Positions 1 to 52,037 of a stretch of 52,037 bases of DNA are shown in pieces. The notes beneath the pieces are model-generated. The model was not told the origin of the DNA, searched no databases, and was given only the letters and a program-made list of their open reading frames with translations. The translations under genes were made by a program, and so were the position numbers. This DNA comes from an uncultured Clostridia bacterium (lineage in GTDB: Bacteria; Bacillota; Clostridia; Oscillospirales; Ruminococcaceae), in NCBI GenBank assembly GCA_947625615.1, contig CANQPB010000016.1:1-52037 (forward strand), given 5' to 3'. Position 1 is the first letter of the stretch, and each line of letters opens with the position of its first letter.

Positions 1-92
1 CGTGAACGCTATCCTAAAGGCGACCTGCCTTTCGGCTTGGTCGATTTCCTTTAATGCGGTTGCTTTGGACACTTCCCTTCTACCCTCTATTC

Positions 93-121
93 TTGACTTT
101 TCAGGGCGGACGTGCTATAAT
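93..121 (+). promoter_or_regulatory. Sigma-A promoter of the M23 peptidase gene
   Basis: TTGACT at 93-98 and TATAAT at 116-121 are separated by 17 bases. The gene's ribosome site AAAGGAGGG follows at 155-163. Confidence 0.85.
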
Positions 122-169
122 GAAAATTTGTAACCGATTTGTAACTTTTTGCCGAAAGGAGGGCTTGCC

Positions 170-2281
170 ATGACCGATATTTCGCCTCAGGCGACTGAGG
201 AGCTTTCCGCCACGCCCGCGCAGGGCGCTGCCGAAGCTATCGAAGCGGCCGAAAATCCGGAGGTTGCGGAGGAGATCTCCCCCGCCGAGCCGACCGCGGA
301 GCCCTCTTCGGCCGAAAATTCCGGCCATGAGGACAAGACCGCCCGCGAATTTGCCGCAAAGCTTTCGCGGCACGCGGAAAGAAGCGCCGCAAAATGCGCG
401 CGCTCGGTTCTTTGCGGGCTGGTGAGCTTTCTCGGGTTCGTATGGGCGGCGGCAAGAGACGTCGCCGTCAGAACGGCAAAGCGAACGGCGGCTCTTTCGG
501 TCAAGGGCGTAAAAGCCTTTTCGGCGAGCGCTTCGCATTCTCTCGGGCTGATATTTTACCGCATCGTCGGGGCGCTGAGATATATAGGCGCCTCCGCCTG
601 GGGAGTTTTCACCGCCGTGGTCACCGCCGCCGCAAAAGCGGTGTGGGCGGTGCTTTCGGGGGTGTTCGGAACCGTCTTCGGCTGGATAGCCAAAAAGCTC
701 AAACAGCCTCTGTACGAGGTCTGGGCGTTTATCCTCACGCCGTTTGCCCACGCCTGGGGCGGGATCGCCCACGCGCATATCCGCCTGAAAAAGGCCGCGA
801 AAAAGGGCTCCTTCCACGCCATAGGCTCCGTCTTCTCATCGCTCGGCAGATTTATCGCCAGCGCCTTAGAATTTTTCAGATATATCTTCAACTACGCCGC
901 CCCGGTGATAGCGATAGTCTTTCTGATCTCGCTGATCAGGTATTCCTCAACGCTTCAATACGCCATCTCGGTGGAATATAACGGCAACGACATCGGCACC
1001 GTCGAAAACGAGGCCACGGTAAACGAGGCGCAGTCTCTCGTTCAGGACAAGATCACCTTCACCGAAAACGATCAGCCGATTATTTCAACTCCGAAGTTTT
1101 CGGTCACGGTGCTTTCGATGAGCGGCGATGACAGCCGGCCGACGAGCGACATTGACCAGCTCTCCGAGCTTATGATAGAGAGCGAAGACGTGCCCATTGT
1201 CTACGCCTACGGGCTTTACCTTAACGGCGAGCTCTTCGGGGTTTATTCCGAGGAGGACATGATTGTCATACGCGACGCGCTGAACGCCAGGCTTAACTAT
1301 TACAACACCCCGCAGTCTATAGATTGCAGCTTTGAGGACGACATCTACCTTTCCGAGGGAAGATTCCTTGAAACGGTGCTTACCGACACCGACGCCGCCC
1401 TTGAGCTTATAAACGGCTCCACCGAGGTTGAGGCGTATTACACCGTCCAGAGGGGGGACAGCATCTCAAAGATCTGCCAAAACTTAGGCATCACCGAGGA
1501 GCAGTTTGCCTCGGACAACCCCGAGCTTGCAGGCGGAATCGACCGCGGCGACATCGTCACATACCACTACTCCGAGCCGCATCTCAACGTGATATGCACC
1601 CATTACGAGGTCTACGACCAGGTCATCGAGCGCACGACGGAATACGTCGAATCGTCAAAATACGAGCAGTACTGCGAGATCCTTTTGCAGCACGGCTCGG
1701 ACGGCTATGAGAACGTAACCGCGCTCGTCACCGAGACAAACGGCACCGAGACCGACCGCACCATAGTTTCAAGAACTGTTCTTGAGGAGATGGTGCCCCG
1801 CAAATTCCGCGTAGGCACAAAGGAAAACACCTATCTTGACGGCGACACCACGATCATCGACCGACTGGGGACGTTCTGCTGGCCTCTTGCCGACGAGGAC
1901 TGCTACATATCCTCCGATTTCGGCTACCGCAGCTGGGATCACTCGAATCACAAGGCGATAGACATCGCGGGAATCCCGCGAGGCACCGACATCTACGCCG
2001 CCTGCGACGGCAAGGTCACATTCTCCGGCTGGAAAGCCGCCTACGGCAAGCTTGTCATTATAGACTGCGGCGGCGGATATGAATGCTACTACGGCCACTG
2101 CTCCGAGCTTTTGGTGAGCGTAGGCGACAGGGTGGAAAAGGGCGACGTCATCGCCGAGGTCGGCATGACGGGCAGCGCCTCGGGCAACCACCTCCACTTT
2201 GAGATGAGATACGACGACGACAGAATAAACCCGTTTATGGCTCTCGGCGGCCCCGGCGGGCACAGGTTCAACATGGGATAA
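170..2281 (+). CDS. Membrane-anchored LysM/G5/M23 peptidoglycan endopeptidase
   Basis: Predicted cell-wall hydrolase of 703 residues. The first ~235 residues are Ala-rich with several amphipathic or hydrophobic stretches and no recognised domain. One clear membrane helix lies at about 242-258. Outside the membrane follow a LysM repeat (about 421-467, starting AYYTVQRGDSIS), a G5-like domain (about 473-548) and a C-terminal M23 (LytM-type) peptidase (about 580-690). The zinc residues are visible as HKAID (His594, Asp598) and HLHF (His674, His676), with YYGH (His643) nearby. These are the residues expected of an active zinc endopeptidase cutting peptide cross-links. I chose ATG 170 because AAAGGAGGG lies seven bases upstream; an in-frame TTG at 149 has no ribosome site. 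The gene is transcribed alone, from a consensus promoter. The long Ala-rich N-terminus is unusual for the family and could fold against the membrane. Confidence 0.88.
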   Translation: MTDISPQATEELSATPAQGAAEAIEAAENPEVAEEISPAEPTAEPSSAENSGHEDKTAREFAAKLSRHAERSAAKCARSVLCGLVSFLGFVWAAARDVAVRTAKRTAALSVKGVKAFSASASHSLGLIFYRIVGALRYIGASAWGVFTAVVTAAAKAVWAVLSGVFGTVFGWIAKKLKQPLYEVWAFILTPFAHAWGGIAHAHIRLKKAAKKGSFHAIGSVFSSLGRFIASALEFFRYIFNYAAPVIAIVFLISLIRYSSTLQYAISVEYNGNDIGTVENEATVNEAQSLVQDKITFTENDQPIISTPKFSVTVLSMSGDDSRPTSDIDQLSELMIESEDVPIVYAYGLYLNGELFGVYSEEDMIVIRDALNARLNYYNTPQSIDCSFEDDIYLSEGRFLETVLTDTDAALELINGSTEVEAYYTVQRGDSISKICQNLGITEEQFASDNPELAGGIDRGDIVTYHYSEPHLNVICTHYEVYDQVIERTTEYVESSKYEQYCEILLQHGSDGYENVTALVTETNGTETDRTIVSRTVLEEMVPRKFRVGTKENTYLDGDTTIIDRLGTFCWPLADEDCYISSDFGYRSWDHSNHKAIDIAGIPRGTDIYAACDGKVTFSGWKAAYGKLVIIDCGGGYECYYGHCSELLVSVGDRVEKGDVIAEVGMTGSASGNHLHFEMRYDDDRINPFMALGGPGGHRFNMG

Positions 2282-2300
2282 CTTAACATCGCTGACAGCT

Positions 2301-2334
2301 GGCCCTCCCCTGCCCCAAAAAGCAGGGGGAGGCC
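2301..2334 (+). terminator. Hairpin after the M23 gene
   Basis: A CTCCCCTGC / GCAGGGGGAG stem lies 20 bases after the stop codon. The T-run is poor, so termination strength is uncertain; it also resembles the C-rich hairpins found elsewhere in the window. Confidence 0.45.
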
Positions 2335-2383
2335 GCTTAATTTCACAGCGGAGGCAAAATGCAAAAAAATTTTTCAAAAACCC

Positions 2384-2413
2384 TTGACAAGTCGGGGGGG
2401 CGGGTGATATAAT
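2384..2413 (+). promoter_or_regulatory. Promoter of tRNA-Leu(GAG)
   Basis: TTGACA at 2384-2389 and TATAAT at 2408-2413 have an 18-base spacer and lie 37 bases before the tRNA. Confidence 0.85.
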
Positions 2414-2450
2414 AGTGAAGCTCGGTTGAGAGCAATGCAATTTCATATAT

Positions 2451-2535
2451 GCGGCAGTGCTGGAATAGGCAGACAGGCACGTTTGAGGGGCGTGTGTCGA
2501 ACGACGTATGGGTTCAAGTCCCATTTGCCGCACCA
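2451..2535 (+). tRNA. tRNA-Leu, anticodon GAG
   Basis: An 85-nt class II tRNA. The acceptor strand GCGGCAG pairs with TTGCCGC, and the CCA end is encoded. The anticodon stem CACGT/GCGTG closes loop TTGAGGG, giving anticodon GAG (reads CUC/CUU). A long variable arm built on TGTCG..GACG fits tRNA-Leu, and the T arm is TGGG-TTCAAGT-CCCA. It has its own promoter and terminator. Confidence 0.95.
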
Positions 2536-2570
2536 ACCGCCGTGAGCGCAAGCTCACGGCGGTTTTCATT
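2536..2570 (+). terminator. Intrinsic terminator of tRNA-Leu(GAG)
   Basis: A 12-bp perfect stem ACCGCCGTGAGC / GCTCACGGCGGT with a GCAA tetraloop is followed by TTTCATTT. Confidence 0.9.
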
Positions 2571-2612
2571 TGCTCTAAGCCCCGTAATCTCTCGGCAAAG
2601 AGAACCCCCATT

Positions 2613-2642
2613 CTTGACATTCCCTCCGGCCGATGATATAAT
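2613..2642 (+). promoter_or_regulatory. Promoter of the membrane protein / nth pair
   Basis: TTGACA at 2613-2618 and TATAAT at 2637-2642 have an 18-base spacer and lie just before AAGGGAGG and the ATG at 2670. Confidence 0.85.
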
Positions 2643-2669
2643 ATCCTCAACATCAAGGGAGGCTTCGCC

Positions 2670-3131
2670 ATGCATGAGCTTAAAAGAAAAACCTACGTTT
2701 TAGCCGTTCTCGGCCTACTTTTGTTTAACTGCGTTATATTCACCTCCGGCGCGATGGCCGCATTCAGCGCGGGCGATCCCGACGTTGAAAATGCCGCCGC
2801 GCTGATTTTGATACCCGCGTTCTTCGTCCCGGCGGCGTGGGCGACAACCGTCCTTATAGGGCTTCTTTCGGCGCTTTTCGGGGTGTGCGCCGGCCGCGGG
2901 GCAAAGATCCGCCCCGACGAAATTTTCCGCATGTCCGGCCTCAGCCCCTTTTGGAAGCTCTGGCGCGCCGCGTTTTTGATCTTCTGCGCCGGCGCCATGC
3001 TGTTCGGATATTTTCTTTTAACGCCCTTTCACATTCGCGCCGCGCTCTACGCGTTCTCCGGCGGGGCGCTGCTTATAATGCTCTATTCACTGGCAAAAGC
3101 GGCCGTCTGCCCGAGGAGGGATAACCTATGA
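2670..3131 (+). CDS. Small integral membrane protein, function unknown
   Basis: I do not recognise this 153-residue protein. It shows four hydrophobic segments, at about residues 9-29, 45-70, 100-118 and 123-142. A short basic stretch (RGAKIRPDE) lies between the second and third. The start ATG 2670 has AAGGGAGG upstream and a consensus promoter. Its stop overlaps the start of nth by four bases (ATGA), so the two are translationally coupled. The pairing with a DNA repair glycosylase does not by itself suggest a function. Confidence 0.75.
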   Translation: MHELKRKTYVLAVLGLLLFNCVIFTSGAMAAFSAGDPDVENAAALILIPAFFVPAAWATTVLIGLLSALFGVCAGRGAKIRPDEIFRMSGLSPFWKLWRAAFLIFCAGAMLFGYFLLTPFHIRAALYAFSGGALLIMLYSLAKAAVCPRRDNL

Positions 3132-3772
3132 ACGCGCTCGCAACAAAAAACCGCGCCGCCGAGATAGTCGACCGCCTCGAAAAGGTCTACCCCGAGGCGC
3201 AGTGCTCTTTGGTCTACGAAAAACCATACGAGCTGCTGATCTCTGTCAGGCTTTCGGCGCAGTGCACCGACGCGCGTGTGAATATCGTCACAAAGGAGCT
3301 TTTTAAAAGGTTCCCCACCCTTGAAAGCTTCGCCGAGGCAGATATCTCGGAGGTTGAAAAGATAGTCATGCCCTGCGGGCTCTTCCGCACGAAGGCAAAA
3401 AGCATCGTCGAGCTGTCGAAAAAGCTCATCGACGACTTCGGCGGCAGGGTTCCCGACACCATGGAGGGGCTTTTGTCGCTGCCCGGCGTCGGCCGAAAGA
3501 CCGCCAACCTTATTTTGGGAGACGTCTACAAGCAGCCCGCCGTCGTCACCGACACCCACTGCATAAGGATCTGCGGGCGGCTCGGGCTTTCGGAGGGCGA
3601 CGACCCCGCAAAGGTGGAAAAACAGCTTCGGGAGGTTCTGCCGATGGAGCGCGCCTCAGACTTCTGCCACCGGCTCGTCAATTTCGGCCGCGACACCTGC
3701 TCGGCCCGAAAGCCAAGGTGCGAGGGCTGCCCCCTCGCCGATTTGTGCGAATATAAAAAATCCCGCGGGTAA
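3128..3772 (+). CDS. nth: Endonuclease III, DNA glycosylase/AP lyase
   Basis: Removes oxidised pyrimidines from DNA and cuts the abasic strand in base-excision repair. The protein is 214 residues, normal for the family. The helix-hairpin-helix motif LPGVGRKTAN spans about 118-127 with the catalytic lysine at 124. The conserved aspartate is Asp142 in VTDTHC. The [4Fe-4S] ligands are Cys191, 198, 201 and 207 (C-x6-C-x2-C-x5-C). All key residues are present, so it should be active. It starts inside the stop codon of the upstream membrane protein and shares its promoter. Confidence 0.96.
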   Translation: MNALATKNRAAEIVDRLEKVYPEAQCSLVYEKPYELLISVRLSAQCTDARVNIVTKELFKRFPTLESFAEADISEVEKIVMPCGLFRTKAKSIVELSKKLIDDFGGRVPDTMEGLLSLPGVGRKTANLILGDVYKQPAVVTDTHCIRICGRLGLSEGDDPAKVEKQLREVLPMERASDFCHRLVNFGRDTCSARKPRCEGCPLADLCEYKKSRG

Positions 3773-3832
3773 CGCCGGGCTTGACGATATGATGACAGGC
3801 GATGCGTAAATCGCAGTTTGTAGGTGAAAAGA

Positions 3833-4294
3833 ATGGATACTTGTGATTGGTGCAGCCTCTCTGAAGAAGACAAACAGTATCAGGTGTACGAGAGTAAATC
3901 ATGGTCTGTTTTCCTCTCAGATGAACAGGACTATATCGGACGATGTATATTGGTTTTGAATCGTCATTGTAATTCATTATCAGAGCTAAAAGATGATGAA
4001 TGGGACGAGTTTCGCAATCTGGTTTGTAAAGTGGAGGCATGCTTAAAGGCTGTTTTAGGAGCAACTCTATGTAATTGGAGTTGTTTGATGAACAGCTTCT
4101 ATAAAAAATCAGAGCCTAATCCTCATCTTCATATTCACGTAAGGCCAAGATATGATAAGCCCGTGATGCTCAACGGGAACATTTATTCTGATAGCGAGTT
4201 TGGTCATCATTATGCGTTGAATAAGAGCGGGGTAATACCTGTTAAAGATAAAGAAGAAGTGCTTATTAGACTAAAAGAATGGTTGAATCGCTAA
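3833..4294 (+). CDS. HIT-domain nucleotide hydrolase/transferase
   Basis: A 153-residue protein of the histidine-triad superfamily. The triad HLHIHVR is at about residue 101-107, preceded by a PNP motif, and the N-terminus carries a CDWC pair. HIT proteins hydrolyse or transfer nucleoside monophosphates from dinucleoside polyphosphates or AMP conjugates; the substrate here cannot be told. I start at ATG 3833 because TAGGTGA sits six bases upstream; a GTG at 3824 is an in-frame alternative. The gene is clearly more AT-rich than nth and the genes after it, and uses different third positions, so recent acquisition is likely. It ends at a strong bidirectional terminator and appears to stand alone. 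Confidence 0.85.
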   Translation: MDTCDWCSLSEEDKQYQVYESKSWSVFLSDEQDYIGRCILVLNRHCNSLSELKDDEWDEFRNLVCKVEACLKAVLGATLCNWSCLMNSFYKKSEPNPHLHIHVRPRYDKPVMLNGNIYSDSEFGHHYALNKSGVIPVKDKEEVLIRLKEWLNR

Positions 4295-4340
4295 ATTCCG
4301 ATTTATCTGCCATACAGTTATTAATACGCGCATCTATACA

Positions 4341-4367
4341 AAAAGCAGACGGTTTCCGTCTGCTTTT
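4341..4367. terminator. Bidirectional intrinsic terminator between HIT and XRE genes
   Basis: The perfect 12-bp stem AAAAGCAGACGG / CCGTCTGCTTTT with a TTT loop has T-runs in both directions. It can end the HIT gene on plus and the DUF6442/XRE operon on minus. Confidence 0.9.
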
Positions 4368-4431
4368 GCCGTTTTAAAAGAGAAAAACGGGCCTCACCCT
4401 TTTATAACATCTCGTTTAAATTTCGGTTTTA

Positions 4432-4650
4432 TTACTCAAAGTAGAATAATTCCTCGAATTTTTTGTCAAGGGCGATGCATAAAATCAGCGCGAGCTTTGC
4501 CGTCGGGTTGAACTGCCCCGTCTCGATGGAGCTTATGGTGTTCCGGGAGACGCCCACCGCCTCGGCGAGCTGCTGCTGCGATATCCCCCGCTCGGCCCGC
4601 GCCTCTTTGAGGCGGTTTTTTAAGATAAGTCTGTCGTCCAAGCCGCTCAC
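4432..4650 (-). CDS. XRE-family (Cro/CI) regulator, single HTH domain
   Basis: A 72-residue protein that is almost entirely one HTH_3 domain: LKEARAERGISQQQLAEAVG and then SRNTISSIETGQFNPT, the standard recognition-helix region. It is the last gene of a three-gene minus-strand operon. The seven-base gap to the DUF6442 gene upstream suggests coupled translation. Short XRE proteins paired with DUF6442-type membrane proteins are common in Firmicutes; the likely role is control of its own operon. The operon promoter carries a duplicated 13-bp element that is a good operator candidate. Its target genes beyond this are unknown. Confidence 0.9.
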   Translation of the reverse strand: MSGLDDRLILKNRLKEARAERGISQQQLAEAVGVSRNTISSIETGQFNPTAKLALILCIALDKKFEELFYFE

Positions 4651-4657
4651 CGCCCCG

Positions 4658-4978
4658 CTAAAAGATCAGGCTGTAGATATGGTATCCCGAAAAAACAGCC
4701 ACAATCACCGTATAGAAGATCGCCAGCACAAGCTCTATTTTGCTGCGAAGCTTTATGAATCTGACCCAGCGCAGAGCCATGTCGGAGCCGAAAACTATCG
4801 CCCAAAGCCCGAAATTCGGCCCTCCGCCGACGGCAATCTGCACGATGAAAAATACCGCGGCAATAATCAGCATCACCGCGACCGCGGCCGAATTTGCAAG
4901 CTTTGAGATCTCCATGCCGTAAAGATCCTTGTTCCGATTCTCCGCCCTGCTCTTCGATAAAATATCTTCCTTGTCCAT
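4658..4978 (-). CDS. DUF6442-like membrane protein (copy 2)
   Basis: A 106-residue protein that starts MDKEDILSKSRAENRNKD, the N-terminal signature typical of DUF6442, followed by three hydrophobic segments (about 27-48, 55-70 and 81-104). It is a paralogue of the neighbouring gene at 4990-5319, which begins MDKNEILEKSRKENK, so the pair arose by duplication. Function is unknown. The fixed neighbourhood with a small XRE regulator suggests a membrane response or modulator protein controlled by that regulator. Confidence 0.82.
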   Translation of the reverse strand: MDKEDILSKSRAENRNKDLYGMEISKLANSAAVAVMLIIAAVFFIVQIAVGGGPNFGLWAIVFGSDMALRWVRFIKLRSKIELVLAIFYTVIVAVFSGYHIYSLIF

Positions 4979-4989
4979 AGTTATCCACC

Positions 4990-5319
4990 TTATTTGACAA
5001 AGCCCGCGACGAATGTCGCGGCGTAAAAGATGAAAAGCCCCGAGAAAACGGCCGCCAAAGCTATGTCGGACGGCTTCCTGAGCTTTATCGCCTTAAAGAC
5101 GCAGACCGCCGCCAGCATTCCGAAATATATCGCCATATTGTCCGCGGCATATTTCATCGGCAAATCGCAGAAGAACGCAAGAAAAAGCGATGCGAGCCCG
5201 CAGATAATTATCCCGACCGCGCCGCCTAACTGCCACGCCTTCGCGGTTATCCAAAGCTCCCGTTCGTCATACCCCTTGTTCTCCTTCCTGCTTTTCTCTA
5301 ATATTTCGTTTTTGTCCAT
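4990..5319 (-). CDS. DUF6442-like membrane protein (copy 1)
   Basis: The first gene of the minus-strand operon, 109 residues. It shares the MDKxEILxKSRxENK start with the next gene and has hydrophobic segments at about 30-50, 58-76 and 86-107. It lies 11 bases upstream of its paralogue. GGAGGT stands just before the ATG at 5319. The function is not known. The two copies differ enough that they may not be redundant. Confidence 0.82.
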   Translation of the reverse strand: MDKNEILEKSRKENKGYDERELWITAKAWQLGGAVGIIICGLASLFLAFFCDLPMKYAADNMAIYFGMLAAVCVFKAIKLRKPSDIALAAVFSGLFIFYAATFVAGFVK

Positions 5320-5338
5320 AACCGTACCTCCAATTTTA

Positions 5339-5390
5339 TGCCAAGTTTTCTTTGCAAGACGATTATACCACTGCCAAGTTTACTTGTCAA
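5339..5390 (-). promoter_or_regulatory. Promoter with duplicated operator for the DUF6442-XRE operon
   Basis: On the minus strand TTGACA (5385-5390) and TATAAT (5362-5367) are 17 bases apart. The 13-mer AGTAAACTTGGCA sits in the spacer (5372-5384). A near copy, AGAAAACTTGGCA (12 of 13 identical), lies at 5339-5351 just after the transcription start. The copies are 33 bases apart, about three helical turns, and the spacer copy overlaps the palindrome CAAGTTTACTTG. This is what a self-repressing XRE protein would bind. Confidence 0.75.
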
Positions 5391-5419
5391 TAGGGGGCGG
5401 AAAATTTTTTGGCGGGCAA

Positions 5420-5447
5420 TTGACAAATCCCGAAAAATAAGTATAAT
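5420..5447 (+). promoter_or_regulatory. Upstream promoter (P1) toward the DUF3800 locus
   Basis: TTGACA at 5420-5425 and TATAAT at 5442-5447 have a 16-base spacer. It is divergent from the DUF6442 promoter. Confidence 0.65.
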
Positions 5448-5499
5448 TATATGTGTAGGGTGGTCATATTTCTTGTGCCCGGAAATTTTTTCGGAGCTA

Positions 5500-5528
5500 T
5501 TGACATTTAAGAATAAATATGCTACACT
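5500..5528 (+). promoter_or_regulatory. Downstream promoter (P2) of the DUF3800 leader RNA
   Basis: TTGACA at 5500-5505 and TACACT at 5523-5528 have a 17-base spacer. Transcription should begin near 5534, at the front of the hairpin RNA. Confidence 0.75.
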
Positions 5529-5533
5529 AATCA

Positions 5534-5619
5534 TACAATAAATCGGTGATATCACCGATTGGGCTGGTCATTCGACCCTGGTCCACCGAGCGGCGGGGAA
5601 TTTCCCCGCCATTTTTATT
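5534..5619 (+). ncRNA. Structured leader RNA/sRNA upstream of DUF3800 gene
   Basis: A transcript from P2 would contain the perfect 20-bp palindrome AATCGGTGATATCACCGATT (5541-5560), then a small GGTC-ATTC-GACC hairpin, then the intrinsic terminator GGCGGGG..CCCCGCC with ATTTTTATT (5592-5619). It is about 85 nt and has no open reading frame. The next gene starts 17 bases after the terminator, so this is either a free small RNA or an attenuator leader. Comparative-genomics work has described several structured RNA motifs next to DUF3800 genes; I cannot say which, if any, this matches. Confidence 0.6.
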
Positions 5620-5635
5620 GACAAGAGGGCAGATC

Positions 5636-6322
5636 ATGAACGAGCGTGCGCTGAGTGTTTTTGTAGACGAATCGGGGGATTTCGGGCCGTATCAGAGCCA
5701 CTCTCCCTATTATCTCGTGTCGATGGTATTGCACGATCAAGACACAGATATTTCGGAAAACATCGCCGCCTTTCGCCGCCGGGTCGACGGGCTCGGCTTC
5801 AGATCGCACGCCGTACATACCGGGCCGCTTATCCGCAGGGAAAAGGACTATAAGGATTGCGGCCAGGACGAACGCCTGCGGCTTTTCAACGCCCTGTTTC
5901 ACTTTGTCCGGCAGCTGAGCATAAGCTATATTTGCGTGAAAATCAAAAAGTCGGAGGATTCCGACAAGCAGTCCACCGCCGCCGCTCTTTCCGAAAGGAT
6001 AAACTCCGCCCTCATATCATGCGAGCCGCTATTTCGGCAGTATGACAGAATTATAATTTATTACGATAACGGCCAGGAGGAGCTTAACGCCATTCTCAAA
6101 GCCGCATTCTGTTCGGCATATCCCCGCGTTGAATTCAGACGGGTGAAGCCGGCCGACTATGCGCTTTTTCAGGCGGCAGACCTTTGCTGTACGGCGGAGC
6201 TTCTTGCCGAAAAGGCGTCGGAAAAGACGCTTACAAAATCCGAGCTCGGCTTTTTCGGAAGCGCCCGCAATTTCAAAAAGAATTATTACAAACATCTTTC
6301 CGCCAAGAAAATAGGTTTTTGA
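5636..6322 (+). CDS. DUF3800 domain protein
   Basis: A 228-residue protein with the DUF3800 hallmarks: an N-terminal VDESGDFG (about residues 7-14) and a C-terminal FQAADLCC followed by an acidic residue (about 178-186). These acidic positions are where an RNase H-like fold would hold metal ions. That nuclease-like reading is inference from the family. DUF3800 genes are often found in mobile or defence contexts. I start at ATG 5636 with AGAGGG upstream; the longer in-frame start at 5546 would begin inside the leader palindrome and run through the terminator hairpin. No partner gene is adjacent. Confidence 0.85.
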   Translation: MNERALSVFVDESGDFGPYQSHSPYYLVSMVLHDQDTDISENIAAFRRRVDGLGFRSHAVHTGPLIRREKDYKDCGQDERLRLFNALFHFVRQLSISYICVKIKKSEDSDKQSTAAALSERINSALISCEPLFRQYDRIIIYYDNGQEELNAILKAAFCSAYPRVEFRRVKPADYALFQAADLCCTAELLAEKASEKTLTKSELGFFGSARNFKKNYYKHLSAKKIGF

Positions 6323-6363
6323 CCCCACGGCGGGGCAAAAATATCCCCTTCTGTAAAAAATTT

Positions 6364-6403
6364 CGCGAAAAATCCAACGGTTTTCGCGGGTTTTTTCTTT
6401 TTT
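6364..6403 (+). terminator. Terminator after the DUF3800 gene
   Basis: CGCGAAAA (6364-6371) pairs with TTTTCGCG (6381-6388), followed by a long T-tract to 6403. It separates DUF3800 from the hydrogenase operon promoter. Confidence 0.8.
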
Positions 6404-6407
6404 GGGC

Positions 6408-6436
6408 TTGATATTCTCGCCTCAATATGTTATAAT
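6408..6436 (+). promoter_or_regulatory. Promoter of the ten-gene hydrogenase operon
   Basis: TTGATA at 6408-6413 and TATAAT at 6431-6436 have a 17-base spacer. No second strong promoter or terminator is visible until 14813. Confidence 0.82.
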
Positions 6437-6494
6437 TCCGTTGTATGTATACAGCAGATCGACATTTTTCCAATAAATTGAAAGGATTGATACC

Positions 6495-6989
6495 ATGAAA
6501 AAAAGAATCAGCGCTATCCCCTTCAAAGGCACTCCCGAGCAGGAAGCAAAGCTTAAGGCTGTCATCGAGGAGAAAAAGCACGTCGAGGGCTCCCTCATGC
6601 AGGTAATGCAGGAGGCCCAGGAAATTTACGGCTACCTTCCCCTTGAAGTCCAGCAGATGATCGCCGCCGGAATGGGCGTGTCGGTCGAGGACGTCTACGG
6701 AATAGCCACCTTCTACGCACAGTTCGCGCTTTCGCCCAAGGGCGAGCACCAGATCTCCGTCTGCCTCGGCACCGCCTGCTATGTCAAGGGCTCGCAGGAC
6801 ATCATCGACCGCATCTCCGAAGTTCTCGGGATCCAGTCGGGCGAATGCACCCCCGACGGCAAATTCTCGCTTGAGGCCTGCCGCTGCATAGGCGCCTGCG
6901 GCCTTGCCCCCGTCATGACGGTCGGCGACGACGTCTACGGCAGACTTACCAAGGCCGACGTCGACACCATTCTGGCAAAATATAAATAA
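6495..6989 (+). CDS. hndA: Hydrogenase subunit HndA/NuoE-like [2Fe-2S] protein
   Basis: A 164-residue thioredoxin-like [2Fe-2S] ferredoxin, homologous to complex I NuoE and to HydC of bifurcating hydrogenases. The N-terminal helical domain is followed by the cluster ligands Cys90 and Cys95 (CLGTAC), then Cys131 and Cys135 (RCIGAC). It should pass electrons between the flavin subunit and the hydrogenase subunit. It opens the operon, but the other three structural subunits come six genes later (10793-14796). Alternative naming from Thermotoga would be hydC. Confidence 0.93.
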   Translation: MKKRISAIPFKGTPEQEAKLKAVIEEKKHVEGSLMQVMQEAQEIYGYLPLEVQQMIAAGMGVSVEDVYGIATFYAQFALSPKGEHQISVCLGTACYVKGSQDIIDRISEVLGIQSGECTPDGKFSLEACRCIGACGLAPVMTVGDDVYGRLTKADVDTILAKYK

Positions 6990-7025
6990 GCCTTAACCAT
7001 CAGATTCGCGACAGGGGTTATTAGT

Positions 7026-7382
7026 ATGAAAATTTCTGATATCAAAACGCTTCTTGACGCCAAGGTGCTCTGCGGAGAGGAACATCTCGACCGCGACGTT
7101 TTCTCGGCCTGCGGCTCCGACATGATGAGCGACGTTTTGGCCTATGTTAAAGATCAGGCGGTGCTTCTCACCGGGCTTGTCAATTCCCAGGTAATAAGAA
7201 CCGCCGAGATGATGGACATGATATGCATAGTCTTCGTGAGATCGAAAAAGCCCACCGACGACATGATAGAGCTTGCGCGTGAGAGCGGGCTTGTCCTTAT
7301 GAATACCGAAAAGAGAATGTACGAGGCCTGCGGACTTCTTTACACCAGCGGCCTTGTCGGAAACGGGGTACATCATGAGTGA
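7026..7382 (+). CDS. DRTGG-domain protein (first of two)
   Basis: A 118-residue protein that consists of one DRTGG-like domain. ACGSDMMSDVLAYV and LLTGLVNSQVIRTAEMMD match the family pattern. DRTGG domains occur in regulatory proteins and are thought to bind small ligands; no reaction is known. The operon carries a second such protein at 9128-9454. The gene overlaps the following anti-sigma-type ATPase by eight bases, suggesting tight co-expression and possibly a complex. A ligand-sensing role next to a kinase-fold ATPase is inference. Confidence 0.82.
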   Translation: MKISDIKTLLDAKVLCGEEHLDRDVFSACGSDMMSDVLAYVKDQAVLLTGLVNSQVIRTAEMMDMICIVFVRSKKPTDDMIELARESGLVLMNTEKRMYEACGLLYTSGLVGNGVHHE

Positions 7383-7797
7383 TTCTCTGAGATTCCACTT
7401 CGACGTTAACGGCCAGAGCTTCACTTCCGCAGGACAGGCGTCGGTTCAGGTGAAAAAGAATCTCAGAGAGCTCGGAATTCCCGCCGAAACCATAAGGCGC
7501 GTTTCCATCGCAATGTATGAGGGCGAGATAAATATGGTCATTCACGCCCACGGCGGCGAAGCGGACGTTATCGTCTATGAAGACCGCATAGAAATCATTC
7601 TTGCCGACCGCGGCCCCGGGATCCCGAACATCGAGCTTGCCATGAAAGAGGGCTATTCAACCGCCCCCGACAACATTCGCTCGCTCGGCTTCGGCGCCGG
7701 AATGGGCCTGCCGAACATGAAGCGCTATACCGACGATATGAAAATTGAAACCGAGCTCGGAAAAGGCACCACCATAACCATGCGCGTCAACATCTGA
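7375..7797 (+). CDS. RsbW/SpoIIAB-like HATPase (anti-sigma-type kinase)
   Basis: A 140-residue stand-alone GHKL ATPase. The N-box region IAMYEGEINMVIHA, the G1 box DRGPGIP, the G2 region GAGMGLPNMKRY and the final GKGTTITM are all in place, so ATP binding is likely. No histidine phosphotransfer domain is present. Proteins of this shape act as serine kinases and anti-sigma factors in partner-switching systems. No STAS-type antagonist is nearby, so the target is unknown. I start at ATG 7375, inside the end of the DRTGG gene. Its position before the sensory hydrogenase-like gene is typical of clostridial hydrogenase clusters. Confidence 0.87.
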   Translation: MSDSLRFHFDVNGQSFTSAGQASVQVKKNLRELGIPAETIRRVSIAMYEGEINMVIHAHGGEADVIVYEDRIEIILADRGPGIPNIELAMKEGYSTAPDNIRSLGFGAGMGLPNMKRYTDDMKIETELGKGTTITMRVNI

Positions 7798-7829
7798 GCC
7801 GGCAAAAGTCACATTCTGGCGGTGAAATT

Positions 7830-9131
7830 ATGAATACATACGAACATTCCGTATCGCTCGACCCGTCGCGCTGCACCGGGTGCACCACCTGCATTAAGCG
7901 CTGCCCGACCGAGGCTATACGCGTCGACGGCGGAAAGGCAAAGATAAATTCCGACCGCTGCATCGACTGCGGCGAGTGCATAAGGATCTGCCCCCACCAC
8001 GCAAAGATAGCCACCTGCAACAAGCTCGATCACCTTTACGACTATAAATGGCGGATCGCCCTTCCGGCGCCCACCCTTTACGGCCAGTTCGAGGGTCTCG
8101 ACGACGTCGACTACGTTCTTCAGGGGCTTTTGGACATGGGCTTCAACGAGGTCTACGAGGTTTCGCAGGCGGCGGAGATAGTTTCGGAATATACAAGGCT
8201 CTACCTTAAAACCGAGGGCATAAAAAAGCCGGTCATAAGCTCGGCCTGCCCGGTTGTGGCAAGGCTTATCGGTCTGAGATTCCCCTATTTAAAGGACAAT
8301 CTTCTGCCTATACTTCCGCCGATGGAGATAGCCGCAATCGAGGCCCGCAAAAAAGCAAAGCGGGAGCACCCCGAGCTTAAGGACGAGGACATTGGCGTCT
8401 GCTTCATATCCCCCTGCCCCGCAAAGACGAGCTACGTTAAAAACGGCTTCGGGACGTATAAATCGAACGTCGATCTCGTCGTCTCGATGTCGGATATCTA
8501 CTTCTCGCTTCTGAATCTTATGAGCCGCGACAAGGCCCCCCAGCCGGTCTCCAATTCCGGAATGATAGGCATAAGCTGGGCAACATCCGGCGGAGAGGCC
8601 GCGGCGATCTTCAACGACAAATATCTCGCCGCTGACAGCATTGAAAACGTAGTCGAGATGCTCGATCAGATAGAAAACGGCACCATTCCCCCGCTCGAAT
8701 TCATCGAGCTCAACGCCTGCACCGGCGGCTGCGTCGGCGGGGTAATGACGGTGGAAAACCCGTTTATAGCAAAGGCCCGCCTGCAGACCCTCCGCAGATA
8801 TATGCCCGTCTCCCGCAATTTTTTGGAGGGCGACGACAAATATATCCCACCGGAATATTTCTTCGAGGACGTGCCCGACTATAAGCCCATGAACCGCCTC
8901 GGCAGCTCTATAGGCGAATCGATGAGAATGATGTCTGACATACAGAAGCTTCGCGACGAGCTCCCCGGAATAGACTGCGGATCCTGCGGAGCGCCCAACT
9001 GCCGCGCCTTCGCCGAAGACGTTGTAAAGGGAGAGCGCTCGCTTGAAAGCTGCATTATCCGCGCGCACAGAATCGCAAACGGCGAGCCGGTAAATTCGGC
9101 CCCGCATGAAAGAAAGGTCGACGGCATATGA
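7830..9131 (+). CDS. Sensory-type [FeFe]-hydrogenase-like iron-sulfur protein
   Basis: A 433-residue protein. An N-terminal 2x[4Fe-4S] ferredoxin (Cys15/18/21/25 and Cys44/47/50/54) leads into a hydrogenase large-subunit domain. A C-terminal four-Cys cluster motif follows (Cys383, 386, 391, 408). The four H-cluster positions are held by Cys140, Cys196, Cys297 and Cys301, in SSACP, SPCPAK and NACTGGC. Compared with the catalytic paralogue at 13039-14796, motif L1 reads SSACP rather than TSCSP. L2 lacks the usual Met and Glu. Loss of the L1 cysteine in favour of Ala is known from putative sensory hydrogenases, so I infer an H2 or redox sensor rather than a turnover enzyme. It is often called HsfB-like. 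Confidence 0.88.
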   Translation: MNTYEHSVSLDPSRCTGCTTCIKRCPTEAIRVDGGKAKINSDRCIDCGECIRICPHHAKIATCNKLDHLYDYKWRIALPAPTLYGQFEGLDDVDYVLQGLLDMGFNEVYEVSQAAEIVSEYTRLYLKTEGIKKPVISSACPVVARLIGLRFPYLKDNLLPILPPMEIAAIEARKKAKREHPELKDEDIGVCFISPCPAKTSYVKNGFGTYKSNVDLVVSMSDIYFSLLNLMSRDKAPQPVSNSGMIGISWATSGGEAAAIFNDKYLAADSIENVVEMLDQIENGTIPPLEFIELNACTGGCVGGVMTVENPFIAKARLQTLRRYMPVSRNFLEGDDKYIPPEYFFEDVPDYKPMNRLGSSIGESMRMMSDIQKLRDELPGIDCGSCGAPNCRAFAEDVVKGERSLESCIIRAHRIANGEPVNSAPHERKVDGI

Positions 9132-9454
9132 CGGTAACTGAGCTTTGTGAAAAATGCGGCTTCGAGGCCGTCTGCATGCCCGAGCCCGACCGCGAGGTTA
9201 CCGGCGGCTACTGCGGAGACCTTTTAAGCTGGGTGATGGGCAGGGCGAAATCGGGCCAGGCCTGGGTGACGATAATGTCTAACCTTAATATCGCGGCCGT
9301 GGCCACGCTGTGCGACACCGCCTGCATCGTTCTTTCGGAAAACGTCTCGCCCGACGCGGGCGTTGCAGAAAGCGCCGAAATGCGGGGGATAAACATTCTG
9401 AAAACCCCGCTGCCCACCTTTGAGGCCGCAGTTTTGATATCCGAAAATCTATGA
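9128..9454 (+). CDS. DRTGG-domain protein (second of two)
   Basis: A 108-residue single-domain protein resembling DRTGG domains: VTGGYCGDLLSWVMGRA, then a strand-rich middle ending in a C-terminal FEAAVLI segment. It overlaps the sensory hydrogenase-like gene before it and the PHP gene after it by four bases each (ATGA). The three are therefore translationally coupled. The two DRTGG proteins differ in sequence and flank the sensor, which suggests they serve different steps. No enzymatic residues are recognisable. Confidence 0.8.
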   Translation: MTVTELCEKCGFEAVCMPEPDREVTGGYCGDLLSWVMGRAKSGQAWVTIMSNLNIAAVATLCDTACIVLSENVSPDAGVAESAEMRGINILKTPLPTFEAAVLISENL

Positions 9455-10194
9455 GCAGCTATTACTACGACCTGCATATCCATTCCTGCCTGTCGCCCTG
9501 CGCCGACAACGACATGACCCCCGCAAACATTGCGGGAACCGCCACCCTTGCCGGCATTCAGATAATGGCGCTGACGGATCACAACTCGGTGAAAAACTGC
9601 CCCGCCTTCTTTAAGGCCTGCAAAAAATACGGCGTAATTCCCGTCCCGGGAATGGAGCTTACAACCGCCGAGGACATTCACGTCGTCTGCCTGTTCGACG
9701 AACTCGACAGCGCCATGGCCTTCGGCGAAGAGGTGGATTCCCGCCGGGTGCTTATCCCGAACCGCACCGATATCTTCGGCGATCAGCTTATCATGGACGA
9801 AGACGAAAATGTTGTGAGCCGTGAGGAAAATCTTCTGCCGAACGCCACCGAGATCACGGTGGAGGAGGCGCCGAAGATCGTTGAAAAATACGGCGGCGTC
9901 TGCTACCCCGCGCATATCGACCGCCAGGCAAACGGGATAATCGCCACCTTGGGAACTTTTCCCGATTACCCGCCGTTTACCTGCGCCGAGCTGCACGACA
10001 AGGAAAAAATCCCCATGCATCTCGAAAAATATCCTGTTCTTCAGAATAAGCGGATAGTGATAAGCTCGGACGCGCACTATCTTTGGGACATACGCGACGC
10101 CGACGCCAAAATGGAAATAGACGACGAGCCATATTCCTCGGCGACGGTGAGAAAGCGGCTTATAGAGCTTTTAAAGCGGGAGGCAGACAGATGA
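9451..10194 (+). CDS. PHP-domain metal-dependent phosphoesterase
   Basis: A 247-residue protein of the polymerase and histidinol phosphatase family. The metal motifs appear in order: DLHIHS (about 7-12), TDH (about 42-44), PGMELT (about 66-71), a PAHID histidine (about 152) and SSDAHY (about 205-210). That set supports a trinuclear metal site and phosphoesterase activity; the substrate is unknown. Four-base overlaps on both sides tie it to the DRTGG and HATPase genes. In a sensing module it could remove a phosphate or break down a nucleotide signal, which is inference. Confidence 0.88.
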   Translation: MSSYYYDLHIHSCLSPCADNDMTPANIAGTATLAGIQIMALTDHNSVKNCPAFFKACKKYGVIPVPGMELTTAEDIHVVCLFDELDSAMAFGEEVDSRRVLIPNRTDIFGDQLIMDEDENVVSREENLLPNATEITVEEAPKIVEKYGGVCYPAHIDRQANGIIATLGTFPDYPPFTCAELHDKEKIPMHLEKYPVLQNKRIVISSDAHYLWDIRDADAKMEIDDEPYSSATVRKRLIELLKREADR

Positions 10195-10745
10195 AGGAGC
10201 TTTCGCTGAACATTCTTGACGTTGCGAAAAATTCCGTAAAGGCGGGTGCAAGCCTCGTTAAAATAGAGATCGACGAGACGGACGAAACCCTAAGGATAAC
10301 CATTTCGGACGACGGCTGCGGAATGAAGCCCGACTTTTTGCAAAACGTGACCGATCCCTTTTGCACCACCCGCACCACCCGCGCGGTCGGCCTCGGGATA
10401 CCGCTGTTGAAGCTTCAGGCCGAACAGACGGGCGGAGAGCTTACGATAAGCTCGAAGCATATAGACGATCACCCCGAAGATCACGGCACCGTAACCTCGG
10501 CGCTCTTTTACAAAAATCACATCGACATGACCCCCCTCGGGGACGTCTGCGGCTCGGTGGTAACCCTTATTCAGGGAAGCCCCGACATAGACTTTCTGTA
10601 TATCCACAAAACGCCTAAGGGCGATATATCGCTCGACACCCGCGAGCTGCGGGAGGTTTTGGGCGGCGATGTTCCGCTTGACAACGCCGAGGTGCTTATG
10701 TGGATAACCGAAAACCTTAACGAACAGTATAACTCAGTTTCCTAA
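10191..10745 (+). CDS. Stand-alone histidine-kinase-like ATPase (HATPase)
   Basis: A 184-residue protein that starts with the N-box LNILDVAKNSVKAGASLV. It continues with G1 DDGCGM, a DPFCTTRTTRAVGLGIPLLK lid and G2 region, and HGTVTSALF. ATP binding is therefore likely, but there is no dimerisation/phospho-histidine domain. The C-terminal 70 residues are family-specific. It starts in the stop of the PHP gene (ATGA overlap) with GGGAGG upstream. With the RsbW-like protein at 7375-7797 the operon encodes two kinase-fold ATPases, both lacking receivers or sensor domains of their own. Confidence 0.85.
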   Translation: MKELSLNILDVAKNSVKAGASLVKIEIDETDETLRITISDDGCGMKPDFLQNVTDPFCTTRTTRAVGLGIPLLKLQAEQTGGELTISSKHIDDHPEDHGTVTSALFYKNHIDMTPLGDVCGSVVTLIQGSPDIDFLYIHKTPKGDISLDTRELREVLGGDVPLDNAEVLMWITENLNEQYNSVS

Positions 10746-10792
10746 AGCAAAAGCTTAATTATAAAAATACCAAATAGAAAGGAAAATGTATT

Positions 10793-11161
10793 ATGAAATC
10801 TTTAGCTGAACTCGCTGCAATCAGGGAAAGAATGAAGGACAGAGTGGTTCTGCGCGAGGGGCAGGGCGATATCCGCGTCGTCGTCGGCATGGCGACCTGC
10901 GGCATTGCCGCCGGTGCAAGACCGGTTCTTTCGGCGTTTGTCGAAGGTGTTGCCAACGCCGGACTTTCCGACAAGGTGACCGTCACCCAGACCGGCTGCA
11001 TAGGCATCTGCCAGTATGAGCCCGTCGTAGAGGTCTTTGAAGCCGGCAAGGAAAAGGTCACCTATGTAAAGATGACCGCCGACAAGGCCAAAGAGGTTAT
11101 CGAAAAGCACCTTAAGGGCGGCTCGCCCGTTGCCGAATACACCATCGGCAGCAATCAGTAA
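10793..11161 (+). CDS. hndB: Hydrogenase subunit HndB-like thioredoxin-fold ferredoxin
   Basis: A 122-residue thioredoxin-like [2Fe-2S]-family protein, like HndB of NADP-reducing hydrogenases. VVVGMATCGIAAGARPV and QTGCIGICQYEPVVEV are the family motifs. Only three cysteines (36, 69, 73) occur instead of the four found in NuoE, so how a cluster is held is unclear; this seems usual for the subfamily. The gene comes 47 bases after the HATPase gene and 32 bases before the flavin subunit, within the same operon. Confidence 0.88.
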   Translation: MKSLAELAAIRERMKDRVVLREGQGDIRVVVGMATCGIAAGARPVLSAFVEGVANAGLSDKVTVTQTGCIGICQYEPVVEVFEAGKEKVTYVKMTADKAKEVIEKHLKGGSPVAEYTIGSNQ

Positions 11162-11193
11162 ACCGAGATAAATTTTAGGAGGTATATAAAATT

Positions 11194-13020
11194 ATGATTC
11201 GTGCACAAGTGCTGATTTGCGGCGGTACAGGCTGCACCTCATCGGGCTCCAAGGCGATCCAGCAGGCTTTCACCGAGCAGATCGACATTGCGGGACTTGC
11301 AGATGAGGTAAAACTGGTTCAGACCGGCTGCTTCGGTCTCTGCGCCCTCGGCCCCGTCGTTATAATCTATCCCGACGGAACATTCTATTCAAGAGTTACC
11401 GCCGAAGACGTCCCCGAAATCGTTTCGGAACACCTTTTGAAGGGACGCGTCGTTGAGCGCCTTGTCTACGCCGACACCGGCGATCAGACCGTTGAAAACG
11501 TCGCCGACGTATCTCTTTCCGACACCGCCTTCTATAAGGCGCAGCACCGCGTTGCCCTTCGCAACTGCGGAGTTATCAACCCCGAAAACATCGACGAGTA
11601 CATAGCCATGGACGGCTATCAGGCTCTCGGCAAGGTTCTCACCGAAATGACCCCCGAGGAGGTCATCGACGTCGTCCTCAAGTCGGGTCTTCGCGGACGC
11701 GGCGGCGCCGGCTTCCCGACCGGCAGAAAATGGTCTATGGCGAGGACTCTCGTTCCCGACGCCGATCAGAAATACGTCTGCTGCAACGCCGACGAAGGCG
11801 ACCCGGGCGCGTTTATGGATCGCTCGGTTTTGGAGGGCGACCCCCACGCCGTTCTGGAAGCCATGGCCATTGCCGGCTACGCCATCGGCGCAAACCAGGG
11901 CTTCATCTATGTAAGAGCAGAATACCCCATCGCCGTAAGCCGCCTGAAAATAGCCATTCAGCAGGCGCATGAATACGGCCTTTTAGGCAAGAATATCTTC
12001 GGCACCGGCTTTGACTTCGACATCGAGCTCAGGCTCGGCGCGGGCGCTTTCGTCTGCGGCGAGGAAACCGCCCTTATGACCTCTATCGAGGGCAAGCGCG
12101 GCGAGCCGAGACCGAGGCCTCCCTTCCCGGCCGTTAAGGGCCTCTTCGGCAAGCCGACTATTCTCAACAACGTAGAAACCTACGCAAATATCCCCCAGAT
12201 AATCCTCAAGGGCGCCGATTGGTTCGCCTCCATGGGCACCGAAAAATCGAAGGGCACAAAGGTATTCGCCCTCGGCGGCAAGATCAAGCACACCGGCCTC
12301 GTCGAGGTTCCTATGGGCACCACCTTAAGGCAGATAGTCGAGGAGATCGGCGGCGGCATACCGAACGGCAAGAAGTTCAAGGCTGCCCAGACCGGCGGCC
12401 CCTCCGGCGGCTGCATTCCCGCGGAGCACCTTGACGTCCCGATAGACTATGACAACCTCATCGCCATCGGCTCGATGATGGGCTCGGGCGGACTTATCGT
12501 CATGGACGAGGACAACTGCATGGTAGACATCGCGAAATTCTTCCTTGAATTCACCGTCGACGAATCCTGCGGAAAGTGCACCCCCTGCCGCGTCGGCACC
12601 AAGAGGCTTCTTGAAATGCTCACCAAGATCACCGAGGGCAAGGGCACCATGGAAGACCTTGACAGAATGGAAGAGCTTTGCTACTACATCAAGAACAACG
12701 CTCTGTGCGGCCTGGGTCAGACCGCGCCCAACCCCGTTCTTTCAACCCTCAGATACTTCAGGGACGAATATGTCGCCCACATCGTCGACAAGAAATGCCC
12801 CGCCGGCGTCTGCAAAAAGCTTCTCACCTATAAGATCGACCGCGAAAAGTGCATAGGCTGCGGAATGTGCGCGCGTCAGTGCCCTGCGAGCGCCATCTCA
12901 AAGACCGACTACACCGCTCCCGGCAAGAAGCTCCCCGCTATGGCGATCGACCCGCAGAAGTGCGTCAAGTGCGGCGCCTGCATGAGCTCCTGCAAGTTCA
13001 AGGCCATTTCCAAGGAATAA
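11194..13020 (+). CDS. hndC: Hydrogenase flavin subunit HndC/NuoF-like
   Basis: A 608-residue NAD(P)H-oxidising diaphorase subunit. An N-terminal thioredoxin-like [2Fe-2S] domain carries Cys9, 14, 46 and 50. The NuoF core follows with the NAD/FMN segments GLRGRGGAGFPTGRKW (about 165) and NADEGDPGAFMDRS (about 198), and an SLBB region. The [4Fe-4S] motif ESCGKCTPCRVGT is near 457. A C-terminal 2x[4Fe-4S] ferredoxin (CIGCGMCARQC near 553, CVKCGACMSSC near 590) ends the protein. This is the architecture of the flavin subunit of electron-bifurcating or NADP-reducing [FeFe]-hydrogenases. It lies 18 bases upstream of the catalytic subunit. Confidence 0.95.
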   Translation: MIRAQVLICGGTGCTSSGSKAIQQAFTEQIDIAGLADEVKLVQTGCFGLCALGPVVIIYPDGTFYSRVTAEDVPEIVSEHLLKGRVVERLVYADTGDQTVENVADVSLSDTAFYKAQHRVALRNCGVINPENIDEYIAMDGYQALGKVLTEMTPEEVIDVVLKSGLRGRGGAGFPTGRKWSMARTLVPDADQKYVCCNADEGDPGAFMDRSVLEGDPHAVLEAMAIAGYAIGANQGFIYVRAEYPIAVSRLKIAIQQAHEYGLLGKNIFGTGFDFDIELRLGAGAFVCGEETALMTSIEGKRGEPRPRPPFPAVKGLFGKPTILNNVETYANIPQIILKGADWFASMGTEKSKGTKVFALGGKIKHTGLVEVPMGTTLRQIVEEIGGGIPNGKKFKAAQTGGPSGGCIPAEHLDVPIDYDNLIAIGSMMGSGGLIVMDEDNCMVDIAKFFLEFTVDESCGKCTPCRVGTKRLLEMLTKITEGKGTMEDLDRMEELCYYIKNNALCGLGQTAPNPVLSTLRYFRDEYVAHIVDKKCPAGVCKKLLTYKIDREKCIGCGMCARQCPASAISKTDYTAPGKKLPAMAIDPQKCVKCGACMSSCKFKAISKE

Positions 13021-13038
13021 GGAGGAAGTCGTTCAGTT

Positions 13039-14796
13039 ATGGATAAAATGATAAATCTTAAGATAGACGGCGTCGCCGTCAGCGTGCCCGACGGCACGAC
13101 TATACTTGAAGCCGCAAGACTTGCCGGCATCAACGTGCCCACCCTCTGCTACATGAAAGACCTCAACCAGATAGGCGCCTGCCGCATCTGCGTCGTCGAG
13201 GCCAACGAGGGAAGGGGCTTCCGCACCGTTGCCTCCTGCGTATATCCCGTCACCGAGGGCATGGAGGTCAGAACCAATTCCGTCGCCGTTCAGAAATCCC
13301 GCAGAACCACCCTTGAGCTGCTTCTGTCAACTCACGACAGAAAGTGCCTCTCCTGCGTGAGATCGGACAACTGCGAATTCCAGAAGCTCTGCCGCGACTA
13401 CGGCGTTGAAAAGGAAGACGCTTTCGACGGCGAGAAGCCCGTTTACGAGCTTGACACCAGCGCCCCGCACATGATCCGCGACAACAACAAGTGCGTTCTC
13501 TGCCGCCGCTGCATTGCCGCCTGCAAGGCCCAGCACGTTTCGGTAATCGGCACCAACGACCGCGGCATCGACACCAACGTATCCTGCGGCTTCGGCCTCG
13601 GGCTTGCCGACGTCGGCTGCGTAAGCTGCGGACAGTGCATCATAAACTGCCCGACCGGCGCTTTAAGAGAAAAGGACGATACCGACAAGGTATTCGCCGC
13701 CATCAATGATCCCGAAAAGGTCGTCATAGTTCAGACCGCTCCCGCCGTCCGCGCCGCCCTCGGCGAAGAGTTCGGCATGGAGATCGGCACCGGCGTAGAG
13801 GGCAAAATGGTTGCCGCCCTGCGCAGGCTCGGCTTCGACAAGGTCTTCGACACCGACGTCGGCGCCGACCTCACCATCATGGAGGAGGCCTCGGAATTCG
13901 TCCACCGCGTTCAGAACGGCGGCGTTCTTCCCATGATCACCTCCTGCTCGCCCGGCTGGGTAAAGTTCTGCGAGACCTACCACCCGAACATGATACCCAA
14001 TCTCTCCTCCTGCAAATCTCCTCAGCAGATGTTCGGCGCGGTCATAAAGACCTGGTACGCCGAAAAGAACGGCATCGATCCCAAGAAGATCGTCTCCGTT
14101 TCGGTTATGCCCTGCACCGCCAAGAAGTTTGAGATCAAGCGCGACGACCAGTCCGCCGCCGGTATCCCCGATCTTGACATTTCCATCACCACCCGCGAGC
14201 TCGCCAGAATGATAAAGCGCGCCGGCATCGATTTCGCTCACCTTCCCGATGAGAAATTCGACAGCCCGCTCGGCGACGCCACCGGCGCGGGAGTTATCTT
14301 CGGCGCGACAGGCGGCGTTATGGAAGCCGCCCTCAGAACCGTTGCCGACACCCTTGAAGGCAAGTCGCTCGACAATGTCGACTACCACGCTGTCCGCGGC
14401 ACCGACGCCATCAAGGAGGCCACCGTTCACGTTGCGGGAATGGACGTAAACATCTGCGTCTGCTCCGGCCTCGACGCCGCCCACAAGGTGCTCACCTCGG
14501 TTGAAAACGGCGAGAAGAATTACCACTTCATCGAAATCATGTGCTGCCCCGGCGGCTGCGTAAACGGCGGCGGCCAGCCCATTCAGTCCGCTACCACCCG
14601 CGCCACTGTGGATATCAAGGCAAAGCGCGCCTCCGCCCTTTACAGCTACGACGCCGCAAACGTCAAGCGCAAGAGCCACGACAGCGAGGTAATGAAGGTT
14701 CTCTACAGCGAATTCTTCGGCGAGCCCGGCAGCCACAAGGCCCATGAGGTTCTGCACACCTCTTACGTCGACCGCTCAAAGAGTGTTGTGAAATAA
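13039..14796 (+). CDS. hndD: [FeFe]-hydrogenase catalytic subunit HndD/HydA
   Basis: A 585-residue hydrogenase with the full modular order. An N-terminal [2Fe-2S] domain (Cys37, 48, 51, 67) is followed by the His-Cys3 cluster HDRKCLSC..NC (His99, Cys103, 106, 112). Two [4Fe-4S] clusters come next (CVLCRRCIAAC and CVSCGQCIINC). The H-cluster domain has L1 TSCSPGW (301-307), L2 MPCTAKKFE (357-365) and L3 EIMCCPGGCVNGGGQP (499-514). A C-terminal small-subunit-like segment completes it. It reversibly makes H2. With HndA-C it probably couples H2 to NAD(P)H, possibly with ferredoxin bifurcation. GGAGG lies 13 bases before ATG 13039; an in-frame ATG at 13048 is an alternative. Confidence 0.97.
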   Translation: MDKMINLKIDGVAVSVPDGTTILEAARLAGINVPTLCYMKDLNQIGACRICVVEANEGRGFRTVASCVYPVTEGMEVRTNSVAVQKSRRTTLELLLSTHDRKCLSCVRSDNCEFQKLCRDYGVEKEDAFDGEKPVYELDTSAPHMIRDNNKCVLCRRCIAACKAQHVSVIGTNDRGIDTNVSCGFGLGLADVGCVSCGQCIINCPTGALREKDDTDKVFAAINDPEKVVIVQTAPAVRAALGEEFGMEIGTGVEGKMVAALRRLGFDKVFDTDVGADLTIMEEASEFVHRVQNGGVLPMITSCSPGWVKFCETYHPNMIPNLSSCKSPQQMFGAVIKTWYAEKNGIDPKKIVSVSVMPCTAKKFEIKRDDQSAAGIPDLDISITTRELARMIKRAGIDFAHLPDEKFDSPLGDATGAGVIFGATGGVMEAALRTVADTLEGKSLDNVDYHAVRGTDAIKEATVHVAGMDVNICVCSGLDAAHKVLTSVENGEKNYHFIEIMCCPGGCVNGGGQPIQSATTRATVDIKAKRASALYSYDAANVKRKSHDSEVMKVLYSEFFGEPGSHKAHEVLHTSYVDRSKSVVK

Positions 14797-14812
14797 TCAG
14801 CCTTAATCACGA

Positions 14813-14851
14813 AAAGACCCCTTTTCCGAAGAAAAGGGGTCTTTAGTTTTT
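14813..14851 (+). terminator. Terminator of the hydrogenase operon
   Basis: The 14-bp perfect stem AAAGACCCCTTTTC / GAAAAGGGGTCTTT with a CGAA loop is followed by AGTTTTT. It also has A-runs that allow termination of the convergent minus-strand operon. Confidence 0.93.
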
Positions 14852-14856
14852 GCGGT

Positions 14857-15828
14857 TTAATTTTGCATGTTTATCTGCTGGCCGGTGATTAAAGGATAGC
14901 TTACAGGCCGGGCGCCGTCAAGATCCACCCTGTGCATGTCTACGCCGGTTATCTGGCTGTTTTCGTAGGTGGTATAATAATAGACGCCGGTGTCGGTGTT
15001 GCAGCAGGAGGAGTAGATGGTGTACTCAAACTTGTGGCCGACGCGGCAGCAGCCCTTTTGCTGCGCCACCGAGCCGAGTATATGCATAAACTGGCTTATG
15101 CTCTCCGATTCGGTGTCGCCACAGACGGAATTCAGCTTTGTGAACGCGGCCTTGACAAATCTTGACGCGCTGGAAAGATCGCCGGGAATGCCGATTCCGC
15201 CCATGCCCCGGCTGTAGGGGGTGAGTTCATGTCCGTCGGCAAAGCGGCTTACGGCCTCCTCGCGGGTGCAATTAAGATAATTTGCAAGATTCAGCATGTG
15301 AAAATCGAAGGGCGGGTTGTTCGTGAGCACCCCGACGGGGTTTTCATAGATTTTAAGCCCCTCTTTTACCGATTCGACGGTCAGAGAGCCGGTTTTGTCG
15401 GCGACTATCCAGTGAAGCGGCGAGGCGGGAAGCTGCGCGCTGAAATCTATCTTCGCGATGTTTATTCTTTCAAGGAGCTTTTTGGCTTCGCCCAAATCGG
15501 CGCACCGGCAGAGTATCCAAGGGATAAATTCAAAGGGCGCGATGTTGTCCTTGCCCTCGGCCTCCGGCTTGTAATCGGCATATGTCGGGAAATTCAGCCC
15601 GGCCATGGAAAGGCCCTTTTCGTTGGTGCAGTCGTAATAAAGGGGGTAGCCCTCGGAAACATAGGCCATGCCTATCATCGCGTAGTGCGACTTTATCTCG
15701 CCGGCGCGGCGAAAGCTGAACGGAAAGTTTCGCGGGGTAACGGTGACAGTCTCGTTATATGAATATTCGAGGTCGAGATTGCGGCCGAAATAGTGGTCGT
15801 GAGTTTTAAATGAAATTGCTGTGCACAT
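14857..15828 (-). CDS. Bile-salt-hydrolase-like choloylglycine hydrolase
   Basis: A 323-residue Ntn-hydrolase of the linear amide C-N hydrolase family, which splits glycine or taurine from bile acids (or penicillin V/N-acyl amides). The nucleophile Cys2 follows directly after the initiator Met. Arg16, Asp19, Asn79 (AGLNFP), Asn170 (LTNNPP) and Arg223 (ASRFVKAAF) occupy the known active-site positions. Asn79 rather than Tyr favours bile-salt hydrolase over penicillin acylase. There is no signal peptide, so it is cytoplasmic. GGAGGT lies just before the ATG. It is 27 bases downstream of the SanA-like gene and converges on the hydrogenase operon. Substrate choice is inference. Confidence 0.88.
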   Translation of the reverse strand: MCTAISFKTHDHYFGRNLDLEYSYNETVTVTPRNFPFSFRRAGEIKSHYAMIGMAYVSEGYPLYYDCTNEKGLSMAGLNFPTYADYKPEAEGKDNIAPFEFIPWILCRCADLGEAKKLLERINIAKIDFSAQLPASPLHWIVADKTGSLTVESVKEGLKIYENPVGVLTNNPPFDFHMLNLANYLNCTREEAVSRFADGHELTPYSRGMGGIGIPGDLSSASRFVKAAFTKLNSVCGDTESESISQFMHILGSVAQQKGCCRVGHKFEYTIYSSCCNTDTGVYYYTTYENSQITGVDMHRVDLDGARPVSYPLITGQQINMQN

Positions 15829-15855
15829 AATTTTACCTCCTGATTTATATAACTG

Positions 15856-16524
15856 TCAGTCGTTCGTCAGATCGCCGTCGCCGCTGACAGGAATGGCCTC
15901 TCCAAGATATTTAGGCAGGGGCTTCGCAACGCATTTTACAAGGTCTTTGCACCTTGCCAGCACCTCCCGGACGTCCCGCCTGAGCTGTCCGTAATATTGT
16001 TGATAGTCGCAGGAAACGCCCACGGCGTCGAGCCCGAGCTTTCGGGCGATATAGACAGAGCGGTAGAGGTGGTATTCCTGCGTGACTATTATCACCTTTT
16101 TCGCGCCGAAGACGTCTCGGGCGCGGTACATCGTCTCATAGGTGGAAAATCCCGCGTGATCCATAAAAACGTCTGAGGAGAGAACGCCCCTCTCGGTCGC
16201 AAAGCGCTTCATCGTGCCGACTTCGTTGTAGTCGGTGCGGCCGTGGTCGCCGCTCATGATTATTTTGGGAGCAGCGCCGAGGCGGTAAAGCTCTACGCCC
16301 CGCGTAAGCCTGTCGCGGAGCATGTCGGAGGGCTCGCCGCTCTCCCTGACCTTGCAGCCGAGAACGATTATGCAGTCGGCGCCAAATCGCGAAGCCTCCT
16401 CGGGCGGGATAATATAGTCCGCGGCGAAATTTTTGACATAGACGTTAAGCCCGAAAATTGCGCAGAGCCCTGCGGCGCAGAGCCCCGCAAAGGTCGCCAA
16501 AGCGACGGCGGCAGGTTTTTTCAT
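15856..16524 (-). CDS. SanA/YdcF-like DUF218 membrane protein
   Basis: A 222-residue protein. An N-terminal hydrophobic anchor (about 5-30) is followed by a DUF218 domain: DCIIVLGCKV (about 50-59), SGDHGRTDYNE (about 92-102) and VTQEYHLYRS (about 147-156). Homologues such as SanA and ElyC affect the envelope barrier and peptidoglycan precursor supply; the reaction is not known. It is the first gene of a two-gene minus-strand operon with the bile-salt-hydrolase-like gene, which may point to an envelope or bile-stress link. Confidence 0.88.
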   Translation of the reverse strand: MKKPAAVALATFAGLCAAGLCAIFGLNVYVKNFAADYIIPPEEASRFGADCIIVLGCKVRESGEPSDMLRDRLTRGVELYRLGAAPKIIMSGDHGRTDYNEVGTMKRFATERGVLSSDVFMDHAGFSTYETMYRARDVFGAKKVIIVTQEYHLYRSVYIARKLGLDAVGVSCDYQQYYGQLRRDVREVLARCKDLVKCVAKPLPKYLGEAIPVSGDGDLTND

Positions 16525-16563
16525 GATTGCTTCTCCTTCGGATAAACCATTCTTATTGATTTT

Positions 16564-16592
16564 ATTTTATCATGCGCGAGGCAAAGTGTCAA
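16564..16592 (-). promoter_or_regulatory. Promoter of the SanA-like/bile-salt-hydrolase operon
   Basis: Minus strand TTGACA (16587-16592) and TAAAAT (16564-16569) have a 17-base spacer, 40 bases before the SanA-like start. Confidence 0.75.
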
Positions 16593-16613
16593 GAAAATGA
16601 AAAAGTTTTCGCC

Positions 16614-16827
16614 GGCCTTTTTCAAAAGGCCGCGGGGGTCTCGGGGGCAGAGCCCACGAGCCGCGACAGCAGTCGCGGAATCCCCCCGGAGCGTGCCTGC
16701 TCGGCACGCTCCGGCATAATGCGAAGCGAAACGCAGGAGGGGGAGCCCGAAATCAGTCCGGTGGACTGTTTCGGGCCGGGGGAACCCTCGTCGGGGGTTC
16801 CCCCCGACGAGGCGCCATTGGCGCCTC
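16614..16827. repeat. Train of six GC-rich hairpins (intergenic repeat element)
   Basis: The 359-bp gap between the SanA-like gene and thrS holds no gene. It is packed with perfect or near-perfect hairpins: GGCCTTTT/AAAAGGCC (16614-16631), CCGCGAC/GTCGCGG (16661-16678), a 12-bp stem CCGGAGCGTGCC (16686-16714), a stem GCCCGAAA..CAGTCC (16745-16776), CCTCGTCGGGG/CCCCGACGAGG (16786-16812) and GAGGCGCC/GGCGCCTC (16809-16827). The block CCTTTTTCAAAAGGC recurs at 32790-32804. It looks like a dispersed intergenic repeat of this lineage. Confidence 0.75.
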
Positions 16828-16883
16828 GCAAAAAACGAAAAAGGGTTTTCCCAAAAAAGCCCCACATTGCGGGGCCTTGGGCG

Positions 16884-18647
16884 TTAAACTCTGTCCTTTA
16901 TCTCGGCGGTGAGCTTTTCGACAAATTCTTCAAGCTTCATCGTCTCGTTGGCGGTCGAGTCGAGCTTTCTTATCGAAACGGTGCCCTCCTCGGCCTCCTT
17001 CTGGCCTACGATAACCATGTAAGGCACCCTGTCGACAACCTGCGCCTCGCGGATCATATAGCCGATCTTCTCGTTGCGGTCGTCAAGCTCGGTTCTCACC
17101 TTGGCGGCGCGAAGCGCCTCGTATACCTTGTTGCCGTAATCGGCGCACTTTTCCGAGACTAAAAGTACCTTCGCCTGAACGGGGGCGAGCCATGTCGGGA
17201 ATTTGCCGGCAAATTGCTCGATAAGGTTGCCGATGAAGCGCTCTATCGAACCGAACACCACACGGTGGATCATTATCGGGCGCTGCTTCTCTCCGTTCTG
17301 ATCTACATATTCAAGATTGAAGTTCAGCGGCATCTGGAAATCAAGCTGAATGGTGCCGCACTGCCATGTGCGGCCGAGGCTGTCCTCGATGTGGAAGTCT
17401 ATCTTCGGGCCGTAGAATGCGCCGTCGCCCTCGTTGATCGTGTAGGGCATGCCGAGCTTTTCAAGCGCGTGGATAAGTCCGTTGGTGGCGGCCTCCCAGT
17501 CCTCGTCTGAGCCCATGGAGTTTTCAGGGCGGGTGGAGAGCTCGACCGAATATTTGAAGCCGAATTTTTTGTAGACCTCGTCTATGAGATTGACTACGCC
17601 GATTATCTCGTCGGTGATCTGGTCACGGGTCATGAAGATGTGCGCGTCGTCCTGGGTGAAGCATCTTACGCGGAAGAGCCCGTGCAGGGTGCCCTTAAGC
17701 TCGTGGCGGTGGACAAGGCCGAGCTCGCCCATTCTTATAGGCAGATCGCGGTAGCTGTGGGGCTGCGAGCGGTAAACCATAACTCCGCCGGGGCAGTTCA
17801 TCGGCTTGATGCAGTAGGTCTCGTCGTCTATCGTGGTGGAATACATGTTGTCCTTGTAGTGATCCCAGTGGCCCGAGGTCTCCCAGAGCTTGCGGCTCAT
17901 TATCATCGGCGTCTGGATCTCAACATAATGCTCGCGGGTGTGGATCTCGCGCCAGTAGTCTATTAGGGCGTTTTTGACCGCCATTCCCTTGGGCAGGAAG
18001 AACGGGAAGCCGGGAGCCTCCTCGGCGAGCATGAACAGGCCCATCTCCTTGCCTATGCGGCGGTGATCCCGCTTTTCGGCCTCCTCAAGAAGCTTGAGGT
18101 AGTCGTCAAGCTCCTGCTGGGTGCGAAACGCAATTCCCTTTATGCGGGTGAGCATCTTGTTGTCCTTGTTGTTTTTCCAGTATGCGCCGGAAACTGCGGT
18201 CAGTTTGAAGGCCTTGAGCGCCTTTGTGTAGGTGAGGTGGGGGCCGACGCACATGTCTACGTAGTCGCCCTGCTTATAAAAGCTTATGACGGCGTCTTCC
18301 GGCAGATCGGCGATATGCTCGACCTTATACTTTTCGCCGCGCTCCTGCATATACGCCACGGCTTCCTCCCGCGGGAGAATGAAGGGGCGGATAGGCAGAT
18401 TTTCCTTGACGATTTTTTTCATCTCTGCCTCGATCTTGCCGAGATCCTCCTCGCCGACGGTGCGGTCGCCGAGATCGACGTCGTAATAAAAGCCGGTCTC
18501 GTTGGCGGGGCCGTAGGCAAACTTCGCCTCGGGCCAGAGGCGGGATATCGCCTGCGCCATAATGTGTGCGGCGGAATGCCTTAGAATATGCAGCTCCTCC
18601 TCGGGGGCGCATTCGCCCACCGTGCCGTTTGAATAGATTACTTTCAT
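16884..18647 (-). CDS. thrS: Threonyl-tRNA synthetase, form without TGS domain
   Basis: Charges tRNA-Thr and edits mis-acylated Ser-tRNA. The 587 residues begin almost directly with the editing domain, whose zinc/editing residues show as HSAAH (24-28) and CVGPH (about 132). The usual N-terminal TGS domain of some 60 residues is missing. The catalytic core has MNCPGG (about 280) and motif-2 HRHELKGTLHGLFRVR. The C-terminal anticodon-binding domain begins near 490. The 300 bases upstream hold the frameshifted small gene, so the short form is not a mis-called start. AGGAGG stands just before the ATG. A threonine T-box controls the transcript. Confidence 0.95.
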   Translation of the reverse strand: MKVIYSNGTVGECAPEEELHILRHSAAHIMAQAISRLWPEAKFAYGPANETGFYYDVDLGDRTVGEEDLGKIEAEMKKIVKENLPIRPFILPREEAVAYMQERGEKYKVEHIADLPEDAVISFYKQGDYVDMCVGPHLTYTKALKAFKLTAVSGAYWKNNKDNKMLTRIKGIAFRTQQELDDYLKLLEEAEKRDHRRIGKEMGLFMLAEEAPGFPFFLPKGMAVKNALIDYWREIHTREHYVEIQTPMIMSRKLWETSGHWDHYKDNMYSTTIDDETYCIKPMNCPGGVMVYRSQPHSYRDLPIRMGELGLVHRHELKGTLHGLFRVRCFTQDDAHIFMTRDQITDEIIGVVNLIDEVYKKFGFKYSVELSTRPENSMGSDEDWEAATNGLIHALEKLGMPYTINEGDGAFYGPKIDFHIEDSLGRTWQCGTIQLDFQMPLNFNLEYVDQNGEKQRPIMIHRVVFGSIERFIGNLIEQFAGKFPTWLAPVQAKVLLVSEKCADYGNKVYEALRAAKVRTELDDRNEKIGYMIREAQVVDRVPYMVIVGQKEAEEGTVSIRKLDSTANETMKLEEFVEKLTAEIKDRV

Positions 18648-18672
18648 GATGTATCCTCCTATTTATACAGTA

Positions 18673-18955
18673 TTAAACTTTTCTCAAAACATACAGTGTG
18701 GTGATGTCTCCTATATCGACACCTACACGCTCGGCCTGTTTGCCGAATTCGTTGTCGGATTTATCCCATTTGTGATAGTACGGCTTATCGCAGGATTCGA
18801 TTTCAAATCCGCACCTTATAAACTTCTCTTTCCATGTTTCGCCGGGCCCGTCTTCAAAAAAACTGATCGCCGTCGGTGTCGGTGCCGTAGTAGTAATCGC
18901 CGCAAATCACTTTTGCGGGCCGGCGGCTAAATAAACCGCAAAATAAACCGTTCAT
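18673..18955 (-). pseudogene. Small frameshifted ORF between T-box and thrS
   Basis: A minus-strand ORF starts at ATG 18955 with AGAGGTGG upstream and reads about 32 codons to an A7/T7 run at 18856-18862. There it goes out of frame into TGA. If one base is removed from that run it continues for 62 more codons to TAA at 18673-18675. This gives a protein of about 93 residues, rich in Tyr and acidic residues (YYYGTDTDGDQ, then FFEDGPGETWKEKF, ending LYVLRKV). I do not recognise it. The break could be a real mutation, a sequencing indel in the homopolymer, or slippage. It lies 25 bases before thrS and under the same T-box. Confidence 0.6.
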
Positions 18956-18983
18956 CGAAAGTCCACCTCTTTGACGACATCAA

Positions 18984-19202
18984 AGAAACAAAAACACCCC
19001 GCAAGCTTTCGGCTTACGGGGCGATAAGATCGCGGTTCCACCCGAATTTATAACTCAAATGCCCTTAACGCGGGCGTTTCGGCGCTTATTGGGCGCGCTC
19101 GGGAAACGGTGTCCGATTGCAAGGATTTGCCGCGCGGGTTCCACCTTTTCCGCGCTCTCTTTGGGCATTCCGTGCCGGCTTTTTCCTTCAAAGCTTTTTG
19201 TC
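18984..19202 (-). promoter_or_regulatory. Threonine T-box riboswitch leader
   Basis: On the minus strand the leader shows a Stem I with AGAGAG and GGTGGAA features. A specifier ACC (Thr; plus 19108-19110) lies in GGACACCG, and the T-box core GGGTGGAACCGCG is at 19031-19043. The terminator stem CCCCGTAAGC/GCTTGCGGGG (18997-19021) is followed by TGTTTTTG. Uncharged tRNA-Thr should stabilise the antiterminator and allow transcription of the small ORF and thrS. Confidence 0.9.
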
Positions 19203-19208
19203 TATATG

Positions 19209-19237
19209 ATGATATCACACTTAAGCGCGGTTGTCAA
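19209..19237 (-). promoter_or_regulatory. Promoter of the T-box/thrS transcript
   Basis: Minus strand TTGACA (19232-19237) and TATCAT (19209-19214) have a 17-base spacer, placing the start near 19202. Confidence 0.75.
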
Positions 19238-19437
19238 GCGAAAAATGGGGAAAATAAACCCCTGCCGTCAAAAAGCCGGGTGAGAGCGCCAAATCACCGC
19301 CGCACCGAAGGTGCCATTATACTGTAAACCTTTGGGGACACAACACTACCAATTATTTAAAAATTATGCTATACTATCCGTAACCTTTTCGCTGCGGATT
19401 GCGACTTTATAATTGAGGACCGAAAGGAGGTTCCGCC

Positions 19438-19986
19438 ATGGACGACGAAAGCATAGTTTCCCTTTACTTTTCGCGAAGCGAATCCGCTATCCGCGAGACC
19501 GAGGCAAAATACGGCCCCGCCATTTCCGACTGCGCCTATAATATCCTTCTTTCGCGGCGGGACACCGAGGAATGCGTGAACGACGCCTATCTCGGCGCCT
19601 GGAATTCCATTCCCCCGGCAAGGCCGGCCTCGCTTAGGGCGTATCTACTTAAGATCACCCGAAATATCGCGATCTCGCGGCTGCGGCAAAATCTTGCGAA
19701 AAAGCGCTCCCGCGAGCTTGAGATCTCCCTTTCAGAGCTCGAGGACGTCCTGCCCGCCTGCCCGCCCGATCTTTCGCCGCAGGAGCTCGGCGAACTGCTC
19801 AATGAATTTTTGGCCGGCCTCGGCCGCGACGCGCGCACCGTCTTTCTTCGAAAATATTGGTTCTTCGATTCGGTGGCGGATATTTCCGCGCGAACGGGGT
19901 TCTCCGAGGCAAAGATAAAGACGAGCCTTCATCGCACCCGCGAACGGCTCAGAGAATTTTTAACGGATAAGGGGGTGGCAGTGTGA
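19438..19986 (+). CDS. ECF-type RNA polymerase sigma factor
   Basis: A 182-residue sigma-70-family factor. Region 2 covers about 10-80 (TEECVNDAYLGAWNSIPPARPASLRAYL in pieces, then KITRNIAISRLR). Region 4 covers about 125-175 (DARTVFLRKYWFFDSVADIS and an HTH around EAKIKTSLHRTRERLREFL). AAAGGAGG stands before ATG 19438. A TATACT at 19370-19375 could be its -10, but I see no good sigma-A -35 there; it may depend on its own sigma. Its last four codons overlap the GTG start of the next gene, which looks like its anti-sigma partner. Confidence 0.9.
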   Translation: MDDESIVSLYFSRSESAIRETEAKYGPAISDCAYNILLSRRDTEECVNDAYLGAWNSIPPARPASLRAYLLKITRNIAISRLRQNLAKKRSRELEISLSELEDVLPACPPDLSPQELGELLNEFLAGLGRDARTVFLRKYWFFDSVADISARTGFSEAKIKTSLHRTRERLREFLTDKGVAV

Positions 19987-22610
19987 ATATACCCGCGCTT
20001 GCAGACGCTCTCGGCTATATCGACGACCGCTTTGTGGACGAGGCTGCATGCTTAAGCAAAAAAAGAAAGCTTCCATATTTAAAGATTTTGGCGGCGGCCG
20101 CCTGCGCGGCAACGGTTATCGGGGCATCGGCGTTTGCCGCCATGAATCTTAAGATAAACACGGGGCGCAAGCCGGTGGAATTTTCGCCGCCGCCTTATTC
20201 GGAAGACGACGGGGTGAGAGGCGTCGCCGTGCCTATACCCTTTGAGGGCTTCGACAGCCCCGAAAGCCGCCTTTTCACCGAGCCCTGCTCCTCCCGCCTC
20301 GGCGACATTCCCGAGGGGCTTATAGATCTCGTTCCCGCCGGCGATTACGAAAGCTGGTCAAAAAAGATGTCTGCGGCGATCTTAAGCGCGCCGGACAGCA
20401 TTGAGGGCTACGCAAATCTCTATTCCTTCGTTCACAGCTTCGGAATAACCGAAAGCGATCTTAAAAGCGAGGCGGATTTTTCCGACGAGGAGCTGCGGCT
20501 TATCCTCTCCGACGACGTGCCCGCCGTGACCGAAGCCTTTGCGACGGAATACGCGATCGTCAAGGAAGACAAGGCCTACAGCCCCTATTGGGTATATCTT
20601 CACGGCGTTGAGGACTATAAGGCCGCCGGCCTGACGCCCGAGGAGATAGAAAACAAGCTGAGCTACTACGCAAGCTTTAAATACACCGACATGGCGCGGG
20701 AATTTTTTGAGCAAAAGCTAAACGAGTTCATCGTCCCCGCGGGCGACGGCGTGACGCTGATGTATCGGGATAACACGCCTATCTACAACTACGGTCTGCC
20801 GCTTGTCATGAAAGAATTCGCCGTTATAGACATAACCTCGGGCCCGAGCGAGATTTTATATCTTGTAGACAACGACCCCGGGAGCGGTGACAAGAATATC
20901 TACGCGGCGGTGTATATGTGGGATCAGATAATAACCCTCGGCCGCGATTCCGAAAAGAGCTTTGAAGCTTTTGAAGCGTTTTGCAGCTATGCCGGGCGAT
21001 CCGACTACTATAAAAGCGTCACTCCCGTCCCGCGGGGGACGGTGGTGCGCCTTGCCTGGGACGGCCTTTACGAGACCTCCCCAGAGGGCGAACCGAAACG
21101 CCTGACCTGGCTTTCCCGTCTCCAGTTTTCCGATTCCGACTGCGCCTACACCGATTCCGAGCTTGAAGCATTCGCCGAAAAGCTTGAGGGACATTATCTT
21201 GACTGCGAGGAATTCGAGGAATTCGCGTTTTTAAACAATCCCGGGCCTGAGGCTATCGGCAGCGGCTATGAGATGATAAGCGGCGCGGAGCCCTATAAGC
21301 TCGTTCCCGATCTTTCCGGCGAGCGGGAGGAGCTTTTGGCGACCCTTGATTCTATAGGCTTCGAGCAAAGCCGCGAAAGCTACATCTATTATTACGGCCT
21401 CTTCGACGAGGGCAGAAGGACAGGCTACGAATTTTACTATCTTTTGGACTGCTATATCACGCCCGAGAGCATGCGCGTATTTCAGGCGCTTTCGGGCTAC
21501 AGCTTAACGCCCGTCTGGAAAACGCACGGCAACTATGTCAACCACGCCGACGGCAAGGGGCAGATGACCGAAAGGACGACCGTCTACTGCCTCGGCGACG
21601 ACTACCGGCTTTTGTGCTACGACTTCCCGATAGAGCAGGAAAACGGCGACACCCTTTACGCGCAGGTCTTCAGAAAAGACGCTTCGCCCTATGACGGGCT
21701 CGATCCCGACGGCTTTGAAAAGCTCTCCGACTACTACAGTCTTCTCTATCGCTATGCCCGCAGCAGCGCGCATGTATATTATCGGGGCGAAAATTACCAC
21801 TGCACGCCCTATCACCCGTCGGCGGAGGAGATTGAGCGCTTCAAGGCGGAGGGCGAATATATCGGCGAGAGCGTTTACAACCCCTCTATGCCGGAGGAGG
21901 ATATGTTTTCGGACTACGCCGGCACAGACGCGTTCGGATACAGCGAATTCCCGGCGCTTGAGGGCGAATCGGACTGCGACAGGCTGCTAAGGCGGCTGAA
22001 AGAATTCACCGAGACCTCCGATTACACCTCCCCGGGTGACAAGCTTTTTGACATCGGCGATTTTGAATACTACGACTATCGCGAGGCAAACGACTACGAC
22101 TGCTTCGCATCGAACCTCTTGCCCGGCGTGCCGCTTTATCTTTCGGGGGATTACATCATGGCGATTCCCGACGAGCCGATCTATAACGGCGATCTTGCGC
22201 CGATACCCGCGCGGCTCTACTACTGCGGCGACGAATCCGCAGAGATGCTCGGCGAGAGCGAGACGGCGGAGTATCTTAAGCGGCTCGAAAGGGAATTTTC
22301 CGAGACGGACGGCGTTCACAAGATCGTTTCGGAGAAATACGGCCGCAGTTGGGAGCTCTGCGAAAATACGCCGACGAGGGAGGAAGTGAACGAATTCCGC
22401 TATTTCGGGGACCGTGTTGACTATGCGTGGTTTGACATTGATGGCCGCCGAACGAGCGGTTCGGGGTGGCAGTTCAACCTCGCAAGCGCCCTGCCCGACG
22501 GCGAGCGTCAGGAGCGGGCAATATGCTACACCTGCGGCGACCGGCTGCTTCTGGAATTTGACGAGCCCGCGGGCGGCATTTACGGGAGGATTTATAAGGA
22601 AGTAAAATAA
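19983..22610 (+). CDS. Anti-sigma-like membrane protein with very large ectodomain
   Basis: An 875-residue protein that starts with GTG 19983 overlapping the ECF sigma gene. A ~30-residue cytoplasmic head (MNIPALADALGYIDDRFVDE) leads to one membrane helix (about 36-54) and then about 820 extracytoplasmic residues rich in Tyr, Asp and Glu. The short head resembles those of ECF-partner proteins in Clostridia. There is no zinc-binding anti-sigma motif. The ectodomain has an internal repeat: about 509-563 and 802-870 both end in a Gly-Asp-x-x-Leu-Leu block followed by a TLYAQVF/GIYGRIY strand. I recognise no enzyme domain. It probably senses an outside signal and holds the sigma factor, which is inference. 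Confidence 0.72.
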   Translation: MNIPALADALGYIDDRFVDEAACLSKKRKLPYLKILAAAACAATVIGASAFAAMNLKINTGRKPVEFSPPPYSEDDGVRGVAVPIPFEGFDSPESRLFTEPCSSRLGDIPEGLIDLVPAGDYESWSKKMSAAILSAPDSIEGYANLYSFVHSFGITESDLKSEADFSDEELRLILSDDVPAVTEAFATEYAIVKEDKAYSPYWVYLHGVEDYKAAGLTPEEIENKLSYYASFKYTDMAREFFEQKLNEFIVPAGDGVTLMYRDNTPIYNYGLPLVMKEFAVIDITSGPSEILYLVDNDPGSGDKNIYAAVYMWDQIITLGRDSEKSFEAFEAFCSYAGRSDYYKSVTPVPRGTVVRLAWDGLYETSPEGEPKRLTWLSRLQFSDSDCAYTDSELEAFAEKLEGHYLDCEEFEEFAFLNNPGPEAIGSGYEMISGAEPYKLVPDLSGEREELLATLDSIGFEQSRESYIYYYGLFDEGRRTGYEFYYLLDCYITPESMRVFQALSGYSLTPVWKTHGNYVNHADGKGQMTERTTVYCLGDDYRLLCYDFPIEQENGDTLYAQVFRKDASPYDGLDPDGFEKLSDYYSLLYRYARSSAHVYYRGENYHCTPYHPSAEEIERFKAEGEYIGESVYNPSMPEEDMFSDYAGTDAFGYSEFPALEGESDCDRLLRRLKEFTETSDYTSPGDKLFDIGDFEYYDYREANDYDCFASNLLPGVPLYLSGDYIMAIPDEPIYNGDLAPIPARLYYCGDESAEMLGESETAEYLKRLEREFSETDGVHKIVSEKYGRSWELCENTPTREEVNEFRYFGDRVDYAWFDIDGRRTSGSGWQFNLASALPDGERQERAICYTCGDRLLLEFDEPAGGIYGRIYKEVK

Positions 22611-22611
22611 A

Positions 22612-22720
22612 AACCCGCCGAAGCGGGTGAGAGCCTATGAATGGGGCCCCGCAAAGCGAAGCCGCGATTTGCAATAGATTTATAAGCAAATCGCGACGAG
22701 CCACAAGGGCTCGCCGCGAC
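22612..22720. other. Hairpin-rich spacer between anti-sigma gene and tRNA-Leu
   Basis: Holds the small stem CCCGC-CGAA-GCGGG just after the anti-sigma stop. A 9-bp inverted repeat GCGATTTGC/GCAAATCGC (about 22666-22695) and a CGAGCC/GGCTCG stem (about 22698-22714) follow. No T-run gives a clear terminator for either side. Confidence 0.5.
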
Positions 22721-22721
22721 G

Positions 22722-22808
22722 TGGTGCCGGTGGCGGGGGTCGAACCCGCACGGTATCTCTACCACCGGATTTTGAGTCCGGCACGTCTGCCAATTCCATC
22801 ACACCGGC
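22722..22808 (-). tRNA. tRNA-Leu, anticodon CAA
   Basis: An 87-nt class II tRNA on minus. Acceptor GCCGGTG pairs with CACCGGC and the CCA end is encoded. The anticodon stem CCGGA/TCCGG closes loop CTCAAAA, giving anticodon CAA (reads UUG). A long variable arm (GTGGTAGAGATACC) fits Leu, and the T arm is GCGGG-TTCGACC-CCCGC. Confidence 0.95.
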
Positions 22809-22818
22809 GAATGCGCTT

Positions 22819-22847
22819 ATTATATCAGATTTTTGCCGGCTTGTCAA
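22819..22847 (-). promoter_or_regulatory. Promoter of tRNA-Leu(CAA)
   Basis: Minus strand TTGACA (22842-22847) and TATAAT (22819-22824) have a 17-base spacer, just upstream of the tRNA. Confidence 0.88.
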
Positions 22848-22885
22848 GACAAAAGCGCAATTTCGGGCGCACTTCATGCATTAAG

Positions 22886-22927
22886 ACAAAATTCCCGCCC
22901 GCGGGCTGCGGACGGGAAATTTTTTTG
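22886..22927 (-). terminator. Terminator of the rpoBC operon
   Basis: Read on minus, AAATTTCCCGTCCGC pairs with GCGGGCGGGAATTT across a five-base loop and is followed by TGTCTT. Confidence 0.8.
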
Positions 22928-22930
22928 TTT

Positions 22931-26509
<3,579 letters not shown>

Positions 26510-26552
26510 AATTCAAAACCCTCTTTACGTTAAATTATCCGTTGCCTGCCGC

Positions 26553-29500
26553 TTACATTACGTCGGCGTCGTCCGTGTCGGAATCTACTATCGAGAAGCC
26601 GTCAAGCGTGTCCGGCTCGTCGTCGAAGTTAAGGTCGTCCTCGTCGTCCATGTCCTCGTCATAGTCGTCGGCGTTTTCGGTGTAATCGTCGTCGACCGGC
26701 TCGTTTTCGTAGGACATTCCGTAGTCGCTTATCGGCGCCGGGATAATGTCGGCATCGTCGTCGAAGCTTTGGGTGAGGTCGATCTCTTCTCCGTTCTCGT
26801 CAAGCACTCTTACGTCGAGCGCCAAAGACTGCAGTTCCTTGACCATAACCTTGAAGGCCTCGGGTATGCCGGCCTTGGGGACGTTCTGACCCTTGACTAT
26901 GGCCTCGTAGGTCTTTACGCGGCCGGTGGTGTCGTCCGACTTGACGGTGAGGATCTCCTGCAGCGTATATGCCGCGCCATAGGCCTCGAGCGCCCAGACT
27001 TCCATTTCTCCGAATCTCTGGCCGCCGAACTGCGCCTTGCCGCCCAGAGGCTGCTGTGTAACCAAAGCGTAGGGGCCGACCGAGCGCGCGTGGATCTTGT
27101 CGTCGACAAGGTGATGAAGCTTAAGATAATACATTATGCCGACGGTGACGCGGTTGTCGAAGGGTTCGCCGGTTCTGCCGTCGTAAAGAACGGTCTTGCC
27201 GTCCTCGTCCATTCCGGCCAGGCAGAAGCATTCGCGGATATCCTCCTCGTGGGCTCCGTCGAAGACGGGGGTCATTATCTTCCAGCCCAGCTTCTTGGCG
27301 GCCATGCCGAGGTGAACCTCGAGCACCTGACCGATGTTCATACGGGAAGGAACGCCCAGAGGATTGAGAACGATATCAAGCGGCGTGCCGTCCGAGAGGA
27401 AGGGCATATCCTCCTGCGAGAGGATTCTTGAGACAACGCCCTTGTTGCCGTGGCGGCCCGCCATCTTATCGCCGACGGAGATCTTTCTCTTCTGGGCGAT
27501 ATAGCAGCGCACAAGCATGTTTACGCCGGGGCTGAGTTCGTCGCAGTTTTCGGGGGTGAATATCTTTACGTCGATGATGACGCCCGATTCGCCGTGAGGC
27601 ACCCTGAGCGAATTATCGCGCACCTCGCGGGCCTTTTCGCCGAATATTGCCCTCAACAGGCGCTCCTCGGCGGTGAGCTCGGTCTCGCCCTTGGGGGTGA
27701 CCTTTCCGACTAAAATGTCGCCGGATCTGACCTCGGCGCCTATGCGGATAATGCCGTTTTCGTCAAGGTCTTTCAGAGCGTCGTCGCCGACGCCGGGGAT
27801 ATCCTTCGTGATCTCCTCGGGGCCGAGCTTGGTATCGCGGCACTCTATCTCGTATTCTTCAATGTGTATGGACGTGTAGATGTCGTCCCTCACAAGGCGC
27901 TCGTTCAGAAGCACGGCGTCCTCGTAGTTGTAGCCCTCCCATGTCATGAAGCCGATGAGGGCGTTTCTGCCAAGGGAGATCTCGCCGTTGCAGGTGGCGG
28001 GGCCGTCGCCGATGACCTGGTGGGCCTCGACGCGCTCCCCCTTTGAGACTATCGGGCGCTGGTTGGTGCAGGTGCCCGAGTTGGAGCGCTTGAACTTGGT
28101 GAGGTTATATGTCTTCATCTCGCCGGAATCCTCGCGGACGACGATGGTCGAGGCGTCGACCTTTTCGACAACGCCCGCGCCCTCGGATACGACGGCTACG
28201 CCGGAGTCGAGGCAGGCGGCATATTCCATGCCGGTACCGACTATCGGGTTTTCGGTGACAAGCAGCGGAACCGCCTGGCACTGCATGTTGGCGCCCATCA
28301 GAGCGCGGTTTGCGTCGTCGTTTTCAAGGAAGGGTATCATCGCGGTGCAGACCGAAACAACCATCTTCGGGGAGACGTCCATGAAATCGATGTTCTCGCG
28401 GTCTATCTCCATGATCTGATCGCGGTAGCGGCCGTTTACCCTTGCCCTGACGAATTTATTGTCTTCGGTCAGCGGCTCGTTGGCCTGGGCTACCATGTAG
28501 TTGTCCTCGACGTCGGCGGTCATGTAAACCACCTCGTCGGTGACGACGCCGGTGGACTTATCGACGCGGCGGTAGGGCGCCTCGATGAAGCCGTATTCGT
28601 TTATCCTTGCAAACGTGGCAAGGTAAGATATAAGTCCGATGTTCGGGCCTTCGGGGGTCTCGACGGGGCACATTCTGCCGTAGTGAGAATAGTGAACGTC
28701 GCGGACTTCGAAGCCTGCGCGGTCGCGGGAAAGACCGCCGGGGCCGAGGGCGGAGATTCTTCTTTTATGCCTCAGCTCGGAGAGCGGGTTTACCTGATCC
28801 ATGAACTGCGACAGCGGCGAGGAGCCGAAGAATTCCTTGAGGGCCGCGGTGACGGGGCGGATATTGATGAGCGCGGTCGGGGTGACGACCTCCAAATCCT
28901 GCGACTGGATATTCATTCTCTCGCGGATAACGCGCTCCATTCTCGAAAAGCCGATGCGGAACTGATTCTGCAAAAGCTCGCCCACGCAGCGGATTCTTCT
29001 GTTGCCGAGGTGGTCTATGTCGTCGACGGTGCCCACGCCCTCGCAGAGATTGAGGAAGTAGCTTATAGTCGCGATGATGTCTTCGATGACGATGTGCTTC
29101 GGGATAAGCTCGTCGCGGCGCGCGCGGATCTGCTCGGCGATCTCTTCGTCGCCGTTCGCCGATTCAAGTATCTCGCGCAGAACCTTGAAGGATACCTTTT
29201 CGTTGATGCCGAGGGGCTTCGCGTCGAAGCCTATGAAGCGGTCGATGTCGACCATTCCCGAGCCTATTACCTTTACCTCGTCGATGTCGACCTTGTGGGT
29301 GACTTCTCCGGTGGGGCTGGTGAGGGTCTCGCGCTTTTCGACGGTGATGTACGCCTCGGTGACGCCGGCGGCTTCAAGCTCGGCCGCGCGCTCTTTCGAA
29401 AGGGTCTCGCCGGCCTCGGCAAGAATCTCGCCGGTAATGGGATCGGCCACGGGGCGGGAAAGAAGGTGTCCCGAAAGGCGGGAGGCTATCCCGAGCTTTT

Positions 29501-30332
29501 TGTTGTATTTATATCTGCCGAAGCGGGAAAGATCGTACCTTGCGGCGTCAAAGAACAGATTGTTCAGGTGGGTGATCGCGGAATCCACCGTCGGGGGCTC
29601 GCCGGGGCGGAGCTTCTTATAGACCTCTATAAGGCCCTCCTCGGTGGTGGTGGTGGAATCCTTCTGGGTGATAGTGGCCCTCAGGCGGGGATCGTTGTTG
29701 AAGACGTTGTCGATGTCGTCGTTGGTGCCTATGCCTATCGCGCGGATAAAGGTGGTGATGGGTATTTTGCGGTTCTTGTCTATTCTGACGTAAACCACGT
29801 CGTTGGAATCCATCTCATATTCAAGCCAGGCGCCGCGGTTGGGTATTACCGTCGACTTGAACAGCTCCTTGCCGGTCTTGTCCCTTTCAACGGCATAGTA
29901 AACGCCGGGGGAACGCACGAGCTGGGAGACTATGACGCGCTCGGCGCCGTTGATGACAAAGGTGCCCGAAGGGGTCATCAGCGGGAAATCGCCCATGTAT
30001 ACCTCGGAATCCTTGATTTCGCCGGTCTCAAGGTTGTTGAGCCTGGCGGTAACCCGAAGCGGCGCGGCGTAGGTGGTGTCGCGCTCCTTGCACTCGGCGA
30101 TGGAATATTTCGGCTCGGCGTCAAGGCGGTAGTCGATGAAGCTGAGCTCTAAGGTCTCGTTGTAGTCCTTGATAGCCGCTACATCGCGGAACACCTCTTT
30201 AAGTCCCTCTTCCAAAAACCACTTGTAGGACTTTTTCTGAACCTCGATAAGGTTGGGCATTTCAAGAACTTCGTTTATCTTGGCGAAGCTCTTTCGGACG
30301 TTCTTGCCCAGTTTGACGTCCCTGACGTTCAT
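26553..30332 (-). CDS. rpoB: RNA polymerase subunit beta
   Basis: A 1259-residue beta subunit. The rifampicin region [18 protein letters not shown] and [13 protein letters not shown] is intact and shows no obvious resistance change (FMDQ, HKRR and ALGPGG preserved). [12 protein letters not shown] and the C-terminal [19 protein letters not shown] are also conserved. The last ~65 residues are a long acidic tail with runs of Asp and Glu, longer than in Bacillus. The usual rplJ-rplL genes are not upstream. Instead rpoB has its own promoter and a leader of about 170 bases, with a DUF4349 gene divergent. Confidence 0.98.
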
Positions 30333-30512
30333 TGGCGGTCACTCCTTTTAGAGATTGGGGTTTTGAGCGGAGAACAGGCATTTTTGTTGAAAACAACGAA
30401 TTTAGAGCTGAAACCGTTGAAAAATTTCTCCCAAAAAATTTACAATTTCAGGTAAAAACGGCGTTTTCGGCAACAAAGCGCTTATACTCCATTTTGCTAT
30501 GATACATAATCA

Positions 30513-30541
30513 ACTATAGCGCAAGAGGGGCGGGTTGTCAA
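30513..30541 (-). promoter_or_regulatory. Promoter of rpoBC
   Basis: Minus strand TTGACA (30536-30541) and TATAGT (30513-30518) have a 17-base spacer. The untranslated leader to rpoB (30333-30506) is AT-rich; I see no riboswitch or clear attenuator in it. Confidence 0.85.
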
Positions 30542-30751
30542 GAGGAAATTTGGTGAAAAATGATTTTCGTAGCAAATTGCAAGTAAAAAGCCTTTACAGA
30601 TAAATTTTTGGTCAAAATAGCCAAAAATAATCCCTCCGAAAAATTTTTTCGGAGGCGGTGCAATATTTCGGGCGTTTAAAACGTATTGTATATGAAACCG
30701 TTTCGAGGGGGCGGAACACTTCCCCGAAGCGACAAAGAAAGGACGGTTAAA
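30542..30751. other. Divergent spacer between rpoBC promoter and DUF4349 gene
   Basis: Holds the 11-bp hairpin CCTCCGAAAAA/TTTTTTCGGAGG (30633-30655) without a following T-run, and AAGAAAGGAC before ATG 30752. A DUF4349 promoter is not clear; TTGCAA at about 30576 with TAAATT 18 bases later is a weak candidate. Confidence 0.45.
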
Positions 30752-31786
30752 ATGAAAAGATCACTGAAAGTTATATTCGCGGCGGCCTGCGCGGCTGCGA
30801 TGCTATGCTCCTGCGGCTCGAAAACGGCCGACGGCTTCGCCTCGGATTGGGCTCCGGCCGAGAATAACGCCATGTACGGCTGGGACGCCGACTATGACAA
30901 CGTGCTCGAAGAGGTTGAAGCGGAGGTTGCCTACGATACGGTCGCCACTCCGGTCGAGGCTCCGGTTCCTGCCGAGGAGCCCACGCCCAACCCTAATACA
31001 AACCCGACGGCCGCAAGCGCCACCACCCCTCAGGAAGCCGCAAGAAAGATAATCAAGAACGGCGATCTGACGCTTGAAACTCTCGAATTCGACCGGTTCA
31101 TCAACGACCTTGAAAGCTCGGTGAGCGAATACGGCGGCTACGTTGAAAGCTCGTCTCATTACGGCAGCGGCTCGAACCGCGGTGCAAACTACACCGTAAG
31201 GGTGCCGGGCGAAAACTACGATTCGTTCATTAACAAGGTGGGCGGCCTCGGCACGGTGGTGTCCTCCTCGACCTCGACGCAGGACGTCACGCTGAAATAC
31301 ATAGACTACGAGGCGAGGCTTGAGGCCTATAAGGCCGAGCGCGACAGCTTTATGGCGCTTTTGGACAGGGCCGAGACCGTCGAGGAGATTTTGCAGATCC
31401 AGAACCAGCTCACCGAGGTAAACTATCAGATAGAGAGCTACACCTCGCAGCTTAACACCCTGAAGGATCTCGTCTCATACAGCACCGTAAACATCTCCGT
31501 CGACGAGGTTGCAAGGGTTACCCCGCCCGAACCGAAAACCGTCGGCGAGAGGATCTCCACGCAGTTTAAGGAGAACATCTACGACATCTCCGAGGGCGCC
31601 AAAAGCACCTTTGTAAACTTCGTGAGCTCGCTGCCCTACATCGCCATCTACGCCGCGGTCATCGCAATTATCGCGCTGATAGTGTTTATCATCGTCAGAT
31701 CGGCGAGGCGCAAAAGGGCCAAAAGAATGAGCGGCCTTCCCGGCGCAATTCCCCCGGAAAGCGGCGAGAACGGCATCAAAAAGTAA
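30752..31786 (+). CDS. DUF4349 lipoprotein with C-terminal membrane anchor
   Basis: A 344-residue protein with a lipoprotein signal peptide (KRSLKVIFAAACAAAMLCSC, lipidated Cys near 20). A Pro/Thr-rich spacer is followed by a DUF4349 domain (about 95-280) with a long coiled-coil middle (AYKAERDSFMALLDRAETVE and on). One membrane helix lies near 296-318, with a basic tail. DUF4349 proteins are envelope proteins of unknown role. I start at ATG 30752, with AGAAAGGA upstream, not at the in-frame ATG 30686. It is monocistronic and ends at a bidirectional terminator shared with radC. Confidence 0.88.
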   Translation: MKRSLKVIFAAACAAAMLCSCGSKTADGFASDWAPAENNAMYGWDADYDNVLEEVEAEVAYDTVATPVEAPVPAEEPTPNPNTNPTAASATTPQEAARKIIKNGDLTLETLEFDRFINDLESSVSEYGGYVESSSHYGSGSNRGANYTVRVPGENYDSFINKVGGLGTVVSSSTSTQDVTLKYIDYEARLEAYKAERDSFMALLDRAETVEEILQIQNQLTEVNYQIESYTSQLNTLKDLVSYSTVNISVDEVARVTPPEPKTVGERISTQFKENIYDISEGAKSTFVNFVSSLPYIAIYAAVIAIIALIVFIIVRSARRKRAKRMSGLPGAIPPESGENGIKK

Positions 31787-31795
31787 ATAAAAAAA

Positions 31796-31829
31796 CAGGG
31801 CCGCCCATTTTTGAGGCGGCTCTGCCTTT
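31796..31829. terminator. Bidirectional terminator between DUF4349 and radC
   Basis: A 10-bp stem CAGGGCCGCC/GGCGGCTCTG is followed by CCTTTT on plus and preceded by an A-run that gives T7 on minus. Confidence 0.82.
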
Positions 31830-31839
31830 TGCGATTGTT

Positions 31840-32511
31840 TCAGTCGGCGCCGACCGTTCTGTATACCGACGACGCGCCGTCCCGGCCGACGATGATGTGG
31901 TCTAAAAGAATTATGCCGTTTTCGGCCATTACGCGGGCCATTTTATAGGTCGAGGCTATGTCCGCCTCGGAGGGCATGGAGCTGCCGCCGGGGTGGTTGT
32001 GCGCGATGACGCACCTGTCGCTGTTATAGTATTTCACCGCGTTCACCGCCGCGCCAATGTCGAGGCCGAGGGTAAAGGGGGTGCCCTGCGCGACGGTCTC
32101 GGCGTCGAGAGCCCTGAAATTCTTGTCGAGCGGCATGATGACGAATTTTTCCACGCTCACGCCGACGAAGATCTTTTTCAGCATCTCGATCGCCACGCCG
32201 CTGTCCGCGACCTTTTCCCCGGTTATGCTCAGATCCCGGCAGACGGTGAAAAAATCCTTCATTACGGCAAGCATGAGCGCGGCCTTCTGGGTCATTCCGC
32301 CGACGTCGCTCAGCTCGGAAAATCCGGCGTCAAGAATGTGCCCGGCGGTGCCGAAGCGCTCGAAAAGGCCGTCGACGGCCTTGGCGGCGTCGGCGTCGCA
32401 CATGCAGTAGCCGAGGACGAGCTCTATGGCGTCCCGGGGCATGAAGGAATCGGCGCCGTGGGTTGAAAATCTTTCGCGCAGATATGCGGCGCGTGCTCTT
32501 TGAGGATCCAT
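31840..32511 (-). CDS. radC: RadC-family JAB/MPN-domain protein
   Basis: A 223-residue protein of the UPF0758/RadC family. The N-terminal half has a helix-hairpin-helix-like region (GFSELSDVGGMTQKAALML). The C-terminal half is the JAB metalloprotease-like domain with the zinc motif AHNHPGGSSMPSEAD (about 174-188). The name radC is historical; a repair role is not established. I start at ATG 32511 with GGAG ten bases upstream, because the longer frame to 32577 begins inside tRNA-Lys. A terminator-like hairpin lies between the tRNA and this gene. Confidence 0.87.
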   Translation of the reverse strand: MDPQRARAAYLRERFSTHGADSFMPRDAIELVLGYCMCDADAAKAVDGLFERFGTAGHILDAGFSELSDVGGMTQKAALMLAVMKDFFTVCRDLSITGEKVADSGVAIEMLKKIFVGVSVEKFVIMPLDKNFRALDAETVAQGTPFTLGLDIGAAVNAVKYYNSDRCVIAHNHPGGSSMPSEADIASTYKMARVMAENGIILLDHIIVGRDGASSVYRTVGAD

Positions 32512-32529
32512 AAAAATCAGCTCCGAAAA

Positions 32530-32566
32530 AATCAAAGGGGGTCTGCCGACAGCGGATCCCCTTTTT
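32530..32566 (-). terminator. Terminator of tRNA-Lys, upstream of radC
   Basis: Minus strand GGGGATCCGC and GCAGACCCCC pair with two mismatches, followed by TTTGATTTTTTC. It lies only about 20 bases before the radC start, so radC may depend on read-through. Confidence 0.7.
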
Positions 32567-32642
32567 TGGTGAGCCATTGGAGATTCGAACTCCAGACCCT
32601 TTGATTAAAAGTCAAATGCTCTGCCAACTGAGCTAATGGCTC
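32567..32642 (-). tRNA. tRNA-Lys, anticodon TTT
   Basis: A 76-nt tRNA on minus. Acceptor GAGCCAT pairs with ATGGCTC, the D loop is AGCTCAGTTGGCAGAGC, the anticodon loop is CTTTTAA, and the T arm is CTGGAGTTCGAATCTCCAG-like. The CCA end is encoded. Confidence 0.96.
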
Positions 32643-32670
32643 TTGCTGTCTTGCTGAAAACAGCCTCAAC

Positions 32671-32699
32671 ATTATAGCAGAAGCGGCAGGGTTTGTCAA
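32671..32699 (-). promoter_or_regulatory. Promoter of tRNA-Lys
   Basis: Minus strand TTGACA (32694-32699) and TATAAT (32671-32676) have a 17-base spacer. Confidence 0.88.
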
Positions 32700-32760
32700 G
32701 CACTTTTCCGAATTTTATTCATTTTGCGGCGTTTTCGGCGCGGGCCGGGGAGCGAAGGGC

Positions 32761-32924
32761 ACCCGTCATGAAAAAAATTTTCGGTCAACCCTTTTTCAAA
32801 AGGCTTTTTAACCTGTCTCACCCCCTGCCCCCTCTCCCTCGCGAAGGGAGAGGGGGTTCCACCCCGTCACCCGGCCGTTCACCTTGCGGCGAACGGCGCG
32901 ACCCCTCCCCTCAAGGGGAGGGGT
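32761..32924. repeat. C-rich hairpin cluster
   Basis: Part of an 850-bp stretch without recognised genes. It contains CCTTTTTCAAAAGGC (32790-32804, also at 16616-16630), a long stem CCCCTCTCCCT/AGGGAGAGGGG, a CGTTC/GAACG stem, and the perfect stem ACCCCTCCCC-TCAA-GGGGAGGGGT ending at 32924. Similar C-rich stems occur at 2301-2334, 35057-35098 and near 44661-44695. Confidence 0.65.
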
Positions 32925-33038
32925 GTGTTCCCAAAGGCATACAGCAAAATCGTCGTTGGGTTCGGCACTTTAGGTGCGGCGGTTGCCGGTATGCTGACAG
33001 CCTGCACTTATATAATGCATGTCGGGGGCAAAACATAA
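32925..33038 (+). CDS. Possible 37-residue hydrophobic peptide
   Basis: A GTG-started frame encodes 37 residues with one strong hydrophobic helix (VVGFGTLGAAVAGMLTACTY) and a polar tail HVGGKT. The only start is a GTG directly after a strong hairpin, with AGGGG too close to it. It may therefore be the C-terminal remnant of a lost membrane protein rather than a gene. I include it because the frame is clean and the helix is well formed. Confidence 0.25.
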   Translation: MFPKAYSKIVVGFGTLGAAVAGMLTACTYIMHVGGKT

Positions 33039-33040
33039 AG

Positions 33041-33234
33041 AAAGTCCGGCAAAGCCGGTGTTTGCGTTAGCAAACCTGAGGCGGGCGACACGATTAAAAC
33101 TCTTTGAGCACGAGCAGTCTGTCGTTTTTGACTGCGAAGTGCGAAAAGAAAGTTTTAACGCTTCGCGAAGAGCCGAGGCGGCTTTGCAGTGCAACGCAAA
33201 ACTAAAGTGCGATTTTGCAGGATTCTTTCGCGTT
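33041..33234 (+). repeat. 194-bp repeat, copy 1
   Basis: The first copy of a 194-bp unit starting AAAGTCCGGCAAAGCCGG. The second copy begins 208 bases later. They differ at about three positions, all in the first 60 bases. I see no convincing coding frame. Confidence 0.9.
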
Positions 33235-33248
33235 TCACCTCTCGCAGG

Positions 33249-33442
33249 AAAGTCCGGCAAAGCCGGTGTTTGCGTAAGCAAACCTGAGGCAGGCGACGCG
33301 ATTAAAACTCTTTGAGCACGAGCAGTCTGTCGTTTTTGACTGCGAAGTGCGAAAAGAAAGTTTTAACGCTTCGCGAAGAGCCGAGGCGGCTTTGCAGTGC
33401 AACGCAAAACTAAAGTGCGATTTTGCAGGATTCTTTCGCGTT
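33249..33442 (+). repeat. 194-bp repeat, copy 2
   Basis: The second copy, separated from the first by 14 bases (CACCTCTCGCAGG region). The last ~135 bases are identical between copies, which points to recent duplication or conversion. Confidence 0.9.
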
Positions 33443-33493
33443 GCGTGGGCGGCCCCTTAATGCGCCTGATGCGTTTTGCCCGCCGGGCGGACA

Positions 33494-33901
33494 TCACAAA
33501 TTGGTGTCCGCCTGATTTTTTGCGCAGCTGCGGCACCGGGGCTTTGCCGGCTGCCCCGCCGCCCGGCTCTGCGCCCCGTATTCAAGAAGCGCCCTAAGCT
33601 GGGCCGAGGCGCATTTCAGCGTTTCCGCGTCCATGCGGCGCAAAAGCGACACCGCCTCCTCATAGTCCTCGGGGTCGCCGCGCGATCTGTCCCCCGACAT
33701 TCCGAAGCCGGTCTCAAGCAGGACGTCCCCCGAGGTTCCGAGAATCTCGGCAAGACGCTTTATTTTCAAAACGTCGGGCTGGCGCTTGCCGGTCTCGTAA
33801 CCGCAATAGGTGCTCCCCGTCACCCCAAGCGCCTCGGCCACCTGCTGTTGATTCATTCCCGTGCGTAGTCTCGCTTTTCTCAGTTGCTCGGCAAATCCCA
33901 T
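33494..33901 (-). CDS. XRE-family regulator (CI-like)
   Basis: A 135-residue protein with an N-terminal HTH_3 domain (FAEQLRKARLRTGMNQQQVA, then VTGSTYCGYETGKRQPDVLK). The C-terminal half has no recognised domain and ends in a Cys pair region (RCRSC). I prefer ATG 33901, with GAGGTGAG four bases upstream, over the GTG at 33910. It is divergent from another small HTH gene at 34103, an arrangement like a phage immunity switch. No phage structural genes are near. Confidence 0.87.
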   Translation of the reverse strand: MGFAEQLRKARLRTGMNQQQVAEALGVTGSTYCGYETGKRQPDVLKIKRLAEILGTSGDVLLETGFGMSGDRSRGDPEDYEEAVSLLRRMDAETLKCASAQLRALLEYGAQSRAAGQPAKPRCRSCAKNQADTNL

Positions 33902-33919
33902 AATTCTCACCTCATTTTT

Positions 33920-34018
33920 AATATATCACGCTTTTACCCGTTTCGTCAAGAAATTATCAAAAACGCTTGACACTTTGGCGAATTGCTGATATAATATTAT
34001 AAATATTTGGCGTTTTGC
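33920..34018. promoter_or_regulatory. Divergent promoters with duplicated operator, XRE switch
   Basis: Plus: TTGACA (33967-33972) and TATAAT (33990-33995), 17-base spacer. Minus: TTGACG (33944-33949) and TATATT (33920-33925), 18-base spacer. The element TTTGGCGAATTGC sits in the plus spacer (33974-33986) and recurs as TTTGGCGTTTTGC at 34006-34018, 32 bases on. This matches the layout of the DUF6442 promoter. Confidence 0.75.
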
Positions 34019-34102
34019 AAATCAACGGCAGACTGTCGGTCATACGGCTGCGGTTTTGCCGCAAAAATTTTTCCGGCGGCAAGCATTCAAGGAGATTTTT
34101 CT

Positions 34103-34324
34103 ATGTTTCCGAATCTATTGGGAGTAAAGGCTTCCCGGCGGCTTACAAACGGCGATATGGGAAAAATTATCGGCGTGAGCCGTTACGCTTTCGGCAGAAA
34201 AATGCGGCGCGGAAGCTTCCTGCCCGACGAGTGCCGGGCGATCTGCAAATATTTCGATCTGCCTTTTGAATATCTTTTCGCCCTTCCCGAGGAGGGCGGA
34301 ATAACCGAGCGCCCCGGAAAATAA
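34103..34324 (+). CDS. Small Cro-like HTH protein
   Basis: A 73-residue HTH protein (RLTNGDMGKIIGVSRYAFGR, then FLPDECRAICKYFDLPFEYLF) with AAGGAG before ATG 34103. The transcript leader is about 100 bases. It is divergent from the larger XRE gene and shares its operator region, so a Cro-type antagonist role is plausible. The upstream in-frame start at 34007 would lie in the operator and has no ribosome site. Confidence 0.8.
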   Translation: MFPNLLGVKASRRLTNGDMGKIIGVSRYAFGRKMRRGSFLPDECRAICKYFDLPFEYLFALPEEGGITERPGK

Positions 34325-34574
34325 AACCCGGGCAATATTCCTTTTCGGCCTTTACGGCGAAGCGGAAAATTATGAGAGTGATTTTTTTGAAATTTCTATG
34401 GGATTTTCACAGCGCTTCGCATGGCAGTTCCGCCGCCGTCGGCTTGCGGCGGCGGGACAAAATTATTTTTGTCGGCGCGCAGGCGCTCTGTTCCGCGAAT
34501 ATTCCTGCCCTTTTTCGGCCATAATATCCCCGAGCAATAGCTCAGGGCTATTTTTATTCTGAAAGGATATTGCT
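34325..34574. other. Non-coding spacer with hairpins
   Basis: Contains a strong CCGCCGCCG/CGGCGGCGG stem (about 34430-34457), a repeat pair (CAATATTCCTTTTCGGCC-like sequence at about 34332 and 34497) and the small stem AATAGC/GCTATT followed by TTTATT (about 34535-34556) just before the lipoprotein gene. No gene is visible. Confidence 0.5.
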
Positions 34575-35039
34575 ATGAAAAGAATCATCACTTTGCTGCT
34601 CGCGTTATCGCTTGCGGCTCTCGCCCTTGCCGGCTGCGGCGACGGCGATATTTACGACCGCCCCGGCACCGGCACCACCATAGACAACGCCGTCACCGAA
34701 CCGCCGATAGGCTCGGACAACGGCTCCTACAGCGCCGACCCGGACGGCGACGTCTCCCAGACCACTGACGGAATCCTTGAAGACGGCATCGACGGCGTAG
34801 AAAAGGGTCTCGACGACATCGGAGACGGCATAGAAGAGGGCGCCGACAGGCTTGAAGACAGACTTGACGGCGCGGACGACAAAGACGGCGAGGCTGACGG
34901 AGACGGCGCGGCCGACGGAGACGGCGAGGTCTCGCAGGGCGAAAGCGCCGAGGATCACCGGGCCGAGGTTAATTCGCAGAACAACGGCAACAACAACGCC
35001 GGAAACACCAACGGCTCGACTAACGGAAATTCGCACTGA
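34575..35039 (+). CDS. Small low-complexity lipoprotein
   Basis: A 154-residue protein with a clear lipoprotein signal: KRIITLLLALSLAALALAGC, lipidated Cys at 21. The mature part is almost wholly Asp, Gly, Glu, Asn and Ser, with a short amphipathic repeat (GIDGVEKGLDDIGDGIEEGA) in the middle and an Asn-rich tail. No domain is recognisable. AAAGGATAT precedes the ATG. It ends at a strong terminator and stands alone. It is a surface lipoprotein of unknown role. Confidence 0.8.
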   Translation: MKRIITLLLALSLAALALAGCGDGDIYDRPGTGTTIDNAVTEPPIGSDNGSYSADPDGDVSQTTDGILEDGIDGVEKGLDDIGDGIEEGADRLEDRLDGADDKDGEADGDGAADGDGEVSQGESAEDHRAEVNSQNNGNNNAGNTNGSTNGNSH

Positions 35040-35056
35040 TATTTCGGGGCGCACGC

Positions 35057-35098
35057 AAGCCGCCCCCTCCCCGGCGGGGAGGGGGCGGCCGGCTTTTT
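35057..35098 (+). terminator. Terminator after the low-complexity lipoprotein
   Basis: A 13-bp stem GCCGCCCCCTCCCC/GGGGAGGGGGCGGC with a GGC loop is followed by GGCTTTTTG. Confidence 0.85.
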
Positions 35099-35235
35099 GT
35101 TAAGGAGCAAAAGCCTCGCGGGGGTGGGGCGATTTTGATTGCCGCCGAGGCGGCCACCTTTTGGGCGCTTTGTCACGCACTTACCGAAACCGCGCTGAAA
35201 TTTTCAAAAAAGGTATATGCAAAGCGCAAAATTTG

Positions 35236-35244
35236 TGCTATAAT
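35236..35244 (+). promoter_or_regulatory. Extended -10 promoter of dusB
   Basis: TGCTATAAT is an extended -10 (TGnTATAAT), 49 bases before the start. No good -35 is seen, which fits an extended -10 promoter. Confidence 0.6.
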
Positions 35245-35292
35245 GTACTCCGAAGTAAACGCGGCGCCCCCAGCGCCCTTTTCGGAGGCAGA

Positions 35293-36276
35293 ATGAATAC
35301 CGTTTCGATAGGCAGCGTTAAAATTGAACAGACCGCAGCCCTCAGCCCTATGGCCTCGGTGGCCGACCGCGCCTATAGGGAGCTCTGCCGCGAATTCGGC
35401 GCAAGCTATCTCGTCACCGAAATGGTGTCGGCGAAGGGGCTTTGCTACGGCGGGGCGGGCTCGCTCGAGCTCTGCGAGATTCACGAAGCCGAACGCCCCT
35501 GCGCCGTCCAGCTCTTCGGCGAGGAGCCGGAATTCATGGCAAGGGCGGTCGAAATAGTCAACCGCTTTCGGCCGGACATCATCGACATCAACATGGGCTG
35601 CCCGGTGGCAAAGGTGGTAAATCCCGGGGGCGGCTCGGCGCTGATGAAAAATCCCGATCTCGCGGCGTCGCTTGTCAAAGCCGCGGTCAGCCGCGCCGAA
35701 TGCCCCGTCACCGTAAAAATACGTTCCGGCTGGGACGAAAACAGCATAAACGCCCCCGAATTCGCCGCATACATGCAAAGCGCGGGCGCCGCGGCCATAG
35801 CCGTCCACGCGCGCACAAAAAAACAGCTCTACGGCGGCCTCGCCGACTGGTCGGTGATAAAAAGGGTAAAGCAGGCGGTCAGCGTGCCGGTGATAGGCAA
35901 CGGCGACATACGCTGCGGCGCCGACGCCGAAAAAATGTACCGCGAAACCGGGTGCGATCTCGTCTCGGTAGCGCGGGCCTCAAACGGCAGGCCTTGGGTG
36001 TTTTCGCAGATACGCCATTTCCTTGAGACCGGCGAGGAGCTGCCCGAGCCGCCCCTTGAGGAGCGCCTTAAGGTCATGCTCGGTCATGTCGACCGAATAA
36101 TCATGTATAAGGGCGAGGACACCGGCGTCAGGGAGGCGAGAAAGCATCTGGCGTGGTATTTAAAGGGCGTCCGGGGCGCGGCTAAAATCCGGGCGCACAC
36201 CTCCGAGATCTCCACCCGGGACGACATTTCAAGGCTTATAGACGAAATAACGGGGCTTTCCCCCGAGGCGACTTAA
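35293..36276 (+). CDS. dusB: tRNA-dihydrouridine synthase DusB
   Basis: An FMN enzyme that reduces uridines in tRNA to dihydrouridine. The 327 residues have the TIM-barrel motifs LSPMASVADRAYREL (18-32), DINMGCPVAKVVNPGGG (98-114, catalytic Cys103) and VKIRSGWD. AVHARTKKQLYGG and GNGDIRCGADA follow, and the FMN-phosphate segment is DLVSVARASNGRPW. I start at ATG 35293, with CGGAGG upstream, because the longer frame runs over the promoter. The stop codon is buried in a 16-bp inverted repeat. In Clostridia dusB often sits near coaX, which here is 9 kb away. Confidence 0.94.
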   Translation: MNTVSIGSVKIEQTAALSPMASVADRAYRELCREFGASYLVTEMVSAKGLCYGGAGSLELCEIHEAERPCAVQLFGEEPEFMARAVEIVNRFRPDIIDINMGCPVAKVVNPGGGSALMKNPDLAASLVKAAVSRAECPVTVKIRSGWDENSINAPEFAAYMQSAGAAAIAVHARTKKQLYGGLADWSVIKRVKQAVSVPVIGNGDIRCGADAEKMYRETGCDLVSVARASNGRPWVFSQIRHFLETGEELPEPPLEERLKVMLGHVDRIIMYKGEDTGVREARKHLAWYLKGVRGAAKIRAHTSEISTRDDISRLIDEITGLSPEAT

Positions 36277-36347
36277 AGGCGCAGGGGGAGGGCGGGCGGG
36301 GCGCGCCTTGGCCGAAAGCCCGCAGGAAGCAGCGCCTTTAAGTCGCC
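36267..36347. repeat. 16-bp perfect inverted repeat over the dusB stop
   Basis: GGCGACTTAAAGGCGC (36267-36282) is repeated inverted at 36332-36347, 49 bases apart. The dusB TAA (36274-36276) is in the left arm. There is no T-run, so it is not an ordinary terminator. Confidence 0.85.
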
Positions 36348-36378
36348 GAAAACAATATTTATAAAGGAGCATACCGCC

Positions 36379-37158
36379 ATGACATCACTGTCCGAAATTT
36401 ACAGCTGCATCGATTCCTTCGCGCCGTTTCGCAATCAGGACGGCTTTGACAACAGCGGCCTCTGCGTGGGCGATCCCTCCGCAGAAGTTAGCCGCGTTCT
36501 TTTGGCTCTCGACGCCACCAACGCCGTCGTCGACGAGGCCGAAAAGCTCGGCTGCGAGCTTATTCTCACACACCACCCCGTAATCTTCCACCCGTTAAAG
36601 CGTCTTGACGTCTCCTATCCGGCGGCAAGGGCGCTTTCAAAGGGAATCGCCTGCATAGGCTGCCACACCAGCCTCGACAGCGCGCCTTACGGCGTCAGCG
36701 ACATGATGGCGGACGCCCTCGGCTTTGAAAATCTCGGCGTCGTCCCCGAAATCAACCGCCGCGACCCCGAAACCGGCGCCCCGGTGGGCTACGGCGCGAT
36801 GGCAAAGTGCAAAAAAATGTCCCCGCGCGAGCTTGCCGAGCTCTCCGGCTCGGTGTTCGGCTCGGCCGCCCTGCGATGGGTCGACGGCGGCAGGGATATC
36901 GACACCGTGGCCTGCGGCTCCGGCGCGTGCAGCGAGATCATGCACGACGCTTTCAAAAAGGGCGCTCAGGCGCTTGTCACCGCCGACGTAAAGCTCGACG
37001 TCTTCTTGGAGGCCTCCCGCATCGGCATGACGTTAATCGACGCCGGCCACTACGAAACCGAGGCCATAGCCCTAAAATATCTCGCCAAAAAGCTTGAAGA
37101 CCGCTTTGATCTAAGCTGCACCGTCACCACGGCGGACAGGGTTGTAAAGGGTCTTTAA
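36379..37158 (+). CDS. Nif3/YqfO-like dinuclear-metal protein (DUF34)
   Basis: A 259-residue protein of the Nif3-like family, which forms hexamers with a two-metal site; its cellular reaction is unsettled. Metal ligands appear as LTHHPV (His65, His66), HTSLD (His96, Asp100) and a C-terminal DAGHYETE. It lacks the extra PII-like insert of Bacillus YqfO. ATAAAGGAG precedes the ATG. It is followed 32 bases later by rqcH on the same strand and may form an operon with it. In many Firmicutes this gene is next to a tRNA methyltransferase, which is not seen here. Confidence 0.9.
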   Translation: MTSLSEIYSCIDSFAPFRNQDGFDNSGLCVGDPSAEVSRVLLALDATNAVVDEAEKLGCELILTHHPVIFHPLKRLDVSYPAARALSKGIACIGCHTSLDSAPYGVSDMMADALGFENLGVVPEINRRDPETGAPVGYGAMAKCKKMSPRELAELSGSVFGSAALRWVDGGRDIDTVACGSGACSEIMHDAFKKGAQALVTADVKLDVFLEASRIGMTLIDAGHYETEAIALKYLAKKLEDRFDLSCTVTTADRVVKGL

Positions 37159-37190
37159 ACCGCGACAAAAAATTCTGGAGTGTGAAATAA

Positions 37191-38924
37191 ATGGCGCTTG
37201 ACGGCGTATATCTCAGCCTGATAAAATCCGAGCTTTCGCCGGTAATAATCGGCTCAAGGGTGGACAAGATCCACCAGCCCTCCCGCGACAGCATTGTCGT
37301 CACCCTGCGCACGCAGGGGCAGGGCAGCAAAAAGCTGCTTCTGTCCTCGTCGGCCGGAACGGCAAGGGTGCATCTTACCTCGCGCGAGCCGGAAAACCCC
37401 AAGGTGCCCCCGATGTTCTGCATGCTTCTAAGAAAGCATCTTTCGTCGGCAAGGCTTGCCGGCATAAGGCAGGACGGCTTTGAAAGAATTCTCTTTTTCG
37501 ATTTTGAATCCACCGACGACTTCGGCGACAGGGTGAATCTTACACTTGCGGCGGAGATAATGGGCCGCTGCTCGAATATCCTGCTCATCGGCCCCGACGG
37601 CCGGGTCATAGATTCGATAAAGCGGGTGAGCGAGGACATGTCCCGCGTAAGGCGCGTCCTGCCGGGAATAGAATATACCCTGCCTCCCCGCGACGACAGG
37701 CTTAATCCCCTCGATTTTTCCGAGGAGGAGCTTTTTGAGCGCCTCTCGGCACAAAACGCCGAGCTTTCAAAGGCGCTCGTCAGGGTGTTCGAGGGCATCT
37801 CCCCGATAATCGCGCGGGAGGCAGCCTTCTTTGCGGCGCGGGGCGCCGAAAAAATGTCCTCCGAGCTTGACGGCGGCGAAAAGACCCGCCTCGCATGGTT
37901 CTTTAAGGAGACCGCAAGAAAAATCGCCGCCGGCGAGAACAGATACTACATTTTAAAAGACCGCGACGGCATGATGCGCGACTTCGCATTCATAAAGATA
38001 AATCAGTACGGCAGCCTGATGTTCGACCGCGAATTTTCCTCACCCTCCGAGCTGTTGGACGTCTACTACTCGCAGCGGGACGTTCTGGCGCAGACAAAGC
38101 AGCGCGCCGACGACCTCTTTAAGCTGATAGTCTCTCTCAGCGAAAGAACCCGCCGCAGAGTGTCGGCGCAAAAGCTCGAGCTTGAAGACTGCCGCGGCCG
38201 CGACGCCCTGCGCATAAAAGGCGACCTTATCATGGCAAACCTCTACCGCCTTGAAAGGGGCATGAACCTTTGCCGGCTGGAAAACTTTTATGAAGACGGC
38301 TCGCCCGAGACGGAAATTGAACTCGACCCCCGCCTTACGCCGTCGCAGAACGCGCAGAAATACTATTCGGAATACCGCAAGGCCGACACCGCCGACAAAA
38401 TGCTTCGCAAGCTCATCGAAAAGGGCGAGGAGGAGGAAAAATATCTCGATTCCGTCTTCGATTCACTCTCCCGCGCCTCCACCGAGGCGGAGCTTTCCGA
38501 GATCCGCGCCGAGCTTGCCGACGGAGGATATATTAAATCCCGGGGAGCAAAGCAGAGTAAGACAAAGCCGCTGCCGCCGTCGGAATACCGCTCGTCGGAC
38601 GGTTTCAGGATACTCGCAGGAAGAAACAACCGCCAGAACGATCTTCTCACCCTTAAGCTCGCCGAAAAAAGCGACGTCTGGCTGCACGTCAAAAACATGA
38701 CCGGCTCCCACGTCATCATCTGCTGCGAGGGCGGCGAGCCCTCCGAAACCGCGATAACCGAGGCTGCAAAGATCGCGGCAAAAAATTCGTCGGCAAAAAA
38801 CGGCTCGCAGGTGCCCGTCGACTACACTCTTGTAAGATACGTCAAGAAGCCCTCGGGCGCAAAGCCCGGAATGGTAATATATACAAACCAGCGCACCGTT
38901 TACGTCACCCCCGAGGGGGAGTGA
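37191..38924 (+). CDS. rqcH: RqcH/Rqc2-like NFACT protein (ribosome quality control)
   Basis: A 577-residue NFACT family protein, formerly called fibronectin-binding FbpA. RqcH binds stalled 50S-peptidyl-tRNA complexes and directs alanine tailing of the nascent chain. The NFACT-N domain starts MALDGVYLSLIKSEL. The coiled-coil middle covers about 290-450. The C-terminal NFACT-R domain has ILAGRNNRQNDLLTLKLA, then DVWLHVKNMTGSHVII (about 501-516). All parts are present and the length is normal. It follows the Nif3-like gene closely and is followed by a small membrane protein. Confidence 0.92.
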   Translation: MALDGVYLSLIKSELSPVIIGSRVDKIHQPSRDSIVVTLRTQGQGSKKLLLSSSAGTARVHLTSREPENPKVPPMFCMLLRKHLSSARLAGIRQDGFERILFFDFESTDDFGDRVNLTLAAEIMGRCSNILLIGPDGRVIDSIKRVSEDMSRVRRVLPGIEYTLPPRDDRLNPLDFSEEELFERLSAQNAELSKALVRVFEGISPIIAREAAFFAARGAEKMSSELDGGEKTRLAWFFKETARKIAAGENRYYILKDRDGMMRDFAFIKINQYGSLMFDREFSSPSELLDVYYSQRDVLAQTKQRADDLFKLIVSLSERTRRRVSAQKLELEDCRGRDALRIKGDLIMANLYRLERGMNLCRLENFYEDGSPETEIELDPRLTPSQNAQKYYSEYRKADTADKMLRKLIEKGEEEEKYLDSVFDSLSRASTEAELSEIRAELADGGYIKSRGAKQSKTKPLPPSEYRSSDGFRILAGRNNRQNDLLTLKLAEKSDVWLHVKNMTGSHVIICCEGGEPSETAITEAAKIAAKNSSAKNGSQVPVDYTLVRYVKKPSGAKPGMVIYTNQRTVYVTPEGE

Positions 38925-38942
38925 GGCGCCAAAGGAGGAAAT

Positions 38943-39296
38943 ATGAAATCGAATCTTTCGCCGAGGCTGAAAAAATCCTGGCCCTATATGCTCGTCACCG
39001 GGCTGATGTATCTTGCGCTGCCCTTTGCGGCGGCATATATCGAGATGTCGCTCCAGGCGGCGCGAGGCGTGATCTTCAACCTCACCCCGATAGTCAACTG
39101 CTGCATATCGATAGCCATAGGGTATTTTTACGGCAAAAGGTGCGGGCGCGACCCTATAATGCCGGTATTTTGCGCGGCGATGTTTTTGTTATGCATGCTT
39201 CTTTATTACGGCGCCAGCGCGTGGATATACATACCGATTGCGGCGCTGTCCTCCTTTGTGGGCCAATGCTTCGGAAATCTTTACAAAAACAGATAA
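38943..39296 (+). CDS. Small four-helix membrane protein, unknown
   Basis: A 117-residue protein with hydrophobic segments at about 14-34, 40-64, 70-88 and 90-108. I do not recognise it. AAAGGAGG lies seven bases before ATG 38943, 18 bases after the rqcH stop, so it is probably the third gene of the operon. An overlapping frame from 38921 to 39535 is longer but lacks membrane character and runs through the terminator, so I reject it. Confidence 0.78.
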   Translation: MKSNLSPRLKKSWPYMLVTGLMYLALPFAAAYIEMSLQAARGVIFNLTPIVNCCISIAIGYFYGKRCGRDPIMPVFCAAMFLLCMLLYYGASAWIYIPIAALSSFVGQCFGNLYKNR

Positions 39297-39300
39297 AAAC

Positions 39301-39323
39301 CGGCCGGGTAAAAATCCCGGCCG
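39301..39323. terminator. Bidirectional terminator, rqcH and lexA operons
   Basis: Perfect 8-bp stem CGGCCGGG/CCCGGCCG. On plus it is followed by ATATTTATTT and on minus by GTTTTTAT, so it can end both convergent operons. Confidence 0.82.
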
Positions 39324-39327
39324 ATAT

Positions 39328-39885
39328 TTATTTGTCTCGGTTTTTCAGCATATGCATGCCCCTTAAAATTCCCACCTGGGTTTTCGCGTCGGGGATCTCG
39401 TCATTGAGAACCATTTCATACGCCTTGTCGAACGGCAGCTTCACCACGTCTACAAATTCCTCCGGGTCAAGATGCTGCCCGCCGCCGAATGTAAGCCCCT
39501 CGGCGAGATATATCCAGATGATTTCGGTGTCGTAGGCGACGGTGGGATATATTTTGCCGATGTATGTAACCTTTTCGGCCTTTGCGCCTATTTCCTCGGA
39601 AAGCTCGCGAATGCCGCAGGTCTTGGGATCCTCCCCCGGCTCGAGCTTTCCTGCGGGAAGCTCTAACAGCACCTTTTTGAAGGGATATCTGAACTGGCGA
39701 ACCATATAGACATTGCCGTCGCCGTCCACCGGCAGAACGCAGACTCCCCCGGGGTGCTTTATCACCTCGCGCACCGACTTTTCCCCGTTTTCAAGGATAA
39801 CCCCGTCGCGGAAAAGCTTTACCACCACCCCGTCGAAGACCTGCTCGCTTGAAACGGTCTCTTCAAATAAATGCCTGTCCTCCAT
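39328..39885 (-). CDS. NUDIX hydrolase, ADP-ribose pyrophosphatase type
   Basis: A 185-residue NUDIX enzyme. The box GKLEPGEDPKTCGIRELSEE and then IG (about 79-100) is complete (G-x5-E-x7-RELxEExG). The preceding VYMVRQFRYP and following PTVAYDTEIIWIYLAEGL are typical of ADP-ribose pyrophosphatases (NudF-like). It probably clears ADP-ribose. It is the last gene of a minus-strand group murC-lexA-nudix, 36 bases after lexA. Confidence 0.9.
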   Translation of the reverse strand: MEDRHLFEETVSSEQVFDGVVVKLFRDGVILENGEKSVREVIKHPGGVCVLPVDGDGNVYMVRQFRYPFKKVLLELPAGKLEPGEDPKTCGIRELSEEIGAKAEKVTYIGKIYPTVAYDTEIIWIYLAEGLTFGGGQHLDPEEFVDVVKLPFDKAYEMVLNDEIPDAKTQVGILRGMHMLKNRDK

Positions 39886-39921
39886 ATTTTATCCTTTCCG
39901 AAGCCCCGCCGCGGGGCCCTT

Positions 39922-40512
39922 TTATTTTATATATCTCAGCACGGCCACAACTTTTCCGAGAACCGAAACGCTGTCAAGAATTATCGGCTCCATGGAATCG
40001 TTTTCGGGCTGAAGTCTGAAATGCCCGTCTTCGCGGTAAAATCTCTTGACGGTGGCCTCGCCCTCGTCGGTCAGCGCGACGATAATTTCGCCGTCTTCGG
40101 CATAGGGCGTCTGTTCGACTATCACGGTGTCGCCGTCCAAGATAGCGGCGTTTATCATCGATTCTCCCCTCACCTTAAGCGCAAACAGCTCGCCGGCGTA
40201 GCTCCTGTCCGGCTTAAAGCCGATATATCCCTCAATCTGCTCGACGGCGGTTATCGGCCGGCCTGCCGCAACCGTGCCTATCACCGGCACCTGAACGCTT
40301 TCGCCGCCGGCAAGCTTAAGGGCGCGGTTTAAGTTGTCTCCCTGCTTCTCTAAAAGCCCGGCGTCAACCAGCCGGCAAAGGCAGCGGTGGGCGGTCGAGG
40401 TGGACTGAAAACCGAGCTGACGGCATATCTCCCTGACTGTGGGGCAGTAGCCGCCGTCCAGCCGCGACTTGACATATTCGTATACCCGGCGATCCTTTTC
40501 GTTCAGCTCCAT
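39922..40512 (-). CDS. lexA: LexA repressor/protease
   Basis: A 196-residue SOS repressor. The N-terminal winged-helix domain (about 1-65, PTVREICRQLGFQSTSTAHR) is joined to the S24 peptidase. The self-cleavage site is Ala83-Gly84 in TVAAGRP. The catalytic dyad is Ser118 (RGESMI) and Lys156 (ATVKRF). All residues for RecA-stimulated self-cleavage are present. It lies 17 bases after murC, so it should be transcribed with it. I found no clear GAAC-N4-GTTC box close upstream. Confidence 0.94.
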   Translation of the reverse strand: MELNEKDRRVYEYVKSRLDGGYCPTVREICRQLGFQSTSTAHRCLCRLVDAGLLEKQGDNLNRALKLAGGESVQVPVIGTVAAGRPITAVEQIEGYIGFKPDRSYAGELFALKVRGESMINAAILDGDTVIVEQTPYAEDGEIIVALTDEGEATVKRFYREDGHFRLQPENDSMEPIILDSVSVLGKVVAVLRYIK

Positions 40513-40529
40513 TTTAGTCCTCCTTCAAT

Positions 40530-41912
40530 TTATCGCGCCCCGCGCTTTTCAAGCTCGGCGGCAAGGGATTTCGCCACCTTGTATATGTCTCCGCAGCCGA
40601 GGGTGATGACAAGATCCCCCTCTTTGACATGCCCCTTTAAGTAGTCTACGCATTCGGGGAAGGTGGGCGTAAGGGTGCAGTTAGGGGTGATCGCGGCGAG
40701 ATCTGCGGCGCAGACGCCGTAGGTGTTTATCTCCCTCGAGCCCATTATCTCGGTTATTACGGCCTCGTCGGCCAAGGAGAGCGCCGAGGCGAATTCCTTT
40801 AAAAGCCGCTTCGTCCTTGAATAGGTAAAGGGCTGGTGAACGGCTATTATCCGCTTAAAGCCCATCTCCTTTGCCGCGCCGAGTGTGGCGGAGATCTCGG
40901 CGGGGTGGTGGGCATAGTCGTCGCAGACCGTCACCCCACAGGCGTCGGTGATCTTTTCGAATCTACGCATCGCGCCCCTGAACGAAGATATCCCCCGCTC
41001 GATTATTTCGTCCGGCACGCCGGTAAGCCTCATCGCGGCGATAGCCGCAAGCGCATTCAGCACATTGTGCCGCCCCGGGACGTGTATAGCGGTTTTCATG
41101 ATGACGTCGCCTTTATATATGACGTCGAATTTTGTCTCAAGGCCGCTCCGCCCGGTGATGACGGGGTGGTAGTCGCATTCTTCGCCCCAGCCGAAGGAAA
41201 TCTTCTTTTCGGCGGGGATATCCTTTACGGCCTCGCAGGTGTTTTTGTCACCGCCGTTGTAGATTACCCCTCTTGTGGCGTTTTCGGCAAATCTGCGAAA
41301 CGAAGCGATAAGGTTATCCATAGTCTTGAAATATTCCATGTGATCGGCGTCGATGTTTAAAATCACCGAAATGTCGGGGCTGAGCTTCAAAAACGTGTCG
41401 ACATATTCGTCCGCCTCGCAGACCATGTTATCCGAGCTGCCTGCCCTGCCCGATCCCCCGCCGATGGCTTTCAGCTTTCCGCCGATAACGCAGCCGAAGT
41501 CGTCTCCCCATTCGTGAAGGATCTGCGCGGCCATAGAGGTCGAGGTAGTCTTGCCGTGGGTTCCGGCAAAGCAGATTGCATTTTTATACCACCGCGTGAC
41601 AAGGCCCAAAAGATCCTTTCTTTCAAGGGTGGGGATTCCCACCTTGCGGGCGGCCGCAAGCTCGGGGTTGTCTTTCATTATCGCCGAGCTGTAAACTACA
41701 AGATCCGCCCCCCTGATGTTTTCGGCGCGGTGGCCCATATAAATCTTCGAGCCGAGGCTGCGGATAAGATCGAGCGTCTCGGTCTCGTTGTTGTCCGAGC
41801 CGGAGAGCTCATACCCCATGCCCAGAAGAATCTGCTCAAGGGGGAAGATCCCGCTTCCGCCCGCGCCTACAAAGTGTATATGCTTTTTTCCTTCAAGGAT
41901 CTCGGTATTCAT
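40530..41912 (-). CDS. murC: UDP-N-acetylmuramate--L-alanine ligase
   Basis: A 460-residue Mur ligase that adds L-Ala to UDP-MurNAc in peptidoglycan synthesis. The N-terminal Rossmann motif VGAGGSGIFPLEQIL is near 16-30. The ATP site CFAGTHGKTTSTSMA is near 114-128, followed by NIDADHMEYF (about 185-194). The C-terminal domain carries VCDDYAHHPAEISAT (about 331-345). The length is normal. It leads a minus-strand operon with lexA and a NUDIX gene. That link of cell-wall synthesis with the SOS repressor is unusual but may be mere adjacency. Confidence 0.95.
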   Translation of the reverse strand: MNTEILEGKKHIHFVGAGGSGIFPLEQILLGMGYELSGSDNNETETLDLIRSLGSKIYMGHRAENIRGADLVVYSSAIMKDNPELAAARKVGIPTLERKDLLGLVTRWYKNAICFAGTHGKTTSTSMAAQILHEWGDDFGCVIGGKLKAIGGGSGRAGSSDNMVCEADEYVDTFLKLSPDISVILNIDADHMEYFKTMDNLIASFRRFAENATRGVIYNGGDKNTCEAVKDIPAEKKISFGWGEECDYHPVITGRSGLETKFDVIYKGDVIMKTAIHVPGRHNVLNALAAIAAMRLTGVPDEIIERGISSFRGAMRRFEKITDACGVTVCDDYAHHPAEISATLGAAKEMGFKRIIAVHQPFTYSRTKRLLKEFASALSLADEAVITEIMGSREINTYGVCAADLAAITPNCTLTPTFPECVDYLKGHVKEGDLVITLGCGDIYKVAKSLAAELEKRGAR

Positions 41913-42040
41913 AATTATTCTGCCTTTCAGTGCAACTTTTCATTTAATTTAAGCATTGCCGTTTTTTGCCTCGCTTTTTGTATATTATGCGAAAAAACAG
42001 GCAAAAATATCATCGCAAAATAAACTGTCGGAGGTTATTC

Positions 42041-42313
42041 ATGACTATCACAAACATCAAAGTTCGCAAAATTCTGCCGGAGGGCAGGCTTAAGGGCATC
42101 ATCAGCGTGACGTTTGACGACGCTTTCGCGGTGCACGATATCAAGGTCGTCCAGGGAGACGACCGGCTTTTCGTCGCCATGCCGTCAAGGCGCGACGATT
42201 CCGGCGCGTTCCGCGATATCGTTCACCCGATATCAAGCGAAGTGCGCATGAAAATGGAGGACGAAATCCTCTCTGCTTATTATCATGCTTTGAGCGAAGC
42301 CTCGCCAAGCTAA
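42041..42313 (+). CDS. spoVG: SpoVG regulatory protein
   Basis: A 90-residue SpoVG, a nucleic-acid-binding regulator tied to septation, sporulation and surface properties in Firmicutes. MTITNIKVRKILPEGRLKGI and the later FVAMPSRRDDSGAFRDIVHP are near-canonical. The start is ATG 42041 with CGGAGG upstream; the longer frame from 41966 has no ribosome site. It stands alone between murC (divergent) and a NUDIX gene (convergent). TATATT at 41981-41986 with TTGCCG 19 bases before is a weak promoter candidate, and I see no clear sigma-H site. Confidence 0.93.
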   Translation: MTITNIKVRKILPEGRLKGIISVTFDDAFAVHDIKVVQGDDRLFVAMPSRRDDSGAFRDIVHPISSEVRMKMEDEILSAYYHALSEASPS

Positions 42314-42386
42314 AAAAGTCAAAGGGCAAAAGCCGGCGCCTCAGCTGAGAGCCTGCCTTTGCCTCCGGTTTTGGGCGGCGGGGCGG

Positions 42387-42791
42387 TCAGACAATGACCG
42401 CTCTTGCCTTGTTCACGATGCTTTTGTCGTTTTCGTAGGTCAGCACGTTCTGCGCCCTGTCAATCTCAATCCAGCGGATCTCGGCTATCTCGTCCTCCTG
42501 GGGAACGTAGTCGGTATTCTTTGCCTTTGCAAGGAAGTATACGACGACCTTCTGGGTTCCGCGCTTGGGCGAATAGGAGACGGTCTCGCGGAAGCTTGAA
42601 TCGATTATAACGTCGATTCCGGTCTCCTCAAGGATCTCGCGGTGAGCGGTTTCAACCTCGGTCTCTCCGCTTTCGACATGTCCCTTGGGGAATGACCAAT
42701 GTCCGCTGTTGATGTGTTTGATGAGCAGGATCTCCGTGTTGCCGTGAAACTTGCGGTAGACTATAGCACCGCAGGATTTTTCATGCAGCAT
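42387..42791 (-). CDS. NUDIX hydrolase, Ap4A-hydrolase type
   Basis: A 134-residue NUDIX enzyme. The box GHVESGETEVETAHREILEE and then TG (about 37-58) is complete. The start KSCGAIVYR and SFPKGHVE resemble bis(5'-nucleosyl)-tetraphosphatases (asymmetrical), which clear Ap4A. It is monocistronic with its own promoter on minus. Confidence 0.88.
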   Translation of the reverse strand: MLHEKSCGAIVYRKFHGNTEILLIKHINSGHWSFPKGHVESGETEVETAHREILEETGIDVIIDSSFRETVSYSPKRGTQKVVVYFLAKAKNTDYVPQEDEIAEIRWIEIDRAQNVLTYENDKSIVNKARAVIV

Positions 42792-42852
42792 TTTAATATC
42801 CGTTTGCCTTTCTCAGACGCCCTGCCGAGCGTCAATTGTTATATTCCTGATT

Positions 42853-42881
42853 AGTATAGCATGTTTTTCGCATTTTTGCAA
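42853..42881 (-). promoter_or_regulatory. Promoter of the Ap4A-type NUDIX gene
   Basis: Minus strand TTGCAA (42876-42881) and TATACT (42853-42858) have a 17-base spacer, about 60 bases before the start. Confidence 0.65.
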
Positions 42882-42957
42882 CACTTATATAAATTTTATT
42901 CGGAATTTTTTTGCATTTCTCCCGAGGAAACGAGTTGGACTGTCGGAAAAAAGGGTC

Positions 42958-42966
42958 TGCTATAAT
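42958..42966 (+). promoter_or_regulatory. Extended -10 promoter of the transglutaminase gene
   Basis: TGCTATAAT lies 57 bases before ATG 43023. TTGGAC at 42935-42940 is 20 bases away, too far for a normal -35. Confidence 0.55.
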
Positions 42967-43022
42967 GATGACAACACCCGGGGTTACTCAAGCTTAAATC
43001 TACATCATGGAGGATACATATC

Positions 43023-44570
43023 ATGTATAAATTCTTATCAGCTCTTTTGGCCGCAGTTATTTTAACAGTTTGCCTGCCCGTTCAGGCTCTTGCGGAATAT
43101 GACGCTTCCGACGATGTTGTGGAACTTTACACCGAGGAACCCGGTATTGTAATGGACGTCGGAAACAAGACCCCCTTTGTCTCGATAGAAGACGCGGTTG
43201 AATACGTCCGCGATCTCGCCGAAAGCGAATGGCCGGACAAGATGATCGTAAACATCTATCCCGAGGCCTTTGACAACGCGGACATCGCCTCGGCATGGAA
43301 CACCCTTCGTTACGCCTTCACCAAAAACCTCGGCGATTACCCCGACGGCGACTGGCTCTGGCATTACGGAATCTCCGGCGACAACGAGGACGGCAGCGAG
43401 CTTTACACCCTCACCATCACCGACAACATTTCAAACGAGCAGGTAAAGGTCTACCGCCTCGTCTACCTCACCCCCGTCAGCAAAAAGAACATCGAAGCCC
43501 TTGACAATGAAATAAAGGACTTCGTCGAAGACCTCGTTCCCGAGGACTACACCGACTTTGAAAAGATAAAGGCCGTCTACGACTGGGTGACCTCGAACGT
43601 GAAATATCACGCCGGCGAGGCCCGCAGAATAGATCAGACCCCCTACGGCGCTTTCAAGAACCGCGAGGCCATCTGCGCGGGCTACGGACTTCTCGTCTAC
43701 AGAATGCTCTACCACATGGGAGTCGAGTGCCGCTATGTCTCCGGCCTCGGAACCGAGGGCGACAATTGCTACCACGGCTGGAATCTTGTCGGCCTCGACG
43801 GCAAATATTACTGGCTCGACGCGACATGGGACGCCGGCAAAGAGCGCTACGACTGCTTCCTTGCGGGCAACGACAGCTTCATCGGCGACGGCGAGCACCA
43901 CATAGTCAAGCAGGGCTACGCTTCTAAAGAATTCACCTCCCGCTATCCCACCGAGGACGACGACTACCTTCTTCCCGGAGAGGCCGGCTTCAAGAGCGCC
44001 GTCTCAAAGAATTCCTTCTCCTTCTTCAAAGCCTATTTCCACGACGAAGTCGTAAGCCTTTCCTGGTCGCCGGTAGAGGGCGCAGCGGGATATTCCCTCT
44101 CCTTCCGCAGCTCCCATGACGGCAAGTGGCACGATCAGTCCTCCCGCACCGACAACTCCACCGCCTACACCGTCAGAAGAGATTACGACGCGGTCAAAAT
44201 CTTCACCGACAACGGCGTTCAGTCCGAAATCATAGAGTTCCCCGAGGGCGAGGGCAAATTCGAAAACGAAACCGTCTACGCCTCCCACATGCCCGGCACC
44301 CCGCTTATAACCGTCTGCCGCGTAGAAAAGAACGGCACCGTCTACCTCAGGTGGGCGTGCAGCTCAGACGCCGAGAGCTATAAGATCTACATGTCGGACG
44401 ACGGCTCGGACGTATACCGCAAGATTGGCGAAACCGAAAGCAACGAATTCATCGCCACCGGCCTGAAATCGGCAAATGTATGCCGTTTCATCATAAGATC
44501 CTATAACGGCGAGTGGTCTGAGGCGGAAAGCTGCCGCCCGGCCTCCGTAACCCCCGTAAGGGTGGATTGA
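43023..44570 (+). CDS. Secreted transglutaminase-like protein with fibronectin-type tail
   Basis: A 515-residue protein with a signal peptide (about 1-24, ending VQALA). The transglutaminase-like core (about 170-280) has the papain-like triad Cys218 (EAICAGYG), His251 (CYHGWN) and Asp266 (WLDATWD), so it may be a cysteine peptidase or acyl-transferase acting outside the cell. The C-terminal 180 residues look like two beta-sandwich repeats (LSWSPVEGAAGYSLSF; LRWACSSDAESYKIYM), typical of Fn3 modules. GGAGGA precedes the ATG. It stands alone and is followed by a hairpin-rich spacer. Confidence 0.88.
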   Translation: MYKFLSALLAAVILTVCLPVQALAEYDASDDVVELYTEEPGIVMDVGNKTPFVSIEDAVEYVRDLAESEWPDKMIVNIYPEAFDNADIASAWNTLRYAFTKNLGDYPDGDWLWHYGISGDNEDGSELYTLTITDNISNEQVKVYRLVYLTPVSKKNIEALDNEIKDFVEDLVPEDYTDFEKIKAVYDWVTSNVKYHAGEARRIDQTPYGAFKNREAICAGYGLLVYRMLYHMGVECRYVSGLGTEGDNCYHGWNLVGLDGKYYWLDATWDAGKERYDCFLAGNDSFIGDGEHHIVKQGYASKEFTSRYPTEDDDYLLPGEAGFKSAVSKNSFSFFKAYFHDEVVSLSWSPVEGAAGYSLSFRSSHDGKWHDQSSRTDNSTAYTVRRDYDAVKIFTDNGVQSEIIEFPEGEGKFENETVYASHMPGTPLITVCRVEKNGTVYLRWACSSDAESYKIYMSDDGSDVYRKIGETESNEFIATGLKSANVCRFIIRSYNGEWSEAESCRPASVTPVRVD

Positions 44571-44736
44571 GCCGACCGCCGAAGGCGCTCAACCGTTACA
44601 GGGCTTGGAAATGAGAGTTCCCGTTCTTTAACGGCCGAAAGGGTCTTAAAGAACGCCCCCTGCTCCTCCTTCCCGGAGGGGCAGGGGTAACGGCCCCCAC
44701 AAATCGAAAACGGACGCCCGCAGGGGCGTCTTTTTT
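44571..44736 (+). terminator. Hairpin-rich 3' region with intrinsic terminator
   Basis: Contains TTGGAAATGAGAGT at 44605-44618, which is inverted at 44839-44852. A C-rich stem (CCCCTGCTCCTCC..GGAGGGGCAGGGG, about 44661-44695) follows. The clear terminator is GACGCCC-GCAG-GGGCGTC-TTTTTT at 44713-44736. Confidence 0.75.
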
Positions 44737-44773
44737 AAATGGGGAAAAATTTGATTTTTCAACCAAAAAGTGC

Positions 44774-44802
44774 TTGACAAATCCTCGGGGACATGTTACT
44801 AT
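44774..44802 (+). promoter_or_regulatory. Promoter of a candidate small RNA
   Basis: TTGACA at 44774-44779 and TACTAT at 44797-44802 have a 17-base spacer. It sits 37 bases after a strong terminator and points into a non-coding stretch. Confidence 0.65.
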
Positions 44803-44808
44803 AAAGAT

Positions 44809-44892
44809 GTCGCAAAGCGGCATGATATCGACTTCTTCACTCTCATTTCCAAATATGCAAAGCCCCGGACGATTTTTTCGCCCGGGGTTTTG
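44809..44892 (+). ncRNA. Candidate small RNA of about 85 nt
   Basis: The segment begins just after the promoter and ends at terminator CCCCGG..CCGGGG followed by TTTTGTATTT (44862-44892). It has no start codon with a ribosome site. Its middle, ACTCTCATTTCCAA (44839-44852), is the exact complement of 44605-44618 in the 3' region of the transglutaminase gene. That allows pairing in cis or trans. The terminator is bidirectional and can also end the panT operon. Confidence 0.5.
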
Positions 44893-44910
44893 TATTTATC
44901 TTATTTTTAT

Positions 44911-45495
44911 TTACGCGGCCTTTTTGCGGGTGACTATGCTTAAGATCCTGACTATCGCGGTGCTGAGGCAGAGGTTTACCGCAAGCTCTACAAGCGAGTT
45001 GAGGCCGGTCATGCCGAAGATGAGGTATAAAATCGTGTTGCCGAAGCCTGCGCTTTCGGCCCAGCCCTGAACCGTCGGGTAGAAGAATATCCCGCAGCCC
45101 AAAAGGAAGATCGCCTTGTTGACTACCTGGCAGACCGTCGCCGCCAAAATTATCGCGAGCCAGCTGTTCTTGTTCTCAAGGGCCTTATAGGTGACCGCCG
45201 CGCAGAAGCCCGCAAGCGTGCCCTTTAACATTACCGTTATTACGGTGCCCACCGGGCTTATAGCCATAAAAAGCGCGGTGTCGGTGAACATGACTACTAC
45301 GCTGAAAACAAACCCGAGCCAGGTGCCCGCCTTCCAGCCGTAAAGCGCCGCGCCGACAACTATCGGAATAAATACGAGCGCTATGCTGAACATGCCGAAT
45401 TTTATTACCGACGCCACCGCCTGCAAAACGACTACTATCGCCGTTAAAAGACCCATCGCCGCCAGCATCAGCGTTTTTTCTCTTGTGTTTGCCAT
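44911..45495 (-). CDS. panT: ECF transporter S component, probably for pantothenate
   Basis: A 194-residue membrane protein with about six helices, of the ECF-transporter substrate-binding (S component) type. The early segment MLAAMGLLTAIVVVLQAVAS and the AALYGWKAGTWLGFVFS region fit the family. It lies 23 bases downstream of type III pantothenate kinase, with GGAGGA before its ATG. I therefore infer pantothenate as the substrate. The energising module EcfAAT is not in the window. Confidence 0.85.
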   Translation of the reverse strand: MANTREKTLMLAAMGLLTAIVVVLQAVASVIKFGMFSIALVFIPIVVGAALYGWKAGTWLGFVFSVVVMFTDTALFMAISPVGTVITVMLKGTLAGFCAAVTYKALENKNSWLAIILAATVCQVVNKAIFLLGCGIFFYPTVQGWAESAGFGNTILYLIFGMTGLNSLVELAVNLCLSTAIVRILSIVTRKKAA

Positions 45496-45518
45496 AAAAA
45501 TTTCCTCCTGTTTGTGAA

Positions 45519-46295
45519 TTATGAATTGAGCTTATATATTTCGTAAAGGCCGTCGAGCAAAAGGGTGTCATCGTGGATTATTCCCTCGGTGCGGCAGTGC
45601 GGAACTATTATTCCGCCGAGCCCGCCGGTGACGATCACCTTGGCGTCATGGCCGATTTTTTCGCGGAAGCGCTCTATCATGCCGTCCATCATGCAGGCGC
45701 TGCCCAAAAGCGAGCCGGAACGCATGCATTCGGCGGTGTCAAGGCTTATGGGGTCGGGCTCGCTGCCGTCGGGGGTGACGTCCTGCAAAAGCGCCGCCGA
45801 CGAGGTGAGCGCCCGCAGCGATATCATCACGCCGGGGATTATCGAGCCGCCCAAAAAAGTCCCCTCGCGGTCGATGGCGCTGACGGTGGTCGCGGTGCCG
45901 AAATCGAAGATTATAAGTGGGGCACCGTACTTTTTTATCGCGCCGACCGCGCCGCATACGAGATCCGTCCCTATCGAATCGGCGGGAATTCCGCCCTTTA
46001 CCTTAAGGCCGGCGTCCACTCCCCTGCCGACTATCATCGGCTCGAAGCCGAACAGGATCTTCGCCGCCCTGCCGAGCGACTGCACCAGCGCCGGAACTAC
46101 GGTGGATATCACCGCGCCGCTGACGGAATCCCGCGGGACGCCGTATAAATTCAGTATATTTCCGAGGGTGGCGGCATATTGGTCGCCGGTCATAAGCGTG
46201 TCGGTGGCAACGCGCGCCGTAAAGTGAAGGCTGCCGCTTGCGTCAAACGCGCCGAGAACAATGTTTGTGTTGCCTGCGTCTATTGCAAAAACCAT
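45519..46295 (-). CDS. coaX: Type III pantothenate kinase
   Basis: First step of coenzyme A synthesis: phosphorylates pantothenate. The 258 residues start MVFAIDAGNTNIVLGAFD (phosphate-1 motif). GTDLVCGAVGAIKKYG, DFGTATTVSAID (about 127-138) and VIVTGGLGG (about 220) complete the ASKHA fold. I start at ATG 46295, with GGAGGT upstream; the longer frame to 46442 runs through the promoter. It is followed by the pantothenate S component in the same operon, so uptake and phosphorylation are made together. Confidence 0.94.
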   Translation of the reverse strand: MVFAIDAGNTNIVLGAFDASGSLHFTARVATDTLMTGDQYAATLGNILNLYGVPRDSVSGAVISTVVPALVQSLGRAAKILFGFEPMIVGRGVDAGLKVKGGIPADSIGTDLVCGAVGAIKKYGAPLIIFDFGTATTVSAIDREGTFLGGSIIPGVMISLRALTSSAALLQDVTPDGSEPDPISLDTAECMRSGSLLGSACMMDGMIERFREKIGHDAKVIVTGGLGGIIVPHCRTEGIIHDDTLLLDGLYEIYKLNS

Positions 46296-46326
46296 CTTCG
46301 CACCTCCGTTTTTTCTGCCGAGGAAC

Positions 46327-46355
46327 ATTATAATACAGCCGCGAAGAGCAATCAA
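46327..46355 (-). promoter_or_regulatory. Promoter of coaX-panT
   Basis: Minus strand TTGATT (46350-46355) and TATAAT (46327-46332) have a 17-base spacer. Confidence 0.78.
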
Positions 46356-46508
46356 GGGGTAAAACGCATTTTCGTACAGATATATAAAACCCCTGTTGAC
46401 GGCATGGGTTTTTGTGTAGTTTTTACAGACGAGTATACACAAAATGTATAAAAATACACCGGCAAAAATGCCGGCGGAGGACGGCTTTCAAAAATTTCGG
46501 ATTTTATA

Positions 46509-46537
46509 ATGACAACCGGCCGAAAATGTGCTATACT
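46509..46537 (+). promoter_or_regulatory. Promoter of polA
   Basis: ATGACA at 46509-46514 and TATACT at 46532-46537 have a 17-base spacer, 38 bases before ATG 46575. A CCGGCA-AAAA-TGCCGG hairpin lies upstream at 46459-46474. Confidence 0.7.
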
Positions 46538-46574
46538 GTATGTAAAGACAAAAACCAGCGAAAGAGGTGCAAAA

Positions 46575-49115
46575 ATGCGTATTCTTGTTATCGACGGAAA
46601 TTCGGTGATAAACCGCGCGTATTACGGCGTTAAGCCGCTGAACTCGTCAAAGGGTTTCCCGACAAACGCCATCACCGGCCTTATGAACGTCTATTTGAGA
46701 GAGGTCGACCGCCTAAAGCCGGACGGCGTTACCGCGGCTTTCGACCGCAAGGAGCCGACGTTTCGCCACAAGGCCTGCGATTTTTACAAGGCAAACCGCA
46801 AGGCCATGCCGGACGACCTTGCGAGGCAGCTTCCCAAGGCGAAGGAGCTTTTGAAAGATCTCGGCGTGAACGTGATAGAATGCGAGGGCTTTGAGGCGGA
46901 CGACATCTTAGGCTCAATATCGGGGCTGTTTTCCGGCAAGGACGACGAGGTATATCTTCTTTCGGGGGACAGAGACATTTTGCAGCTTATAGGCGGCAAC
47001 ACGAAGGTGCTTTTGGCGACAAACCGCGACACCTCGGAATATGACCGCGACCGCTTTTTTGAGGAATACGGCGTGGAACCGGCGCAGCTTATCGACATAA
47101 AGGGGCTTCAGGGCGACAGCTCGGACAACATTCCCGGAGTGGCGGGGGTGGGCTCGGTGACGGCGCTCAGCCTGATAAAGCGCTTCGGCTCGGTGGAAAA
47201 TCTCTACGGGCATCTTGACGACGACGATTTGACGCCCCGCACCCGCGAGAAGCTGGCCGCCGGGCGGGATTCGGCATTTTTGAGCAAGTGGCTCGCGACT
47301 ATCGTGAAAAACGCGCCCGTCCCGCAGGACAAGCGCGAATACCTCCCCGGCGAGCCGGACGAGCACGGCGCAGCCCTTTTGCTCACCGAGCTTGAAATGT
47401 TCCGCATGATGGATCGCCTGGGGCTTGCGGCGGTGTCGCTGCCCTCCGAGCCCGAGCTCGCGCCGATACCCAACGAGGAGATAAAAACCCTGCCGCTCGA
47501 CGCCGAGGCTTTAAAAAATCTCGACTGCGCCGAAAGCAGCTTTATCTTCGACGGAAAAAGCCTGAGCGTTATCTCGGCAAACCGCATATACTGCGCCGAC
47601 GCGGGAAGCGATCCCGAAGCGGTGCTCGATTATTTCGGCCTTGAGGGGCAAAAATCCGCCTTTTCGGCCAAGGAGGCCTATAAATTCTGCTATTCAAGGG
47701 GCAAGGAGCTTAGGGGGCTCGAATTTATCTGCGATCTTGCGGGGTATCTTCTCAACTCGCAGGCGACGGACTATACCGTGGCGAATCTTTGCGCCTCGAA
47801 CGGGGTGAGCTACAGCCGCGACCCCGACCGTGCCGACATCATCTCGCTGCCGGCACTGGCAAAAAAGCTCCATGAGGAAGTCGTCTCGGGCGGAATGTCG
47901 TCGCTGCTCTTTGACATCGAACAGCCGCTCTGCGAGGTGCTCGCCTCAATGGAGGTGCTCGGCGTAAAGGCGGACACCGACGGCATTCGCGCGTTCGGCG
48001 ACGGCCTTAAATCCGACATTCACGATCTTGAGCAGCGGATATACTACTCCGCCGGGCACGAATTCAACATAAATTCCTCGAAGCAGCTCGGCGAGGTTCT
48101 CTTCGGCGAGCTGGGGCTGCCGAGCGGAAAGAAAAACCACCGCGGCCTTTCTACAAGCGCCGAGGTGCTGGAATCGCTCGTGCCGATACACCCGATCGCG
48201 CAGGACGTTTTGGAATACCGCACGCTGACAAAACTTTTATCCACCTATGTCGACGGCCTTCTTGAGGAGGTCTCGCCGGACGGCAGGGTGCGCTCGGAAT
48301 TCAAGCAGACCGAGACGAGAACCGGCCGCATATCCTCCTCGAACCCGAACATGCAGAATATCCCCGTCCGCAAGGAGCTCGGCCGGAACATGAGAAAATT
48401 TTTCGTGGCCCCAAAGGGGCGCGTTCTCCTTGACGCCGACTACAGCCAGATAGAGCTTAGGGTGCTGGCCTCGATGAGCGGCGACGAGGCGATGTGCTCG
48501 GCGTTTTTAAGCGGCACCGATATCCACACGCGCACGGCCTCGCAGGTGTTCGGCGTGCCGGAGGAGTTTATTGATCCCGACATGCGCCGCGCTGCAAAGG
48601 CGGTAAACTTCGGAATAATCTACGGAATAGGCGCTTTCAGCCTTTCAAAGGACATCAACTGCTCGGTCGCCGAGGCGGACAGGTATATTAAAACCTACCT
48701 CGGGACATATCCCATGATAGACAAATTCATGCACGAGACCGTCGCCAAAGCGGAAAAGGACGGCTTTGTCACCACGCTGTTCGGCCGCCGAAGATATATC
48801 CCCGAGCTTTTGGCGTCCAACCGAAACGTGCAGAATTTCGGCAAGCGCGCCGCCATGAACGCGCCTATTCAGGGCACCGCGGCGGACATCATCAAAATTG
48901 CGATGATAAGGGTATACCGCCGGCTTAAAGAGGAAAAGCTTGACGCAAAGCTTATTTTGCAGGTACACGACGAGCTTATAGTCGAATCGGCCGAGGAATG
49001 CCGCGAGGCCGCCGCAAAGGTGTTAAGAGAAGAGATGCAGAGCGCCGTCACCCTTAAGGTGCCGCTTATAGCCGACGTAAACGCAGGCAGCAGCTGGTAC
49101 GAGGCGAAAGGGTGA
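46575..49115 (+). CDS. polA: DNA polymerase I
   Basis: An 846-residue polymerase for Okazaki fragment processing and repair. The N-terminal 5' nuclease domain (about 1-280) begins MRILVIDGNSVINRAYYG and has IKGLQGDSSDNIPGV. The middle domain is the vestigial 3'-5' exonuclease fold; it lacks the DxE and other catalytic acids, so proofreading is absent, as in Bacillus and Taq. The polymerase domain has motif A LLDADYSQIELR, motif B RRAAKAVNFGIIYG and motif C LQVHDELIVES. GAGGTG precedes ATG 46575. Downstream the sequence changes abruptly to AT-rich mobile-element DNA. Confidence 0.96.
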   Translation: MRILVIDGNSVINRAYYGVKPLNSSKGFPTNAITGLMNVYLREVDRLKPDGVTAAFDRKEPTFRHKACDFYKANRKAMPDDLARQLPKAKELLKDLGVNVIECEGFEADDILGSISGLFSGKDDEVYLLSGDRDILQLIGGNTKVLLATNRDTSEYDRDRFFEEYGVEPAQLIDIKGLQGDSSDNIPGVAGVGSVTALSLIKRFGSVENLYGHLDDDDLTPRTREKLAAGRDSAFLSKWLATIVKNAPVPQDKREYLPGEPDEHGAALLLTELEMFRMMDRLGLAAVSLPSEPELAPIPNEEIKTLPLDAEALKNLDCAESSFIFDGKSLSVISANRIYCADAGSDPEAVLDYFGLEGQKSAFSAKEAYKFCYSRGKELRGLEFICDLAGYLLNSQATDYTVANLCASNGVSYSRDPDRADIISLPALAKKLHEEVVSGGMSSLLFDIEQPLCEVLASMEVLGVKADTDGIRAFGDGLKSDIHDLEQRIYYSAGHEFNINSSKQLGEVLFGELGLPSGKKNHRGLSTSAEVLESLVPIHPIAQDVLEYRTLTKLLSTYVDGLLEEVSPDGRVRSEFKQTETRTGRISSSNPNMQNIPVRKELGRNMRKFFVAPKGRVLLDADYSQIELRVLASMSGDEAMCSAFLSGTDIHTRTASQVFGVPEEFIDPDMRRAAKAVNFGIIYGIGAFSLSKDINCSVAEADRYIKTYLGTYPMIDKFMHETVAKAEKDGFVTTLFGRRRYIPELLASNRNVQNFGKRAAMNAPIQGTAADIIKIAMIRVYRRLKEEKLDAKLILQVHDELIVESAEECREAAAKVLREEMQSAVTLKVPLIADVNAGSSWYEAKG

Positions 49116-49251
49116 GCAAAAAAATCCCCTCCTAAATGGTAGCTACGCATAAAACAGTATCAACCTACAAACTGAAATAGGGTAGCTGCCGTACAGGGTG
49201 CAGAGAAAGGCGAGCGGAAAGCGATTGCTTTTGCCCGTCTTTTTCTTTGCC

Positions 49252-49365
49252 TGTTACGCAATAGAAGTCCATTTTTGAGGGCGGACGTATAAAACCCTTA
49301 CCCTGTCGTTTTTGCGTCTGTAATGCCGCATAAATCAAGGACTTTTTACCCTCTACTGCGTAACA
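49252..49365 (+). repeat. 114-bp block with inverted termini, copy A
   Basis: Begins TGTTACGCAATAGAAG and ends CTCTACTGCGTAACA. The ends are inverted repeats (TGTTACGCA/TGCGTAACA). The core GACGTATAAAACCCTTACC is shared with copies B and C. Confidence 0.85.
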
Positions 49366-49439
49366 TACCTATCCCAAAATCGGTAGATTTGTAAACCGGC
49401 TGGATTAGACATATTTTGAATGACGCATAGCTTCCGTTG

Positions 49440-49592
49440 TTGGATTATCCGATATTGGATTTTCCGACATCGGGTTATCCGACATCGGAAAATCCAACGC
49501 AATTAAATAAAGATATACTAACTACAGAAAAATCAAATACAGATTTAATCAAATACCTATTCCATTCCTATCCTTTCCCCAATCCCCTTTCC
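49440..49592 (+). pseudogene. Relic of an ICE replication-protein linker, copy 1
   Basis: In frame it reads LDYPILDFPTSGYPTSENPT and then QLNKDILTTEKSNTD, a chain of x-(E/D/G)-(Y/F/N)-P-(T/I) pentapeptides. That string resembles the variable linker of replication-initiator/replisome-organiser proteins on Firmicutes conjugative elements. No domain precedes or follows it, so this is a fragment. The same segment recurs at 49856. Confidence 0.5.
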
Positions 49593-49673
49593 TTTGGGGC
49601 AAGGTATAGCGGCAGAGCCGCCGGAACGGAAAAGAATGGAACAGAAGCGGCAATACAAAAATATCGTTTGCTA

Positions 49674-49787
49674 TGTTACGCAGTAGAACGTCATTTTTGA
49701 GGGTAGACGTATAAAACCCTTACCAACGTCATTTTCGTGCCTGCAAGACCGCTTAAAGCGGCAGGAAACAGGCTATATTGTGTAACA
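49674..49787 (+). repeat. 114-bp block with inverted termini, copy B
   Basis: Begins TGTTACGCAGTAGAACG and ends TATTGTGTAACA. It is 422 bp downstream of copy A, has exactly the same length, and its right half is more diverged. The left flank (GGTATAGCGGCAGAGCCGCC.. and ..TATCGTTTGCTA) matches the left flank of copy C. Confidence 0.85.
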
Positions 49788-49855
49788 GTCTGCCCCCCTA
49801 AAAAGAATGTTGTCGCTATAAAGTCATTTATTGCCGCAATATGCGCTCACCTATA

Positions 49856-50010
49856 TTGGATTTACCTACGTTGGATTATCCGATGTTGGAAAATCCAACG
49901 TAGGAAAAACCTACGTTGGAAAATCCAACGCAATTAAATAAAGATATATAAAGTAAAGATTAACTAAGTACGGATTATATCAATTACCCATTCCATTCCT
50001 ATCCTTTCCC
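49856..50010 (+). pseudogene. Relic of an ICE replication-protein linker, copy 2
   Basis: Reads LDLPTLDYPMLENPT, a stop codon, EKPTLENPTQLNKDI and a stop. It is the same pentapeptide pattern as copy 1 but with two in-frame stops. The downstream DNA (CCATTCCTATCCTTTCCCC and CAAGGTATAGCGGCAGAGCC) is also shared, showing a tandem duplication of about 425 bp. Confidence 0.55.
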
Positions 50011-50103
50011 CTCCCCTCCCCTTTGGAGCAAGGTATAGCGGCAGAGCCGCCGGAACGGAAAAGAATGGAGCAGGAGCGGCAATACAAAAAATATCGTTTG
50101 CTA

Positions 50104-50217
50104 TGTTACGCAATAGAAGCCCATTTTTGAGGGTAGACGTATAAAACCCTTACCCTGCCGTTTTTATGCCCATAGAACCGCTTAAATCAAGGGGAAACCG
50201 ACCTCTATCGCGTTACA
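50104..50217 (+). repeat. 114-bp block with inverted termini, copy C
   Basis: Begins TGTTACGCAATAGAAG and ends TATCGCGTTACA. It is 430 bp downstream of copy B and again 114 bp long; it shares AGGGTAGACGTATAAAACCC with copy B. After it lies about 60 bp of unassigned sequence before the HTH gene. Confidence 0.85.
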
Positions 50218-50278
50218 CTCCATACTGGATTGAAAGCGCAAGCGGTCTATCCGATTGCGCTCTCTTGACTGCCACCTG

Positions 50279-50482
50279 CTACCTGTCAAAACGGAATTGC
50301 AGGATAGATTTGATAAGGTGCGCTTTCAAGAGGTCTTGTATATCGTTGTTGGCACACCCTTGAAAGAATGACAAGTATTTGATATATCCTGTGTAATGCT
50401 GCAATACGACGTTCACCGCTTTCGGCTCTCCGGTAACGGCTTTTTCAATCACCTTAAAAGGTATTAAATGCTTATTCCTCAT
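50279..50482 (-). CDS. HTH_16-like ICE protein
   Basis: A 67-residue protein (IPFKVIEKAVTGEPKAVNVV, then LQHYTGYIKYLS) that matches the small helix-turn-helix proteins usually encoded next to the sigma-like gene in Tn916-type elements. It overlaps that gene by 11 bases. It is somewhat shorter than most relatives. It may help control transfer or excision genes, but none are left downstream. Confidence 0.72.
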   Translation of the reverse strand: MRNKHLIPFKVIEKAVTGEPKAVNVVLQHYTGYIKYLSFFQGCANNDIQDLLKAHLIKSILQFRFDR

Positions 50483-50912
50483 GTTCTGTTTTCCTCCATT
50501 CTTTTCGCAACTGTTTCAGAGCCGCTAACTTCCAGTAATTCGCTGTGCTTCTGCAATGCCCGTACTCGCGCCCGATCTGCGTATCGGTATAGCCGAGAAA
50601 GAAGTACATCAGCAGGACAGTACGCCGCTGCTCTGACAATCGGCACAATGCGTCTGCTAACCGCTTGCTTCCTACGATAACCTTTTTCCCTTTTACCACA
50701 AAGACCGTCGGCGTATCGTACTGCTCAAAATAAGTATCGGTAGTAAACGGCTCATAAGACGTTTCGGACATAAGGTAGTCAAGGGATATTTCATGCTCCT
50801 GTCTCCGCTTTAAGTCACGGTATGCGTTGATTGCGGCATTACGGAGAACGAGCTTGCAAAAGGCATTAAAGGTGTATTCGATATGCTCCTTGTATTCTTC
50901 GGAATAACTCAT
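50472..50912 (-). CDS. Sigma-70-like factor of a conjugative element
   Basis: A 146-residue protein like Tn916 Orf7-type sigma factors. The N-terminal part (YTFNAFCKLVLRNAAINAYR) resembles a short region 2. The C-terminal part has a region-4 HTH (LSEQRRTVLLMYFFLGYTDT, then QIGREYGHCRSTANYWKLAA). GGGGGTGAG precedes the ATG. In Tn916 the homologue governs excision and transfer gene expression. Here it is followed only by the HTH_16-like gene, in a row pointing toward polA. Confidence 0.85.
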   Translation of the reverse strand: MSYSEEYKEHIEYTFNAFCKLVLRNAAINAYRDLKRRQEHEISLDYLMSETSYEPFTTDTYFEQYDTPTVFVVKGKKVIVGSKRLADALCRLSEQRRTVLLMYFFLGYTDTQIGREYGHCRSTANYWKLAALKQLRKEWRKTEHEE

Positions 50913-50953
50913 TTTTTCTCACCCCCTTTCTTCCCGGCAGGGGGCTATTACAA

Positions 50954-50990
50954 CAAACACCCATACAGCGCAAAACTGCATGGGTGTTTG
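50954..50990. promoter_or_regulatory. Long hairpin upstream of the sigma-like gene
   Basis: Perfect 11-bp inverted repeat CAAACACCCAT/ATGGGTGTTTG with a 15-base loop, about 40 bases before the sigma-like gene. It lies between the leader peptide and the gene, where a transcription attenuator would be expected. Confidence 0.6.
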
Positions 50991-51065
50991 GGTAATATGA
51001 GTTATTAAAGTCTACAATATGATTTGTGTGTTCATCTTCCTCGGCAGGGTAGCCCGCTTGCTGGG

Positions 51066-51125
51066 TTAAACTTTTTTTGAGCGGAGCGCCCTTGTTGGAA
51101 TTTGTCGATATGAAAGTGGCTTCAT
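51066..51125 (-). CDS. 19-residue leader peptide
   Basis: A short ORF on minus encodes MKPLSYRQIPTRALRSKKV and a TAA. AGGAGG is at ideal distance from the ATG. It lies 150 bases upstream of the sigma-like gene and is followed by two hairpins. The peptide is basic and Arg/Lys-rich, as are leader peptides that respond to ribosome stalling. It is too short for ordinary gene calls. Confidence 0.55.
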   Translation of the reverse strand: MKPLSYRQIPTRALRSKKV

Positions 51126-51221
51126 GGCGGCTACCTCCTGTTAGCCGCCGTATCTATCAGCGATTAGCCATTGTCTCGATTGAGAGATAAAAGAAACAGC
51201 GGCCTGATTTCTCAAAGCCGC
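51126..51221 (-). promoter_or_regulatory. Competing hairpins around the leader-peptide ribosome site
   Basis: Read on minus, GGCGGCTA (51142-51149) pairs with TAGCCGCC (51126-51133). The loop is ACAGGAGG, so the ribosome site is the loop itself. A second GGCGGCT (51215-51221) upstream could pair with the same TAGCCGCC or with its own GCCGC. Two alternative folds are possible. Confidence 0.55.
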
Positions 51222-51298
51222 CGTGTAAGAATAGGCACATGAAAGGACATTTGCTGTACGACAACTTTTTCTTTTTCCGTCGTCCGGCAAACCATTAA

Positions 51299-51901
51299 CT
51301 ATTCATATTTTTTCAAAATTGTTTTCGCTTTGTCAGCGGTCATGTTTCCTGCTTCCACTTGAAGCTCGGTATATGCTTCCAATGCCTCATACAGTTCCTT
51401 TTCCGTATCATAGGTGCCGATAAATTCATATCCATTTTTGGTACAAATCACTGTCTGAAATTCCTCTGTATGAGCAGCATTGGGGTAACTTACGAAATAC
51501 TGGTCGTCAGTGTCGCTTTCTCTTTTTCCTATAAGCAAACCGTCATCTAATCTTTCCAGTAGTTCATAGTAGTGCTGTATAACCGCGTCAGCGTTTTCCT
51601 GTGTCCATTCCCCGGCTTCCACTAACGCTGATATTTCAGCTTCCTGTTCCTTGATCCATGAGGAAAACTCATTATGGCTGTAAAAATCATGTGTTTCCTC
51701 ATAAGAAAAAGGGTTCCATGTGTTTCCACCGTCATAGCTTGATGTTAAAGTATCTTCATCTTGCCTAATCATAACGGTGGATAACTGCGTAGGCGCAGAT
51801 TGCTCTGTAAAGATATTGGGAGTATCAGTGGAGCTTGCAAAACCAGTTAAACTACCACTAACCAAGAGCAGTGCTGCCAAAGATAATATTTTGCCCTTCA
51901 T
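51299..51901 (-). CDS. Secreted protein of unknown function
   Basis: A 200-residue protein with a Sec signal peptide (MKGKILSLAALLLVSGSLTG, cleaved near FASS). The mature part has two similar segments: WIKEQEAEISALVEAGEWTQENADAVIQHYYELLE and YEALEAYTELQVEAGNMTADKAKTILKKYE. Each is a helix, Glu-Ala-Gly turn and helix ending in (K/H)-x-Y, a repeat not named in any family I know. AGGAGG stands before the ATG. Base composition matches the mobile-element region rather than polA. It is probably cargo or lies just beyond the element. Confidence 0.75.
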   Translation of the reverse strand: MKGKILSLAALLLVSGSLTGFASSTDTPNIFTEQSAPTQLSTVMIRQDEDTLTSSYDGGNTWNPFSYEETHDFYSHNEFSSWIKEQEAEISALVEAGEWTQENADAVIQHYYELLERLDDGLLIGKRESDTDDQYFVSYPNAAHTEEFQTVICTKNGYEFIGTYDTEKELYEALEAYTELQVEAGNMTADKAKTILKKYE

Positions 51902-52008
51902 AGGCTGCCTCCTTTATTGAATGTTTTCCGTGCCCTCCTTACATTCCGTAGTATAGGCTGCCAAAGTTGTATCAGTATAAAGCCAATGTTGAATATATGT
52001 TGAATGAA

Positions 52009-52037
52009 CAAAAAAACTGCCTTGCTGAAATGCAAGG
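52009..52037 (-). terminator. Terminator of a gene beyond the right edge
   Basis: On minus, CCTTGC-ATTTCA-GCAAGG is followed by CAGTTTTTTTG. It ends transcription entering from the right and so isolates the secreted-protein gene. Confidence 0.8.

What the first reader, a model, noticed from the sequence alone, without database searches (positions are those of the whole stretch)
7026..10745. Six-gene sensing module embedded inside an [FeFe]-hydrogenase operon
Between hndA and hndBCD lie DRTGG, RsbW-like HATPase, sensory-type hydrogenase, a second DRTGG, PHP phosphoesterase and a second HATPase. Five junctions overlap or are within 32 bases, and one promoter and one terminator bracket all ten genes. 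The parts fit a signalling chain: H2 or redox sensing, ligand sensing, phosphorylation, and phosphate removal. The kinase-like proteins lack any receiver or STAS partner here, so the output is unknown. Similar gene sets occur in clostridial hydrogenase clusters, but I know of no described mechanism for this set as one system.
Basis: partly seen in the sequence, partly recalled or inferred. Interest (0 to 1): 0.75.

Follow-up and report, generated by a model that had tools for sequence, protein, structure and literature searches.

The report
Swappable-sensor signalling cassette beside hydrogenase genes
Six small genes inside this gut bacterium's hydrogenase operon form a signalling cassette that recurs, with the same core parts, in many relatives across its phylum; its sensor (a hydrogenase-like protein here) is exchanged for another type in some of them, and how it passes on its signal is not known.

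Summary
Genes 7026-10745 are DRTGG1, a SpoIIAB-like HATPase (HATP1), a group D [FeFe] sensory hydrogenase (HydS), DRTGG2, PHP and a second GHKL ATPase (HATP2), inside hndA...hndBCD. All ten genes are in this order in 55 of 80 close loci; the other 25 are contiguous pieces cut by contig ends. Of 157 phylum genomes with strong HydS (398 searched), 151 have DRTGG1 and 152 HATP2. Neighbours occur fused: DRTGG1-HATP1, HATP1-HydS, HydS-DRTGG2, PHP-HATP2, HATP2-HndB. In five loci HydS is missing and HATP1 is extended at its N-terminus (tandem CBS in the two tested). So this is one system with a replaceable sensor. Both DRTGG proteins share an invariant Ser (85/85, 84/84; 0/9 in canonical DRTGG domains), and the genome's only PF01740 STAS match looks like SpoIIAA. 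I propose a kinase/DRTGG/PHP phospho-switch; every phosphorylation step is inferred. HydS beside kinase-like genes and bifurcating hydrogenase is already in print; the core, sensor exchange and Ser signature were not found by my searches. HydG is missing from the lineage, so H2 sensing here is unproven.

The parts
6408..6436 (+). sigma-70-like promoter (TTGATA-17-TATAAT, TG before -10)
   Evidence: -10 kept in the window and 10 close relatives, -35 seen in 8 of 11
6440..6451 (+). GTTGTATGTATA just downstream of the -10; possible operator
   Evidence: RTTGTATGTATA in 9 of 11 aligned upstream stretches, variants in the other 2; one exact copy in the window
6495..6989 (+). HndA (NuoE-like [2Fe-2S] subunit)
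   Evidence: PF01257
7026..7382 (+). DRTGG1, with D32 and the invariant S35 and T49
7378..7797 (+). HATP1, SpoIIAB/RsbW-like GHKL ATPase with E48, N52, D77, G-rich lid
7830..9131 (+). HydS, group D (M2e-type) [FeFe] sensory hydrogenase without PAS, with C-terminal Cx2Cx4Cx16C
9128..9454 (+). DRTGG2, with D31, S34, T48, N54
9451..10194 (+). PHP phosphoesterase with the presumed metal ligands conserved
10191..10745 (+). HATP2, GHKL ATPase with conserved ~80-aa C-terminal part
10793..11161 (+). HndB ([2Fe-2S] thioredoxin-like subunit)
11194..13020 (+). HndC (NuoF-like flavin subunit)
13039..14796 (+). HndD ([FeFe] hydrogenase group A6)
14813..14844 (+). terminator-like hairpin

Best explanation
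The six genes encode one redox/H2 signalling cassette: a five-protein core (DRTGG1, HATP1, DRTGG2, PHP, HATP2) plus a plug-in sensor, here HydS. Proposed working: the state of the HydS clusters (H-cluster or accessory [4Fe-4S]) switches the GHKL kinase HATP1, which lies beside HydS and is fused to it in two genomes; HATP1 phosphorylates the invariant Ser of the DRTGG proteins (S35 in DRTGG1, S34 in DRTGG2), which play the part that STAS proteins play for SpoIIAB and RsbW; the PHP enzyme removes the phosphate, in the place of a PP2C; HATP2, linked to PHP and to the hydrogenase subunit HndB, carries the result to the electron-bifurcating hydrogenase (or, in other genomes, to Rnf). Shown: the parts, co-occurrence, fusions, sensor exchange, conserved residues. 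Inferred: every phosphorylation step and the target. My own levels: one functional system 0.95; HydS drives HATP1 0.75; DRTGG Ser is the phospho-acceptor 0.4; output acts on the enzyme rather than on transcription 0.4.
For: Order kept in 80 of 80 close loci as far as contigs reach, all ten genes in 55. 398 genomes: HydS (E<=1e-80) in 157; 151 of these have DRTGG1, 152 HATP2; all three in 146, none in 220. Of 80 more distant loci that I picked among the strong hits, 55 hold all six and 60 the five without HATP2. Single open frames: DRTGG1-HATP1 in 11 genomes (6 read or profiled; 5 by frame length only); HATP1-HydS (L190, L208); HydS-DRTGG2 (L169, L177); PHP-HATP2 in 5 genomes of one family by clean frame length, one of them read (L199); HATP2-HndB (L156, one genome). 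HydS missing from the locus and HATP1 extended: L219, L220, L221, L222, L229; CBS by Pfam in L220 and L222, CBS-like by my reading in L219 and L229, L221 not read. Split but complementary loci: HATP1-HydS in L160 and L209, the other four genes in L233 and L231 of the same genomes. Ser column 85/85 and 84/84, 0/9 in canonical DRTGG. HATP1 E48/N52 and PHP H9, H11, D43, H44, E69, H77, H155, D207, H209 at 97% or more. The only PF01740 match of the genome reads as SpoIIAA.
Against: No direct evidence of any phosphorylation. Invariant Ser, Asp and Thr would also fit a ligand pocket; the modelled stretch around S35 is of modest confidence (mean pLDDT 68 for residues 31-40). PHP is missing from four otherwise full loci (L154, L165, L168, L171) and, with DRTGG1, from L174, L190 and L208, so that step is not always needed or is supplied elsewhere. 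Module copies without hydrogenase genes argue against a hydrogenase-only target. HydE and HydG gave no match in the own genome and HydF none over cut-off, and HydG is missing from all 8 HydS-positive genomes of the 21 searched, which weakens H2 sensing in this lineage. PMC13104023 (passages) reports that the C-terminal cluster of TamHydS is not reduced under H2. The 398 genomes are related, so p-values overstate independence. Another STAS family (PF13466) was not searched.
Confidence: 0.5

Rival explanations
1. Small-molecule (nucleotide) signalling: PHP makes or breaks a nucleotide messenger, DRTGG (and CBS in the other version) bind it, and the conserved Ser/Asp/Thr line the pocket; the GHKL proteins respond as ATP-dependent switches rather than protein kinases.
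Against: The 9 canonical DRTGG domains compared lack the Ser; HATP1 keeps the kinase-type Glu and Asn; no cyclase or nucleotide synthetase family is among the listed matches of the ten operon proteins.
Confidence: 0.25
2. Classical partner switching: HATP1 is an anti-sigma factor or kinase acting on a STAS protein and sigma factor encoded elsewhere.
For: HATP1's best NCBIfam hit is SpoIIAB (TIGR01925, 61.2 bits, cut-off 135).
Against: The genome's only PF01740 match reads as SpoIIAA beside spoIIAB- and sigF-like genes; no STAS or PP2C among the ten window proteins; curated cut-off not reached. Loci elsewhere and PF13466 were not searched for such partners.
Confidence: 0.1
3. The cassette serves assembly or protection of the hydrogenase (GHKL proteins as chaperone-like ATPases, HydS as scaffold), perhaps replacing HydEFG.
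For: HydG missing from the window lineage and HydE from the own genome, HydF not above cut-off there; HATP2 model is closest to MutL-type GHKL; HATP2-HndB fusion in one genome.
Against: Copies without HydS or hydrogenase genes in the fetched stretch (L220, L222, L229); HydS-type domains elsewhere are fused to histidine kinase, chemotaxis and sigma-54 outputs, so such domains serve as signal inputs.
Confidence: 0.1
4. The genes are merely co-transcribed neighbours with separate jobs.
For: None found beyond operon logic.
Against: Co-occurrence, fusions, split-complementary loci and recurrence in different surroundings.
Confidence: 0.03

Closest known systems
Group D (M2e) putative sensory [FeFe] hydrogenase, TamHydS and Cthe_0335-type clusters (PMC8163306, PMC3561251)
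   Same: Domain layout, lost proton-relay Cys, C-terminal Cx2Cx4Cx16C, no PAS, same operon as a bifurcating hydrogenase, kinase-like neighbour
   Different: Neither paper, in the passages I saw, names the DRTGG and PHP genes as parts, the five-protein core, fusions or sensor exchange
SpoIIAB/RsbW-SpoIIAA/RsbV-PP2C partner switching (recalled scheme)
   Same: SpoIIAB-like kinase with its Glu and Asn; a candidate acceptor Ser in a small partner; a phosphatase-type enzyme
   Different: Partner is DRTGG, not STAS; phosphoesterase is PHP, not PP2C; no sigma factor in the operon
CBS-DRTGG regulated pyrophosphatase (PDB 3l2b, 3l31) and stand-alone DRTGG 2ioj
   Same: DRTGG fold; CBS and DRTGG used together
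   Different: Here on separate proteins with kinases; the D-x-x-S signature was absent from the 9 canonical members compared
Group C HydS with PAS and HisKA-HATPase (as in L169:12972-15281)
   Same: [FeFe] H-domain used as signal input
   Different: Output fused as histidine kinase; here the output is a set of separate proteins without HisKA or receiver

Membership tests
Group D (M2e) sensory [FeFe] hydrogenase | Two N-terminal [4Fe-4S] motifs and H-domain cysteines | tested here: met
   C15,18,21,25,44,47,50,54 and C140,196,297,301 at 97% or more of 80 sequences; matching to H-cluster ligands is recalled
Group D (M2e) sensory [FeFe] hydrogenase | Loss of the proton-relay cysteine | tested here: met
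   A139 in the window; ISSACP in 118 of 160, 35 more in the other listed non-Cys forms, 7 not listed
Group D (M2e) sensory [FeFe] hydrogenase | C-terminal Cx2Cx4Cx16C, no PAS domain | tested here: met
   160 of 160 carry the motif; no PAS in Pfam for the window protein
Group D (M2e) sensory [FeFe] hydrogenase | Same operon as a group A hydrogenase | tested here: met
   HndD is FeFe_hydrog_A6 over cut-off
Group D (M2e) sensory [FeFe] hydrogenase | H2-dependent activity or sensing | not testable with these tools
   HydG/HydE not found leaves H-cluster maturation open
Group D (M2e) sensory [FeFe] hydrogenase | Place in a hydrogenase phylogeny | not tested
   no tree built
SpoIIAB/RsbW partner switching | Kinase Glu and Asn of the N-box | tested here: met
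   E48 and N52 at 97% or more of 89; matching to SpoIIAB E/N is my reading
SpoIIAB/RsbW partner switching | Curated family score | tested here: not met
   TIGR01925 61.2 vs 135; TIGR01924 28.8 vs 155.05
SpoIIAB/RsbW partner switching | STAS antagonist for this kinase | tested here: inconclusive
   single PF01740 match in the genome reads as SpoIIAA; PF13466 not searched
SpoIIAB/RsbW partner switching | PP2C phosphatase | not tested
   none among the ten proteins; genome not searched for it
Two-component system | HisKA and receiver domains | tested here: not met
   absent from the ten proteins in Pfam
DRTGG domain (DRTGG1) | PF07085 score and fold | tested here: met
DRTGG domain (DRTGG2) | PF07085 score | tested here: inconclusive
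   24.6, just under 25.2; no model made
PHP phosphoesterase | PF02811 score and metal ligands | tested here: met
   40.7 over 26.4; nine presumed ligands (recalled) at 97% or more of 74

The most novel reading that the evidence does not exclude
A previously undescribed class of bacterial signal transduction in which SpoIIAB-like kinases act on serine-bearing DRTGG proteins instead of STAS proteins, a PHP enzyme replaces the PP2C phosphatase, a second GHKL protein is the output arm, and the sensor is swapped between a hydrogenase and CBS domains, to set the activity of ferredoxin-NAD enzymes (bifurcating hydrogenase, Rnf).
Probability: 0.35. Interest if true: 0.9.

Novelty: new variant of a known kind. 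Interest (0 to 1): 0.72.

Why it matters
How group D sensory hydrogenases pass on a signal is raised as an open question in PMC8163306 (no PAS domain identified in the operon). The conserved partners and fusions name the candidates, and the two invariant serines give single-residue tests. If right, it would be a widespread way for anaerobes to tune H2 production and ferredoxin use, and it would give roles to DRTGG, PHP and orphan GHKL proteins.

Tried and rejected
STAS partner elsewhere: PF01740 searched in the own genome, one match, SpoIIAA-like by my reading; PF13466 not searched. Rex operator upstream in the window: none near the operon; one 3-mismatch site at 33943, as expected by chance. 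Rex-like gene (recognised by a motif, no family search): within 80 bp of DRTGG1 in 6 of 80 loci, so not part of the core. Thermotoga maritima operon: record not in the collections, not compared. PDB sequence search for DRTGG1 gave only weak rows; the fold search settled it. HATP2 C-terminal part: the whole-chain comparison spans it in MutL-type rows, so I make no claim of a new fold. A STAS row was not among the listed DRTGG fold matches; this is no evidence of difference. A local likeness between the DRTGG2 motif and the STAS phospho-site letters was set aside as possibly chance. Ser in the HndD motif TSCSPGW: shared with HydA1 7q4v and seen in 106 of 109 HndD sequences, so ordinary for this subgroup. 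Label slip: in L182 the gene at the DRTGG2 place scores slightly higher as DRTGG1 (58.2 against 56.8) and is counted so. Residue counts use only rows over my score and coverage limits.

Papers: PMC10055695, PMC8163306, PMC13104023, PMC6288185, PMC9431212, PMC4374699, PMC3561251, PMC3990059, PMC3478167, PMC8924675 were seen as passages found by terms; others only in search listings. The papers recalled as Calusinska 2010 and Zheng 2014 are not held, so prior description there cannot be excluded. The statement that the core is not in print rests on searches; one search was for HydG-less hydrogenases and was seen as a listing only.
Full report
Observation. Coordinates, frames and junctions come: DRTGG1 7026-7382, HATP1 7378-7797, HydS 7830-9131, DRTGG2 9128-9454, PHP 9451-10194, HATP2 10191-10745, with inner junctions of -5, +32, -4, -4 and -4 bases. 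A promoter-like site at 6408-6436 and a terminator-like hairpin at 14813-14844 bracket the block; the same scan found 18 promoter-like sites where shuffles give 7.9, and 26 terminator-like where shuffles give 16.4. In the alignment of the window with 10 close relatives the -10 is kept in all 11, the -35 is seen in 8 (two are cut by the stretch taken), and RTTGTATGTATA follows in 9; over 74 upstream stretches the best promoter score is 10 or more in 28, against 6 of 74 shuffled. A strict hairpin-plus-T pattern was found in 2 of 666 inner junctions of the 80 close loci and after hndD in 30 of 53.

Conservation near by. A scan of genome contigs with a HydS profile found 300 encoding loci, of which the best 80 were kept, HydS identity 65-95%. 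In 55 of these 80 all ten genes occur in the window order; the other 25 are contiguous runs cut by contig ends. Among 13 genomes of the genus, own included, HydS is present in 7. The same 7 carry the close HndC (82% identity or more, one cut by a contig end); the 6 without HydS do not, two of them showing only a 47-48% partial match.

Conservation far away. In 398 phylum genomes a HydS profile matched 182 at E<=1e-30, a DRTGG1 profile 167 at 1e-10 and a HATP2 profile 169 at 1e-20. Taking HydS at E<=1e-80 (157 genomes; 25 weaker ones set aside), 151 have DRTGG1 and 152 have HATP2; DRTGG1 and HATP2 share 158; 146 have all three and 220 none. Fisher p-values are below 1e-80 but ignore relatedness. 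I fetched 80 regions, one per genome, picked by hand among the listed strong hits, so not a random sample. Around HydS, 55 of 80 hold all six parts, 60 the five without HATP2, and 43 all ten genes; the 25 loci short of six are listed there, at least 6 of them cut by contig ends (L140, L185, L187, L189, L193, L196) and others real variants. The commonest order, exact in 33 of 80, is DRTGG1-HATP1-HydS-DRTGG2-PHP-HndA-HATP2-HndB-HndC-HndD; the window's order with HndA in front was not seen among the 80. In L134 and L135 two divergent operons separate the five-gene part from HndA-HATP2-HndBCD.

Fusions. Single open frames join neighbours. DRTGG1-HATP1: 11 genomes, of which six (L144, L145, L148, L158, L161, L200) were profiled and read and five are known by frame length only (a capped list). 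HATP1-HydS: L190 and L208. HydS-DRTGG2: L169 and L177. PHP-HATP2: five genomes of one family with clean frames of 425-441 aa, of which L199 was read; a sixth has a stop inside. HATP2-HndB: L156 only. Pfam confirms the domains in L190, L169, L199 and L144 and the HATPase part of L156, whose HndB part rests on my own profile. Frames in draft genomes can be assembly errors, most of all where only one genome shows them.

Exchangeable sensor. In five loci read, HydS is missing beside DRTGG1 and HATP1 sits in a long frame (289-330 aa) with an N-terminal extension: DRTGG1-HATP1-DRTGG2-PHP-HATP2 in L220, L221, L222 and L229, and DRTGG1-HATP1 followed by an HndB-like and Rnf-like genes in L219. Pfam finds two CBS stretches each in L220 and L222; L219 and L229 look the same by my reading of the letters; L221 was not read. 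One of these genomes (L229, G407) has a HydS copy elsewhere (L150). L204 and L210 have the HydS module beside Rnf-like genes. Rnf names are my reading of the sequences, not a family search. In L160/L233 (G202) and L209/L231 (G388), pairs from the same genome, HATP1-HydS lies at one place and DRTGG1-DRTGG2-PHP-HATP2 at another: split but complementary. Three one search hits without strong HydS (L223, L224, L225) hold HydS broken by a frame change or cut by a contig end; the rest of the 16 such genomes were only partly inspected.

Mechanism. The only PF01740 STAS match of the genome is SpoIIAA-like, next to spoIIAB- and sigF-like genes (names by my reading), so the SpoIIAB-like HATP1 has no free STAS partner of that family. 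Two small partners with an invariant Ser in the first turn of a helix (34-40) lie beside the kinase, and a PHP enzyme beside them. I therefore propose a phospho-switch with DRTGG in the place of STAS and PHP in the place of PP2C. HATP2 lies next to HndB in most hydrogenase operons seen and is fused to PHP or HndB in some genomes, which makes it the likeliest output arm. None of these chemical steps has been shown. A nucleotide-messenger reading fits much of the same evidence.

Doubt about H2. HydE and HydG gave no match in the own genome and HydF none over its cut-off. HydG is missing from all 13 genus genomes and from G015, that is from all 8 HydS-positive genomes among the 21 searched; the 4 HydG-positive ones have no HydS at ortholog score (best 5.9e-34 against 1e-190 or better). 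HydE and HydF were searched in the own genome only. Yet the H-domain cysteines of HydS and the motifs of HndD are kept. HydS may sense redox state through its iron-sulphur clusters, or the [2Fe] part may be made another way; this is open.

Known and new. PMC3561251 (passages) lists group D M2e enzymes near bifurcating hydrogenases and protein kinases, including Cthe_0335 with Cthe_0340-0342. PMC8163306 (passages) notes a HATPase and an AraC regulator beside TamHydS and raises the question how signal transduction is achieved. PMC13104023 (passages) challenges the C-terminal cluster as relay. I found no account of the DRTGG/PHP core, the sensor exchange, the fusions or the Ser signature in searches; subscription papers are mostly not held, so this is limited.

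Noticed in passing
whole genome of the window (G000) and its genus: No HydE or HydG match and no HydF over cut-off in the own genome although HydS and HndD keep their cluster motifs; HydG missing from all 8 HydS-positive genomes of 21 searched.
   Followed up: partly
L169:12972-15281, L151:6537-8450, L143:16088-18001: HydS-type hydrogenase domains fused to PAS-HisKA-HATPase, to an MCP chemotaxis signalling domain, and to PAS plus a sigma-54 activator domain (the last cut by the region end).
   Followed up: partly
window 6440-6451: GTTGTATGTATA right after the -10 box; RTTGTATGTATA in 9 of 11 aligned upstream stretches, one exact copy in the window. Possible operator for the ten-gene operon.
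   Followed up: no
L143, L144, L145, L148, L158, L161; also L229, L233: A Rex-like gene (NADH/NAD+ repressor, recognised by motif or reading only) lies directly before DRTGG1.
   Followed up: partly
L151, L160, L209: HATP1-HydS without the rest of the core lies beside a response-regulator-like gene and, in L151 and L160, a KdpD-like kinase gene (names by my reading).
   Followed up: no
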